From Blepharisma japonicum (lineage: Eukaryota; Ciliophora; Heterotrichea; Heterotrichida; Blepharismidae): a DNA stretch of 64,000 nucleotides. Both the position numbers and the translations under genes were made by a program. Shown piece by piece: positions 1 to 64,000 of the stretch; within the stretch, counting starts at the first letter, position 1; each line of letters begins with the position of its first letter. The stretch covers positions 342,115 through 406,114 of the forward strand of contig CATKHK010000039.1 of assembly GCA_949751835.1 (NCBI GenBank), given 5' to 3'. The notes under the pieces were generated by a model. The model ran no database searches. It had not been told where the DNA came from and worked only from the letters and a program-made list of their open reading frames with translations.

Positions 1-107
1 CTGATATCCAAGAATTCACATTTACATCTTAATAAAGCATCCTACCTAATGAAACTTTAATAATTAAAAGATGTCATTTAGTTGAATTTCTATTTTATAT
101 TTTTAAC

Positions 108-1964
108 TTAACCTTTTTTCTTTTCTCCTTCGTTAAAAATGAAATATGATTTTTTTGAAGGAGTAATCTCTTTACGGCTGTCGATTTTAGGGTTGTACAA
201 TCCTGGATAGACTTTTTCAGAATGCATGTTTACCTCGCTTGATCTTATTGGTATTGCTGATTTTTCATTAGATGCATAGTGTGGAATATATTTTGCCGTA
301 GGAGTTTGCGCATTTCTTTCAAATGTTTGGGGAATCTTTTCAATTCTTTTCCCTAAATTGTCAGCACGAGGAGAATAAAAATCTTTTGAGCTCACATATT
401 TTTTTGATCTTAATTCCATTTCTTCGAGCCGTTTTATATCAAGGGCTAATAATTTTGCACCGTGATGGCAATAAAAGTTATTTTGCTGGCCCTTTAGTTT
501 GCTATAATAACTTAAAAGGCATTCACCACAATGACTTTTGATGCATCCTGATATATGATAACTTTTATCATGCTTTAGGTTACTGCATTTAATAGCTGGA
601 TTTTCTATTGCAAGGACTAATTCGCTATTAAGCAACGAGCTTTTCTCTTTAGGATAAGTAAATGATATATTTGGTTCCGTCTGACTCTTCTCCAAAGTAT
701 TTATTCTTGTATTAATGATGGCATTTTTATTTAAGTGAGATGCTGCTTTTGATTCAACTTGATTTGCAACAGTTTTATCATCAGCTTTTTGGGCTTTTGG
801 CTTGGCCTCTGTTTTAATTTCATTAATTTTTTGGCTCAAAGTAGATATTTCTTTTTTAAATTTATTCTCTATATCTTGATATTTTTCTTGATAAGTAGAA
901 AGTATTTTGTTTATTTTTGATGTTTCTATCCCTAAATTACTAATTTCTGCAAAGCCCTCCTTCAATAAAAATTCGTTTTCACTTTTTATCTTAACTAATT
1001 TAGAGTCAACTTTCTCAGATAATTTTTTTTCTATCTCATTGATTTTTTGTTTACAATTTTCATTTAAATCTTGGATTTTGTTAATATGAAGAGATCAATC
1101 ACAATTAAAATTTGAAATATTTGCTTTTATTTCATTAATTTCTTTTTTATTTTCTGCATCTTCATTGAGAATCTGCTGTGCAATTTCAGTAAATCTTTTT
1201 TCGAGTTCATCATAGTTTTGTTTGAAATTTTGAAAATATTTTTTATGCTGAGATATATCATAATTAATATTAGTAAATTTTGCTTTTATTTCATTAATTT
1301 CTTTTATATTTTCTGATTCTAGAGCTTTAATTCTTGTATCAGTGGATTTTTTTAACGAAATTTCTAAGTCTTTAACCTTATCGCTACAGATTTTTTCTGT
1401 GTTTTTAAGGTATTGTTTTAAAAAAATATCAAACTTTTGGTTTATTTGTTTATCAACAATAGATTCTATATCAACTTCAGTGAATAATTTGCAAAGAATG
1501 TCTTGATTATCTGAAATTGTAAATATAAGTGGCTTAATTTTGTTAATAGCAGCTTCTCTAGAAAGTAAAAGTGCTTGATAAAAGGGATCGTTTGTATCTC
1601 TTTGGATCTTGCGTAAATTATTAAGATCATTTAGTCATTTATTAGCAAGCTTAAAGCCATAATTTAGCTGCTTAAGGTATTCTTGAATCGTTGTATGTAT
1701 TTTTGAAACTTTATAGCTAGATTTTTCTAAGATTGTATTTTTTACAGATGATGCCTCTCCTAGGTAGTTCTCTAAGAACGATCTAACAGATCGTACAGTT
1801 TCTAAATTAGGCTTAGCGCCAAGTTTTAATACATTATGCATACTTTTTTTATCCATTATATGAGGGCCAACATGCTGAGTACAAATATAAATACTTGATG
1901 CACAATCGCATATGTATTTAGGAACATCATTGCATCTTTCTTGAAAACACTTAGGCTGAGCCAT
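108..1964 (-). CDS. B-box-like zinc finger / coiled-coil protein
   Basis: A 618-residue protein, read through two in-frame TGA (Trp). The N-terminus has a compact zinc-binding pattern with C6, C11, C19, C21, C28, H31, H35 and H43, resembling the B-box-like finger at the start of many heterotrich kelch and coiled-coil proteins. Residues about 110-400 are charged and heptad-like, rich in K, E, I and N, consistent with a long coiled coil. A second Cys/His cluster lies at about residues 460-501 (C460, C474, H478, C479, C482, C499, H500, H501) and could be a RING-like or other zinc module. The rest of the C-terminus is basic and low in structure. The start is the first ATG after stops. The role is unknown; scaffolding or protein interaction is inference. 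I did not find kelch repeats. Confidence 0.8.
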
Positions 1965-2094
1965 TATTAATATCTCGTTCTATGCTTATGCTAATTTAAA
2001 TTTCGGAATATAAAGAACCTCTAATTAAGTATAAAGCATACGAGAAAAAGAATTTAGGTGCTTAAATAAAAACTGAATTATACATAAATATAAA

Positions 2095-2137
2095 ACTTTC
2101 CCGAGGATGGCGCCATTCCGCGCATCCTCGGGAAAGT
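2095..2137. repeat. Perfect GC-rich inverted repeat (15-bp arms)
   Basis: Arms actttcccgaggatg (2095-2109) and catcctcgggaaagt (2123-2137) are exact reverse complements around a 13-nt GC-rich loop (gcgccattccgcg). The surrounding intergenic DNA (1965-2268, no gene seen) is strongly AT-rich, so the element stands out. It lies between the start of the B-box protein and the stop of the methyltransferase, both on the minus strand, so it could be a transcript-end hairpin, a small structured RNA, or a remnant of a palindromic repeat family. No target duplication or transposase was seen. Confidence 0.9.
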
Positions 2138-2268
2138 AGAATATATTAAATTTGTAGAATCATGGCTTTATAATTTATTCGAAATTATAAACTTTCACAT
2201 TTAATAGAGGCATTTTATTTGTCTACAGGTCAATAATATTTTCATTCCAAAACGTCTATTAAATTTAC

Positions 2269-3294
2269 TTAAATAGCGACTGCATGTATAATGAATTCAG
2301 AAGCTGGGCTGACTTCCATATCAATATGGATGAATTCGTCTCTTAGAGAATTCTCAATTTTTTCAACTTTAAACCCACATTCTGTAAGCAAGCTTTGGCT
2401 TTCTTCCAAAGTCCTAATAGTTCTGGTGTCTTCCATTTCATGAATTATTGTATGTAGGTAATGTTTTGAGTGTTCCACCGCAAACTTGTCCATCCATTTA
2501 AACTTGCCTCCGACTTGCAACGCTTTTCTTGCATTTGAAATAATAGTCTTGGCATAATTATTGTCCCACTCGCATAGAGAATGCTTAATAATTATGCAAT
2601 CATAGTCTGTAGGTAAATCTCCAAGCATATCTCCATTAATAGCCATAATCCTCTCTTGCAAATTATGCTCATAAATGTTGTTTAGAATCATATCAACAAC
2701 TTCATATTTCTCCAAAACTGCTCCAGTGATGTGAGGATATTGCTCTACCAAATATATCATAAAATTTCCTTCCCCACCTGCAAGCTCCAGAACTTTTTGG
2801 CACTCCCCTAGTCCAATATCCCTTAATCTTGAAATAAAAAGATTTTCTATTGCATTGACACCATCTCTATAAATTGGAAGAATTTCTCTATTACTCATAA
2901 TTCCACTAAAATAATCACAGCCAAAATGTACATCATGACAGAATGCTTCACGTTTTATGGATTCTGGGTAACTACATAAATATTCATACTTATAAGGCCA
3001 TAAGAGAAGTTTCATAGATTTACTTAAGGAGTCATCTGTTAAAGCAGCAGATGATGGACTGTTGGACCATTGCTGGGTTTGCTCATTATAAGAAAAATAG
3101 CCGTGAACTGAGAGAACTTTTAGCATGTGGTCAAGCTTGGCTTGGTTAGCAAATGTGAGCTCTGACAATTCAGAGAGAGTTTTTGGCTCCAAAAGAAGGG
3201 TGGGGAGATTTAAATCCAGCGCCGTGAAGAGCATGATCCCAAAGATAGGTGCGTAAGCATCCTTGTAGATCTTGGAAAGAATGGCTGGATTCAT
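2269..3294 (-). CDS. O-methyltransferase (caffeate/hydroxyindole OMT type)
   Basis: A 341-residue protein with no TGA needed. The first ~100 residues form the helical dimerisation region typical of plant- and animal-type O-methyltransferases. The Rossmann methyltransferase core follows: the SAM-binding glycine loop reads VLELAGGEGNF at about residue 168, then an acidic beta-2 region (AVLEKYEVV), then a motif with GDML at about 221. The DCIIIKHSLCEWDN stretch fits the conserved region before the catalytic base, and a late IHEMEDTRTI segment fits the family's glutamates. Family transfers are from SAM to a small hydroxylated substrate; the substrate here cannot be told. The length matches the family (about 340-370). 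Confidence 0.8.
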   Translation of the reverse strand: MNPAILSKIYKDAYAPIFGIMLFTALDLNLPTLLLEPKTLSELSELTFANQAKLDHMLKVLSVHGYFSYNEQTQQWSNSPSSAALTDDSLSKSMKLLLWPYKYEYLCSYPESIKREAFCHDVHFGCDYFSGIMSNREILPIYRDGVNAIENLFISRLRDIGLGECQKVLELAGGEGNFMIYLVEQYPHITGAVLEKYEVVDMILNNIYEHNLQERIMAINGDMLGDLPTDYDCIIIKHSLCEWDNNYAKTIISNARKALQVGGKFKWMDKFAVEHSKHYLHTIIHEMEDTRTIRTLEESQSLLTECGFKVEKIENSLRDEFIHIDMEVSPASEFIIHAVAI

Positions 3295-3864
3295 TTATGG
3301 GAAATCTGTGATTAAGATTTTGAGATTTGATTTATTCAACAAATGAACATTTTCGCTTTAAAAGGATAAAAGTTTTAATTGTGATTGGTTTTTATAATTT
3401 ATTAATTTATAAGCAGTTTTGGGCTTAAAAAGTGCAGGATTGTTATTTCATAGAAAGAAGAATCATAGCCACAAGGCTGCTTAAAAAATAATTTAAAGTA
3501 ATTATAGCATAGACTTAAGTAAGTAATAGTTTTTAAACATAAAATATAACTTAATATGCTTGATTTTTTAATTAAAATTAAATTATATCTTTATGTCTTT
3601 TATAGGGCATTTTTTAAAGAAATTTTATTAGATTTAATGAGTTTTTTGGTTAATTATTATAAAATATGAAATTTTCAATAAAAATTCTTTCCAAAAATTC
3701 TTAAGCGCTCAAAAGATCCGCTATTCTTCTTTTATAGTCCAATATTTTTAGCATCTAAAAGACAAAAGATCCAAATTAAAGAAAAATTGGAACACAAGAA
3801 GAGCCTGAATTATAATCTTTCTACCCTGTTAATTAATTTTTTTATCAAATTAAAATGATAATAA
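3295..3864. other. Intergenic, no gene seen
   Basis: AT-rich spacer between two divergent genes (the methyltransferase start at 3294 and the unknown gene at 3865). I see no convincing ORF, RNA gene or repeat. It presumably holds both promoters. Confidence 0.5.
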
Positions 3865-5640
3865 ATGAAATCTAACAATTTTCAGAGTCTGTCATCAGAT
3901 GATGAAGAAGTAAACATCAATTAGGCATCTGTTCGCACAGTCGAGATACAACGAGAGCTTGAAAACTTAAAAGAGCTAATGGGCAAAGCAAAAATCTCAG
4001 GTCCAGCATTTCAAACTTTTAAAATGCAAACATTTTCAAAAAAACAACAAATAAAAAATTTAGCATTCATAGAAAGTGTACATGATATTTTATTAAAATA
4101 CTCTAAAGGTCCTGAGATTTATTCCCTTCTAGCGAATTTATGCACAAATTACAAAATTTCATTAAATATTCCAGAAACCCTATTATTTATTTCATCTATC
4201 CAATACCCTGTATTTTTGCATACATATAAAGGCTATATCAACTGTGAAATTTCAAATAATTCCCTCGACTTATTTTTTACAAAAACTGACGAAAATTCAA
4301 ATGACAATAAATCCTACCCAAAATATATACATACTGCTATGAATGACCGAGTAAGGCTATGTTTTTCTATACAAGAAGCTAAAGATTTATTTGCAAATTG
4401 CCCTCACTATACTCACAGGTTGCAAAAATATATAATACCTTCAACAAATTTTGCTTCAAAAATAAGGGTCCATTGGACATCTATAAACAAATTGCCAAAA
4501 ATGTACTCAATTTCAAATACAACCCCAATTATTTATAAGCAATATTATGAATCAAGGATTTTACCTCTATCTAAAAGCCAAAAAGCTGAAATAAATCATA
4601 ACCAAAAACTTAAAACTTCACTTAATTTATCAACACCATTTAGACCAATATTAAGAGCGAAAACAAGGCAGCCATCTATAATAAATAAAAATAAAAATCC
4701 AGAAAGTAATTTTGAGGAAGTAAACAGCTCATTTTTCCCACAAACGAGGAAAACCCATAAAAGATACTTCAGCTTAGGCGATTTCACAGTAGAAGATCTT
4801 AATAAACAATCTGAGGAAACAGATTTTAGCAAATTCACAGTAAAAATTGATAATTATGATAAGATAAATGTAGTTGCTAGCTCTCAGCCTATCTCTGAAA
4901 TAAATAATGAGCTTAAAGCGATTTCAAGCTTAATAAACACTTTTATGCTAAAAAAACAAAATTACCTTGAAGAGCTTTTAGTTGATTTTATAAAAGACTC
5001 CAAAGGAAACTTTTTATTTTTAGCTTGTAAGAGATACAAGATAAAAGGCGAAAAACCTAATGAAAGATTTCCTTTAAAAAAACTCCCATCAAAACATAAT
5101 ATACAAATACCTTTCCCTGAAATTGTTATAAGTGAAAACCAAAGCCCAGAAAAAGACCAAGAAATTGATGAAAATTTGTATAAAACTCGGATGATGGCTC
5201 ACAAAGAACAAATTGCTATAGAAAAGGCACAGCTTTTAATAGAACAGCAAAGCTCAGAGCTGGAAATAAAAAAGGCCTTAAGTGTAAGCTTCACCGAAAT
5301 TTCAGAAAATAATAAAGAGGATTATTTAATACAAAGAAAATCTGATAAAAATGGAAAAATTCCTTATAATATTATAGGAATTATGCCACATAATAAAAAC
5401 AACCAATTAATTTCTTTTATTGAAAAGCAAAAAGAGCCAGCTTTAAAACCGCTTCGACATAAAGAAAGATCTAAAAATTTATTTTGAATTGGCAGTCATC
5501 AGATTTCTCCTATGAAATATACAGAAATTATGTCAAAATCTATAGATAAAATTGCAAAAAATTTTGACAAACGAAAAAGAGCTGCTGAAGAAGGAAGAAA
5601 AGGAAATAAAAATGAAATTATAAATAATTCGCTAATTTAG
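3865..5640 (+). CDS. Unknown basic/coiled protein with one 15-nt intron
   Basis: 586 residues, not recognised. The start ATG at 3865 gives 15 codons ending in DDEE, then a 15-nt intron at 3910-3924 (gtaaacatcaattag), then an uninterrupted frame. Without splicing an in-frame TAG stops the protein. The TGA at 5485 is Trp, extending the protein by 51 residues to the TAG at 5638. The N-terminal third has alternating hydrophobic segments and may be a small globular domain. The middle (about 200-300) is basic and Ser/Asn-rich. Residues about 415-450 are a charged helix. The C-terminus is Lys-rich. The stop lies 5 bp from the stop of the convergent gene. No membrane segment or signal peptide is visible. 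Confidence 0.8.
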
Positions 5641-5645
5641 ACCAA

Positions 5646-6932
5646 TTAATCATGTATAGGGATATATTTAAAGCATTTAAGTGGCCCATATTCAACTCCA
5701 TTCACAAATACTGAAGTGCTGCTCCACTCTATATTGGTCCAGTCTAAGTTTTTGTATATCACAGACACATAATTTTCATCCAGTGGAACTCTGTTTTCTT
5801 TCATAAATTCAATATCTTTAAACATGATAGGGAATTTCACCTCAGCCCATCGATATTTATCCTGATGCTCAAAAATCTGATCCTCTTCTCCTTCACTCAC
5901 CAGTGAAATTTCAAATCTCTTATTACAAGTTTCAACATAAAGCGCATTTTCTTTTAATTTTGCACTTACAAATTCAGCTTCATCCCAGCCTTTATCTCCG
6001 AAGTTTTCTAATGAATAAGGAATAGCTGGCTCAAAACTAATATTAAAAATAAAATAAGTCCCAGGGATAATTTTCATTGTTTTTGTATTTAAACTAGGTT
6101 TTTGTCTGATTTTAGGGAAATCTGTAGGCATTTTTTTAGCCATTTCGACCAGTTCTTCAAGCTTTCCTAATGATGGCAGCAAAATAATCCTTTCAGGCTT
6201 GATGCTGTGCCCTTCATAATTTGTGCATCTTTTGCTCCTGATTCCATTTCTTATGCAGCTGATATAGTTGTTTCTACCTTTAGTGACTCTAGCAATTACG
6301 GCTACACCTTCATATTGAGAACTTAGGTCATTTCATATATTAATGAGGCCTACATGATGCATGGCGGCTACAATATCCGATTCGCTCGTATAGACTTCAT
6401 TTCCCCACAATTGCCGCTCTTTTACTTGTTTGTTTAAAGGAGTTATATATTCTCTAGCTATCCTTATTTCGATAAGCTGCTGCAAATAAGGTGTTAGATC
6501 TGGCCATGGGACTCCAGGTTTGTATAAGAATTTTTCAACGATAGGAAGGGCTTGACTATCTACTGGATGTTCAACAGCTGTAAATGACTCTTCGCTTTCA
6601 CTTTCGCTGCGTTTACTTCAGTCTGGTTTGTCATAAGAATTTTTAGCTTTTTTTCTTCCGCGGCCGGCTAAAGCTTGTTTTCGCTTGGACTCACTTTTTT
6701 TAGTTCTTGTGCCTCGAGGATTCCTTCTGTCAGTACGAAAACTATAAGTACTCCTTTGGGTTTTTTTCCTGCGTAATTTCATAACACCGAGCTCATTATC
6801 AGAATGTGACTTATTAGACCCTTTATCTTCCTCTTCTTCGCTTTTTAGGGGCTCTTCTTCAATATCATCTTGCGACTCAATTTCATCTGAACTACCGCTG
6901 CTTTCATCTTTAGACGATCTTTTCCCATCCAT
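5646..6932 (-). CDS. Rxt3-like histone deacetylase complex protein
   Basis: 428 residues, single exon, two in-frame TGA (at 6618 and 6333) read as Trp. Residues 1-100 are acidic then basic and Ser-rich (SSDEIESQDDIEEEP, then runs of RRK and RGRKK), typical of a nuclear protein. The central part has the pattern WGNEVYTSESDIVAAMHHVG, which matches the signature of the Rxt3 family (a trailing W-G-x-x-V-Y-T-D-x-S-D-x-x-A-A motif), known from Rpd3L histone deacetylase complexes. The C-terminal half is beta-rich (FIFNISFEPAIPYSLENFG). I infer a chromatin role; the Rxt3 call rests on this one motif and its context. It is convergent with the unknown gene, with 5 bp between stops. Confidence 0.65.
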
Positions 6933-7020
6933 CTTAAATATATAAATGTTATTATTATTTGCCTAATGGCTAGTCTTTTAGCCTATAATAATATTTTTAA
7001 TGATTTTTATTAGAGTTATT

Positions 7021-7860
7021 TTAAGCTAAGAAGGAAAGAACCAACCCCCCAAAAATCATGAATATTGCGCTTGCTCCTGAATCTGAAGAATACTTGTAAA
7101 TTTTCCTATCATTTAGAGGTTGGACATACCTGTAATTTCCTCCTGAATTATTGGCCATGAGAATTCCCCTGAAAAAGTCTAATTGGGCTAAGCTGGCTGA
7201 TTCTTTATGGGTTTTAATTACCCATGTGATACCTTCTCCACAGCTAGGCACTGTATAAGACCCAGTATAATTATAATAGTTCCATAGGTATTTAGGCCCA
7301 GGAATTGCTTCTGGCATTCTAATAGTAGCGCCACTTGGATTATTAAAAGAATCAATAAGTGACTCAATAAAGAAATTAGAAGTTCCCCACTCATAAATAA
7401 TTGCCAAAATCATAATGTTGCCAGTAGTCAGACTCTTGTGTTCGAATTGGACTTCAATTTCGTTAGGGTTACTAAGGGCATAAATATCACTCCCATCATT
7501 ATTAAATCTATGTTCAGATGGGTAGTGGACCTTAATAGTTTGAATGTGGTAAGAATCTATAAGGGCTTCACCAGCACTGGTGAGGTTTGAGTAACCAAAA
7601 TCTGCGTTTAGGACGAAGTTTACATATGGATTGTAAGTGGGCTTGAGGTGGCGCTCACTCCAGTCAAGTTTAAAATAGGCATAGTTAGCATCGTTGTCGT
7701 TTTCATGCAACTCAAGACCGGCATAGGTCGTTGTGATGTTGATCGGAGATTGACTTAGGCCATTGACGCAATAGCTGGACCACTCAACTCCATGATAATC
7801 GTATGAGAAAGATTGGGATGCAGCTATCCCAAGAAAACTCATAAGCAGCGTTAAAGCCAT
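7021..7860 (-). CDS. Alpha-carbonic-anhydrase-like protein, GPI-anchored, probably inactive
   Basis: 279 residues. It has an N-terminal signal peptide (MALTLLMSFLGIAASQS) and a C-terminal hydrophobic tail after a small-residue stretch (SSDSGASA), as in GPI-anchored proteins. Family landmarks: the QSPINI motif near residue 37; the SEH motif near 115; a late core strand with VQFEH. In active alpha-CAs zinc is bound by the two His of FHxHWG and the His of ELHLVH. Here the equivalents read IKVHYPSEH and IEVQFEH, so only one of three ligands seems kept (Lys and Gln replace the others). It therefore resembles the acatalytic CA-related proteins. Extracellular binding or adhesion is inference. No introns are needed. 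Confidence 0.8.
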   Translation of the reverse strand: MALTLLMSFLGIAASQSFSYDYHGVEWSSYCVNGLSQSPINITTTYAGLELHENDNDANYAYFKLDWSERHLKPTYNPYVNFVLNADFGYSNLTSAGEALIDSYHIQTIKVHYPSEHRFNNDGSDIYALSNPNEIEVQFEHKSLTTGNIMILAIIYEWGTSNFFIESLIDSFNNPSGATIRMPEAIPGPKYLWNYYNYTGSYTVPSCGEGITWVIKTHKESASLAQLDFFRGILMANNSGGNYRYVQPLNDRKIYKYSSDSGASAIFMIFGGLVLSFLA

Positions 7861-8484
7861 TGTAATTTATTTACGAAACTAATTCAAACGCCGTTATTTA
7901 GATTTGGAATTTTCTTATAAATAAATAAATCCTAGCATCTTATGACTGAAGCGAAAAATAACTATCCTAAATTTTTGGCTAACATTATAATTCATCAAAA
8001 GTGCTTTATTATTTTAAAATAATATAAATAAAACCTTTTGGCTCAAATTTTCACTAGTAAACTTATTTACAATTCAAAAAAATTATGTCCACTCATATGA
8101 TACTTTTAATTTTTATTGAATATTTTTCCTTATAAGAAATTATATTGAAATGAATTTAAATGATTCTCTTTATAAGTAAGTTTTGGATTTAAGTCAATAT
8201 AGCTTAGCATGCTATGTTGGTGAGCCATTAATAGGGCTTTAAGACTGATTTTTTTCTAAACGATTATAATAATGAAGAGATTATAATTTAATTTATTTCT
8301 AATTGAAAATAATTAAGCATTATCTTATTTTTTAGCTTTATGATAAAAAATCTATAATTAATTCATTTTAGAATAAAATAATTTCGATAAAACTAAAATA
8401 AATTATTAGAACTAATACCATGATTGCTAAAGCGAAATTTTAGATTTCTCATTATTTGCTCCAGCTGAGATATATTAAATTAAA
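7861..8484. other. Intergenic, no gene seen
   Basis: AT-rich spacer upstream of the carbonic-anhydrase-like gene and of the tRNA. No coding frame or repeat is convincing. Confidence 0.5.
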
Positions 8485-8557
8485 TCAGAGATAGTGGAAG
8501 GGTTCCCACGGCTGCCGCTCATAACGGCCACTCCAGGTTCGATTCCTGGTCTCTGAC
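8485..8557 (+). tRNA. tRNA, probably Met (CAT), irregular anticodon arm
   Basis: A 73-nt cloverleaf. A 7-bp acceptor stem (TCAGAGA/TCTCTGA) closes it. The T arm is perfect (CCAGG TTCGATT CCTGG) and contains a consensus B box (ggttcgattcc). The A box tagtggaaggg fits TRGYNNARNNG. The D stem is GTGG/CCAC. A run of six T follows at 8558-8563, a Pol III terminator. The anticodon loop CTCATAA gives CAT, as in elongator tRNA-Met, but only four pairs (GCCG/CGGC) close it, the fifth is T-C, and there are three nucleotides rather than one between D stem and anticodon stem. The alternative pairing GGCTG/CGGCC gives a 10-nt loop. Promoter boxes and terminator argue for a real gene; the isotype is less sure. 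Confidence 0.75.
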
Positions 8558-8876
8558 TTTTTTCTATTTTTCTATATAGTAAAATATTAAAATTAAAGAA
8601 GAAAAAAATAACTTTCTCTATTTTTATTAAAAGAACAGCATCATTATCATAATAAATAATATCAATAGCTAAATATTATAGCAAAAATTTGGCAAATTAG
8701 CATTTTTATTTATATCAAAAATATTTTTCTAATAGTTTGAGACATAACAACAAAACACTTCATCCTAAAATTTCATTTAAAATAGTAGTCTCTACTAAGA
8801 TAGTTATGGCTTAAATCTTCTAAAATGGTAAATAAGATAGCTCTATTTTTCATTACTTAATAATTATCTAATTATC
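8558..8876. other. Intergenic after tRNA
   Basis: The T6 terminator of the tRNA is at its left edge; the rest is AT-rich with nothing recognisable before the small membrane protein gene. Confidence 0.5.
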
Positions 8877-9257
8877 ATGCTACGAAAATTATTCGAGCAA
8901 GCCAAAGCTCCAGCAGCTCAAAAACTCAGCCGAAAGGATCCAGATTTCAAAACTCCTCTCCCTGATTTCAAAGGTCAAAGACGTGATCCTTGGAATTATA
9001 AAGGTGGCATCCCTTCATCCAAAATATCAACTGAAATGAGATACCGTCACTCCCCCGCTCTTGATATGCAGCCTCGTGATATCAGAATTAAAACTTGGCT
9101 TGCTTTATTTGCCTTTATTGCCTGATATGTTGGTGTCTTCTCATTTATTGCCCATCGTTTGTCCTCTGATGACCTTGACACCCTTGAAAAAGACGCCAGA
9201 CAACAAATAGAAATCAGGAAAAAAATCAAGCAAGAATTTATTGATGATGAAGAATAA
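8877..9257 (+). CDS. Small single-pass membrane protein, possibly mitochondrial
   Basis: 126 residues, with one TGA (9123-9125) read as Trp. The N-terminus is basic and could form an amphipathic helix (MLRKLFEQAKAPAAQKLSRK), as in mitochondrial targeting signals. One transmembrane helix lies at about residues 73-93 (WLALFAFIAWYVGVFSFIA), followed by a charged helical tail ending DDEE. Size and layout resemble accessory subunits of the inner-membrane respiratory complexes, many of which are lineage-specific in ciliates, but no family motif is recognised, so this is inference. The stop is 14 bp from the convergent stop of the Sec7 gene. Confidence 0.7.
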
Positions 9258-9271
9258 AATAATGAATTATT

Positions 9272-10930
9272 TTAATTTGTATTACAAGAGGCTGCAGCAT
9301 TAAGCACCTCAATTCATTTTTTTGAATTTTCGCTTTTAAAGGCCAGGTTTTTTTCTTTGCGAGTCTTCATTCGCCCTTCTTTGGAGAGTTTGGCTGTTTC
9401 CATGCCTTCTTTGTGAGAAATCGTGACAAGGTGTGTAAGCCAATTTTCACTGATTTCGGCCCCTTTGAGGACGAGGCAGGCATAAGGTACTTTTGAGGTG
9501 CCAAAAAAGATGAGGATACCTTGGAAGAGGCCCATATGTCTTTTTCTTTCTTTTATTGTGACAATTCCTTCGAAGTCAAGGATATCGAAGAGATTTAAAT
9601 CGATAGGGTCTTCTATAGGGAAAATCACAGGGACACGAGAAACTTCGTCGTAAATTCAGTTGAGGATGCCTTCTGGGTAGTCTTTTCCGTCACGTAAGCC
9701 ACTGTTGGTAGTAATGAAATTGTCTTTGTCAATAGGGTTATGCTGCTTTATGGATTTATCAAGCATTATTATAGAAAAACTTAAGCTTTGTATAGCTTCT
9801 GGGCTTCCAAATTGGCAATTTTGTTTTGAGAAAACGTTCCCAAATGCCTGCAAAATATGTGCGATTTTTCCACCTTCTTCAGGTAATATAAGATGATTGA
9901 AAACTTTCCTAAGCGCCACTACAATATTAATCCCTTTCAAGCCTAATTGTTTCATAAATTCAAAAGCCACTTCTTTATAGAAATTATTGATTTCTCCTAA
10001 TATAAATCCAATTGAAGATTTACTCAGCTTAGGCTCAGTAAGAAAATATTTGCTTACTTCTTGTGGCTTGTTACCTAATACCCCCATTGCAAGCATAAAT
10101 GTGAGACCTCTAAGAGGTTCTAAATTAAATAATTTTATGCATTCAAATTTCAGTTCATTTGTAGGAGTGCTTATTAAAGGTGAAACAATCAATGATGATA
10201 TCCCAGGGAAAATTCAATTTATTGGTGCTATTATTTCGCTTGGTTCTTCAAGTGTTGGGGAACGATCTTTTGATGTCCGCCCATCTTTGAAATCTTGAAC
10301 AAAATTTTTCACTTCCATAGCTGATAAATCCAATGCTAAATTTGGAGTTTTTTTCCGGCAGATAATTTGAGAGGAATCTTTACAAAAATTATTAAAAACC
10401 TCACGAGTTTGAGGGGTTCGAGCAATATCACAAGGAGTTTCACCTCGGCGATTTACAAGTGAAAAATCAGCACCATAAGAGAGAAGCTCGCTAACAGCTT
10501 GTTCACGGCCGTAATAAGAAGCTACGTGAAGAGGGGTTCAGCCAGCGCAGTCTGTAAGATTAATAAAAGCTCCTTTATTAAGAAGCTCCTGAATAATTTG
10601 TAAAGATCCTTGACGGGCTGCAATGTGGAGTGGAGATGTTCGATTTTCATCATATGTATTTGGGCTGATACCTTGGGAAAGATACCACCGAATTGAGCTC
10701 AGATTTTTTGTTCCAGCAGCTTGAAGTAACTGTAGCTCATTTGATGTTAAGTATTTTAAACTTTCAGGAATGATTCGACCTCTAGGGATGCCTACTTGCT
10801 GATGAATAGCCAGTTCTCCACCATCAAGCATTAATTCTGAGCAGCCTAAACAATTCTAAATGAAAATTACAGTGCAGCCAGGATGCCTATTTTGAGTAAT
10901 AGTGTAATCTATTCTATTTGCATTGCCCAT
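9272..10930 (-). CDS. Ankyrin-repeat Sec7 ARF guanine-exchange factor
   Basis: 547 residues with one 15-nt intron at 10856-10870 (gtaattttcatttag in gene orientation) and TGA as Trp at 10538, 9656, 9314 and elsewhere. The N-terminus starts MGN, possibly N-myristoylated, with a C19-C22-C25 cluster. Residues about 90-165 are ankyrin repeats (SPLHIAARQGS, TPLHVASYYGR, TPCDIA). Residues about 258-420 are a Sec7 domain: the YFLTEPKLSKSSIGFILGE helix, the LPEEGGKI loop with the catalytic glutamic finger at about E347, and LSFSIIMLDKSIKQHNP followed by GLRDGKDYPEGIL. The C-terminal ~120 residues could be a PH-like domain (FEGIVTIKERKRHMGLFQG). Sec7 domains activate ARF GTPases on membranes. The ankyrin-Sec7 order is unusual among known ARF-GEFs. 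Confidence 0.85.
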
Positions 10931-11013
10931 TTATTATGAAAATTTCGATTTTGTTTTAATTTATTTTGATAAGATAAAGGGGTATTTGGATAATTTTATA
11001 ATTTAATTAATAG

Positions 11014-12357
11014 ATGGATGTACCTGTAAAACGCAAAAGAGAAGAAGACGAAGAAGACGATGATGTAGAAGAAGATAAAAATTATGAAGAAAATAATCTG
11101 ATTCTTAGAGAGCTTGCACATCAAAGAAGGAAAAGGAAAGAGGAAAATTCTGCCTTCGTAAAAGACGGGACTACAATATATATGACTGCTCTCGATTACA
11201 TCCAAAATCCCCCATCTCATTTGCTTTCCTTCCGACAACTTATGTATGAGGACCTTCTTGAAAACCCGCGTTCTCCTAAAACACTTATTTCCGCTCTTTT
11301 AACAACATTTTGCTATGAAGAAACTTTTATTGCTCCACTTCTTAAACAGCGTATTAAAACTTGTCTTATCACTGAAAGTTCAAGCCCAGGCCGGTTTAAT
11401 ATTTTAGAAGGCTTTACTATAATTTCCCCGCGCAAAGAAGTCTCATGGGGGAAATTCCATGCTAAGCTTTTCCTATTAAAATTCCCAGACAAGCTTCGTG
11501 TGGTCGTATGCAGCGCAAACTTAGTCCAATATGATTGGGCAAGTATCGGCCAGGTTGTTTGGTTTCAGGATTTTCCTGCTGGGTACTCACGTGAAAATTC
11601 TTTCTCAACACAATTACAAAGGTTTCTTGTAAAGATTATGCCGATATCATACGATATGAAAGAGCATCTAGGAATTGATTTAGAAAACTATGATTTCTCA
11701 AACCCAAAAGTAGAATTAGTATGCTCCATACCTGGAAGAACTCCTGATTTAGCTAATAGTGGACAAGCAAGGATGAGAAGACTTGTTAGTCAAACTGGAA
11801 ATACTTATACTGATCTATTGATACAATGCTCTAGCTTAGGCAAACTTAACAGAAAAGTTATGGGAGAATTCTGCAAAAGTTTTGCCAATAATTTACATGC
11901 AAATTATGAAATAATTTTCCCAAGCTTAAGAACTGTAGAAAATAGCCACCTTGGCAAAGGAGGAGGTGGGACAACTTTTATTAAAGAAGAACACTGTAAT
12001 GCTGCTGAATTTCCAAAAAAGGCTCTAAGAGATATTGCACCTCCATTAGAATTTCCTCAAATTTGTAAGCATCTTTCTCACAGTAAAGTTGTAATTGCCC
12101 ACAATAATTACGAGATTGATGATGATACAATTTTTTATTTCGGAAGCCACAATTTATCACCAGCAGCCTGGGGAACCTGAGAAAAAAATAACACAAGGAT
12201 TTATATGATGAATTACGAAATGGGAGTATTATTCTTGCCAAAGCCAGGAAGCAAAGCAATGAAGCAGGAAATGGTGAGAAGATTACCTTTTGCAATACCA
12301 CCGCCAAAATATCTGGAAAATGACGAGCCGTGGTTGATTGATAAGCATCTAAACTAG
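11014..12357 (+). CDS. TDP1: Tyrosyl-DNA phosphodiesterase 1
   Basis: 447 residues, with TGA at 12178-12180 read as Trp in the conserved SPAAWGxWE segment. Both HKN catalytic motifs of the TDP1 branch of the phospholipase D superfamily are complete: H149-x-K151 with N169 (KFHAKLFLLK, CSANL), and H356-x-K358 with N380 (SHSKVVIAH, FGSHNLSPAAWG). TDP1 removes stalled topoisomerase I peptides and other 3' adducts from DNA. The N-terminus is an acidic and basic low-complexity stretch with likely nuclear localisation (VKRKREEDEE). Only the catalytic region is kept, shorter than animal TDP1 (about 600). The start is the first ATG after a TAA, 83 bp from the divergent Sec7 gene. Confidence 0.95.
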
Positions 12358-12400
12358 TTAATATGGAATTTTCTAAGAATAAGATATAATAATTTTAAAG

Positions 12401-13084
12401 ATGACAACAATAGATGCATGGTTTCACGGCTTACCACCATTCACAAAATACTATTTCTGCTCCGCAATGGTTTCAGCTACATTAACAACCTTCGAGATTA
12501 TTTCTCCTTACAGCTTGAATTTTGTGTTTACACGTGTACTTAACAATCTTGAAGTATGAAGAATCCTCACAACATTTACATTTTTTGGATCTTTTAGCAT
12601 AGGATTTATCATTTCTTTGGCAATATTAGTTAGGTTTACAAGATCCTTAGAGACTCATCCGACTTACAATCAAGATTTCGCCTCTTTTATCTGGGCTGTT
12701 CTGATGATGGCTACTACTATGCTACTTTTTTCACTATTTACTAATGTCACCTTTTTAGGCTCAGGCTTGCTTTTTGCATTGCTCTATGTTTGAAGCAAAC
12801 TTGATCCTCAACAAATAGTCCCATTCTATGGAGGTTTTGTCGTGAAAGCATACCAATTTCCTTTTGTCTTACTAGGAATTAGAGTTTTGATGGGAGGCAA
12901 CATTATGGATGATTTAATTGGTCTGCTTGCTGGGCATATCTATTATATGCTGAAAGAACAGATTCCTCAAGAATATGGGTATGATTTAGCTAAAACTCCT
13001 GAGTTCTTCAGAAGATTAATTCCACAGCCAGGTGCTCCACGTCAGCAGCAAGCTTATCAAGGTCGTGGATTTAGGTTAGGCTAA
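12401..13084 (+). CDS. Derlin, ER-associated degradation protein
   Basis: 227 residues, 43 bp after the TDP1 stop. Several TGA codons are Trp, including those giving LEVWRILTTF and LLYVWSKLDP. The layout is that of the derlin/rhomboid pseudoprotease family: an N-terminal segment with PPFTKYY, the conserved WR near residue 53, the FFG motif (FTFFGSFS), four to six hydrophobic helices, and a region ending GHIYYMLKEQIP as in derlins (DLxGxxxGHxYYFL...P). The C-terminus (about 200-227) is Pro/Gln/Arg-rich and cytosolic. Derlins help extract misfolded proteins from the ER membrane with p97. Confidence 0.85.
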
Positions 13085-13143
13085 ATATACATATAATGAA
13101 ATAACAAATATTTCTTTTAAATCTGTTAACTTGTGGTTAATAA

Positions 13144-14079
13144 ATGAAAAAACTCTCAGTTCTTGGTTCTGCAAATGGCGATCTTTATGTTGAAGTGAAC
13201 AAGCTTCCACTAATTGGGGAAACAATCCAAGCTCATGCAGGAGGTGAACTGAGAGCGGGAGGGAAAGGAGCAAATCAGGCAGCTGCTGCATCGCTGTTAG
13301 GTGGGTCTACATTCTTTTTAGGCCAAGTTGGAAACGATGCAGCTGGAGGTATGTTGAAATCTGAACTCTCTTCTAGAGGAGTCAATATTGAAAATATTAA
13401 TACTTTAAGCGATACTCCTAGTGGACAAGCTATTATTATTCTCTTAACAACTGGAGATAATTCAATTATCATCATTGGAGGTGCTAATATGAGATGGAGC
13501 TCACTTTCTGAATCAATAATAAATACAATTATTAACTGCGATGCTTTATTGCTGCAAAGAGAAATTCCTGATGAAATAAATATCCAAGCTGCAAAGCTTG
13601 CCAAGGAAAACGGAAAAATTGTTATTATGGACACTGGTGGAAAAGAAGGAGAACTACCTAATGAATTATTAGAAAACATAGATATTTTGTCACCAAATAC
13701 GACAGAATTAGAAAGGCTGACTGGGATCCAAAATGATATTGTGCAAGCATCAGAAAAATTATTTAAGATTGGCGTTAAACATTTAGTAGTTAAATTAGGA
13801 AGTGAAGGATCCTTATATTTAGGTGGTAATGGAAGATATGAGCAAAGAGCCCTAAGTGACCCAGAATTGAGCATTATCGATACAACTGGTGCTGGAGACT
13901 GCTTTACAGCTGCTCTCGCAGTCAAACTCTTAGAAAGAGGTAACCTTAATCTCGAAGACTTTGCAGATAGCATGAAATTTGCTTCAGCAGCTGCATTTTT
14001 ATCAATTACAAAAAAAGGAGCCCTTGAGTCCATGCCTACTCGTGATGCAGTTGAAGCCTTTTTAACTAAATTCCAATAG
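13144..14079 (+). CDS. RBKS: Ribokinase
   Basis: 311 residues, no TGA needed. It is a pfkB-family sugar kinase: N-terminal GSANGDLYVEV with the ribokinase-type substrate contact, the first signature AGGKGANQAAAASLLGG at about residues 38-54, and the second signature DTTGAGDCFTAAL near 246-258 with the catalytic Asp at about 252. The length is typical. Ribokinase phosphorylates D-ribose at O5, feeding the pentose phosphate and nucleotide pathways. It is 59 bp downstream of derlin on the same strand. A 252-residue open frame on the opposite strand is a shadow. Confidence 0.95.
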   Translation: MKKLSVLGSANGDLYVEVNKLPLIGETIQAHAGGELRAGGKGANQAAAASLLGGSTFFLGQVGNDAAGGMLKSELSSRGVNIENINTLSDTPSGQAIIILLTTGDNSIIIIGGANMRWSSLSESIINTIINCDALLLQREIPDEINIQAAKLAKENGKIVIMDTGGKEGELPNELLENIDILSPNTTELERLTGIQNDIVQASEKLFKIGVKHLVVKLGSEGSLYLGGNGRYEQRALSDPELSIIDTTGAGDCFTAALAVKLLERGNLNLEDFADSMKFASAAAFLSITKKGALESMPTRDAVEAFLTKFQ

Positions 14080-14203
14080 ATTCCTTCTATAAAATTTCAA
14101 TAGTAACGTTTTATCCAATAAACCTTCTTTAGTGAACTTTTTATCCATTTATGTCTCTTCTTATAATTCTCATATACAGCTCAGCACTTCACTGCTGCTC
14201 AAA

Positions 14204-14536
14204 ATGAATGCAAATAACGCAAAATCCATGAAACTTCCAACTGTAGCTTTAACTTAGGCAAAACAAATCATTCAGAGATTAGAAAGCGAAAGAAGCCAAA
14301 GGCTAAAAAGCAAAGGTTCTTCAAAAAGAACACGAGAGAAAGATTCTACTAATAACCAAAGCATATCTGTTTCACTGAGTATAGAAAATCCAGTCGATTT
14401 GTCGGTGGATTCAGAAAAGAACTCTAAAAGGTCTTCTTCGTCATTTTTCAGATTGCTTCTGAAAAAACTGTGTAAGTGGGACTGCTTCTCAGAACCTGGA
14501 GAAAAGCCAAACTCTGATGATGACTGTCAATTGTAA
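14204..14536 (+). CDS. Small basic protein with one 15-nt intron, unknown
   Basis: 105 residues, not recognised. ATG at 14204, exon 1 of 13 codons, intron at 14243-14257 (gtagctttaacttag), exon 2 to the TAA at 14534. Without splicing an in-frame TAG ends the frame, and the 15-nt GTA...AG match repeats that of other genes in this window, which supports reality. The protein is Lys/Ser/Arg-rich in the middle and has a Cys-containing motif near the end (KKLCKWDCF). It could be regulatory or a nucleic-acid-associated peptide; no evidence decides. It sits between the ribokinase and the convergent lipase gene (53 bp between stops). Confidence 0.6.
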
Positions 14537-14589
14537 ACTAGCTCTGTAAGAATGTTATTTATTTATCATAAACTGAAATTTCTTATTTA

Positions 14590-16377
14590 TTATAAGCTTA
14601 AACTAGATGCTATAGCTTCAAGAGTTGCACTTTCAACTGTAGGCTCTTCATAATTAAATAATTCATTAAACATCTCAATTCCATCATCAATAGTTTTTTT
14701 GCAAGCTTTGATACCTCCTGTTGCATAAAAGTTTAAGCTTCCATGATACACGTCAGGGTATATAAATAGCTTGGTATTGACCCCATTACTTATCAATTTA
14801 TCTGCAAATCTTATTGCTTCATGATGCAAAGGATCAAGATTTCCTGTAAAAATCCTCACAGGTGGGAATTTCGATATAATTGAATTATCAGCATAAAACG
14901 GGGATATCAGCGGATGCCTTTTATCAAGAGTTATATCTTTTAAATAAGCGTCCAAACAAATTTTCAAAAAATTGTGGGATAGCAAAGGATCTTCTAAACT
15001 TCATAATAAAGACTCACTGAACTGATCATCTCTTGCCAAATTGCTGGCCGGATAATAAACTAATAGCCCAGAAGGCAGCGGAAAGTTCATTAAAATCGCT
15101 TTAATAGTAAGGGCAAGAATTAAATTCCCCCCAGCCGAATCTCCAACTAATATAATTTTTTCAGGCAAAATTCCTAAATATTGTTCAGCATAAGTTTTAA
15201 GCCACGTATAAGCCTGCCACACATCATCCAAAGCAGCTGGAAAAGGATGCTGGGGTGCTAGCCTATAATCAACTGAAAATAAAGGAACTTTCAGCTCATT
15301 TGCCCAAATTCTAGTGTAATTTTGGTGAGAATATGAGCTCATAGCTACAAACCCTCCTCCATGGACGTGTAAAATTAATTTATTCATTTGTGCTGCTCTT
15401 AAAGGTCTTTCAGGGCGGCAGCCACAAAATTTTGATTCTTCTTTTTCTTTGGCAATTTTTTCTATTTTAAAAGCTGACAAAACTCTTACTGGAACTCTGA
15501 TTCTGCCTGGATCCCAGCTTAATGAGAATTTTGATCCTGATAAATGAGGTTCTTTGTTAATAACATTAACGTAGTGGGCAGTTTGTGATTTATCATGAGT
15601 AGGGTATAAAGTAGAGGACAGTACATGATTGGCAAGTCTTGGAATAAAAATCATTTCATTGAATTCTATTGAAGGGAGGACCACTTTTAACATCATATGG
15701 CCGAGTTGGGAGTCCAAGGTATTGAAACAAATTTGGACAATTTCTGGGGTTGCTTGAGCATTAAATAATGTTTGCTGCTTTCGGGCTTGTTTTCGGAAAA
15801 GTCCATAAAACATCATGCAGGAACCTAATGTAATTTTTTGGACAATCTTTGACTGGCTGCTTAAACCTTTTGATATAAAAGCTTGGGCAATTGCGATTAA
15901 GCCGAATAAATTGTCAAATGACTGCTTTAGAGCTTTGGGCTCAGCAATTTGGATACGATTTGTTACTGATTCGAGTCTTGCCCATCGCTGATGCGTTTTT
16001 TCTAAACAAAATATATCGTCTTGGCTTGTTCTAAACGCATTAGGGAAAAACTCACTTATGGTATCAAACTTGGCTTGAATAATAATGATCTGATCTTTAT
16101 ATTTATTTTTATATTTTTTGTGATGGATTTTCTGGACGAGCTTCTGCAGTTGATCAAGATATTTACCAATAAATTTTATTGCGACAATCCCGAATGCTAA
16201 ATTTCCTTCCTGTATTGAGGAATTATTGTCGTAATATTTCGCAATTGCTTGTTGAATTTTATTCAAAAAGGCAATAATTTGCAAAATATTTTGTTCCAAT
16301 TGCTTGTGCTTTATATCTAGCAGATTCTTCCTTACTTCTCTAATCTGGGTAAGAGTTTCAGTAACAATCTTTTCCAT
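14590..16377 (-). CDS. Hormone-sensitive-lipase-like alpha/beta hydrolase
   Basis: 595 residues, with TGA at 15001-15003 as Trp. Residues 1-300 are mostly helical and fit the N-terminal domain of hormone-sensitive lipase. The C-terminal alpha/beta hydrolase fold has the HSL oxyanion motif HGGGF near residue 341, the DYRLAPQHPFPAALDD element, and the nucleophile elbow GDSAGG with Ser414. Asp515 (GNLDPL) and His545 (DVYHGS) complete the triad. The family cleaves acylglycerols and other esters; the combination of an HSL N-domain and catalytic domain suggests an intracellular neutral lipase. No phosphorylation insert like that of mammalian HSL is obvious. Confidence 0.85.
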
Positions 16378-16702
16378 AATTACTATTATATTCCATTTTG
16401 AATTTTAGTTAATTTTTCGCCTTTTTATGTTGAATTTCCTATTATCCATTTAATTATTGAATTTTCGTTGATAGATTCGAAGCTCTCCAAACAATCATTA
16501 ATTATCAACGATTAAGAGTTTCTTATAATATCTTCCAAATTTCTGAGAATTTTTATAAGAAATAAATTAATTACAAGTTTATTTAAATACCTTTAAAGAA
16601 TACGAAATTTAAGGCCTTAAACTTTTAAAAGTTTTTGTTTAAAATAAGTATTTTAAGAGAGTTTTAATTAATTAAATAATTCTAAGAAATATAAAAATAA
16701 AC
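16378..16702. other. Intergenic, divergent promoters
   Basis: AT-rich spacer between the lipase start and the CWC27 start, on opposite strands. Nothing recognisable beyond what is expected of two promoters. Confidence 0.5.
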
Positions 16703-18130
16703 ATGTCAAGTAGATACATCCCTGAGCCGCAAACCACTGGAAAAGTTATTTTAAAGACAACTCATGGAGAAATTCATATTGAGTTATGAACAAAAGAAAC
16801 CCAAAAAACCTGCAGAAATTTTATTCAGCTTTGTTTGGAATCATATTATGATAATTGCCCTTTTCATAGAATTATCCCAGGCTTCATGGTACAAACTGGT
16901 GATCCAACAGGAACTGGCCTTGGAGGAGAAAGTGTTTATGGAGCGCCTTTTCAAGATGAATTTCATAGCAGGTTGAAGTTCAGTCACAGAGGTCTTGTAG
17001 CTATGTCAAATACCAAGAAAAATGATAATAAAAGCCAATTTTTTATTACACTTGACAAGACTCCATGACTTGACCGAAAACACACAATTTTTGGTAAAGT
17101 AGGGAACAACACAATTTATAATGTTATAAAGATCTCAGAAGTTGAGGTAGGAGCTGATGATCGACCTTTAATATGCCCTATAATTTTGAGTACTGAAGTT
17201 GTAGTAAATCCATTTGATGACATCATACCAAGAGAGATTATAAAGAAAAACATTGCTCCAATAATAAGCAGCCAGGAAAATGTAAAGAAAATTGCAAAAC
17301 CAAAAATGCTTTCCTTTGCTGATGAAGAAGAAAACAATGAAGCTTTACCAATAAAAAGCGCACATCAAGTTCTTGATAATCCTACACTAAGCAAAAAAGA
17401 AGCACCTATTGAAGAAATTCAACCTAAAAAAATTGAAAAAACAGAAAAGAAAATAATAATTCAGCAAGAAAATAACGAGTCTGAGACATCTGACCAAGAT
17501 TTTGACGAAAAAATGAGGAAAAAAATTCTATCCCAGAAAAAAGCTTTATCAGCTGAAAACTCAGAGATTTTGAAGCTTAGTTTTGATATAGGAAAATATA
17601 AAGTCTCCACTGATAATTCCAAAACATTAATCTCTAAGCAAGTTGACCCAGAAGAGGAATTTCAGGATTTAAAAAGCAAACTTCTCCTTGAACTTAAAAA
17701 ACGTCCCACAGGGAGCAACAGCTTAAGAGCCCAGCAAGAAGTAAAAGACGAAGAAAGTTTTTTAAGCCCATTAGAACTTAGAAGATATCAATTTTATCAA
17801 AAAAAAGTGAAATCAAAAGGCCGTGAAGGCGAAGTTTTAGGAAAATTAAACAATTTTTTGAGTAAAATAAGAGAACCCACAGAAAATGAAAATTGATTCA
17901 AAAATAAACTAAAATTTTCAGTAGACTCCACAAAAGCTTACGCATATAAAAAAGAACCTATTGGAAACATCCAAAGAGACGAAGAAGACAGCGAGTTTAA
18001 AGCTGACCCTTCAAAACGATTAAAATTAATGAAAGACGACAATACTTATGGTAAAAATATTGACGAGGATTTCTTATCATTTAGCAATTTGATGAAAATC
18101 AGCGACCCAAAGATGTATAATAACAAATAA
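16703..18130 (+). CDS. CWC27: CWC27-type spliceosomal cyclophilin
   Basis: 475 residues, TGA as Trp at several points (for example IELWTKE near residue 31, PWLDRKH near 121, ENWFKN near 398). Residues about 10-175 are a cyclophilin domain of the CWC27 subgroup: RNFIQLCLESYYDN, FHRIIPGFMVQTGDPTGTG, GESVYGAPFQDEFHSR, GLVAMSNTKKNDNKSQFF, KHTIFGKV. The following NPFDDIIPREI segment is a hallmark of CWC27. The remainder is charged and helical. In known systems CWC27 with CWC22 binds the activated spliceosome. The gene is 11 bp upstream of the next start on the same strand. It is the only spliceosome component in the window besides pinin. Confidence 0.95.
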
Positions 18131-18141
18131 AATTAATAAAA

Positions 18142-18969
18142 ATGGATATTGATTATGATTACACAAGTGTAGAACTCCGAAGACGTGCCAAGCTTGCTTT
18201 AGAAGAAAAAGGGCTTTCTCCTAACTTAAAAACACTTGAAGTCTCTACTGATCCACCTTCATCTTTAACTTTGGAACAGCTTCAGACAATTTTTTCTGTT
18301 TTCGGAGAAATAAAAGAGGCAAAAACAGAAAATGATTTAGGAATTATTACGTTTTCTCATACCGTTGCAGCTTACCTTGCAAAAGAGACGCTAAATGAAG
18401 TAGATATTGAAGAAATGGGCGTAAAATTAAAAATTGACTGAAAAGATGTAAAAAGCACTGAAGAAAATAACAAAAGATTTGAAGTACCTGAGACTTTTGT
18501 CCCTTTGCCAAGCTTAGATATAGATGACACCCCTTGTCTAGTTGCTGGCCCTCTAAAATATATCGCAAGATTCCCTATCAATATCACTGAGAAATCAGGA
18601 TTTCATTTAAAAGAAAAAATCCTTGGGGCAAAAGGCTGCAATTTTCGAAAAATTGTTGAAATTTGTGCTAGAGGGTCACATCTCCCTGAAAAACCCAAGC
18701 ATTTAGTATCTCTGAAACTTGAGGAAAAAGATGACATTTTTCAAATTCTTTTATCATCAAAATTTTTAGATAAATTCCAACAATGTGAAAATTTGGTATA
18801 TGAGCTTGTAAATGTAATTTATGAAGAATATAAGAGATATTGTGAAAAGCAAGGAACAATCCCTCCAGATTTGAGGGTAAGAAAAGTTGAACAAATAAAA
18901 GGAAGAGCTCGAGCTTTTAGGGAAGGGATAAAGGACTCTTTAATATACACGATTTCAAATCATAATTAA
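18142..18969 (+). CDS. RRM- and KH-domain RNA-binding protein
   Basis: 275 residues, TGA at 18439-18441 as Trp. Residues about 30-100 look like an RRM (LKTLEVSTDPPSSLTLEQL, FSVFGEIKEAKTE, GIITFSHTVAAYLAKETL). Residues about 140-240 are a KH-like domain (FHLKEKILGAKGCNFRKIVE, then a long helix), similar to KH domains of the BBP/KHDC4 type. The end is basic. Both domains bind single-stranded RNA, so an mRNA-processing role is likely but the exact orthologue is not identified. It lies 11 bp after CWC27 and 15 bp before the kinase, all on the plus strand. Confidence 0.75.
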
Positions 18970-18984
18970 AATGTTTATAATAAG

Positions 18985-20274
18985 ATGGATTTAGAAGGGT
19001 CACCTTTTAAGGACTACAAAGTTATCCAAACTTTAGGCCGTGGAGCCTATGGCACTGTTTATAGGGTAAGCTCACCTGAAGGAGCTGATTTCGTACTAAA
19101 ATCAATAAGTCTAGAACATTTGTCTAAACGTAAGCAGCAAGATGCATTAAAAGAAGTAACGATTCTTCAAGGTTTATCCCATTCCCACATTATCCACTAT
19201 TTTTCAAATTGTGTTCACGACAACAAGTTGCTTATTCTAATGGAATTTGCCAAAGAAGGAGACCTGCAAACTCTAATAAATCGCCAAAGAGAAAAACGAC
19301 TGTTTTTCAGCGAAAAATTGATATGGAACATTGCCTATGAAATCTGCTTAGGAGTTGAATATTTGCATACACAGCATATTGTCCATAGAGATATTAAATG
19401 TATGAATATTTTGTTGGATGAAGACAAAAGAGCAAGAATCGCTGATATGGGAGTTTCTAAGATCATGCAAGAAGATAATGTATTTGAAGGCACACAGGTG
19501 GGAACTCCGTTATATTTAAGCCCAGAATTGGTTCAGCATCAGCCTTATGATTTTAAAGTTGATGTATGAGCGATTGGCTGCGTTTTATATAATTTAGCTA
19601 CATTAGAGCCACCTTTTCAAGCTGAAAATTTGATTTCTCTAGCCAATAAAATTGTGAAGACTCGTCAAAAACCACTGCCAGGGTGTTATTCAGCAAGATT
19701 AAATAATTTTATTTTTAAACTCTTAGAAAAGAAGCCAAAAATACGCCCATCAATTGCAGAAGTTCTCAGCCTTTTCCCAAAATATGTAAAAGAAAACTAC
19801 AAAGAGCCAAAATTAGTTACAAATAAGCCTAATCCAGTAGACGCCAACAATAATACAGTGAAAAATGAGTCCCCTAAGCCTTTACCAAAAATTTTGGAAC
19901 AAGTTGAAGTGAAGCCTGGATATTCTATTGCGAAAAGAACAGCTTCAGTGGGAAAATACCCTCAGCGGTTTAATAATTATTTGATATCAAATAACAAATT
20001 ATCGTCGAGTAGAAGCCTTTGCTGGAAGCCAGGAACGAATTCTAGCACTAATTTCAATACAGCGAAAGATCCAGCCCCAGCACGTCCAAGTACTGCAGTT
20101 TTTTCTGAGCGCAGAATTACAATTCCGCAAAGACCAAGCACTGCTCATCCAGCTGTAAATCATTTTTCTTCTTTTCAAAGTATTTATGAACCTCCACGGC
20201 TTAAATTGGTCTTTGAAAGGCCAAGCTCGGCAACTAAAAAAGCCACAGTGTCTGATTTATTAAATTTATTATAA
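18985..20274 (+). CDS. NEK-like serine/threonine protein kinase
   Basis: 429 residues. The kinase domain spans about residues 10-270: glycine loop LGRGAYGTVY, K39 in FVLKSI, catalytic HRD at 134-136 (HRDIKCMN), APE-equivalent SPE, and VDVWAIGCVLY whose Trp is a TGA codon. The metal-binding motif is DMG (154-156) instead of DFG. The arrangement (HRDIKxxNILL, GTPLYLSPE) fits the NEK family, whose members act in cilia and the cell cycle and are expanded in ciliates. The C-terminal ~150 residues are basic, Ser/Pro-rich and low complexity with a repeated RPSTA/RPSSA motif. The start ATG is 15 bp after the previous stop. Confidence 0.85.
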
Positions 20275-21033
20275 AATTTTTACAAATCCCATTTATCATT
20301 ATTGCTTAATAAATTGAATGCTATTGCTTTATTTATTGATAATAGAGCCAATAGACTATTTCTCTTTTATTTATTTTTCTTGAATTTATTAATTCATATA
20401 ATTAAAATTTCACTTTAAACTGCTCTTAAGTTCATAGAAACTATGAAATATAGGGACACAAAGTTAAAGGATACTTTTATCATCATGCTAAAATCTCAAA
20501 ATCAGTCTGTCCTGAAAGATCATATATTTTTATTGGCCTAATGCTTTGGTATTAGCAGAACACTAATTAACTCAAATAGTCATCAGCCAAAAGGTAAAAA
20601 TTGATATAAAAGCTGGGCAATTTACTGAACGTCTCTGGATTCCTTTTTATATTCCAAGAAAAAACTTTCTGGCCGATCACAAACTCAATTCTTTTGTATC
20701 ATTCAGATATTTTCAGAGTTTAATATGCATATAAATCATTTATGTGAAAAGTTATGTATCATCATTTATAAAGAAGCCAGAAAACCAAATAGGAAGCAGG
20801 AATATACTAAAGATTTAATTATTTTCAATAGTTTTGGATAATCATTATGTTGTGAACAGTAATGAAAATCACAATACGGATTTTAAGGTTGAGCTATTAA
20901 TTTATATGTGATTTATATTAAATATCATTTAAAAGTTTAATTTCAATAGAATATTGCACAATATCTCATTTCGAAATTATTTTTGAATTATGTTATGCTT
21001 ATAATAACTCCCCAGCATTGCTAATTTATCGGT
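20275..21033. other. Long intergenic between convergent genes
   Basis: 759 nt between the kinase stop and the calcineurin B stop. On the minus strand about 20575-20720 there is an open stretch of ~48 codons with protein-like composition, bounded by TAA; it is not statistically compelling in AT-rich DNA. No RNA gene seen. Confidence 0.4.
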
Positions 21034-21570
21034 TTAATAATTAGAATTTTTCGTATTAAAAGTTTCTTGTGTTTCCCCTAGCATATCTTTAAATTCTTTA
21101 AAATTCAGCTTCCCATCCTTATCTTTATCAGTCTGCTGTATTACTTGATCCACAATACTTTGGACCTGTGCATCATTTAATGACCCGCCTACCAGGATCC
21201 TCAGCATTACAAATAGTTCACCTTCCCCTACAAATCCATCTCCATCCATATCATAAAGCTTGAAAAAGTATCGGAGTTTTTCTTCAGGGTTAAGCCTATC
21301 ACTGAATAGTGATATAGTTTCTACAAACAATTTAAAATCAATGACTTCACCCATATCAATAGTCATCATTCTAGCAATTCGATCTCTCATAGGATGATTT
21401 GTTAATTCAGGAAGTGTCAAAATGTCATCGACACTGACCCAGCCTTTTTCTTCATGATCAAGCCTGGCAAATCTTCGATAAATCCTTTTAAGCTCTTTTT
21501 GATTAAATTTTGATTTTCTCATTAATTCTTCAACTTCCTCTCGACGTAGTTGGCTTCCGACTCCTCCCAT
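21034..21570 (-). CDS. CNB: Calcineurin B regulatory subunit
   Basis: 178 residues, usual length for the family, starting MGG with a possible N-myristoylation glycine. It has four EF-hands. The first two are degenerate (DHEEKGWVSVDDI and the region around MTIDMGEVIDFKLF). The third (DMDGDGFVGEGE) and fourth (DKDKDGKLNFKE) loops are canonical calcium-binding. The SGRLSPEEKLRYFFKLYD-like linker (here SDRLNPEEKL) is typical of CNB. Calcineurin B binds the catalytic A subunit to give a Ca2+/calmodulin-dependent phosphatase. The gene follows the carboxypeptidase on the same strand with 17 bp between. Confidence 0.9.
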   Translation of the reverse strand: MGGVGSQLRREEVEELMRKSKFNQKELKRIYRRFARLDHEEKGWVSVDDILTLPELTNHPMRDRIARMMTIDMGEVIDFKLFVETISLFSDRLNPEEKLRYFFKLYDMDGDGFVGEGELFVMLRILVGGSLNDAQVQSIVDQVIQQTDKDKDGKLNFKEFKDMLGETQETFNTKNSNY

Positions 21571-21587
21571 TTATTTTTAAATTTTAA

Positions 21588-22901
21588 TTATAGCGAAATT
21601 CCATCAAGGAACGACCTAATCATATGCCAGGCTTCAGGCCTTTTCCATTCTGGAATATTATGACCACCTCCTTTGACTGTAATAAAAGTAAGGCCTTCAT
21701 ACTCTATATAAAAGCCAGCTACTTGATCATCTACATACCAAGATGTATATTTTTGCTTTATTGGCAAATTTAGGCTGCTTATCCATTCTCTAGTGCCAAT
21801 AAATGGTGTTCCTCCATCACAGTCACCAGAATAAACCCAAATACGCAACCCTGCACGAATAAGGAACGGGAAAACATATAAAGACCCATGCACTAGGTCT
21901 TCAGTATAATCTAAAAATATGCAAAAAGCCCACGGAGGGATTGAATCTGGAATATTAAAAGCGATCCTTACAGTCTGGTTTAAAAAATACTGAAATGATC
22001 CTTCCCAGCCTGCACAAGGTGGAATTATACCACGGGGTGGGACAAAGCCATTCTGAGAAAAACAGTCTCCATAAATATTATAAAAATTCAAGTTACTGAG
22101 AAGGTTTAGCTGTATATAATCTGTGTCATTATTACACGCTTCACTATCCCAGTTATTGAAATTGTCGCAGTCTGCCACCAATTTGTTATACCATTCATAG
22201 TCAATTAACGCATGAGACCATAATAGTTTCATCAATCCTGGGGTAGAGTCGGTATTATCATCTACATAAGGGTTCCCTATAATGATTCCTTTTAAGTTGA
22301 TACTATTATGAGGACTATAGCTGTTGTACATAAGGATATTATAAGCTAAGGTCGGAACATAAATTCCTCCATAGCTTTCTCCTGATATATAAAATTCATG
22401 ATTTTTATATTCAGGGAATTTTCTGAAAAACTGTAAAACGGCTTGGAGGTTGTCATGGGCTGCGATTTCGTCGTCAGTGACATTGTTGGAAGAAGCTCCT
22501 AATAGAGACCAGCCAGTTCCAGCTGGGCTTTCAAGATAGATAACGCTAGCATTAGTGTTTCAGGATCATTGATTTTTTAGGAGAACGGTTGTTTCGTCGG
22601 TGAAGACGTAAGGACCATGCTCATAAACGAGGCCTGCCATGGATGAACACCCAGGGCCACCATTCATCCATAATATTAAAGGATCTGTTGCAGGATTATT
22701 TTGACTTTCGACAAGAACATAGTGCAATGATTTTCCGTCAGAGTTGGGAATATCAAGGTAGCCAGAGTATGTATCAAAACTAGGAGGATATTCGGCTGGA
22801 AGGCCAGGCTGGTTTTTTACTAAGTCTGCTAAAGGAGCACTAAATGCTATATTTATCAATATATATCCAGCAAGCCAATTAACAATTTTCTCACCTCCCA
22901 T
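21588..22901 (-). CDS. Serine carboxypeptidase (S10), copy 1
   Basis: 437 residues with two adjacent TGA codons read as Trp (NQWSWNTNA, near 22563). It has a probable signal peptide or anchor ([19 protein letters not shown]). S10 landmarks: [22 protein letters not shown], the nucleophile motif GESYGG, the [10 protein letters not shown] Asp region, and [15 protein letters not shown] with the catalytic His. Such enzymes remove C-terminal residues from peptides in acidic compartments. Compared with copy 2 it carries [11 protein letters not shown] in place of VKGAGHMVPQW, a change right at the His loop. The stop is 17 bp from the start of calcineurin B. Confidence 0.9.
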
Positions 22902-23011
22902 TATTGGTTACTATAAATTACCTGAAAATAGATACCCACATTAAATTATTTCTTCTAAAATATACAATTTCTACCCATATAAACTTTACCTCATATTTAT
23001 CTAAATATTAT

Positions 23012-24343
23012 TTAAGGCGAAACTCCAGATAGCCACGAATTGACCATATGCCATGCTTGAGGTCTTTTCCACTGTGGAACCATGTGCCCAGCTCCTTTGA
23101 CAGTCACCCATGTAAGTCCTTCATATTCAATATAATATCCTGCTACTTGTTCATCAACATACCAAGACGCATAAGGCTGTTTCACGTCCAAATTTAAGCT
23201 GTTTATCCACTGTCTTGTCCCTATAAATGGCACTGATCCATCAACATCTCCTGAATAGACCATAATTCGTAGTCCAGAACGTATCAAGAAAGGATACACA
23301 AAGATCGAGCCATGGAGGTAGTCATCTTGATAATTCAAATCCTGGCAAAATGTCCAATCTTGAACAGTATTAGGAATATTAAAAGCAGCTTTTACAGTTG
23401 CGTTTTGGAAATAATTATAAGCGCCTTCCCAAGCACAGCATGGAGGAATAATCCCCATGTTAGGGTTCATATCAAGTACAAACTTCAAATATCTGTTATT
23501 GTCTAATTGGGCTTGGGTGCCGTTATGGTAAATGCAAGTGCCATAGACGTCATAAATATTGATATTATTGAGAAGCACTCCTTCTATATATCCTACGTCA
23601 TTTTGACAAGCTTCACTACTCCACTCATTAAGGTTGTCACAGTCTGCTACCAATTTATCATACCACTCATAGCCAATAAGGGCATGAGTCCATGCCAGCT
23701 GCATAAAGGCAGGGGTTGTATCAACATTCCAATCGGTGCAACCATTACCTACAGCAATTCCTTTTAGGTTAATGCTGTTATGAGGACTGTAGTTGTTGTA
23801 CATAAGGACGTTATAAGCCAAAGTAGGCACGTAGATGCCTGCATAACTTTCCCCTGAAATGTAAAAATCGTGGTATCTGTATTCAGGGAATTTTCTGAAA
23901 AATTGTAAAATTGCCTGAAGGTTGTCGTGAGCTGTGATTTCGTCGTCAGTGTTGTTGTTAGACAGGTCGCCCATTATGGACCAGCCAACGCCTGCTGGGG
24001 CTTCGAGGTATAAAACACTTGCATTTGTGTTCCAAGACCATTGATTCCTGAAAAGAGTGGTGCCTTCGTCTGGGAATACATAAGGGCCGTGCTCGTAGAT
24101 AAAGCCGTCAAGTGAGGAACACCCTGGGCCACCATTGAGCCATAGTAGCAAAGGGTCTGTTGCTGGATTATTTTGGCTTTCAACAAGAATGTAATGCAAG
24201 GATTTCCCATTTGAGTTGGGGATGTCAAGATAGCCAGAATATGTATCAAAATTAGGCACATCTGGAAGCATTGGCTGATTTTTTACTAAGTCAGCTAAAG
24301 GTGCACTTAAGGCTGTCCCTATTAAGAGGAGGTGAACCCACAT
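23012..24343 (-). CDS. Serine carboxypeptidase (S10), copy 2
   Basis: 443 residues, no in-frame TGA. It begins with a signal peptide (MWVHLLLIGTALSAPLAD). Motifs: [11 protein letters not shown] near residue 67, YLEAPAGVGWS near 112, nucleophile S166 in GESYAG, the YSGDVDGSVP Asp region, and H420 in GAGHMVPQW. These are the full catalytic set of family S10, so it should be active in a lysosome/digestive vacuole or be secreted. It is a clear tandem duplicate of the gene at 21588 (shared start [11 protein letters not shown], shared C-terminal RSG/RAGLRI-VYSGD block), 110 bp apart on the same strand. Confidence 0.95.
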   Translation of the reverse strand: MWVHLLLIGTALSAPLADLVKNQPMLPDVPNFDTYSGYLDIPNSNGKSLHYILVESQNNPATDPLLLWLNGGPGCSSLDGFIYEHGPYVFPDEGTTLFRNQWSWNTNASVLYLEAPAGVGWSIMGDLSNNNTDDEITAHDNLQAILQFFRKFPEYRYHDFYISGESYAGIYVPTLAYNVLMYNNYSPHNSINLKGIAVGNGCTDWNVDTTPAFMQLAWTHALIGYEWYDKLVADCDNLNEWSSEACQNDVGYIEGVLLNNINIYDVYGTCIYHNGTQAQLDNNRYLKFVLDMNPNMGIIPPCCAWEGAYNYFQNATVKAAFNIPNTVQDWTFCQDLNYQDDYLHGSIFVYPFLIRSGLRIMVYSGDVDGSVPFIGTRQWINSLNLDVKQPYASWYVDEQVAGYYIEYEGLTWVTVKGAGHMVPQWKRPQAWHMVNSWLSGVSP

Positions 24344-24581
24344 TTATATATATTTCTCCAGGTAGATTAATTCACTTGGGTAGTTATCAAGAAAAATAAT
24401 TCAGAAAATTGGAAAATAAATCAGCAAAACTAAAATATAGATAAAGAAAATTTGGCTAAGGAGAACGCTAATTAATCTTAAGGTTTTTAACTATTTATTA
24501 TAATTAATTTTAAATTAATTTTTGATAGATAGTAAAATTATAATAAAAATTTTCTTTTGGATTAGATTACCTTCAGTTAAA

Positions 24582-24935
24582 TTACATAAATGACGGTAAT
24601 ATAGGAATCATGAAGTTATTAAACCTTGGTGGATCGAGTACTATAAACGAGCCGCTGCAAGGCTTAAGCTTCTTAGTTGGCTGGTATACTTGCGACACAG
24701 AAACTTTTAATATATTTGCATCGAGTAAAGGCTGCTTTGTTCCATGGAATTTTAATGCTCTTCTAGCACTTTCTGACTCCTCAAACCAAACTATGCAGCT
24801 TTTTCTGTTCCTGAAATGGATTCGTTCGATTTTTCCACAAGTAGCAAAAGCTCTTGCAATTGATTGAGAATCTGTGTTACTGCTAAAGCCTGTTACAAAG
24901 ACGTATCGAAAATCGCTTCTTTCTCGCTTAGACAT
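24582..24935 (-). CDS. Small RRM RNA-binding protein
   Basis: 117 residues. One RRM fold covers about residues 11-80: RNP2-like YVFVTGFSS, a helix with SIARAFATCGKIERIHF, and RNP1-like KSCIVWFEESESARRAL. The C-terminus (PCSGSFIVLDPPRFNN) is not recognised. The size is that of a single-domain RRM. There is an antisense open frame of 85 codons that I treat as a shadow. Transcription is on the same strand as the carboxypeptidases but 239 bp upstream. Confidence 0.75.
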   Translation of the reverse strand: MSKRERSDFRYVFVTGFSSNTDSQSIARAFATCGKIERIHFRNRKSCIVWFEESESARRALKFHGTKQPLLDANILKVSVSQVYQPTKKLKPCSGSFIVLDPPRFNNFMIPILPSFM

Positions 24936-25430
24936 TTTAATTAAAATTCAGCGCTTAATTCAGTGAATATTTTTGTCGAATCTAAGCCATTTCAATTTCC
25001 ATTTTTCTATTTCTCAAGATTCTTAGGCAATGAAATTTTAGAATTAAATGGGAACAGCTTTGAAATTCCTTTGAAATATTTACAACTAAGTGCAATTTAT
25101 ATATTTTACTTCCTGTTTTTAAATTATAATATACTATATATAATAAATTTTATTTGTCAGAATTTCATCAGATATATAAGTGATGAGCGTAGTCTGAATT
25201 TTACCTTCAAAATAAGATTTAATTTTTATTATTACTTATAATCCTATTATATATTCCTTGAATTATTTGTAGGGCATCCGGCATGCAGAAATATCCATGG
25301 AAGGCAATTTCATACAATTATGAATACTCCATATTCAGAATACTCTATTCAAATAATTCAATTGGTTATATGAAATAATAAATAATATAATTCATTAGAA
25401 ATCTAATTAATCCAAATAAATGCTATTTAT
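24936..25430. other. AT-rich spacer
   Basis: No supported gene. A 92-codon open frame on the plus strand (24963-25241) starts at GTG, is dominated by Phe/Ile/Tyr/Asn and looks like chance in AT-rich DNA. Confidence 0.5.
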
Positions 25431-26502
25431 TTATGGGAAATTATTTACCTGCCTTCTATTTATTCTGTTATATTTATCTTGAAACTGTTCAATAGTGTCA
25501 TCGTAATTATCGAAATTCATAATAAAATCAGCTTTTCGAGGATTCATCTCTTTGACTCTACTGCCAAATAAAATCTTCTCAAAATCATTTCCGATTTCTA
25601 TGGTAGCATCGCTGAAATATGCTGCTTTTTTTGCCTATTCTCCAACAAATATTCCCAGTTTCTCTAATTAAGTTTATAACAGTAGCTGCAAAATAGATAC
25701 TTTTAGTTGAGTTGAATTCCTCCTTTATCAGAATCTCACCATCTCAAGTAGTGAGTCCTCAGATTTCTTCTGGGAAATTCAAATGCTTGTAATGATGAGC
25801 GACATAATTGAAGATTCCTTCACAAGAGGCTGTAATTTCTAACTGAGGATAATTTTCCTTAAATTTTTCAAATGTCAATTGTATTGTATACTGAGTTCCT
25901 AGATATTCAAAGAATTCTTTAACCTCCTCTTTTGGGTCCGAAATGCAAGGGGGATTGTTTAGATAAAAACCTAAGTCGATTTTGAAAAAATGGTTGAAAT
26001 CTGCATAAAAATTTAATAATATGCTCCTCAAACTTGAAATAACTAAAGGATCTTTATCAGGAGAGTGCAGAAAATTGCTTAAAAATTCTTTTTTGAATGG
26101 CATTATAACCTCTCTGAAATAAAGATAGTTTCATCTAAAAGTAGAATGCCTATTTAATGCAAAATAAAGAATAACTTGCAGCCATTCTTCATCTTCTGCA
26201 GAAAATAAATCATAATTTCGGATAACACTTTCATCCTCCGCGAGTACAGCTTGGTTAGAGGTTTTCAAAGATGTCAAAAAATCAACAAAATTCTTATAAT
26301 TTTCTTCTCATTCTGTCAATGAAATTGAATTCAGTACTAGGTTGCACAGAGCTTCGTTATAATGATAGAAAATTTCAATTAAAATTGCCAGTTTATTTTC
26401 CATTAATTTATAATTGAAATTTCCCCTAAAAATTAGCCCCATTTCTGAATTATTAAAATGTAATATACTATTATCAGGAAGCAAAAAACAAGCATTTCTC
26501 AT
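25431..26502 (-). pseudogene. Unknown gene with frame discontinuities
   Basis: Not recognised. From the ATG at 26502 one frame runs through several TGA (Trp) for about 270 codons to near 25670. The protein-like sequence then continues in two other frames: first one reading NWEYLLENRQKK, then one reading AYFSDATIEIGNDFEKILF and onward to a TAA at 25431-25433. The last shift falls at a run of seven A (gene orientation). The first could be a one-base loss in a short A run, or a 17-nt GT...AG intron (gttataaacttaattag). So this is either a recently broken gene, a gene with sequencing errors in homopolymers, or one with an atypical intron. No signal peptide, membrane segment or known motif seen. 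Confidence 0.55.
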
Positions 26503-26551
26503 TTATTTTATTAATAAAATCAATCCGATATTTTCTTATTTAATTTCCTAA

Positions 26552-28537
26552 TTAGCAACAGCAGCAGCAACATTTCTGCTTAGATTCTTTCTTCCTCTCC
26601 TTATTGAGAAAATCTTTCAGCATTTCTGGCGCATGCTGTGGAGGGCGATCCTTATTTTTGCACAATTCTTCATCAGCAAGAAAACAATGCAAAATCGCAT
26701 CACAAGCCATCGAATAAATTCCCATGAAAAGTGACGCTATAATATAAGCTATCAATAAAAACACAATTGTTGGGAAAATAGGGGAATGCAGTTTGTCTGA
26801 CCATTTAGAGGCATGAGTAATAATTATATATCCTGCAAAAGTCGCAATAATTGCTATCATCCATTTTCCTAAAAACTGAAAAACATGCCCAATAGACCCA
26901 AGGGCTAAAAACCTAAATCCATTTCTGAGGATTAAAAAAAATGCGTCACGGGCTGCTGCGCAAAATGAGGTGGAATTTAAGGCACATTGAATAAAAGCGT
27001 TTTTGTTGAGGAATTTAACGAATCTTTCAAAGCATACAACATAGCAAGTTAGACATCTCAGAAGCAAGAGCAAGGCTTTGCTTTTTCCATCTCTGTTGAC
27101 TGCTTTAATTCTTGCTTGGATATACATTAAGATATATTTGATTGCCCATATGATAGCTAATATTAAAGACCCAAAAGCCAAAGTCCCTAAGTGGTAACGG
27201 AATGCCCAGTAAATCGGTCTAGAAATAGGTCGCTGAGCTCCATGGTCTGACCCACTAGAAAAGTACCAAATGCATACAGATCCTGCTAAAATGAACTCAC
27301 AAAGCGCTATTAAAATTGCATTTATCCACAAAATTCCAAAAAATTCAAAATAAAACGCATTTCTTGTATCATTATTCCACTCAGCCTCCGCAAATGCAGT
27401 ATCTCCATGCTGTTTGATATCCCCACTTGAATAAATCCAAAGCACAGCAAGCACCCACCATATATAAAATGCGATAATTACTAAAAAGAAAACAGGTGGC
27501 ACTAGCATTGCATACCACACGTCTCTAATGTAAAGTGTCCCAGCTTTCATAATTGCAACCGCCAATCTAATTCTATTGCACATGCACAATATATAAAGAA
27601 AATAAACCCCTGCTATCCCATATACAATCCCACTGCAAACATATAAAGTTGTGCGTGTGTCTTTATCAGTGTCTTCTTGATATTTATTTTCAGCAGCCCA
27701 CAGTAAGAATGAAGCACAAAGTATGAGGAATGCCCAAAAAACAAGAATAGAAATCCATACTAAAACTCCTATACAATATCTTAAAACAAACATATAAACT
27801 CCTCCAATGACAAATGCTATAGCAGCTACTATAAACATAACTTCCCAGCAATTCCATACATCCCCTATCCATTTTGTTAAAACAGTCACATCAATTTTAT
27901 CACTAACTTCGTTATAGCCATACTTCACCCACCCTACTTCTGCGTCAGAGTCTGGTAAACAGAATCTGTCTAGGTATCCATCACTTGGGTATATTCCTCT
28001 AATATACCCATAAGTAGGATCAGGATAATCAGAAATGTTTTCAAACAGAAATGTGCAGGTATAATGGAAAGTTTTGATTTTGTAGCAGTCCACTGTAGAG
28101 TTGTAGTGCTTAGGGCAGTGCTTTACGCAGACTCGATAGTCAAGGTAGCCGGAGATTGGAAATGGGAAATAAAGATAATCGTAATTTTCAGCATTTTCAC
28201 CTGGACGGCCACATTGGTTTCCATCAGAGTCGTAAGGGTATGTTAAGAGGGAAGGATTTCCTTCTGAAAATCCAGTAATGCCGACTATAAATCAGGTAAC
28301 AATAAAAGCTATAAAACCCAGGCAGCATAAACAATCTGTGCATCTGCGTTTTTCAACAGGGCCATTTGAAAGATCTTCGGAAAGTGGCTCGCCTTTATAG
28401 TCTGGGTCCATGTATTTTGACTTAGAATCAGACTTATTTTGGTTTTCCTTGCCTGTATTATCTACTTTTGACTTACATTCAGGTTTATTAGGGTCTTCAT
28501 TGTCTTTGCCCTCTGTCTTTGATGATTTGCCTCCCAT
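26552..28537 (-). CDS. Choline-transporter-like protein (SLC44/CTL)
   Basis: 661 residues, TGA as Trp at 28292. Residues 1-65 are a hydrophilic Lys/Asp/Ser-rich cytosolic tail (MGGKSSKTEGKDNEDPNK). Next come a first transmembrane helix, a large Cys-rich extracellular loop (CGRPGENAENYDYLYF, CVKHCP), then about ten helices. The CTL-type features include RPISRPIYWAFRYHLGTLAFGS and the Cys-rich loop CLTCYVVCFERFVKFLNKNA-like block and NAFIQCALNSTSFCAAARDAF, strongly typical of SLC44. The C-terminus ends with six consecutive Cys. The family exchanges choline and ethanolamine across plasma or organellar membranes. It lies 49 bp downstream of the start of the disrupted gene, on the same strand. Confidence 0.9.
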
Positions 28538-29185
28538 GATTTATCTATAAACGGAAAAACCATTTCAAACTAAAATTTTAAGGTTTAGTAGGAATGAGTT
28601 AGAATTTAAGTTTCATTTGAAGAGGAGGCTTAATAAGCTGAGAAATGAAGGCTGAAATGAGACTTTTGGATTTTTTTAATTAATAGAAGCGTTTCAGAAA
28701 TTTATTGTTTGATTTCTGAGAATTATTTTCTTATTGGTAAACTATTTCAATTGGGATAATTGCTTAAGAGGTCCATTGAGAAGCTGAGCTTTAATTATTC
28801 GGAAGAATTCCATTATCAAGAATTCTTTTTGCGCTTTTTGAGTAATTGTATATATGACCTTAAAAATCCTTTATAAAAATTAAGAAAAAACATTTTAGTC
28901 TTCATCTTCTCATAAATGATTAATTCTATTTATATTTGTAATATTCTTCTCTTAAACAATTTTAGAATTCTCAATATTAGCTGCTCTATTTCTAAATACA
29001 TCATTTTATATAACACCTTATTTATAGTAATCAGAAAAATCTTAAATTACTTTACACCCCATTATAATCCCAAAAGAAAATGACCATTTTACCTGATACT
29101 TTTCTTTTTCTAAATAACTGATGCATTTTTCCAGCTTTTTTATTCATACTACAGCTTTTTATTATCAAATCTTTAAATCTTATAA
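28538..29185. other. Intergenic, divergent promoters
   Basis: 648 nt of AT-rich DNA between the starts of the SLC44 gene and the alpha/beta hydrolase. No gene or repeat recognised. Confidence 0.5.
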
Positions 29186-31327
29186 ATGGTAAACTTCTGC
29201 AATAGAAAGCTCAAACTTCTGATTTTTGGAGGTGCAGTCATGGCAAGTATCCTCCTTTTCCTCGCCTTAATCTTCGAGGTCTTTTTCCTACTCTCCTACC
29301 TTATTACTTTACCTGGATCTCTTTTCCTTTTCATAATTTCTTTATGATTACTCTTACGATTTGCGGCACAAATTTTGATTTTTCCGGGGTCCTGCTGATT
29401 TTGAAGACGGTCAATTGAGGCAAGTTTCTGTAGAGAAATGACGTCACAAATTTATTATAAGATGAAAGATCTTCACAATTATTTAGAAAATTTGCTTGAG
29501 AAAGCAAATAAGAGCAGGAATGATGATAATAACCCTCAGGTATCGTATGGTTCAATTACTTTTACGTGCCATCTGATAGAAACAATTTATGATAACTTAA
29601 AAACCCTTGACAGTTCACTGTCCAAGCACCAAACACATTTTTACAATCTCATCAACGACCTAAAAACCACCCTTGAAGAAACTTCAATTATTGTGAATTC
29701 TCTTGACGAGTATAACCTCTGGAACTGAATGAAAATTCAATACGAAAAACCTGATCCAGTCAGCTTAGTTTTCGAAGATTTTCCCAACCACACACAAATT
29801 CACCATGCCATTGAAACTTGTGAACAAATCGAAAAAGCCCTTTTTGCTTCTTGTGGGCCTACAACTTGCTATAAAAGGCTTAAAAGATGGGTATTCGACG
29901 ACACTTTAGGATCAGGAAACTATATGAGGATGGACCTCTTAAAACGCTTTAATTCAGAACAGGTATGAATAACTGCAGAAGACGGTGTAAATATTGATGG
30001 ATTTTTTGTGCAAAGTTCACCCCAAGGCTTGCCACGTCCTTGTATGCTGATTTGTAACCCAAATGCTGGTTTCTATGAGTTTTCGTTTTTTCAGACTGAG
30101 TGGCTTGAATTTTATATAAGAAATGGGATTAATGTATTTTTGTGGAATTATAGAGGGTATGGCAGGACTCCTGGGAAACCGAGTTTGCCAAGAATACAGA
30201 AAGATGGGCAAATTATTGTAAATTATTTGAGGACGACGAAAAATGTGCCGAAATTGGGGGTGCATGGGGAATCGCTAGGAGGCTGCATTGCAACATATTT
30301 GGCTAGGGAGTGTGCTCTTGATTTTTTATTTGCAGATAGGACTTTTGCATCGCTGGAAGATACGTCATTTTTTAATTTTGGGAAAGTTGCGTATTGGGGG
30401 TTAAAAGTGGCCCAGAAAGCTGATAGTGATTCCGCAGGAGATTATTTGGCTGCAGACTGTTATAAAATTTTATCATCAGACCCTCAAGACAAAATGATCA
30501 GTGACTTAGCATCATTAAAATCAGGAGTCTCTTATAGGCTGACCACTGGGCTTCAAGAAAAAATTTCCAGTTCTCTTTCCAAATCAAAAAATTTCAAAAA
30601 ATCGCATATTTTAACTGAACAAGAAATTTTAAATTTTTCTGGCTCAATTTCTAGGCTCGCTAGATTAATTGAGCATTTGTCAGGTTTCAAAAAGATTCGT
30701 GAAGGAGACTCATTAAATAATCCCGGCCACATATCAAAAGTCCCTACTCAATATCAATTATTGGTAAAAGAAACTGATTCTTTAGACGACGAACAAATTG
30801 TAAGCACAGTGATGAGATTAATGGCAGTAATGGATAATCTGGATTCTGGAGGGAGCTCATTAAGCTCTATATCAAAAGCAAAATTCCAAGAGCTTAATTT
30901 GATAATATGAATTTCTACACTTGATATTTGGGGATCAAGCTTATATTTAGCAGGTGCTGAGACTTGTGGTCCGATTACTTACACTATAAAATCTATAAAA
31001 GAAGCGATAAAAGAATTGGAAATTATCATTTCTTCAAATGAAAGCTCAACAAATTCGTTATTAAGAGAAATTTGTAAAGACGTCGATAAAGTTTGCAAAA
31101 GTCTGCAAAGAATTCTGGGTTTTCTAGAAGAAAGAGCTGAAAATACCCCATCTGAGAACTCAAGCTCATCTTTTAACCTTAATGAAAGTATGATTGTGAC
31201 AAGCACTGTGGATTACCAGAAAGCTGGATTTTTAATTCCGTTAACTTGTGGGCATGGAGGCCCGTATAGTTCTTGTGAAAAAACAATTTATGAAAAACAT
31301 CTTGTTAATGCTAATTTTATTTCATAA
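29186..31327 (+). CDS. Membrane-anchored alpha/beta hydrolase
   Basis: 713 residues, with TGA as Trp at several places (ISLWLLLRF, CWFWRR, NLWNWMKI, LIIWISTLDIW). Two hydrophobic helices at about residues 12-70 anchor it in a membrane. The hydrolase fold starts at about residue 260 (TAEDGVNIDGFF, CMLICNPNAGFYEF, NYRGYGRTPGKP). The nucleophile elbow is GESLGG at about residue 369, followed by FADRTFAS, as in BEM46/ABHD12-17-like serine hydrolases. A large helical insert separates these from the C-terminus, which ends with a CGHGG motif that may supply the catalytic His. Likely a lipid or acyl-protein hydrolase; the substrate cannot be told. The start is the first ATG after stops. Confidence 0.75.
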
Positions 31328-31426
31328 AAAATAGATTAAATAGTTTAATATTTATAATTTCAGTATGATTAATGATAAATAAGTAAAAAGGAGATCCTTA
31401 ATAGTCAATTTAAAAAGAAAAATAAT

Positions 31427-32233
31427 TTATGTTTTATTTGTATTCATGACTTTATTCTCCTCTTCAACTTTTTCCAATCTTTCCCTTGACATTTTAAGCT
31501 CCTCTTCTTCCAGATGTCTTTGCCAAACCCCTGCCTTTCCCTGTCTAGAATTTACCTCAATTTTCTCTTTTGATTGAATCAGCCTTTTTTTGGTAATTTC
31601 ATTATGCTTATATGGCATATAAAATATCCCAGGCTGAGTCCTGCATATTTTTTACTCTGTCAAAATATAGCTGCAATATACTGCTGTCCTTTTTTCATGG
31701 GATTCTCTCTGCATTTGCAATTGAAGTTTAGCTATCTGCTCATCTAGCTCTGTTTTTCTCTGGATTTCAATCTCTTTTTGTTTCTATTCGAAATTTACAT
31801 TAAACTCTTCAAGTGTTTGGGCTCGAATTTCCTCTTCTTGTTTTTTAATTTCTTGGGCTACTTTTAAGTTAGCTTTCATTTGCAGCTCGAGCTTGGGTTT
31901 TTGTTCAGATAAATCTTGCTTGGCTTTTTTAAGATGACCTAATAAAGAAGTCACTATATTCTTGTTTCGAAGCCTTTCAGACTTAGAGTCTTCTAATAGT
32001 GGAGGACGCTCTGTGTGCAGCTCAAAATTTCTTGGAGACCTTGATCTATTTTTCTTACTGTTGGTAAATTCTTCAGGATCTTGGCCTGGACGCTTTACTA
32101 CTAACACATCTTTTGGATTTCTATATGATATATACGATTTTTTGTTTCAGTTCAAGTTTTTAAGCTTTTCAGTGACACTGTTGCGCTCCTTTATTAAGGC
32201 TTTATAGCGATTTTCAAGGTCTTCAGATATCAT
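31427..32233 (-). CDS. PNN: Pinin/SDK/memA-domain protein with two 15-nt introns
   Basis: 258 residues. Two introns of exactly 15 nt are inferred in gene orientation: gtaaatttcgaatag (31784-31798, phase 0) and gtaaaaaatatgcag (31641-31655, splitting a Glu codon). The second changes the reading frame content, so it is not just a bypassed stop. Residues about 95-160 match the pinin_SDK_memA pattern (RNKNIVTSLLGHLKKAKQD followed by a long charged helix with KKQEEEIRAQ). Pinin is a nuclear-speckle and exon-junction-associated splicing factor. The rest is coiled coil. Its start codon is 26 bp from the start of the divergent small gene. Confidence 0.75.
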
Positions 32234-32259
32234 ATTAAATAATAAAATATTTTAAATTT
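32234..32259. promoter_or_regulatory. 26-bp divergent intergenic gap
   Basis: Only 26 bp, almost all A and T, separate the start codons of pinin (minus) and the small repeat protein (plus). Any core promoters must overlap the genes or each other. Inferred from gene positions only. Confidence 0.4.
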
Positions 32260-32565
32260 ATGGAAAATCTTATGGAGACTGATGAGAACATAAATAATCA
32301 AAACTCAGTAGAAAATGTCACTGAAATATTTTCTACATTAAATGTTCAAAAAGCTAAGTGTAATTTGATAGAAACAGAGATACAGAGCATTCAATTCTCA
32401 AGTCTAAACTCATTTGAAAACGTCACTGAATTATTTTCTACATTAAATGTTCATAAAATTCAACCTGATCAAGATACTTTAATAGAATTAAAGCTACGAA
32501 ACGCTAATCTCTCTGAAGATGATGATATAAAAATATGCTACAATTTTAATAAGCTCTGACCTTAG
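32260..32565 (+). CDS. Small acidic protein with an internal duplication, unknown
   Basis: 101 residues, one TGA as Trp near the end (KLWP). The protein contains the same ~15-residue unit twice: ENVTEIFSTLNVQK near residue 18 and ENVTELFSTLNVHK near 54, with the DNA also nearly identical, so the copy is recent. The rest is Asp/Glu/Asn-rich. After the TAG at 32563 the frame reads on with protein-like codons for 15 more residues, so a mutated end is possible. Function unknown. Confidence 0.5.
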
Positions 32566-32903
32566 CAGCCAACGACTGAATGGGGCTCTAATAATTCGCA
32601 ATCTTCTTTGTAAGCCAAAAATGCCTTTCCAAAAAGTAATTCAAGCTAGGAAGTATAGAGCTTTGATTTCTTTCAAGTATTTTTAATTTAAAAATTTATT
32701 TATCTGGAACGCTATTGAAATTTTATTAAAATAAATTAAAGATTTTACTAATTATTTCAAGGTATGAAACGCTAAATCTAGAAGTAAAAATTAATTCTAT
32801 TGAGATCTGAATTAGTGCTCATCAACAAGAAATCATAATCTATAATAAATTTATGATATTTTGCAATTATAATAATTTTACAATATAATTAATTAATTTT
32901 TGA
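32566..32903. other. Intergenic, no gene seen
   Basis: AT-rich sequence after the small repeat protein and before the convergent FolC stop. Nothing recognised. Confidence 0.5.
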
Positions 32904-34097
32904 TTATAATTTGCTTTTCAAAGATATTCCAAGTAAATCACAAACAGTTTTCATAATATAAAAGCTTCCACAAATCACAAGAATCTCATTATCTCTAAGC
33001 TCTTCTAATACTGTTGGAATGATTTCACTGCAATCTCCTGCACCTGCTAACTGCCCTTGAGCTATATTATTTAAAACCATAGTTAAATCCTGATATGGAA
33101 CAATTTTGGGATGGCTTGAAGATACAATATAAATTTTATCAGTACTATTTACTAGAGCCCTTAAAGTAGCCTCATGCATTTTACCTTTTGTCATTGCAAA
33201 AATCGAAACAAATTGAAAATCTGGAAAAATGCTCTTTAAATCTTGAAAAAGTCGGGAAATTGCTGGAGGGTTATGCCCAACATCTAAAACCACTGTCTTA
33301 TTATTAATGCTTTCAATCTGGCATCTGCATGGCTGCTGAATATCTAAACCATCCAAAACATTATCCTGGATTTCTATTCCATATCTCCTTAATGTGTCCA
33401 AGGCAGTAGAAACTATTCTTTTATTTTCATTATATGCTGACTCGCTTATTTGCGGAACACAATTTAGCTCAGCCCTTTTTTCCTCACTCACTTTTCTTAT
33501 TACTTCTAAAGGGCAATGAGGACCTATAACACAAGGTCTTCCTTCTTTTATGATCCCAGCCTTTTGAAAAGCAATATCTTCTATTGTAGGGCCCAATAAT
33601 TCCACATGGTCAAAACCAACTGAGGTGATAATTGATATAAAAGAATTTACGATATTGGTGTTATCAAGCAGCCCTCCAACCCCTACTTCGATGACAGCCC
33701 AGTCAACATTTTCCTGTTTGAAATATAAAAATCCTAAAAATAAAAAATACTCAAATCAGCCGACTGATAAGTTTCTGTCTTGTATTATTTTAACAATTTC
33801 TTCAGTAATTTTGGCACATCTTTGCTTGGGAATAATTTTTGAATTAATTCGGATTCTTTCACGAAAAGTTGAGATGTGAGGAGATATATATAGACCGACT
33901 TTATAGCCTGATTTTTCCAATGCAGATGCGCATAATTTTGAAACAGTGCCTTTTCCGTTAGTTCCGGTAACGTGAATTATATTATAGCCTTCATGAGGGT
34001 TGTTAAAAGCTGCAGCTAAGATTTTGGTATTTTCTATATTACCTGGAGGACCGTTCATGAGGTTTTTAAGATAGTTCTCACAGTCTTCAAAGTTCAT
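32904..34097 (-). CDS. FPGS: Folylpolyglutamate synthase
   Basis: 397 residues, with TGA at 33756-33758 as Trp. It is a Mur-ligase-family enzyme: the ATP loop HVTGTNGKGT (residues 42-51), YISPHISTFRERI, the EVGVGGLLDNTNIV motif, the HVELLGPTIEDIAFQKAGIIK block typical of FolC, and DVGHNPPA in the C-terminal domain. The length is like bacterial and mitochondrial FolC. It adds glutamates to folates, retaining them in the cell; dihydrofolate synthase activity cannot be excluded. The start codon is 7 bp from the divergent amidase start. Confidence 0.95.
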
Positions 34098-34104
34098 TAA
34101 TAAA
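34098..34104. promoter_or_regulatory. 7-bp divergent intergenic gap
   Basis: The start codons of FPGS (minus) and the amidase (plus) are separated by only taataaa. Any transcription starts and 5' leaders must lie within or across the neighbouring coding sequence, unless one of the starts is further downstream. Confidence 0.4.
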
Positions 34105-35844
34105 ATGGTAAGTAGAAAAATTACCTATTGTATAATTGCAGGAGTTGTCACTATTAAGCTTTTTACAACACTCAAAAAGAAGTGACTTTCTTATAAACTT
34201 CATAAAAAGGCATTAAAAAAAAGAGCAGATAGAGATGCAAAAATACCAATAATCCCTGAAGTTGAAGAATCAAAACAAGAATTTATTTTAGCACTTTCTG
34301 CTACAGAATTGGCAAGAGAAATCAGAGAAGGTCGAATTTCGTCTGTAGAAGCAACTGCAACTTATATATCCAGATCATATAAACTAGGCCGTCAGCTTAA
34401 TTTAACAACTGAAGAACTTTTTGAAGAAGCTTTAGAGCTGGCCAAATTGCGTGATTTACAGCTTAAGGAAAACCCATCATCTATAGGGAAGTTGCATGGA
34501 GTTCCTATAAGTTTCAAAGATATTTTTTCACAAAAGCATTGCACTACAACTGCAGGATGTGCGTGAAGACTTGACTTTCCTGATACTGAAGACTCCTTTG
34601 TAGTCCAAACTTTAAAAGATGAAGGAGCCATTCCATTTGTAAGAACAAATGTCCCACAAGGACTCATGGCTATAGAAAGTACTAATGAAATATATGGAAG
34701 GTCAGATAACCCATGAAATCCTGATTTTACAGTTGGAGGAAGCTCAGGAGGGGAGGCCGGATTGATAGCTTGTAGGGGATCTCCAATTGGCATCGGAAAT
34801 GATATTGGAGGTTCTATTAGGATTCCTGCTTCATTTTGTGGAGTGTATGGCTTTAAAATAACTCCAGATCGCTTATCATCAAAAGGAGTAAGAAATCCAC
34901 ATACACTCGGACTCAACCCTTTTTATTTTCATATAAGAGGTGCTTGTGGACCAATCGGAAAATGTGTTGATGACTTGAGATTAATTTTGGAAATTTGGTG
35001 GCAGGAAAAATGGTCAAAATATGATTTCAACTATTGTTTATTGCCTTTTAACGCCCAACTTTATAAAGAAATTTATGAAAAAAATAGTTTAAGGATTGGA
35101 TATTTTGTTGATTTAAAATATTTCGAATGTTGCCCTGCTATAAAGAGGGGGCTTAATGAATGCAAAAAAGCCCTTGAGAAGCAAGGCCATACTCTTATAG
35201 AATTTAAGTTTCCAGAGATTGACCAAGGAGGAGTTTTATTTACTAAGGTTCTTCAGACTTGTGGAAGTCGTTTTATTGAAGACTATTTAAATGGTGAAGC
35301 TCCTCAGTATTATTACACCATTTTCTTTTTCTTAAATAATCACCCAATATGAAAAAGATTTATCCTCCTTCTGCTAAAAGTAACCAAAAACGAGCGCTTA
35401 CATGATTTAATGAGCTTAAAATCCAACATTTCAGCGAGTGAATATATTGACCTTTATAGAGAAATTGCAGAATTTACTCAGAAATTCACAAATTATTGGC
35501 TTTCTCTTAATTTAGATGTCGTTATTAGTCCTTCTTTTGGATCTGTAGCACTTCCTCACAGAGAGTCCTTTAAGGGAATTGCAGGGCTTGCTTATTCATC
35601 ACTTTGGAATGTAATTGGCTACCCAGCAGGAGTAGTTCCAATTGGCTTTGTCAGAGAAGGAGAAACTAATTACGTGAGCAAGTATGACGATTATATTACC
35701 TCTAAGGCGAGAGAAATCACAAAGAATACTGAAGGTCTTCCAATTTCAGTCCATGTTGCAAGTTTACCTTATAGAGATGAAATCGCCCTTGCAGTTATGA
35801 GAAAAATTGAAGACATTTTTAAGTTCCATAGTTATCCTATTTAA
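34105..35844 (+). CDS. FAAH-like amidase, membrane-anchored
   Basis: 579 residues, with TGA as Trp at several points (KKKWLSYK, AGCAWRLDF, NPWNPDF, PIWKRF). A single N-terminal helix (YCIIAGVVTIKLF) resembles the anchor of fatty acid amide hydrolases. The amidase-signature core has Lys138 (GVPISFKDIF), the glycine/serine motif GGSSGGEAG with the cis-Ser near 213, and the nucleophile Ser237 in GNDIGGSIRIPA, so the Ser-cisSer-Lys triad is intact. Later blocks (FCGVYGFKITPDRLS, NVIGYPAGVVP) match FAAH-type enzymes. Known members cleave N-acylethanolamines and other fatty amides. No frameshift or intron is needed. Confidence 0.9.
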
Positions 35845-35909
35845 TTATAATAATAATTATTTCTAAATAATTAAAAAATTTGTATGTTATTAATAAAAAT
35901 TATTGAAAT

Positions 35910-38264
35910 TTAGACTTTATCTACCATTATTCCTGACTGATGAAGCTTCATACTTCTTATTTTAGCTGCAAAATCAATTCCTTCTTCTGCATCATTGCAA
36001 CTTTTTGATAGCATAAAATCTAATGATTTCTCATGGTCTGCAAGCATAGAATTATTTCCAACGCTCAATGCTTTTCCATAATAAACAGATCTATTTAAAA
36101 TAGGACTTGAGCTGTGACTCATTGAGCGATCTTTAAAAGAATTCCCATAGCTTGCTGTCTCAACTTTCATTATTTTTTCTTCATCAATAGCACTATTATC
36201 TTTGCTTTGATTTTTCTTTATAGGGAATTTTAATATTTTCCTATCATAAAAGCATTCTTGAATTATATATAAAATCCCTCCTAAAAATCTCAGCAATAAA
36301 AGAAAAAACCCAGTAGCCGCCATTGCAAATACGTAGCCTTCTCCTTTCTTGTTTTTATTTAAAAAATTCAATGCATAGGCAAACCCAGCATTTGTGAAAA
36401 CCCAAATCATTAGCCAATAAGTCCTGAAAATTTTAAAATCTTCTTCATTTTCTTTTTCTTTTTCAGTTGGGTTATCTGGTCTTGTGCCCCATGTGCAGTC
36501 ATGTAAGTTACACATTGCATGCATAAGGAAAACATTGACATACGTAGGGGTTAAAAATATATATTGAGCAATGCCTCTAAAAATTGATTTAAATGACCAA
36601 TTAATAGTGATATTTATAATAAAAGTAGCAGCTGTAAGAACAGATAAGATATAAACCCATGTTGAAAAAAATTCGTGGTCATTAAAATACATTACTATCA
36701 AAGCCATTATAAAAATCATATAAATTCCATAAATAGTGGTGAAAGCATATAATAGTCCTGGAATTTTTTGAGGTTTTGTGCCAAGAGAAGTTAATAAGGT
36801 CATTAGCAAAATAGACATATAGACTATTATGATTACGTTTTGTGGGGTAAATAAATTACTCTCACTATTTACTGAAGAGTCGGGGATGTTTCTTACTGTA
36901 AAAGCAAATACAAGGAAAAAGGAGCCTATAAGAAACCACTGGAAGACGGTTGTTACTCCAATATATAGCAATTGAAGAAAGAATATAAATTTTCTAAATC
37001 AATGATGGTTTGATAGGAAAATCTTTTCAAAACTGCTGAAAAAATGCAACACTGCAAACCATGAGCCATTAATCCATCTCCTTCTTTGAGAGATTAGTCC
37101 TCCTAAAGTATCTGGAGCATCAGTTTCTGCAATAGCTCTTCTTATGTATCTTAGTAAATAGCTTTTTTGTGGTTTCGCAATTTTTTTCGATACTAAAGAG
37201 AGACATAAAACCCTGTCCTCAGCCAAATATACATTTGACTCGTAAGGGTTCATTAGATCGGGCTTCAATAATGGCTTAAAATAATCTTCTTCTATTGGTG
37301 GGCCTTGCAATGCTTCCCACCTATACGCACTAAATGCCCCTGGAAGTACCGAAACATATCCAAATATGCTTTCAAAACTTTTTTCAAAAGTATGCGAAAA
37401 CTTATACTCCACAATCTGTGCATTTACTACCAAATTTTTCCACCCTGTATAAATAGGCACAATTTCCCCACAACACCCTGCTATTCGTTCATCATTTAGC
37501 ATTGCTTGATATAAGTAAACCAAAGCATTTTCATTAGGAATAGTCCCAACATCTAAAAATTGGATAAATTTAGGATCAATCATTTTACAGAAACCGTGTA
37601 AAAACCAGAAATGGGAATTTAATTTTCGCCTATTTTCTTGTTTTATGCAAAATATTAATTGTAGTTCTTCATCTGGGTTTTCAGAAAATGCAAAATTTTG
37701 AGTAAATGCATGGGCAAACTCATCATTATTGGTTTGGCCAGAAAATCTGCAGTTCGATAAGTCATCATCAGCTAATGGAAATGCTTTTTTAATTGCTTCA
37801 AAATTAAAAAATTTACTTTTAGACTTTGAATTATCTTCATCCTGATTATGAGCATCTTTATGCTTGGAGTAAAAGGCTTTCAAACCATCTGCTATTACTA
37901 CACATGCAAGATTAATAGGCTCAACCCTTACCTTTTTAAGGTATTTAAAGTTTGAGATTATCCCTGAAAGCGTTTTTTCAAGCATTGAGAGATCTTCATT
38001 GTACATGGAGATGAAAATTAAAAATTTTGTCTCATTTTCTTTGCGTAATAAACTCGACAAAATATTGCTTTTAAATGAGTCGTTTGGGTTGATTGGGTCA
38101 AGTCCATCTGCTGTTATTAATTTAATATGCTTTAAATCGCCTTCTTCAGATTCCTCATATACCTTTTTCAGCCTTATTGGTTGATAAACAATTTTTCCAT
38201 CATCAATTTCTATAGAGCGATTCACTTCTTCTAATTCAATTGACGATAACTCTGAAATGTCCAT
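35910..38264 (-). CDS. Chitin synthase, copy 1
   Basis: 784 residues, with TGA at 36999-37001 as Trp in the NHHWFRKF segment. The family-2 glycosyltransferase core has the SMYNEDLSMLEKTL motif (about residue 86), VIADGLKAF, QFLDVGTIP, GCCGEI, the acceptor EDR at 349-351 (VYLAEDR), and QRRRW at 393-397, the processive chitin synthase signature. At least seven C-terminal transmembrane helices follow, with a conserved loop CTWGTRPDNP before the last ones. The C-terminus is Ser-rich and cytosolic. Chitin is known in walls and loricae of some heterotrichs; a cyst-wall role is inference. A paralogue lies 585 bp upstream. Confidence 0.9.
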
Positions 38265-38849
38265 TTTATATATGCAAAACTATAAAAAGTATAGAAGGAT
38301 TTGAATAATATAATTATTTCAGAGCTTATCCTGATGCCTTAAATCTGCTAGGGTTTCCATTATATGATTCTTATAGTAGCTTTATACAAAAATATAAGGT
38401 TCTGGTATTTTAGAAAACCCTGAAACTATGATTATTATATACTCTTTGTCAAAAGTGCCTTACCATATTTGATAATACTTAATGCATTCAAAATGAGAGA
38501 TTATGGAATAACTCTATAATTGTTCGAAACAAACCATTTAGCTGCGCATTGAGATTTTAAGCTTTAAGTCATTTAATCAAATTATTTTTAATTTCAATTT
38601 TATAAAGAGTTTATTCAATTATAACCCAAGATTGAATAAAATAATTTTAAAGCTCAAGCTTTAAAGATCCATTCAAGGAATAAAAAGAAGTATGTGAAAA
38701 TTAAGCAAAAGTAAATTACAAAGGTATTCTTCTATGTTAATTTTAGAAATGACTAGTTCATTTATGATGGAATTATTTTATTGAAACTATGAATAGTAAG
38801 ATTTATATTATTTTCAATCAATAAAAAAATTAATTAAATATTTTCCAAT
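38265..38849. other. Spacer between chitin synthase copies
   Basis: 585 nt of AT-rich DNA. It separates two direct tandem copies. No gene recognised. Confidence 0.5.
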
Positions 38850-41177
38850 TTAGACTCTGTATATCATAATTCCAGACTGATAAAGCTTAATTTTTTTTAT
38901 TTTGCTATCAAAATCAATTCCTTCTTCAACATTGCAGCTTTTTGATATAAAAGACTCCAATGATTTTTCATGAACTGAATCATCTCCATCACTATATGCT
39001 TTCAAACAATTATTAGGCCTATTCACTATAGGATTTGAGCTCTGGCTCAATGGGCCATCCGCAAATGAAGGGCCATAACTTAATGAATCAGTCTTCAAAA
39101 TCTTTTCTTCATCAACTACATCTGGGCTAAAATTGCTATTTTCTTTCTTAGTTAATGATTTTATATCGTAAAACCATTCTTGGATGATGTATATAATTCC
39201 TCCCAAAAACCTAAGCAATAAAATAAAAAACCCAGCAGCCGCTATTGCATATATATAACTTTCTCCTTTATTATTTTTGTGTAAAAAGTTCAAGCCATAC
39301 GCATAGCCTGTATTTGTAAATACCCAAATCATTAGCCAATTAGTCCTAAAAATTTCAAAATCCTCTTCATTTTCTTTTTCCTTTTCAGTCGGGTTGTCTG
39401 GTCTGGTCCCCCACGTACAGTCATGTAAGTTGCACATCGCATGAATTAAAAAAATATTGATAAAAGTGGGCATTAAAAAGACATACTGAAAGATTCCTCT
39501 TAAAATTGATTTAAATGAACAATTGATAGTTATATTTATGATCAAAGCAGCAGCTGTCTGCATAACTAAGACACACACCCAGCTCATGAAAAAGTTATGA
39601 TCATATAAATACATTATAAACAAACCTATTTCAAATATCATATAAATTCCGTAAATAAAGGCGAAGGCGTATAGTAATCCTGAAATCTTTTGAGGCTTTG
39701 TGCCCAGAGAAGTTAATAGAGTCATCAGTAATATAGATGAATAAATGATTATTATGATGTTTTGAGCAGTAAATAAATCACTCTCACTATTTTCTGAGGA
39801 GTTTGGGAGATTTCTTACCGTAAATGCAAAAATAAGGAAGAAAGATCCAATAAGAAACCATTGAAAAACAGTTGTGATGCCGAAATATAGCAATTGAAGA
39901 AAGTATATAAATTTTCTAAATCAATGGTGATTAGACATGAAAATCTTTTCAAAGCTGGTAAAGAAATGCAGCAGGGCAAACCATGACCCATTAATTCATC
40001 TTCTTCTTTGAGAGATTAGATCTCCTAATGTATCTGGGACATCAGTTTCAGCTACTGATCTTTTGATATATCTAAGTAAATAGCTCTTTTTGGGCTTTGC
40101 AACTTTTTTGGATACTAAAGAGAGACATAAAACCCTGTCCTCAGCCAAATATACATTTGACTCATAAGGATTCATTTCTTCTGGCCTCATAATTGGTTTA
40201 AAATAATCTTCCTCAATAGGTTGACCTTGTAATGCTTCCCACCTATAAGCGCTAAATGCTCCTGAAAGCACCGAAACATACCCAAAAATGCTTTCAAAAC
40301 TTTTTTCAAAAGTATGTGAAAATTTATACTCCACAATCTGTGCATTTACTACCAAATTTTTCCACCCTGTATAAATAGGCTCAATTTCCCCACAACACCC
40401 TGCTATTCGTTCATCATTTAACATTGCTTGATATAAGTAAACCAAAGCTTTTTCATTAGGAATAGTCCCAACATCTAAAAATTGGACAAATTTAGGATTA
40501 ATCATTTTACAGAAACCATGTAAAAACCAAAATTGAGAATTTAATTTTCGCCTATTTTCTTGTTTTATGCAAAATATTAATTGTAGTTCTTCATCTGGGT
40601 TTTCAGGAAATGCAAAATTTTGAGTAAATGTATGGGCAAACTCATCATTATTGGTTTGGCCAGAAAACCTGCAGTTCGATAAGTCATCATCAGCTTGCGG
40701 GAATGTCTTTCTTATCTCTTCAAAATCAAAAAATCTGTTTTTTCTGCTATCCACTGCCATATTTTTATGCTTGGAGTAAAAGGCTTTCAAACCATCTGCT
40801 ATTACTACACATGCAATATTAGCAGGCTCGACTCCAATTTTTTCGAAATATTTGAAATTTTTCATAATCCCTGAAAGCGTTTTTTCAAGCATTGAGAGAT
40901 CTTCATTGTACATGGAGATGAAAATTAAAAATTTTGTCTCATTTTCTCTGTTTAATAAATTCAACAAAATATCACTATTAAACGAGCTGTCAAAACCAAT
41001 AGGCTCAATTCCATTAGCTGTTAATAATTTATTTTGCTTTACCTCACCTTCATTGGATTCTTCATACATTTTTTTCAATCTTATTGGCTGGTAAACTATT
41101 TTTCCAGCATCAATTTCTGTTGGCTGATCCAGCTGTTCTAATTCTCGTAATGATAGGACAGTCTCTTTCAACTCCAT
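38850..41177 (-). CDS. Chitin synthase, copy 2
   Basis: 775 residues, in-frame TGA used as Trp. In this copy the W of QRRRW (residue 394) is itself TGA at 39996-39998, whereas copy 1 has TGG there. Motifs match copy 1: SMYNEDLSMLEKTL, VIADGLKAF, QFLDVGTIP, VYLAEDRVLCL, QRRRW, CTWGTRPDNP and a similar Ser-rich C-terminus (SYGPSFADG versus SYGNSFKDR). The proteins are near-identical in the catalytic core and diverge at both ends, consistent with gene duplication. Both genes point the same way. Confidence 0.9.
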
Positions 41178-42147
41178 ATTAAAATTTGCAAAATTATAAT
41201 AAATATAGAACCAATAGATTTCGCGATTTATAATATTTTTATTTCATATATATTTTGTTGAATGTATTCTAATTCTTATTTTTAGAGAAATAAAATTCTA
41301 GGCCAGCAAAGATAGAATTTATGAGCTTCCATATAAAGAAGTTTGAATGAGATTAGACTTTGGGTTTGAGGAAGCCTTACTGAATAATAAATAGCATTTT
41401 GCTACTTTACAAAGGTTTCCCTGTCTTCGAATTGACTTTTCCTATTGCATAACTCCTCTTATGAGATTTAAAAAAATTCTGTAGATTATGGCTCTCTTCC
41501 AGAAAGCTAATATGGAAATTCAAATGTGCGGTTTGTGCTCTTTCACTAATGAACTTAGACAATGGCTAAATTTTGATGCATTCATGTCTATATTAAATAA
41601 GTAAAATAAAACTATTATTACAGAATCTACAGATTTTTTTTATCTTCCCGAGAGATTATCTGCCAGACAAAATTTCATTGCATATCAAAATTTTTGGCTT
41701 GTCTGAGTACTTAAAAAGGTATGCATTTAATTTATAAAATTATCTTTATAATAAAATCTATCTGTGGAGAATAATATAATTATATGATAATCTCTCTTTT
41801 AGAATCATATTATTTTTATTAGCAATTTAAAAAAGCCTTCATGGTAAAGATTATTCTACATAATCACTTTAAATATCATTATAAAGCCACAAAAAAATTT
41901 AACTAAAGATTTTAACTATTTAACCTAAAAAAATCAATCTAGACCATAATTTAAGGAACTATTTCATATTCGAAGAATTTTTAAGGAATCGAGCTTAAAA
42001 CCTTGATTTTCCTTGGCATATACTTATTAACTTTATAAAAAAAAATACCTAAATATTTCCTAATATAAAAGATTAATAAAGAATATATATTCTAATTTGT
42101 TGCTGGACGCTTATTTTTATTTCATCTAATTTTATAGTTATGTTGAT
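41178..42147. other. Spacer with possible coding remnant
   Basis: 970 nt. On the plus strand, ATG at 41488 gives 40 codons (MALFQKANMEIQMCGLCSF start) to TAA, and the same frame then runs a further ~40 codons after it. This could be a decayed exon or chance. Nothing else seen. Confidence 0.35.
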
Positions 42148-43629
42148 TTATTCTAATTCCTTATTATTGTCAGCGTCTACCTTAGAAAACTCTTGCTGTG
42201 GTTTGATAAAGAAAAGAATAAGGGTTCCTGCGATCGAAGCGATTAATGGGAGTCCTGTAACTGTGATTCTTATATACTCTTTATCGTCAAGACTTCCTAA
42301 ATTTGTTAATAAAAATAATGCGATACCAGAAGAGAACTTATCAAATAAGCTGATAATTCCCCATACAAAAGCACCCGTTGTGCCTTGGGCTCCGACAAAG
42401 GCAGCAATAAAGCTTTGTGAGTTATTTAATTCAAAAGTAAAACCAATCCCTAATATAATTGACAAAGGAACCATCACATATTGTGAAGAATTTTCTAAAA
42501 ACAACATAGGAATAGACCCGATAATCACACAAATAGTTCCAATAAAAAACTGGATTTTCCTTGACACGTAATTTGTGATTGCTTTTATATAAAATGACAT
42601 TGAGACACTTCCTATATACATACATAAAGGAATTAATGCCAATTCCCATGGAGTTTTCTTAGATGCTTGCTCTATTGTGTGGACCCCTCCCATTCCCAGA
42701 ACTGCAGTCAAATAAAACGGCATCATAGCAGTTGAGACATTATTCGCAAGTCTTGCCATCATATAGCACAGTCCAACTGGATAAATCTGTGTTTCTTTGA
42801 GCCAGTCTCTCCAAGTCATCTTTTTTTCCTCCGCAGCCGGAGAATCTTCTACTTCAATTGTGTGAACTTCCTCAGACTTAGTAGCCTGTTCTTCTTGATT
42901 TCGAGTTCCGTTTTGGCTCAACAAAGAACCTAACTGAAGGTAGCTAGCCCCAGCTATTCTTGATAATTCCACTTCATTTATAAATAGAATAAACATCACA
43001 TTAATAAATCCACCTCCTATAAGTACAGTTAAAGTAAGCACTGTAAACTGTAAAACTGGCCTTGAAATGGTCTTAAAAAGCAGCAGCGCGATAAGCAGTA
43101 CGGCGATATTTGCTATATAAGTAAACCCTGTCCTAATCCCAATCAGCTTGTCCTTGGTCTCTTTTAAAGGACTCAGTTGAGGAATTAGTGCTAAATGGGA
43201 GATTTGTATAGCAGCCCAGCCTACATTGAACAATGCAGCCCAAGCACAATATCATACCATAGAAACTGCTAAATCTGCTGCCCCAGAAAGATTTGTACAG
43301 GGAAAGCACTCTTCAAAGACTCAGAAAAAACAAATTGGAACCAAAATTGTGCCAAAAATATACCAGGGCTTTCTTTTACCAATTTTCGTCACAAAGCGGT
43401 CAGAGTACAGCCCCACTAAAGGGGTAGAAATGCCGTCTGCTAGTTGTCCAGCGAGCATGACAGCTCCTGCAGTTGCGCTGTCTACTCGTTGTACATCGGC
43501 TAGATAATAGAGCAAATAGTTAAATCAGACGGCTGCGCAGAGATCATTCATGACGTGACCTACGCCAAACAGTCAGGTTGAAAAAGTTGTAAGTCCATCG
43601 TATTTGGTGTCTATTAATCTAGCACTCAT
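42148..43629 (-). CDS. MFSD12-like major facilitator
   Basis: 493 residues with TGA as Trp at several sites (TFSTWLFGVG, AVWFNYLL, FFWVFEE, VWYCAW). About 12 transmembrane helices. The first helices carry WLFGVGHVMNDLCAA, QLADGISTPLVGLYSDR and GKRKPWYIFG, the pattern of the MFS_2 (glycoside/cation-type) group and in particular MFSD12, a lysosomal/melanosomal cysteine importer in animals. A long hydrophilic loop (about residues 235-275) separates the two halves. Localisation to a vacuole or granule membrane is inference. The start is the first ATG of the frame. Confidence 0.8.
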
Positions 43630-44099
43630 ATAATTTATAATTCATTTCTTCAACAACTAACAGCAATATGGCATTTTTGTGAATTCCATTTCAGAAAATT
43701 CACATAAATCCAAGACAGATAATTTGGATTTTTTATTGAAGAAAATAAAGGGATGTGGATCTTTTATGATGAGAAAGAGATAATAAAAAATTAACAATTG
43801 GGCTGAAACTTGGGGTATATTTTTTTAGGGACTTTGCTAAAATAGGGAAATTCCTATTTTTAATAAAATATAACTATAGGTTGCTTTTTAGAAGTATTTA
43901 ATTTAGGACAATTCAAGAACTAAATAAGATATTCAGCAATTTTTGGGCAATTCCGTTATTTATGTAATAAATTATAAGTTTTGGAGATATAGTCCATTTT
44001 ATTATCAAAACAGCTAATATTTAGTAATCATTTAACTAACAAAATTAATATAGCTTATATAAATATTTTAGATTTGCATTAATTTGACTTTTTCTATAA
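43630..44099. other. Intergenic, divergent promoters
   Basis: 470 nt, AT-rich, between two divergent genes. Nothing recognised. Confidence 0.5.
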
Positions 44100-47000
44100 A
44101 TGGAAAAGTGGTATCATCCTCATTTCACTTTTTTCTTCTTTTTTCTTGCTTTCGTTCTCTCTTCATGTGATAATATAGTCCAGCTAAATGATTTATCAGA
44201 TATCAGAGTCTCTAAATACACCACTCAGCAGCTAAATCTTGATACTTTTTTTGAAGGGCAAAATCTAACATACGAGCTATCAGGAAGCTACCTAAACAAC
44301 TTGCAAGCTCCAATCCCCAGCATTTCACAAAGGATGTCTTTTTATTCTTCTTTCCAAAAAGCAGCCTCAAACCTTCCTCCTAATGATTTTCAATTAATTC
44401 AACAGAATGGTGGCAATGGAAATATTATGTATACTTTAGAGGGCCAGCTGCTTTCTTTTTGGGATATTTCAGACTTAATGTCAATAAAGTTGCTTAGCGC
44501 TCAAGCTATTTCGGGTGGAAAGCTAATAGGATTCTACCAAACTTATGCTTCTATTAACCCTGGATTTATAATTTTACAAAATATTTCAAATGGATATTTG
44601 GTTTCTTTTTATAATGAAACTGAGCTTTATAAGGTTTCTCTAGTAACTGGACTTCAAATTTCTATTGAAACAGACATGGAATTAACAGGATTTTATGTTT
44701 ATTCTATATATTCCAATATTTTCACTTTTATTACGCTAAAATCCCAGATTTATGTCACTAATTTTAACTTGATAAACAATACAGCATCAATTTACTATAT
44801 TTTTAACAACACTTCCTTGCAAGTAAGCTCGTTCTCGCCTATATTTGTTTACTATGATGGATTTTATGGGTATATTTGTGATGCTGAAAATGGGGTTTTT
44901 GCACTAAATCTTGGCAATTTTTTCTTAGACGCGAACATGAGTTTTTATGTTGAATTATTAATAAGAGTCCCATTGAGCCTTGGAGAAATTTATTCCTGCA
45001 CATATAGTAATGAGGATTTGTTCGTCGGGACAAGTCAAGGGATTGTAGCTTATAATACTCCACATATAACCTTTACACAGAAGTATAATCGAAATTTAGA
45101 AAAAAATGAAAATTTAGCATTAGAAGGACTGTCAAGACTTGAAGGTGTGTGAAGTCGTGTTACTGGCTATTTTAATTCAAATATTAGCACAAGTTTTAGA
45201 ATTTACATCCCATCTGCAACTTATTCTGGAAATTTAATTTATTCTGAAGATACAACCAATTTATTTGGCTCTGATGCTTTATTATGTGCAAATCCTCCTT
45301 ATACTTGGATTAAAGGCTCACCGTTCTTTATTTTTAACACCCCAAATTATATATACGTATATCAGCTCAATCAACCTATTTTGAGTACTATTGCAATAAA
45401 TGATACCTATACATTTGTAGGAGAGCTTAAAGTTAGCAATATCAATGACGAAATAATAGTCGCAGTAGACATTTATGGGATAGACCCAACCTCTATGGAT
45501 ATTTACCTTTGAAGAGGCTCATATTTTGGAATGGGCTATCAGCAGCCTTATCTAATAGATCTATATGCCAGTATAAAAATTGATGAAAACTGCGACGAGC
45601 TTTATTTGCCTATCTCAAACTATCTTTCAGGCCAAAATATCAGCTATTCCTTGCAGCCTTTTCAGCAGCATAATGACACGATCACAATAATTAATCCTCC
45701 AAAATATTTGCTGGCTTCCTCTATCAATGTGCGGCCAAAACCTACATTTTCTCCTATACTTATAATAAGTGAAAACAGCTTTATTCCGCTTTTAGTTGCA
45801 ATTCCAACAGATTCTGCAGACTCATACTTCTTTTCTTTTGATAGTAGTGGGCTTCCAACACTTAACTATCAATTTTCATGCACAAATTCTTCAATGATAA
45901 GTAATAATGGTGTGAGTTTTGTATATTTTACCCGATATCTGGTTATTGAATGCATTTTTCAAGACCAAGGTACAGGGGCTTATGATGTTGACTGAGATGT
46001 TTATAATATTGAAATGACCTATGAATATGAATATGTAGGAACCCACAAATGGTTCCAAATTATGAGCTCAACCAAAATTGTGTCATTATGCAGGGGATAC
46101 CTTGCAGCATTAAGAGGGGATCAGATTGAAATATATCTTTTAAATATCACAGATGCAAGCTTTATAACTATTCCTGCTATAAACACAAATTCTATTGTAG
46201 GCATCTCAGAATTTATGCCAATTGATATTAGTATGGTAAATCCAGGATCCTGCTTAAACATATATGCATATGATTTTAATGATGGACTAGTATCAGTGAA
46301 TATTGCAAATTTCCAAACTCCTTATCAAGTCACTGTATTTGGCATTGCTGGATCAGTTAAAGATATTTTCGCAAAAATTGTTTATTTAAACAATAATATA
46401 TATATTATTTCTCCACAATCAGAAGCATCAAATAGCTTCGTAGTTGCTCAAATTAGTTTTAATAATACACTACTAGGCCTTGAGTATTTGCCAGTTTTCC
46501 CTGGGTGCATTTATACTTCAATATCTGCTGCATATCGCTTTGTGGCTGTTTTATGCGAAAATATTAAGTCAAATCAAATGCTGATTTTTGATACTTTTGA
46601 TTTTGCATTTGAAAGTTTATATACGGCAGTGCCAATTCCAAATATTGGGTCAGCTTGTCTGAGCTATTCAAATTCTGTAGTGTTTTTATATGTTTATGAA
46701 GGAGAGTCTTTGCATACTTATTTTCTTGCCCAGTCAGTAGATAATTTTATGCCACCTTCTAACTCAAATTTGGTACCATATTATTTGTTGACAGAAGTAG
46801 TTTGGGCAAAAATAGAATTCAATTTTACCTCTCCTGTGACAGAAGAACAGATTTTCGACTTGATGTTGACAGCAGAAAATGGATATACTAACGTTACAGC
46901 TATAATTTCTATAGAAATTATACCTAGGGGAACGGTGGTTCAAATTAATGAGGATTTCGATTTATCAAGCTCAAATCTGACGTCTGGAAATACAATAGAG

Positions 47001-48542
47001 GTAATTGGGGCACAAATAACTGAAAATGTGCCTCTAAAAGCGGTAACTGGAAATAATATAAAGTTTGGGGTGCTTGATACTAAAAAGGATGATTTAATAA
47101 CGGATGAGCAAGAATGTAGTGCAGCACTTTCTATTTGTATTTCCAGCAAATATAATATTAACGGGGCCTTGAAAGATATAAATCCAATTTATGATTGTTG
47201 CGTATTTGAAAACACCCTTTACGTATCAAGCACTAATAAAATCTTTGAATACAGCCTCAACGCGTATCCATATAGCCTTATAAACTATTATAACCTTGGC
47301 CAAATAAGAGAAGCTTCTTCAACCTCCTGCAATAAAATTTATTCAACACCCATTCAGGGTATATTGATAGCCTCTTGCTATGAATATCTAGTAGAAAACT
47401 CAATGTATCCAACGATTTATTTACTTGTAATAAACTTAAATGATTTACCAAATAGTACACTAGCCCCTCAAACTTATTTAGCGACTTCAATAGTGATTAT
47501 TAATGAGCAGCCATACCCCTTAATTTATGTTTATGATTTGCAAAGCATTAATATCTATGAGCTTAAGCCTGCCAATAATACTTATTCACTTGTTTGAATT
47601 TCTAATATAAATTCAGAAGAAATCGGTATAAATATGCTGCAAATTAATTCAATTGTGTGCTTGAATCAGACAGATGCAATATTATCTGATAGCAGTAGTG
47701 GATTTCTATGGATTAAGACTAATCAGGAAAATAACAAAATATCTCATGAACTCTATGCCCAATACAGATTTAATTCTCATTTTATCGACTATCAGTCTTC
47801 TTATACATCAGCTGTTCTCTTATCTGACCAAAAAACGATTCTTGCTACAGAAACAAATGGAAAAGTTTTATTGATGAATATTAATGCTGAAGGACTTATA
47901 GAGAAAAGCCAATTTCCTCAGCTTGCCAATGAGACTAATCAATGACCATATTCGCTTTATGTTTATGAACCCCAAACATTAGCTTTATATCCTATAAGTA
48001 ACTCGACGTTCTTATGAATAAGAGTGCTTAATTACAGTGAGTCATTTGATAACTGTGTTTTCACAGATATTCCTATTGGAGATCTCATATATTTGGATGA
48101 TATTACCCAAATAAAAATATTTGTCATGCCAGAAACAGCACTTACCTTAAGATTTATATTACTCATCCAATACCCAATCTCAATGTCATCCAGCATTCTT
48201 TTTGGAGAAATCAGACTTAGCCCTATTGCAACATTTGCACCTATTGAAGGGTTTTCTACCAAAACCTTAAAATTGGTTGGGTATATTGATGAGTCAGGGT
48301 CACAAGAAAGGGTCGGAAAATTTGACTTACAATGGGGCAAAAGTAAAGGGGATCAAAAATCGAGTTCGCATTTAGACTGATATTCAAGATGGTATATATG
48401 GGTTTCTATTGTAGGAGGGATCGCTTTAGCTGTTGTGGTGTTAATTATAGCTATCAAAAAGAGGAGAAAGAGGAGACGCTTAGTGAGTATCAGCTTGCTT
48501 TCAATAGATAAGCAGTACCGATATAGCATCAGCGATTTATAA
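44100..48542 (+). CDS. Giant type I surface protein, unknown family
   Basis: 1480 residues in one exon, with at least six TGA Trp codons. It starts with a signal peptide (HFTFFFFFLAFVLSSCDN). The ectodomain, about 1,420 residues, is rich in Ser, Tyr, Ile and Asn and in N-glycosylation sequons, and has many short beta-like strands (VSFYNETELY, TVFGIAGSV, and LLVINLNDLP), suggesting beta-propeller or beta-sandwich folds. Near the C-terminus a single transmembrane helix (IWVSIVGGIALAVVVLIIAI, about 1432-1452) is followed by a very basic tail (KKRRKRRRL) of about 28 residues. This is the layout of a large cell-surface receptor or adhesion protein. No catalytic motif seen; ligand unknown. Confidence 0.8.
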
Positions 48543-49215
48543 GAATCATGTTTTTTTAATTCTTAAAATGATTAATTAAATAATTAATATAATAATTAGG
48601 TTAAAGCATGAAAAATATTCTAAGAAATACAGATTTGTGTAGCATAATACATAAAGTAAAGATCTTTTCTTTTGGTCTTGAATTATTTCTTTTGATAAGT
48701 CTAAAGCTTCTTATAAATTGTTCATTTAGAAATTAATTTGAAATCCTCATAATCATATTGATTCCAAGGGGTTTTTAAATTATACTCTTTTCTTTTAATA
48801 TTAATTACTAAGCAAATCAGACGAGCCAGAATTGCTAATATCATTAAATAAGTTCTTTTTGAGTCTAAATCAGAAATGGTTCTGGAATTGATATCACTAT
48901 AAAAATATAAAGTCTTGATATCGTGAATATTCTTTTTTATATTAGCCGTGTATTAAGCCAATCCCTCTTCATTTCTTCAATTTCATTAATTGAGTAAATT
49001 AGCCTTAAACTCTCTGCTAACTTTGCTAAAATTTATAGATTATAGAATTTTTATTAAGTTTTTACCATTAATTTTTTATTAGTGATTTATAGCCAAATCA
49101 TCTAAGTTTGGATGTTCTAATTTCATTTTCTTGATTATATTGTGAAAGATTCATAATTTTTTTTGTTGAATTAATTATTATTCATTATTATCATTTTATG
49201 CAGTTTTATAATTTA
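48543..49215. other. AT-rich region with possible coding remnant
   Basis: 673 nt. On the minus strand an 81-codon open stretch (48701-48946, contains DLDSKRTYLMILAI and KEYNLKTPWNQYDY) ends at TAG. Its upstream extension has two in-frame TAA. It could be the tail of a decayed gene; composition alone does not prove it. Confidence 0.35.
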
Positions 49216-50001
49216 CTAATAAAATGGCAAATCAAAATTTTCTAATTTCATTGTGTTCAGATCAAATTTTATAATATAGGAGCGTCCATAAAAATACAAT
49301 GAATCCTTATAGAAAGCTTTATGCCCATATATGCAAAGATCTAAAGGGTTGTAATTTCTTATAAAATTTCAATTGAAAGGATTACTATTATCACTCTTAT
49401 ATATTTTCCCAGAAAAATCAACCAAATAAGCAGAATTTTCCCATTTGTAAAGGAATTTTGTTTTAGCTATTGCAAGTTCAAGTTGGCATGAAGATAAAGA
49501 CAAAGTTAATAAATCTAGCACAAAAATATCCTTATAATATAATCCTGAAATTAAAATCATTTCGTTGAATGGCATACAAATATGCGAATATGATCAGATA
49601 CTAAGCATTATTAGTTTTTCTCATCTCCAATTAATTAAATCAAATCTAGCAACAATCGCATCTCCACAAATATAAGCAAAATTATTATAATAAGTAGCAG
49701 AGCATTCCATATATATGTCTAGTGAAGGGAGCATTCTGACAGAATAATCTTTATCGATTATAAAATAAAATTTTTTTAGAGTTTCTCATTCAAAACTTCC
49801 ACAACAAAACATTTTATTATCTGGCAAAAGGCACATGCAAGATGCTTCATCAAGGTCTCTTTCGAGAATAATATTCTGAGTAGTTTTACTTCTGGATTCC
49901 AGATTAAATACATGGAGATCGCATGGTTGGCCTGAAAATCACATTAATTTTGATGTTTCAGTGTCTTGTCTCATTGGTGCTATATTTTCTAAAATTTTCA
50001 T
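49216..50001 (-). CDS. Short kelch-like protein
   Basis: 261 residues when TGA is Trp (at least six, for example KLMWFSG, FEWETL, NWRWEKL,  IWSYSH, NPFNWNF). The sequence reads as kelch-type beta blades: LPDNKMFCCG, SATYYNNFAYICG, FNEMILISGLYYKDIFVLDLLT, YKDSLYFYG, with a 40-50-residue repeat period. It lacks the N-terminal zinc finger and coiled coil found in the related gene at 57295, so it may be a 5'-truncated copy, or a short family member. Start ATG at 49999-50001, stop TAG at 49216. Kelch propellers bind other proteins; nothing more specific can be said. Confidence 0.6.
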
Positions 50002-50588
50002 ATTAATTATAAATTCTTTTTATTAGATAGAATCCGAAAGTCATCAATTCAGCTACAATTGAGCTGGAGCATTAGCTCATTCTCTAGGGATTAAGCTCAG
50101 ATGTGCTAGCTATTTTTAAAATTTTAGATAATTTGTTTCTGAAAAAAATTAAACTAGTTTAAATTGAAGGGATTCAAATATAACTGTTTTAAGAGATAAT
50201 TAGATCAGATCTCATCATTTTAGTTCTATATAACATAAGCACATTTTCAAAAATCTACTCTTATGATTAAGAAATATATTATATAAGCTTTAAAGTTTCA
50301 ATTTCAATCTCTTGAAAATTGATATAATTATTTATCTTAATTTAATTAAGAAGCTGAAGAAATATGCAGACTCCATTGTATTTAAAAAAATTCATTAAGT
50401 TAAAATTAATATATCCTTTCCTAGAACTTTCAACGAAGTTTGCAAAATAAGCAAATTCTTAAACTATCTGCTTTTGTTGCTAAAAATTACCAAGAGATGA
50501 ATAATTTATTCTGTAATTGGAGTTTTTATTAAATTTTCTATTTTTTATAGTAATTTAATCTCCTCCTTCAAGAGACAAATCAAGCTTT
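50002..50588. other. AT-rich spacer
   Basis: Between the short kelch gene and a kelch remnant. No supported gene. Confidence 0.5.
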
Positions 50589-50955
50589 TTAAGGTTCTTT
50601 TGGTTTAATTCGAAAACTATAAACCTGAAAATCATCAAATATCATGCATCAACAATTATTGCAAAATGCACTATAAGAATACGGACTATAAGCACCTATA
50701 AATTTAAAATCTTTTATAATTTTCCAATTAAAAGGGTCATCTTAAATGATTTTTTATACATTTTTTGTTAAAAAAATGACTCGTTGTTCTATGACATCGG
50801 ATATTTCTGCATTGCCAATTGGAGTTTCTGGGTACAATTTTAAGTTTAATCTTCTCTTGTTGCGGGTTAATGATTTCTTTTAAAATTAAGGACTCATCAG
50901 TTGCATTTGGTTTTCTATAGGGAAGTTGGATTGAGCTTACTAAAATCTGACTCAT
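50589..50955 (-). pseudogene. Kelch-like C-terminal remnant, frameshifted
   Basis: The start of this stretch is open from 50955 (QILVSSIQLPYRKP) for about 70 codons. Then the frame changes and the sequence continues DDPFNWKIIKDFKFIGAYS and FDDFQVYSFRIKPKEP to a TAA at 50589. The segment resembles the end of the neighbouring short kelch gene (SNPFNWNFIRNYNPLDL). The frameshift near 50745 marks a broken duplicate. No upstream half is recognisable. Confidence 0.55.
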
Positions 50956-51132
50956 AAATTTTTTAGAGTTGTTCGATATATTTGCAACAGCCCATAAATT
51001 ATAGTGGGAGCTATCATAGATATAAACTCTAAATTTGTTTTATTTATAAAAAAAAAATTCTAATGATTATTCTAATGTTATAAAAATTAATCTAGCTAAT
51101 AAGAATAGTTTCTCCGCAATGCTAAATAACGC

Positions 51133-52380
51133 TTATATGTAATTTTTAATACTCCCAAAACGCACTGCGCTTCTTCTGTCTTCTATATCTCTTCTTGCTA
51201 CCGAATTGCTTCGAGCTTGTAATTTTTCTTGCTTATATTATCAGACTATTCTATCATATTCTTTTGTGCATGAGAAAAATTTATTATGAAAATTATTGTA
51301 GCCCACTCTTAGTATAAAATTAAATTTATTGGGTTATTAAGATCGATCTGAGAACTTTCAAATATGGCAGCAGAAAAGGTTTTTATAATATTTTATCATT
51401 TTTGTAGTTAGTTGAACAAGTGTTACATCATCTAATCCCATGTTCAAAATTAAAATGTGTGATGTATACAAAGCAATAGCATTTTTTTGGGGAATTTATC
51501 ATAATTTGTAGATTTTAAATAGTTAGCTTTGTGCAAGAGCACAGTTAGCAATGTAAAGCAACTTACATAACCAAATGGGGATTCATAATTTTTCATTCTC
51601 AAAATATCTATATCTTTCAATAAGTCTAAGGCTATATCTATTCTGCATATATAGCCATATTGAAATAAAGCCCATTTGCTTTTACCTCCTTTTCTGCGAT
51701 ATTCTTCAAAATACCGTGCGAGCTCATTATTGCCTGCATTTCCCTCTAAATCAAAGTATTCAACAAATTGCATAGCAGATTGTATGACTGCTAAACATAG
51801 CAAATTCTTAAATCATGTTCTTAAGCTTTAAGTTTTTCAAAAACCTGATTCACGTCAGTATGTTGCATTTTTAAAGTTCTACAAAATCGAGTCTATGGCA
51901 GCTCTCTATACGGTTATAATCAAAATGAGTCTGTAGCTTTGCCTTGGTCTCGAAAGCAATATGCTTTATTACTGAAATCTCTATAGATATTTCTAAATAC
52001 AAGGGTTTTTCTGTAGAATTTCCCATTATTATTACTATAATTTTTGAATTAAGACTGCTGCAGGTGGTAAGAGGATAGGCTGGATTCGTCATACCATTTT
52101 TTATATATGAGCTAGTGTATTCCATGTATTAAAATGAATATTGCATGTGGTAGTTTGCCATTTCAAATCTTCACATACGTTTAGCTTTGAATTTAAAATA
52201 ATCTTACAATTTTGCCAAAGCGTAATGAAAATCAATGATGAATAGTCATGATAGTATTTAACGAAAAAAGCTGAAAGATAACTGTTAAGCTTATTAATTA
52301 AGCTTCTATTTTTGCTTTATTACTTAAAGAATTTCCATAATCGTAGTCATTTTTGAGACCTAATCTTGCCTAACTCCTCC
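51133..52380 (-). pseudogene. Decayed helical protein gene
   Basis: Protein-like sequence is spread over all three minus frames. Pieces in order: YYHDYSSLIFITLWQNCKII near 52200; IEISVIKHIAFETKAKLQTH (51871-52125); a clean 117-codon stretch (51450-51803) with ARYFEEYRRKGGKSKWALF and ALDLLKDIDILRMKNYE; then, after a frame change, LILNMGLDDVTLVQLTTKMI and YNNFHNKFFSCTKEYDRI and QARSNSVARRDIEDRRSAV to TAA at 51133. Several in-frame TAA/TAG sit where Gln would fit, and GTCTGATAATATAAG could be a 15-nt intron around one. The repeated helical pattern suggests TPR-like repeats; the family is not identified. I read it as a gene in decay. Confidence 0.5.
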
Positions 52381-52681
52381 TATAATTTTATAAACAAAAA
52401 AATTTAACTCACGGAGGGGGGAATTAGCAAAACATTCAGTAAAAAATCATGCAATATGCACAGCAAGAAATCCAGGGAGGAAAAGAAGGAAGAAGAAATA
52501 TGGGAGAAATTTTGAGGAGAATGTGAAGAAATTGGAAAACGCAGGGAAATATTTTTCAAGTAGTATTTTTTTATTCCTTAGGGTACAGGTATAGAGTGCT
52601 GAGGGTATGGGTATAACCTAAAATCAAGTTCCATATAATTAAAAATAAGAAATTAATTTTAAATGAAGTAGCCTTATTAAT

Positions 52682-55600
52682 TTATGCTTCCATTTTCTTT
52701 AATCCTTCAAGAGCTTCCATAATCCCATTCATTTTTGACTCAATTTTCCTTTCCATTTCATCCATTTTTTCATCCAATTTCTGCATTTTCTCATTTAAAA
52801 TTATTTGCCCTTTTACTATCTTCTCTCTATTTTCATTTAAACCTATTTGCACTTTTTCTTCCAATTTCCGCAGCTTTACATTTAAGCTTTCTTGCCCTTT
52901 TTCTACATTTTCTCCAATATTTTTTCATTCTTCGCTCATATTTGTTTTCATCTTAAAAACTTCTTCTTTATATCCATCTATTTTTAGCGAAATTTCTTTA
53001 ATTTTTCCTTGCCACTTATCAGATACATTACTATCTTGGAAAATATCGCATCTCTGAAGGTACAATAATTTTCTTTTTGAGTTTAATTTTGCAATATCTG
53101 ATCTCTTTCAAAACATAAGAGATTCAAATTCGATAACTAGCTGTAGCATTTCTTTAGAATTTAATTCATCAGCAATCATCTGAAATCTATCAAAAGTATC
53201 TCCTAATGTTGATACTAATAAATTGAGCATCATAACGACATTAATCAAAGAAGCCAATGTGAAGCATGAATATTGAAAAAAAGAGAAATCTTTGCTATCA
53301 AAATTGCCTATATTAAGCTCGTAAGTCATTGCCCAAGCATCACTAAAAGAAAGACTTGCATTAAGAGAAGCATAGAGAACTCCAAACGCTAGTGTGGAAT
53401 ACATGAAAATTATTAAAAACGCAAAAGAGTCATTAAGAGCCATCAAAATCAATCTAACATAAAATCTTGTAAAATCAAAAGCACGGAAATATGTCAAACC
53501 TCGGACAAAATTAAATAAAACAGCAGCAAAGGATAGTCACTGAATGTTTTCTTCATAAAATTCAAAAACTGCTCAAATAATAGCTAATGTGAAGCGTAGA
53601 AAATCAATCAAGTTTCATATGTCTGAGACATAATCTGCAGGCTTAGTAATAACTTGCAAAATTTCATAAAGGGCTAGGATTCCGTTTAAAGCTATAAAAA
53701 TGCTTAAAATATAGACATTAGAATTAAAGAGTTGTCATACCATTGCAATCAGATTAAGTCAAAAAATGGCCGAAATAGTAATTATAGCTACCCATAAATA
53801 ATTCCATTTTTCTCTTACTAGTGATTGCACGAATAAAGTTTGAAAAATAACTTGAGATTCACACTCATTCATTTTCTTTAAAAGCAGCAAACTTTCGTCA
53901 GACCCTGCTGTATAGTTATAGCCTAATGGGCTTCCCCAAAACTGAACTAGATTAGTTTTTTGCTTTCTAAAATTTTTGTTGGGAATATCAATATCTCTTG
54001 TAAAAGCACTTGCATAAATTTTAGGACTAGGGGAAAAAATAGTCATGGGTAGTTCTTCTGTAATTTCATAAAAGCCAATTAGATCTTTATCAGCTCTTCT
54101 CATAAATAAAAATTCTAAAAACTGAATTAAATATCGAGGTTTGACATTAAACAAAAGTGGTACATCATCACGCAGTTGATGAATACAATGCTGCAATTTT
54201 ATATCGTCATCTAAGTTGATAACATAATTAAGGATTTCATCAATGCATCTTCTTGAGCTTTTAATCAGTGCATATGATAATGGGCTCATGCTTTGCTGAT
54301 CTCTAAATATTATGGCTCCATCACTTAATGCAGTTGAGAGTAAATCCACACTATCAGTTATGCACAACGAATGTAAAACATTATATCCAATCGGATACAC
54401 AACTATTTCAAGGAATTGTTTATCTCATAGCTCTTTGGTTGGATCTTTAATCCAGTTGGCAAATCTCTGTCTCAAAATCTTATCATAATTGCCTGGAATG
54501 AAATAAGGATCGGAGTCAAGCCTGCTGCACTCTAAATAATTTTCTATATAAAGATACCCAGTGTTCGCTGTACTTTGAACAACAATGAATTTAGAATCGC
54601 CACTAAATTTTGCAGCATTTCATTTATAATTAGGAAGCTGAAATGCCGCCATAATTTTTTTTTCTTCACAATTTCAAAGCTTCACAAAATGGTTTGCATT
54701 TAGAATCGCTATATATTTATTGTCTTTTGTTATATCTAAGCTAACTATGCTGCAGCCATCATAAGTCTTTATAATGTCAATCTCTTTCATTTGGCTTAAA
54801 TCTCATAGTCTGATTTCATCAACCTGAGAAAAAATAAAAAAATTTTCGTCTTCACTTATTTCTAAACTAGAAATAGGAATTGAATGTTCGTCAATAGTAA
54901 TTATTTTTCTTCTTTCGTTAATGCTTCAAATCTCTATTCCATTTTCCATAAAAACCAAAACGCAATTGATGCTTTCGATTAATTTCAAAATTTTCACTTT
55001 TCTTTCCATTTGTATGCTTTGCATTAATTTTTTCTCTGAAAAGCTCCAAAAGCCTAAGTTTTGTTCATTATCTACTGAAATGATAAATGTATTTGTTTTA
55101 TTAATCTGCAAAAACCAAATACTATTTTCCTTTTCTGTGTCTTTTCCTGACTCCTCTAAAGGATCAATTTTACTATTATTTTGAATTTCAAAAGATTTTA
55201 TTTTTCCTCGGCAATTATTAACTACTAGGAAGCGGCTATCTTTACTAATTGAAAAGCATATTTTAATAATTTTATCTTCAACTGGAACTTGAAAAGAATT
55301 GACCAATTTCATATCCTGAAAAGAGTATACATGAATAGCTTTTGCATTTATATCATCAAATAAAAAATATTTATCATCATAAGAAATTTGTAAATCCAGC
55401 AAATCTTGTACTTGAAGATAAAAAATATATTTATTTTCAATGAAGCTTCATACTCTTATTATATCTCGATTATGCACCACTGCATATTTCCCATCCCTAG
55501 TCAATTTTAAGCGTATTTTTGAATAATCATAATAACCATAATAATCAATCTCATCGTGATTATTACAAAAAGGGACTATATAGTTTTCTTCTGTTTGCTT

Positions 55601-56803
55601 TTTTTCTTTATAAATTTGGTAAATTTTAATTTTTCCGTTTTCATGTATACAGGATAAATATTTTTCTTGATCAATTGCCAGCATATTAATGATTTTGCAT
55701 TCAATACCTTCCAGCATAACCATAGGAAATGATTTTGATAAGTCAAAAATTGTGACAGAGCCATTTTTGTGCCCGCAATAGATTAAATTGCTTCCTTTAG
55801 AGAGAGCAAAAGCTGTTACTGGATCCTTCAATTCTGATGAAGTCTTATTGTCAATATCATAAGTTCTTATCATACCTTCATCAGAATGAGCCCATACAAT
55901 TTGATTTCCACTAGTAAAGTCCATAATAGTAATGCCTTCTCTGAATGAAGTTGTCATATTTTTAATCACCTCTCTTGTATTAATATCTCATATGCTAATT
56001 CCTCCACCAAATGATTCAGCAGCTATGTATTTACTATCATCTGTTATCATAATTCTTGTAAGATAATGACCACTAGCTTCCCTCATTCCAAGATTTTGGC
56101 CATCTTGGACGCTCCAAATTATTAAATTGCCATCAAAGTCGCCTCCAACAAGAAATTCACCATTAGGAGAGCTCTTCATGCAACTGATTTCTGAATGATC
56201 GCCATTTAATGAGCTAACTTCATTTTCATTTCAGAAATTTCATTTTTTAATTAAACGATCTGTAAGAGCTCCAGAAAAAAGATGATAGCCAATAGTCACC
56301 TCTAAGCAAAGCATTTCTGTCTCCCCCTTAAAAACTCTTTCTTGCCGATAGTTTTCTAAATTTCATATAATTATTGTCCCATCTCTTGATGCTGAGACAA
56401 GAAAATCTTTTTTTGGGCAAACCTGAAGACAACTTACAAAGTTGCTGTGCCCTTTTAGAACAGCCTCTTCTTTAGTTTCTAAGTTATATATTTTAATAAT
56501 ACCGTCAATTCTGCCTATAGCAAGCTTACTAGCAAACGTAGTGGCGCATTTAATATCACAGTTTTTTCAAACTTGAGGATATGCATCGTCATAGTCAGCA
56601 CAAGTATAACGAAATTCTATGTCACTTGAGCCATCAAATTCAAAGGAATCATACTCAACTGATAGCTTTTCAATACTTTTTTCAAGATTAGCTAAAGGAT
56701 CGTAGGAATAATTTTCAGATTTTTGCCCTTCAACTTCTTTTTTTGTCAGTAATGGTTCAACAAGAGACATTAAATTATTATAAGGCTCTTTTAAAGTAGC
56801 CAA
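52682..56803 (-). CDS. WD40 / ankyrin-like / cation channel fusion with C-terminal coiled coil
   Basis: 1373 residues in a single exon, with many TGA Trp codons. Residues about 75-780 carry WD40-type blades (HSNFVSCLQVCPKKDFLVSA, SRDGTIIIWNLENYR, GGDFDGNLIIWSVQDG, HSDEGMIRTYDID, CGHKNGSVTIFDLSK), enough for two propellers. Residues about 800-890 look ankyrin-like (GYNVLHSLCITDSVDLLS). Residues about 995-1200 form six hydrophobic helices with a pore-like stretch (SFAFLIIFMYSTLAFGVLYA, then SDAWAMTYELNIGNFD) and a final helix with NVVMMLNLLVSTLGDTFDRF, as in TRP-type ion-transport proteins. Residues about 1285-1373 are a coiled coil (DEKMDEMERKIESKMNG). The fusion is uncommon outside ciliates. 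Calcium-linked signalling is inference. Confidence 0.8.
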
Positions 56804-57294
56804 TAAAAGGACTATTTATTAATTATTAACTGTTTAAGCATGCATATTAAATTATTGTATAGCATTGCCCTTTAATCAAGCATAATATTCTTTTATATCC
56901 TTACTTTTTTCGACAAAATATTTTAGTTTCTCTTCAGTAACTTTGCTTATTTCTTAATATTTTTCAGATTTTGGCACTTTATTCCTCCTTTTCAACGATA
57001 ATTCATCTAAAAATATCACATTATTACGAAACCATTTATATACTTAAAAGCGGTAGAGATAAAAAAAATTTAATTAATTAGAAGATCCAAGATAGAATGA
57101 AAGAAAGGATAATGCACATAAATATTATAGGGCATCTTTTTACATCTTGAATACATTGAGTTTAAGCTATATGAAGAAAAGTTAAAAAAAAGTTGAATTA
57201 TATAAATAATAAGTCGCTTAGCTTAATGCAATTTAAATTAGCAATTTCATCAGTAAACTTAGTGTAAAATTGCTAATTTTAGCTTGCTAAATAA
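56804..57294. other. AT-rich spacer
   Basis: 491 nt between two divergent genes. No gene recognised. Confidence 0.5.
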
Positions 57295-58563
57295 ATGGAC
57301 TGTTGAAAACAAGGATGCAGCCAAAAATGTGAGTTCTTATGTCTGCATGGAGGGAGCCAAGTCTATTTATGCAATAATCACATTAATGAGCATCTTAATT
57401 CAGATACTAACATATGTCATGACATTGATGGACTTTTTGCCCAGCCAAATATCGATACAAAATTATCTCTCATTAGCTATCTTCAAAGCCTACTATCAAA
57501 CTCAGAACACTTGAAAAATCAATTGATTAGAGAAATGAGAGACAAAATTCAAGCAATTTCCTGCTTATATAGCCAGCAATTAAAAAAAATCAATGAAATT
57601 GAATGGCAATATCAACTAATAATTAAAAAACTTATACAAACTAAAGAAATCCCAAGGATTTCACCTAACAAGCTTGAAGGCCTATTAACATTGCCATCTA
57701 AAACCGCCCTGGAAAGATTCCAAAAATTTGAGAGCATAAACAAAGGAGTAAGACTTGGCCTAAGCCCTCATCACAAAGCTGAAATTTTCTTATTTAAGCA
57801 ATATTCACGAAATTTATTAAAATTATCCCTAGATAACCTACAAATTATCGTCCGCAATTTATCTGAATTAGAAACAACAATAGAAAGCCATATTTCTATA
57901 TGCAAGCTCCCTGATAATAAACTTTTTTGCTATGGGAACATTTGGCCAGATATTTCGAGTTCTTTATCTTCACCTAGGGGCACATCATTTATTATTAATG
58001 ATGATTTTTCTATCATTCCTTTAAAAGATGGGAAACCTCGAAGTGGAGCGACTTCTGTTTATTATGAAAATTCTATATATGTATTTGGGGGTTGAAGCAC
58101 AAAATTGCATATTATTGATAGAATTACGGATTCTGCTGATAAGTTTAATATGGAAAAAGGGGTTTGAGAAGCTTTAAATCGAATGCCTGAGCCGTCTATT
58201 TATGTATATACATTAGTTTACAATGATTTGATATTGCTTTCAGGATATAACCATCATAAGTTGTATTGCTATAATATTTTGGACAATGATTATTCAGAAC
58301 TTTTGGATTTGAGGGAAAAAAGCAATAAGGTGATTTTTGAATGAAATTACTGCTTATATGTGATGGAATCTGGAGGAGATATTTGGAAGAGCGATAATAA
58401 CATTTTGGAATGAAGAGCGCTTAGGAAATGTATTGAATTTGGAGAAGTTTTATCTTATCATACTACTTTCAAGTGGTCAATATTTTTCTTAGATAATAGC
58501 TATTGGCTTTATAAATTCAGACTTAGTAAAGAGAAGCTTGAAAAAGTGAAACAAATAATATAA
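57295..58563 (+). CDS. B-box-like / coiled-coil / kelch protein
   Basis: 422 residues, TGA as Trp at several places (MDCWKQGC, FGGWSTK, KGVWEAL, FEWNYC, ILEWRAL). The N-terminus has a Cys/His finger (C3, C8, C12, C16, H18, C26, H29, H33), like the one in the gene at 108-1964. A charged coiled coil covers about 70-200. Kelch blades follow (LPDNKLFCYGNI, SGATSVYYENSIYVFGG, YVYTLVYNDLILLSGY, YNILDNDYSELLDL). The track start of 57511 seen by a standard code is internal: the ATG at 57295 adds the zinc finger in frame. This architecture is common in heterotrich kelch families. It is the intact member of the local set. Confidence 0.85.
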
Positions 58564-59381
58564 TTATTTAAAATTAAACATAGTCTGGTTTGATCTTAAG
58601 TTAAAGAATATGTAGCATCGGAGACTTTTTTATAGAGATGAGTCTGAAGATACTGATGAAGCTATTGAAGATAGAATGATTAGAAAAAGAGATCAGAGAA
58701 TTAGAAGATGAGAAGCAGACGAAGAGTGAATTAGAGGACAAACTGTGGACTTAGCTAGCCAAGCAAAGAGGAGAAGTTCTGGATGATTGAGATTTGATAT
58801 TGACTGTTCATTCAGTCTAGTCAATTGAACTCGAAGTTGGAATTGCATTGGCTGAAACAATAGAGGTGCATCAAAGTAGCATCAAAGGAAGAGCCAACCC
58901 GAAAATTAACTCAAAAACCAGTCTAAAAGCCAATCAAAAACCAATTCAAAAACAAACTCAAAAACTAACCCAAAAAGCTCAAAATTTTCAAAATATTCAA
59001 AGATCTATGAGGAATAAATAAAGCGATGAAATGATAAAGAATGAAAGCAATAAAAGCAATAAAAGCAATAAAAGAATGAAAACAATGAAAGCTGTGAAAT
59101 TGAAGATTTGGAAGTGGCGAAGAAAGAAGAAGTGATGAGCCTTAAGGTTCGTTTTGTAGATTCGGCCACTAAACAGTATAGGATAATTATACCAGCTTCT
59201 TTATCAAACTCTAGACAGTACATTAAATTTTGCTTTATTAAAATTGCCTCATTAAAGGCACAAGCAACTTTTTCAAGTGGGAAATAAGCTAGGGTTCTTC
59301 TTTTTCAAAAATTTAAATTATTTTAGTTTTAATAAATGCTGGTTTTCCTTAGGAAAAAGTGGCTTAATAAACATAAAAACA
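58564..59381. other. Repeat-rich spacer with possible coding remnant
   Basis: 818 nt. From ATG 58638 a plus-strand frame reads KEIRELEDEKQTKSELEDK and later QKPIQKQTQKLTQKAQNF, with two in-frame TAG, one of them inside a 15-nt GT...AG segment (gttcattcagtctag). A second plus frame (about 58616-58880) is also open and Arg-rich. Neither is decisive. Low-complexity repeats at 58901-59070 are described separately. Confidence 0.35.
58901..59070. repeat. Low-complexity A-rich repeats
   Basis: 58901-58990 is built from imperfect units of the type caaaaaccaa / ctcaaaaacta, giving Gln/Lys/Thr-rich codons in one frame. 59044-59070 has three perfect copies of the 9-mer aaagcaata. Both look like slippage products. 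Confidence 0.7.
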
Positions 59382-60025
59382 ATGTCTAACATGCAATTCA
59401 ATAACACTTTAATGCTATCAAACGGAGTAAATTCTACTGATAATATGAACATAAACACAATTCTTTTGAATTTTTATATTTCTAATCCAAACCTCTATCT
59501 CAAACTTCAAGTATCAAACCCTGCAAGTTTAAGCTGTAAATACTTAGCCTTAATGACTGATTCTATCAATTTTACTATGCTTTTGGAAATATCACAAATA
59601 ATTACTGCCAAAACTCTTCTCCATCAATTCTTGTTTCAAATACAACAAATCCTTTTATCAATTCCTCTCATTTTGCTATCAATGTTGGCCAAAGTAATAA
59701 TAGTACTTGATTATTTTTCACAAACTCAGGCTCAATAATAATTTCTAACTCTGAATTTATAGAAAATACGAGCAATCGTCAAGACAGCTCAGGCACAATT
59801 TATATTGATGATAATATCCTTAAGCTCTCACTAATCAGCTGCAGCTTTATTGGAAACAGTGCTAACATGGGTTGAGTCCTCTACTTTGCAAGTCAGGCAT
59901 TATCAATTGAGTCAACCATTTTTGTATTTAATATTTCCCCCTGACTCTCAGGAGGAGCAGAAGGTACCAGAGGATTCAGAGCAGATCGGCAAATTTTAAA
60001 ATTTCATTTTGAAGATAGCTTCTAA
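59382..60025 (+). pseudogene. Beta-helix-like surface protein remnant
   Basis: Starts in one frame from ATG 59382 (MSNMQFNNTLMLSNG, NMNINTILLN), then continues from about 59540 in another frame (YAFGNITNNYCQNSS, SSHFAINVGQSNNSTWLFF, ISNSEFIENTSNRQDSSGTI, LISCSFIGNSANMGW) to TAA at 60023. The short strands ending in N-x-(S/T/N) with period about 25 fit right-handed beta-helix surface proteins. TGA is Trp where used. The frame change makes it a pseudogene, or a small intron was missed. Upstream open sequence (59277 onward) may belong to it. Confidence 0.5.
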
Positions 60026-60385
60026 CTTATAGATTTCTGTAATTATTTAATTAATAAAACTATACTTATAATGCAAGTGATTGTTTTTCGTAAAATTTAG
60101 ATTTCAAAATTGATGCTTATGAGACCAATGAGCATTCAACAAAATCTAAAATATATATCGTCAAAAATTATTTGATTTAGCAAGATGATTTCAGTTGAAT
60201 AATTGAGTAGGAGGAAATTGCCAATTTTAAACTGCAGATCTATTAATAATATTTTATGGACATTTGCAGCCCTAGCTTTGGCTAAATAAGTGTATGGGAA
60301 TATAAACTATATTGATCATAGATATAATTTTTAAAACTAACAGCCAAAGAGTATTAAAGGAGAACTATGCATTAAGACACTTAAT
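60026..60385. other. AT-rich spacer
   Basis: Between the beta-helix remnant and the kelch pseudogene. No gene recognised. Confidence 0.5.
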
Positions 60386-61637
60386 TTAAACTAGCCGCTC
60401 TAATGTCTTTTCTTTCAAATTGAACCTGAAGTATTTAATGTCATCTTTGCAGTATGCAATGTTTATTGCTCCTCTGTTGTATATGAGATATACTTGAGTA
60501 AAATCATTACGCATTATTGAATTCCCAATCCTTCTCCGACATACTCATTTGAAACTTCACTTTCATAAACTGATCCATTACATTCAATTAAATATAATCT
60601 CTCTGAATTTATTAGGATTTTTTTTTTATAAATAGCAAAATCATAAGGAATTCTCACGAAAGTGTTGCTGACAATTGAATATCTCAAAAGATTTTCATTA
60701 TAATATCCAGAAATCAAAATATCTCCATTAAATATTATATTTGTGCAGTTGAGATCAGCTTGCAGCAGTGGCTTTAACTTAATCCATTGCTCTTTATTCA
60801 AATCAAATCTCTCTGATAGAGTTAAAGGACATTTATTTCATCCTCCAAAGCAATAAACACTATTATTGAAATAGATAGATGATGATTCATAGCATGGAGT
60901 TCCAGATGGCAGATGTTGAATTATATAATTTTCATCAATTATCAAGCAAATGTCATAATAAGTTCAGCTACCAAAACAAAATAAATTGCCGCCAGGCAAT
61001 TGAGCTATGCATGTGCCATGGTCTAATGGTTCAGGAGTCTCTAATTCTTTAATCCTTTAATCCACTAACACTTGACTTCTCTAATTTCTCTTTCTGTATC
61101 ATAAATAAACAAATTAGTTTTTTTATTAACTTGTCTAATACTATAAAGTGATGTTTTTTGACAGTAAGCAATGTTATAATCGTGATATGCTTGCTGAATA
61201 GGTGGGTCGTTAATGCAGGTGTGGCTTTGGTAGATTGAGTAATTTTTCCTAAATTCTTTTTCTAATTCTGGGTCATTTGATTTATTTAAAATTTCTAATC
61301 TCTTGTCTCTTAATTCTCGAAGTAGATTTTGCGAATTTATGATTTTTTTGAGATCTTGATAAGGATTGATTATTTGAGAATTAATTTGATCTATCTCATT
61401 TTTAATTTTTGAGTTTATCTCTTCTTTTAAGTTTTCGAGATTTTTGCTTTTTTTATTCTCTTTTATTCGCTATTCAAAATAATCCCACAGCAGATCTTGT
61501 GTATTTGATAAACGTTAGCCAAGGCTGCTTCTTTTTAGAAATCATCATTTATGGAAATGTATGCATTTTTCTTAGATAAGACCAATGTGATCTTTAAAGG
61601 CTGCAATTTTATTTCCAATTCCTTGGGTGCTCTTAAG
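60386..61637 (-). pseudogene. B-box-like / coiled-coil / kelch pseudogene
   Basis: A relative of the intact gene at 57295, on the other strand. From about 61637 one frame reads KDHIGLI, EKCIHFHKWWFLKRSSLG, RLSNTQDLLWDYFE and a coiled coil (KNLENLKEEINSKIKNEI, LRELRDKRLEILNKSNDPEL), interrupted by three in-frame TAA/TAG that all sit where Gln would fit. After about 61085 the frame shifts and kelch blades follow (LPGGNLFCFGSW, SSSIYFNNSVYCFGGWN, IIFNGDILISGYYNENLLRY). A further shift near 60515 leads to the C-terminus (DFTQVYLIYNRGAIN, KEKTLERLV) ending at TAA 60386. The N-terminal zinc finger is partly visible. Two frameshifts and several stops make it non-functional in this reading. Confidence 0.7.
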
Positions 61638-61910
61638 GAAATGGTAATATTCCTATTGTAAGCGAAATAATTTCATATCAATATTCTGTTGTTTTAGAGA
61701 TTTTTTGTTTGAAAAATTATATAAAAGTATTTTTATCTGATTTAAAAATATTGATATTTAATTCTATAATATTTATCAATCAGGATTAATAATGTTATAA
61801 CAAATTAATAAAAGCAAACTTATCTTTATCTTAAAATTTAAATCTCATACGGATTTTTTAATTGCGGTCTATTTACCTCTGTTTATTATCATAATTTTAT
61901 ATATATAGTC

Positions 61911-62376
61911 ATGTACTTTATGAAGAAGAGAACTAGCATTGATAATTTTATTAGCAAAGCCCTCACTGACATTGCAAGTAGCCAATGCTCAGATATATTT
62001 GCATTTAGAAACGGCCAGCATTTTGCTTTTGCTAATAATATACAACTTATTGGAGGAATTTGTGGACCTACTGAATCTCCATATGATGGAGGAATATTTT
62101 ATATATCAGTCAGGCTTTCTGGGTATGTCTTATGCTCATTTTGAATTTATGACCAAAATAATTCATCCAAATATTAGCAACGAAGGAAGAATTACTATCA
62201 ACATGCCAAAATCAACAGGGTTGAACGTAAAAAAGGGGCTAAAGTGAATTATTAATTTGTTGAAGGAGCCTATTTGAGATGCTTCTGCAAGCATAGAGCT
62301 AAAGGACCTATACAATGAAAATTCAGAAGCTTATTTTACTTATGTCAGAAATGCCACAATCAAATATGCAAGCTAA
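61911..62376 (+). pseudogene. Ubiquitin-conjugating enzyme E2 remnant
   Basis: The first frame reads SKALTDIASSQCSDIFAFRN and then GGICGPTESPYDGGIFYISV, the classic E2 beta-meander (GPxxSPYxGGxF). After a frameshift near 62110 the next frame continues FMTKIIHPNISNEGRITINM and LKWIINLLKEPIWDASASI, matching the HPNI block and C-terminal helices of E2s, to TAA at 62374. The active-site Cys expected just after HPNI(x)xxG(x)IC is Thr here (GRITINM). So the copy is both frameshifted and lacks its catalytic residue. An E2-variant (UEV-like) origin is possible but the frameshift argues for a pseudogene. Confidence 0.7.
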
Positions 62377-63783
62377 TGCTAATTAATCAAATAATAATGA
62401 TAGTTTTTTTATAATCCTTGGAGCTTCAATAAAATTATTTAAAAATCTAGAAAATGTTGTGAATAAAGTATGTTCTTTCCCCTTTGATGTTAAAAATTCT
62501 AATAAAATTTTCAAGTGTAAGTAGAAGATAGCATCCAATATTTTTAACAAAGAGAATTTTTATCTTGAACATTGATGAAAATTATATAATAAATAAGTAA
62601 TTGCAATTAAGCTAAGAAATAGCTATTTGCTTTATCAATTTCATTTCAACAGATCCATAATGTGAGCTAGTCCTCCAGAACATAATAAAGATCTAAAGGT
62701 TTGCAAACACCAAAGAGATGAGTATAAAATATTTATTTTAATAACTTTTAATTGGTGTTGTCTCCAGTAGTAGGAATTATTACTAGACAAGAACAAATTA
62801 TTCTGTGAAGACTGTAATAGAAATAAGGATATAGCAATGACTATAGAAAATATAAAATGGCCAAATATTTTAGTACTTTCCATACCAATCAGTCAATCCC
62901 CATTAAAAATGCCAGAAACTAGCTTAGCGTTAACATTTAGATTAATTCAAAACCTTAAAAGAAAATCAATTATTTGATATTGTCAAATATATATCTTACT
63001 TCTAGTAATAATGAAATCATATCATATATACTGTATAAGAAATAAATTTTAGAAATAAGTAACCTTGCTTCTTAAAATAAGCATACTAATTTAATAACTC
63101 ACAACTTTATAATTTGAGAATATCAATATGTGGGTCTATAATAAATTATTATGACATTGCATATTTCAGCTTTTTTGTGTGATAATCCAAGGCTTACTTT
63201 GAATCGCACTGGCTATATTGTATTTTCTTAGATATGATATTAACGACTGATTGCCTTCATTCATTTTGTTCAAGCTTTGATCCAAAATAAATTAAAATTC
63301 ATTTATAATAGAATTAAATGAAAATGAAGATTTTGATTATCTAGGTAAAGTATCATTCGAAGTTAAAAACAAAATAGCAAGCCTTCACTATCAATTCCCA
63401 ATACTTGATCAGCATTTTGGGCCTAGTGAATCGCCAGTAAAGTGTTCTCATCCCTTCATTTTTAAAAAGTTATTGGAATAATAATTTCAGTAATTTTTTT
63501 GATACAATCAATAGCTTTTATCATTCTGGCTATTTTATAATCAAGGTGACTTCAAACTAATAAATATGTATCCTAAGTATTTTATGATGATAATTCAGCT
63601 GAAATATTTATAAATTCAGTATGAAAAAGTCTAGATTCTATCAATAGAATATTCCTAATCTGATAAGCCTTTTATTATTAAATTATATACCCTCTTAAAT
63701 CTGCTAAGATTTCCTAGACATATGTGTATTAAATAAATTAATCAGAATAAAACATATTAATATAATTCCGAGAATTAAATAAC
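62377..63783. other. AT-rich region without supported gene
   Basis: 1.4 kb. A minus-strand 80-codon frame (62641-62883, hydrophobic start TKIFGHFIFSIVIAISLFLL) could be a secreted or membrane peptide but is unsupported. A plus-strand 58-codon open stretch near 63306-63482 contains FGPSESP, reminiscent of the E2 GPTESP motif, but nothing else fits. No repeat or RNA gene seen. Confidence 0.35.
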
Positions 63784-64000
63784 TTAGTTATTAGGCTTCT
63801 GCTCATCACTTGTTGCTTTGATCTCAATAAGTTTCTCCAAGTATTTTTTGATAATTGCTGAATCTGCCTTTACAGAATTCACTTCTTCATTAACTTTCGC
63901 AATTTCAACTTGAAGAGTCTTAATATGTTTTTTCAAAGGAATTGTTCTATCGGTTTCATCTTTATTATCATTGGAGTTACTGTCAATACACATTTGGAAA
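63784..64000 (-). CDS. Coiled-coil protein, partial at window edge
   Basis: At least 71 codons open to the right edge, stop TAA at 63784-63786. From M at 63993 the sequence is acidic then a clear heptad coiled coil (KKHIKTLQVEIAKVNEEVNS, KKYLEKLIEIKATSDEQ). Two further codons (Phe-Gln) remain before the edge, so the gene may start at 63993 or beyond the window. Family unknown. Confidence 0.5.
   Translation of the reverse strand, partial: FQMCIDSNSNDNKDETDRTIPLKKHIKTLQVEIAKVNEEVNSVKADSAIIKKYLEKLIEIKATSDEQKPNN

Follow-up and report, generated by a model that had tools for sequence, protein, structure and literature searches.

The window analysed here is a stretch of 64,000 nucleotides in a genome of 45.2 Mb (224 contigs), and a single frame on its minus strand extends from 56803 to 52682. 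With the standard code this frame is interrupted by in-frame TGA; with TGA read as tryptophan it is open as far as the final TAA (52684-52682) and its first ATG lies at 56770, giving a gene of 1362 codons (52682..56770, minus strand), 18 of them TGA. The longest frame found under the same reading in 200 shuffles of the bases of the gene has 150 codons. The first-pass annotation had described a single frame of 1373 codons; its continuity holds when TGA encodes tryptophan, but that count includes 11 codons upstream of the ATG, and we place the gene on the minus strand with its start at 56770. Hidden introns of 15 nt were considered and rejected: three 15-mers of the form GTA...AG occur in the coding sequence, but there is no five-residue insertion relative to L002-L004. 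On either side of the gene are genes that appear by eye to be kelch-type (49216-50001, minus strand, and 57295-58563, plus strand), the second with a cysteine-rich N-terminus. Elsewhere in the window we noted two adjacent minus-strand genes that resemble serine carboxypeptidases by eye (21588-24343) and two similar adjacent genes that resemble chitin-synthase-type glycosyltransferases by eye (35910-41177).

Three units of the telomere repeat CCCTAACA have 168 exact matches in the genome, those listed lying near contig ends, and the reversed three-unit query has none in the same genome. Excerpts of the report on the 41 Mb genome of Blepharisma stoltei (PMC9942806) describe UGA as a tryptophan codon, introns of 15-16 bp, 66% AT and the same telomere repeat. 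Both the reading of TGA and the telomere matches agree with that account, supporting the proposed ciliate origin, and the source of the genome is taken to be the macronucleus of Blepharisma.

The protein matches many propeller models of Pfam (best 4e-44), the best stretches falling within residues 67-731 among the best 25 of 42 matches, and PF00400 (WD40) is matched at 6.1e-20. In a predicted model of residues 1-1200 (mean pLDDT 74, pTM 0.58), DSSP finds 16 repeats of strands a-b-c between residues 73 and 741; these are about 40 residues long, carry a tryptophan near the end of strand c and make up propeller blades, as WD40 repeats do. Repeats 1-8 (residues 73-385; 55616..56554, minus strand) would form a first propeller and repeats 9-16 (residues 419-741; 54548..55516, minus strand) a second. 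The Pfam matches and modelled repeats thus bear out the earlier proposal of about two WD40 propellers, the split into two rings being what we infer from the number of repeats and from the tandem propellers that Foldseek matches. The propellers come before S1, hydropathy reveals no signal-like stretch with them, and they should therefore be cytosolic, as are the N-termini of TRP channels. Expansion of WD40 domains in ciliates is nothing new in itself; WD40 is one of the seven domain classes that are commonest in species-specific Tetrahymena genes, according to passages of PMC6564038.

The model predicted for residues 752-1362 (mean pLDDT 79.5, pTM 0.67) starts with pairs of ankyrin-like helices and beta strands, continues with six membrane helices and a pore helix, S6 and the TRP helix being continuous, and ends with a strand and a helix of 115 residues; Foldseek finds a TRPV-like fold in it over residues 758-1246. 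The pre-S1 helix and S1-S6 occupy residues 979-1195 (53186..53836, minus strand) and are seen by sequence, profile, model and fold, with a conserved YFR in S4 and the pattern N..M.NLL.S..GD in S6. Hydropathy gives peaks at S1, S2, S3, S5 and S6, with S4 below the cut-off, and three further peaks in the soluble parts. Between S5 and S6 the model has a pore helix, which together with the filter region covers residues 1142-1158 (53297..53347, minus strand; alignment and model) and ends in I-G-N-F-D. S6 and the TRP helix form one helix at positions 413-467 of the model (residues 1164-1218), and the TRP-like helix after S6 (residues 1196-1224; 53099..53185, minus strand) has E.E and W.R conserved in the alignment.

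Searched by itself, the channel part of the gene matches no channel family of Pfam, Ion_trans included. With phmmer the gene finds TRPV3 at 4.6e-5 and TRPA1 at 0.0021, and chance matches such as ovalbumin (0.0033) stand just below TRPA1. The profile of its paralogues matches the TRPV channel Inactive (7.8e-13), TRPV3 (9.7e-13), TRPM8 (3.7e-8) and TRPA1 (6.1e-7); Ion_trans is found in 23 of 31 paralogues at E up to 1, and PKD_channel in 5 of 31. The six modelled membrane helices and pore helix, with these TRPV and TRPA1 matches, support the six-helix TRP-like channel that the first-pass annotation had proposed, and the fold prediction of the pore region that it had suggested as a check does give a channel pore.

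Less of what had been said about the two flanking elements stands. In the models the ankyrin-like stretch amounts to some three pairs of helices that separate the WD40 part from the linker. Its sequence signal is weak, Ank_2 matching 15 of 31 members at E up to 1 (best 0.0042), and TRPV channels have a longer stretch; with a TRPV-type linker containing beta strands, these shortened pairs occupy residues 785-985 (53816..54418, minus strand). The predicted C-terminal helix (residues 1247-1361; 52688..53032, minus strand) is amphipathic at a period of 3.6 in a Fourier test (none of 1000 shuffles was as strong), but its heptad signal is no better than that of shuffles (2157 of 5000), leaving the suggested coiled coil no more than plausible.

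At least 78 merged places in the same genome, on 52 contigs and including 13 neighbouring pairs within 16 kb, match the protein or one of two distant paralogues when three genome searches are combined with a 1500-base merge; a fourth search, outside the merge, gave overlapping places. We give the size of the family as about 75 loci in this genome because seven of the 78 have matches shorter than 1200 bases (L004, one of these, is nevertheless complete) and another, L010, is a fragment with WD40 repeats alone. The finding is larger than first described, a family of propeller-headed TRP channels. Open reading frames were read from 33 loci and then from three more, with L025-L030 replaced by the wider copies L031-L036; L010, which has no long frame, is in no alignment, L036 and L039 were excluded from profiles A1 and A2 (31 of 33 frames used), and L039 also from the tree (35 rows). 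PF00400 is matched in all 31 members scanned, and propellers were found in all seven scanned at full length. In the tree of 35 channel parts the gene falls within a clade of 11 with support of 100/100. Profile A1 gave five pattern matches and no relative in viral contigs, and profile A3 gave 21 pattern matches and no relative in the genome contigs collection.

When 16 full-length members are compared in pairs, identity averages 21% in the WD40 part, 30% in the ankyrin-linker, 31% in S1-S4 and 44% in S5-S6. K988 and W989 are invariant (33/33) in the alignment of 33 rows, R1096 is present in 31/33 and, in the TRP helix, E1207 in 31/33, E1216 in 32/33 and W1221 in 30/33; N1177 and N1183 occur in all 32 rows with residues there. 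In the pore, F1157 is shared by 29/33, G1155 by 27/33, and D or E at position 1158 by 23/33. Three members differ in extent. L039 (G000:C66:221243-222181) has an open frame that passes directly from S4 to a point shortly beyond S6, lacking S5, pore and S6, and is possibly a poreless subunit or an effect of assembly or deletion; L010 (G000:C41:103037-104272) is 45% identical to residues 93-520, contains four TAA and five TGA and looks like a decayed copy; and L036 (G000:C1:355500-363500) has 1776 residues, with a C-terminal extension that matches Apolipoprotein-like helices (residues 1325-1487, 2.2e-12).

That two genes, or an assembly artefact, have been taken for one is scarcely credible, since the WD40 and channel parts lie in the same frame in 31 of 31 paralogues scanned and their divergences correlate (Spearman 0.48 over 18 full-length members; none of 2000 permutations as high). 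The fusion of propellers and channel in one protein, as originally proposed, is upheld by the same two observations.

We assign the protein to the TRP superfamily on its six helices with a pore helix, its sequence relationship and its TRP helix continuous with S6. TRPV channels have six N-terminal ankyrin repeats; these are not found here, and we therefore do not class it as TRPV, although profile and fold scores alone would favour TRPV, with TRPA1 close. In fold and profile, S1-S6, the pore, the S6-TRP helix and the beta-strand linker resemble those of TRPV5, TRPV6, TRPV2, TRPV3 and Drosophila Nanchung-Inactive; YFR in S4 aligns with YTR of TRPV3, and NLLVSTLGDT in S6 with NMLIALMGET. Unlike in TRPV channels, a tandem WD40 propeller stands ahead of a shortened ankyrin stack, identity in fold alignments is only 11-16%, and the filter of most Blepharisma paralogues reads G-[DN]-F-[DEN]; unlike in TRPA1, WD40 repeats take the place of the long ankyrin array. 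Classical animal TRP channels have, to our knowledge, ankyrin repeats or other N-terminal parts rather than WD40 propellers. Searches of a library of open-access papers, one of them on Stentor and TRP channels, gave no description of a WD40-TRP or WD40-channel fusion. Portions of two surveys, one noting TRPV and TRPA in choanoflagellates (PMC11526382) and one listing roles of TRP channels in protists (PMC7935092), do not bring WD40 and TRP together in those portions. A TRP channel headed by propellers and maintained as dozens of paralogues would represent a new type of sensor.

We then compared evolutionary rates across the propellers and channel, with loop classes taken from the predicted model (mean pLDDT 74) and, for control trios, via a deep alignment. 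For the trio L001-L003, maximum likelihood gives omega of 0.79 for the top-face loops (2dlnL against 1: 0.92), 0.31 for the bottom loops, 0.56 for the strands, 0.20 for the ankyrin-linker and 0.13 for S1-S6; with L004 added, the top is at 0.71, the b-c turn at 1.17 and the d-a loop at 0.59. By NG86, three pairs of the clade of this gene have top values of 1.09-1.23, with bootstrap intervals that all include 1, against 0.37-0.40 for the bottom. Two other trios are lower at the top face: L035/L041a/L041b has 0.20 (bottom 0.12, S1-S6 0.15) and L014-L016 has 0.22 (bottom 0.05, S1-S6 0.08). Pairwise, L035/L041b, L015/L016, L035/L041a and L041a/L041b have 0.22-0.56 at the top against 0.11-0.21 at the bottom, but the contrast is nearly absent in L011/L012 (0.51 against 0.42) and reversed in L020/L042 (0.10 against 0.19).

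As omega at the top face does not differ from 1, relaxed constraint fits as well, and in this clade the top face is either free to change or being changed. It could be that the fast top face is mere relaxation after duplication and that the propellers of this clade are degenerate and bind no ligand; top-face values that do not differ from 1 and the decay seen in the fragment L010, with its four TAA, are in line with this. We regard it as unlikely, since bottom loops, strands and channel of L001-L003 are still constrained (2dlnL against 1 of 20 or more), so that the propeller fold is being kept. The rates were compared within channel-bearing members, and a fast top face could accompany any split of WD40 paralogues.

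Extracts of PMC1805685 describe diversifying selection in the recognition repeats of the fungal HET-D/HET-E proteins, at the d-a loop and b-c turn on the top of the propeller. Like these NLR-type proteins, the Blepharisma family is large and has a WD40 sensor whose changes fall mainly in the d-a and b-c loops; unlike them, its effector is a channel, its repeats are divergent and its top-face omega does not differ from 1. At HET-E-like positions, picked after a scan of 35 offsets and in the light of the same extracts, omega is 0.97 (2dlnL 0.01), with 0.50 over the remainder of the WD40 part, and neither NACHT nor NB-ARC is among the Pfam matches listed (best 25 of 42 for the full protein). That the roughly 75 loci encode intracellular NLR-like receptors, each a variable WD40 sensor fused to a calcium-permeable TRP effector with a top face diversifying by selection, is in our judgement improbable. 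If true, a recognition propeller would be joined directly to a calcium-permeable channel that raises the alarm.

The reading that we prefer, at a probability of about one half, is partner-gated cation entry. It builds on the one conserved frame, the domain order, the TRPV-like fold, the constrained pore, the large family and the faster top face, and extends from these to a tetrameric state, a cytosolic head, ligand binding, gating, ion type and a link between variation and different partners, all of which are presumptive. Four subunits of this kind would form a cation channel of the TRP superfamily with a cytosolic tandem WD40 head on each, and an intracellular partner protein or ligand would bind the propellers at their top face. 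From there the resulting change would travel through the shortened ankyrin stack and the TRPV-type linker and reach the TRP helix, which would open the S6 gate and let cations enter. The path from propeller through ankyrin-linker and TRP helix to S6 is conserved, and across the paralogues the channel would stay the same while the face of the propellers varies, each member thereby answering a different partner. An unconstrained propeller top face above a constrained channel is indirect support for coupling of protein binding to ion flow. The dozens of relatives in the genome suggest a large sensor set turning intracellular binding into an ion signal. With this family it becomes possible to ask by experiment if a TRP pore can be gated by a propeller.

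A different role for the propellers would be to tether the channel to microtubules or other cytoskeleton and gate it by force, akin to the ankyrin spring proposed for NOMPC. Among the fold matches of the full model are tandem-propeller proteins from the doublet microtubules of cilia (one of them Tetrahymena 8g2z), and EML propeller models of Pfam also match. The same tandem propeller fold is found in Utp21, Pwp2, WDR3 and Apaf-1, none of these listed fold matches being described as a channel, and ribosome-assembly tandem propellers match in Foldseek as well or better, so that the fold does not point to microtubules. Moreover, a tubulin-binding face should be conserved, yet the top face is the least constrained part in this clade, although another face could serve. 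Ciliates, Stentor among them, are known to have mechanoreceptor currents, according to sections of PMC3681921. We consider a tether possible but somewhat doubtful.

The propellers may instead be a scaffold for sorting or assembly, and the channel would then be gated as other TRP channels are, by voltage, lipid or heat. Scaffolding is a common function of WD40 domains and about 75 loci would need rules for sorting or assembly, but the assembly specificity of TRP channels usually lies in the ankyrin and C-terminal helices, and we think this role quite unlikely. The family would also supply many candidates for the sensory channels of heterotrichs.

The searches also revealed other channel sequences in the genome (G000). 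Dense arrays of Ion_trans matches at C16:129-146 kb and C71:204-226 kb, and also on C95, C26, C51, C159 and C6, are far stronger than those of the propeller-channel family and are probably tandem multi-domain voltage-gated channels. Two further Ion_trans matches (C91:116223-116882 and C48:185299-185958) contain in-frame TAG, odd for a code in which TGA is tryptophan; pseudogenes, introns or foreign contigs are candidate explanations.
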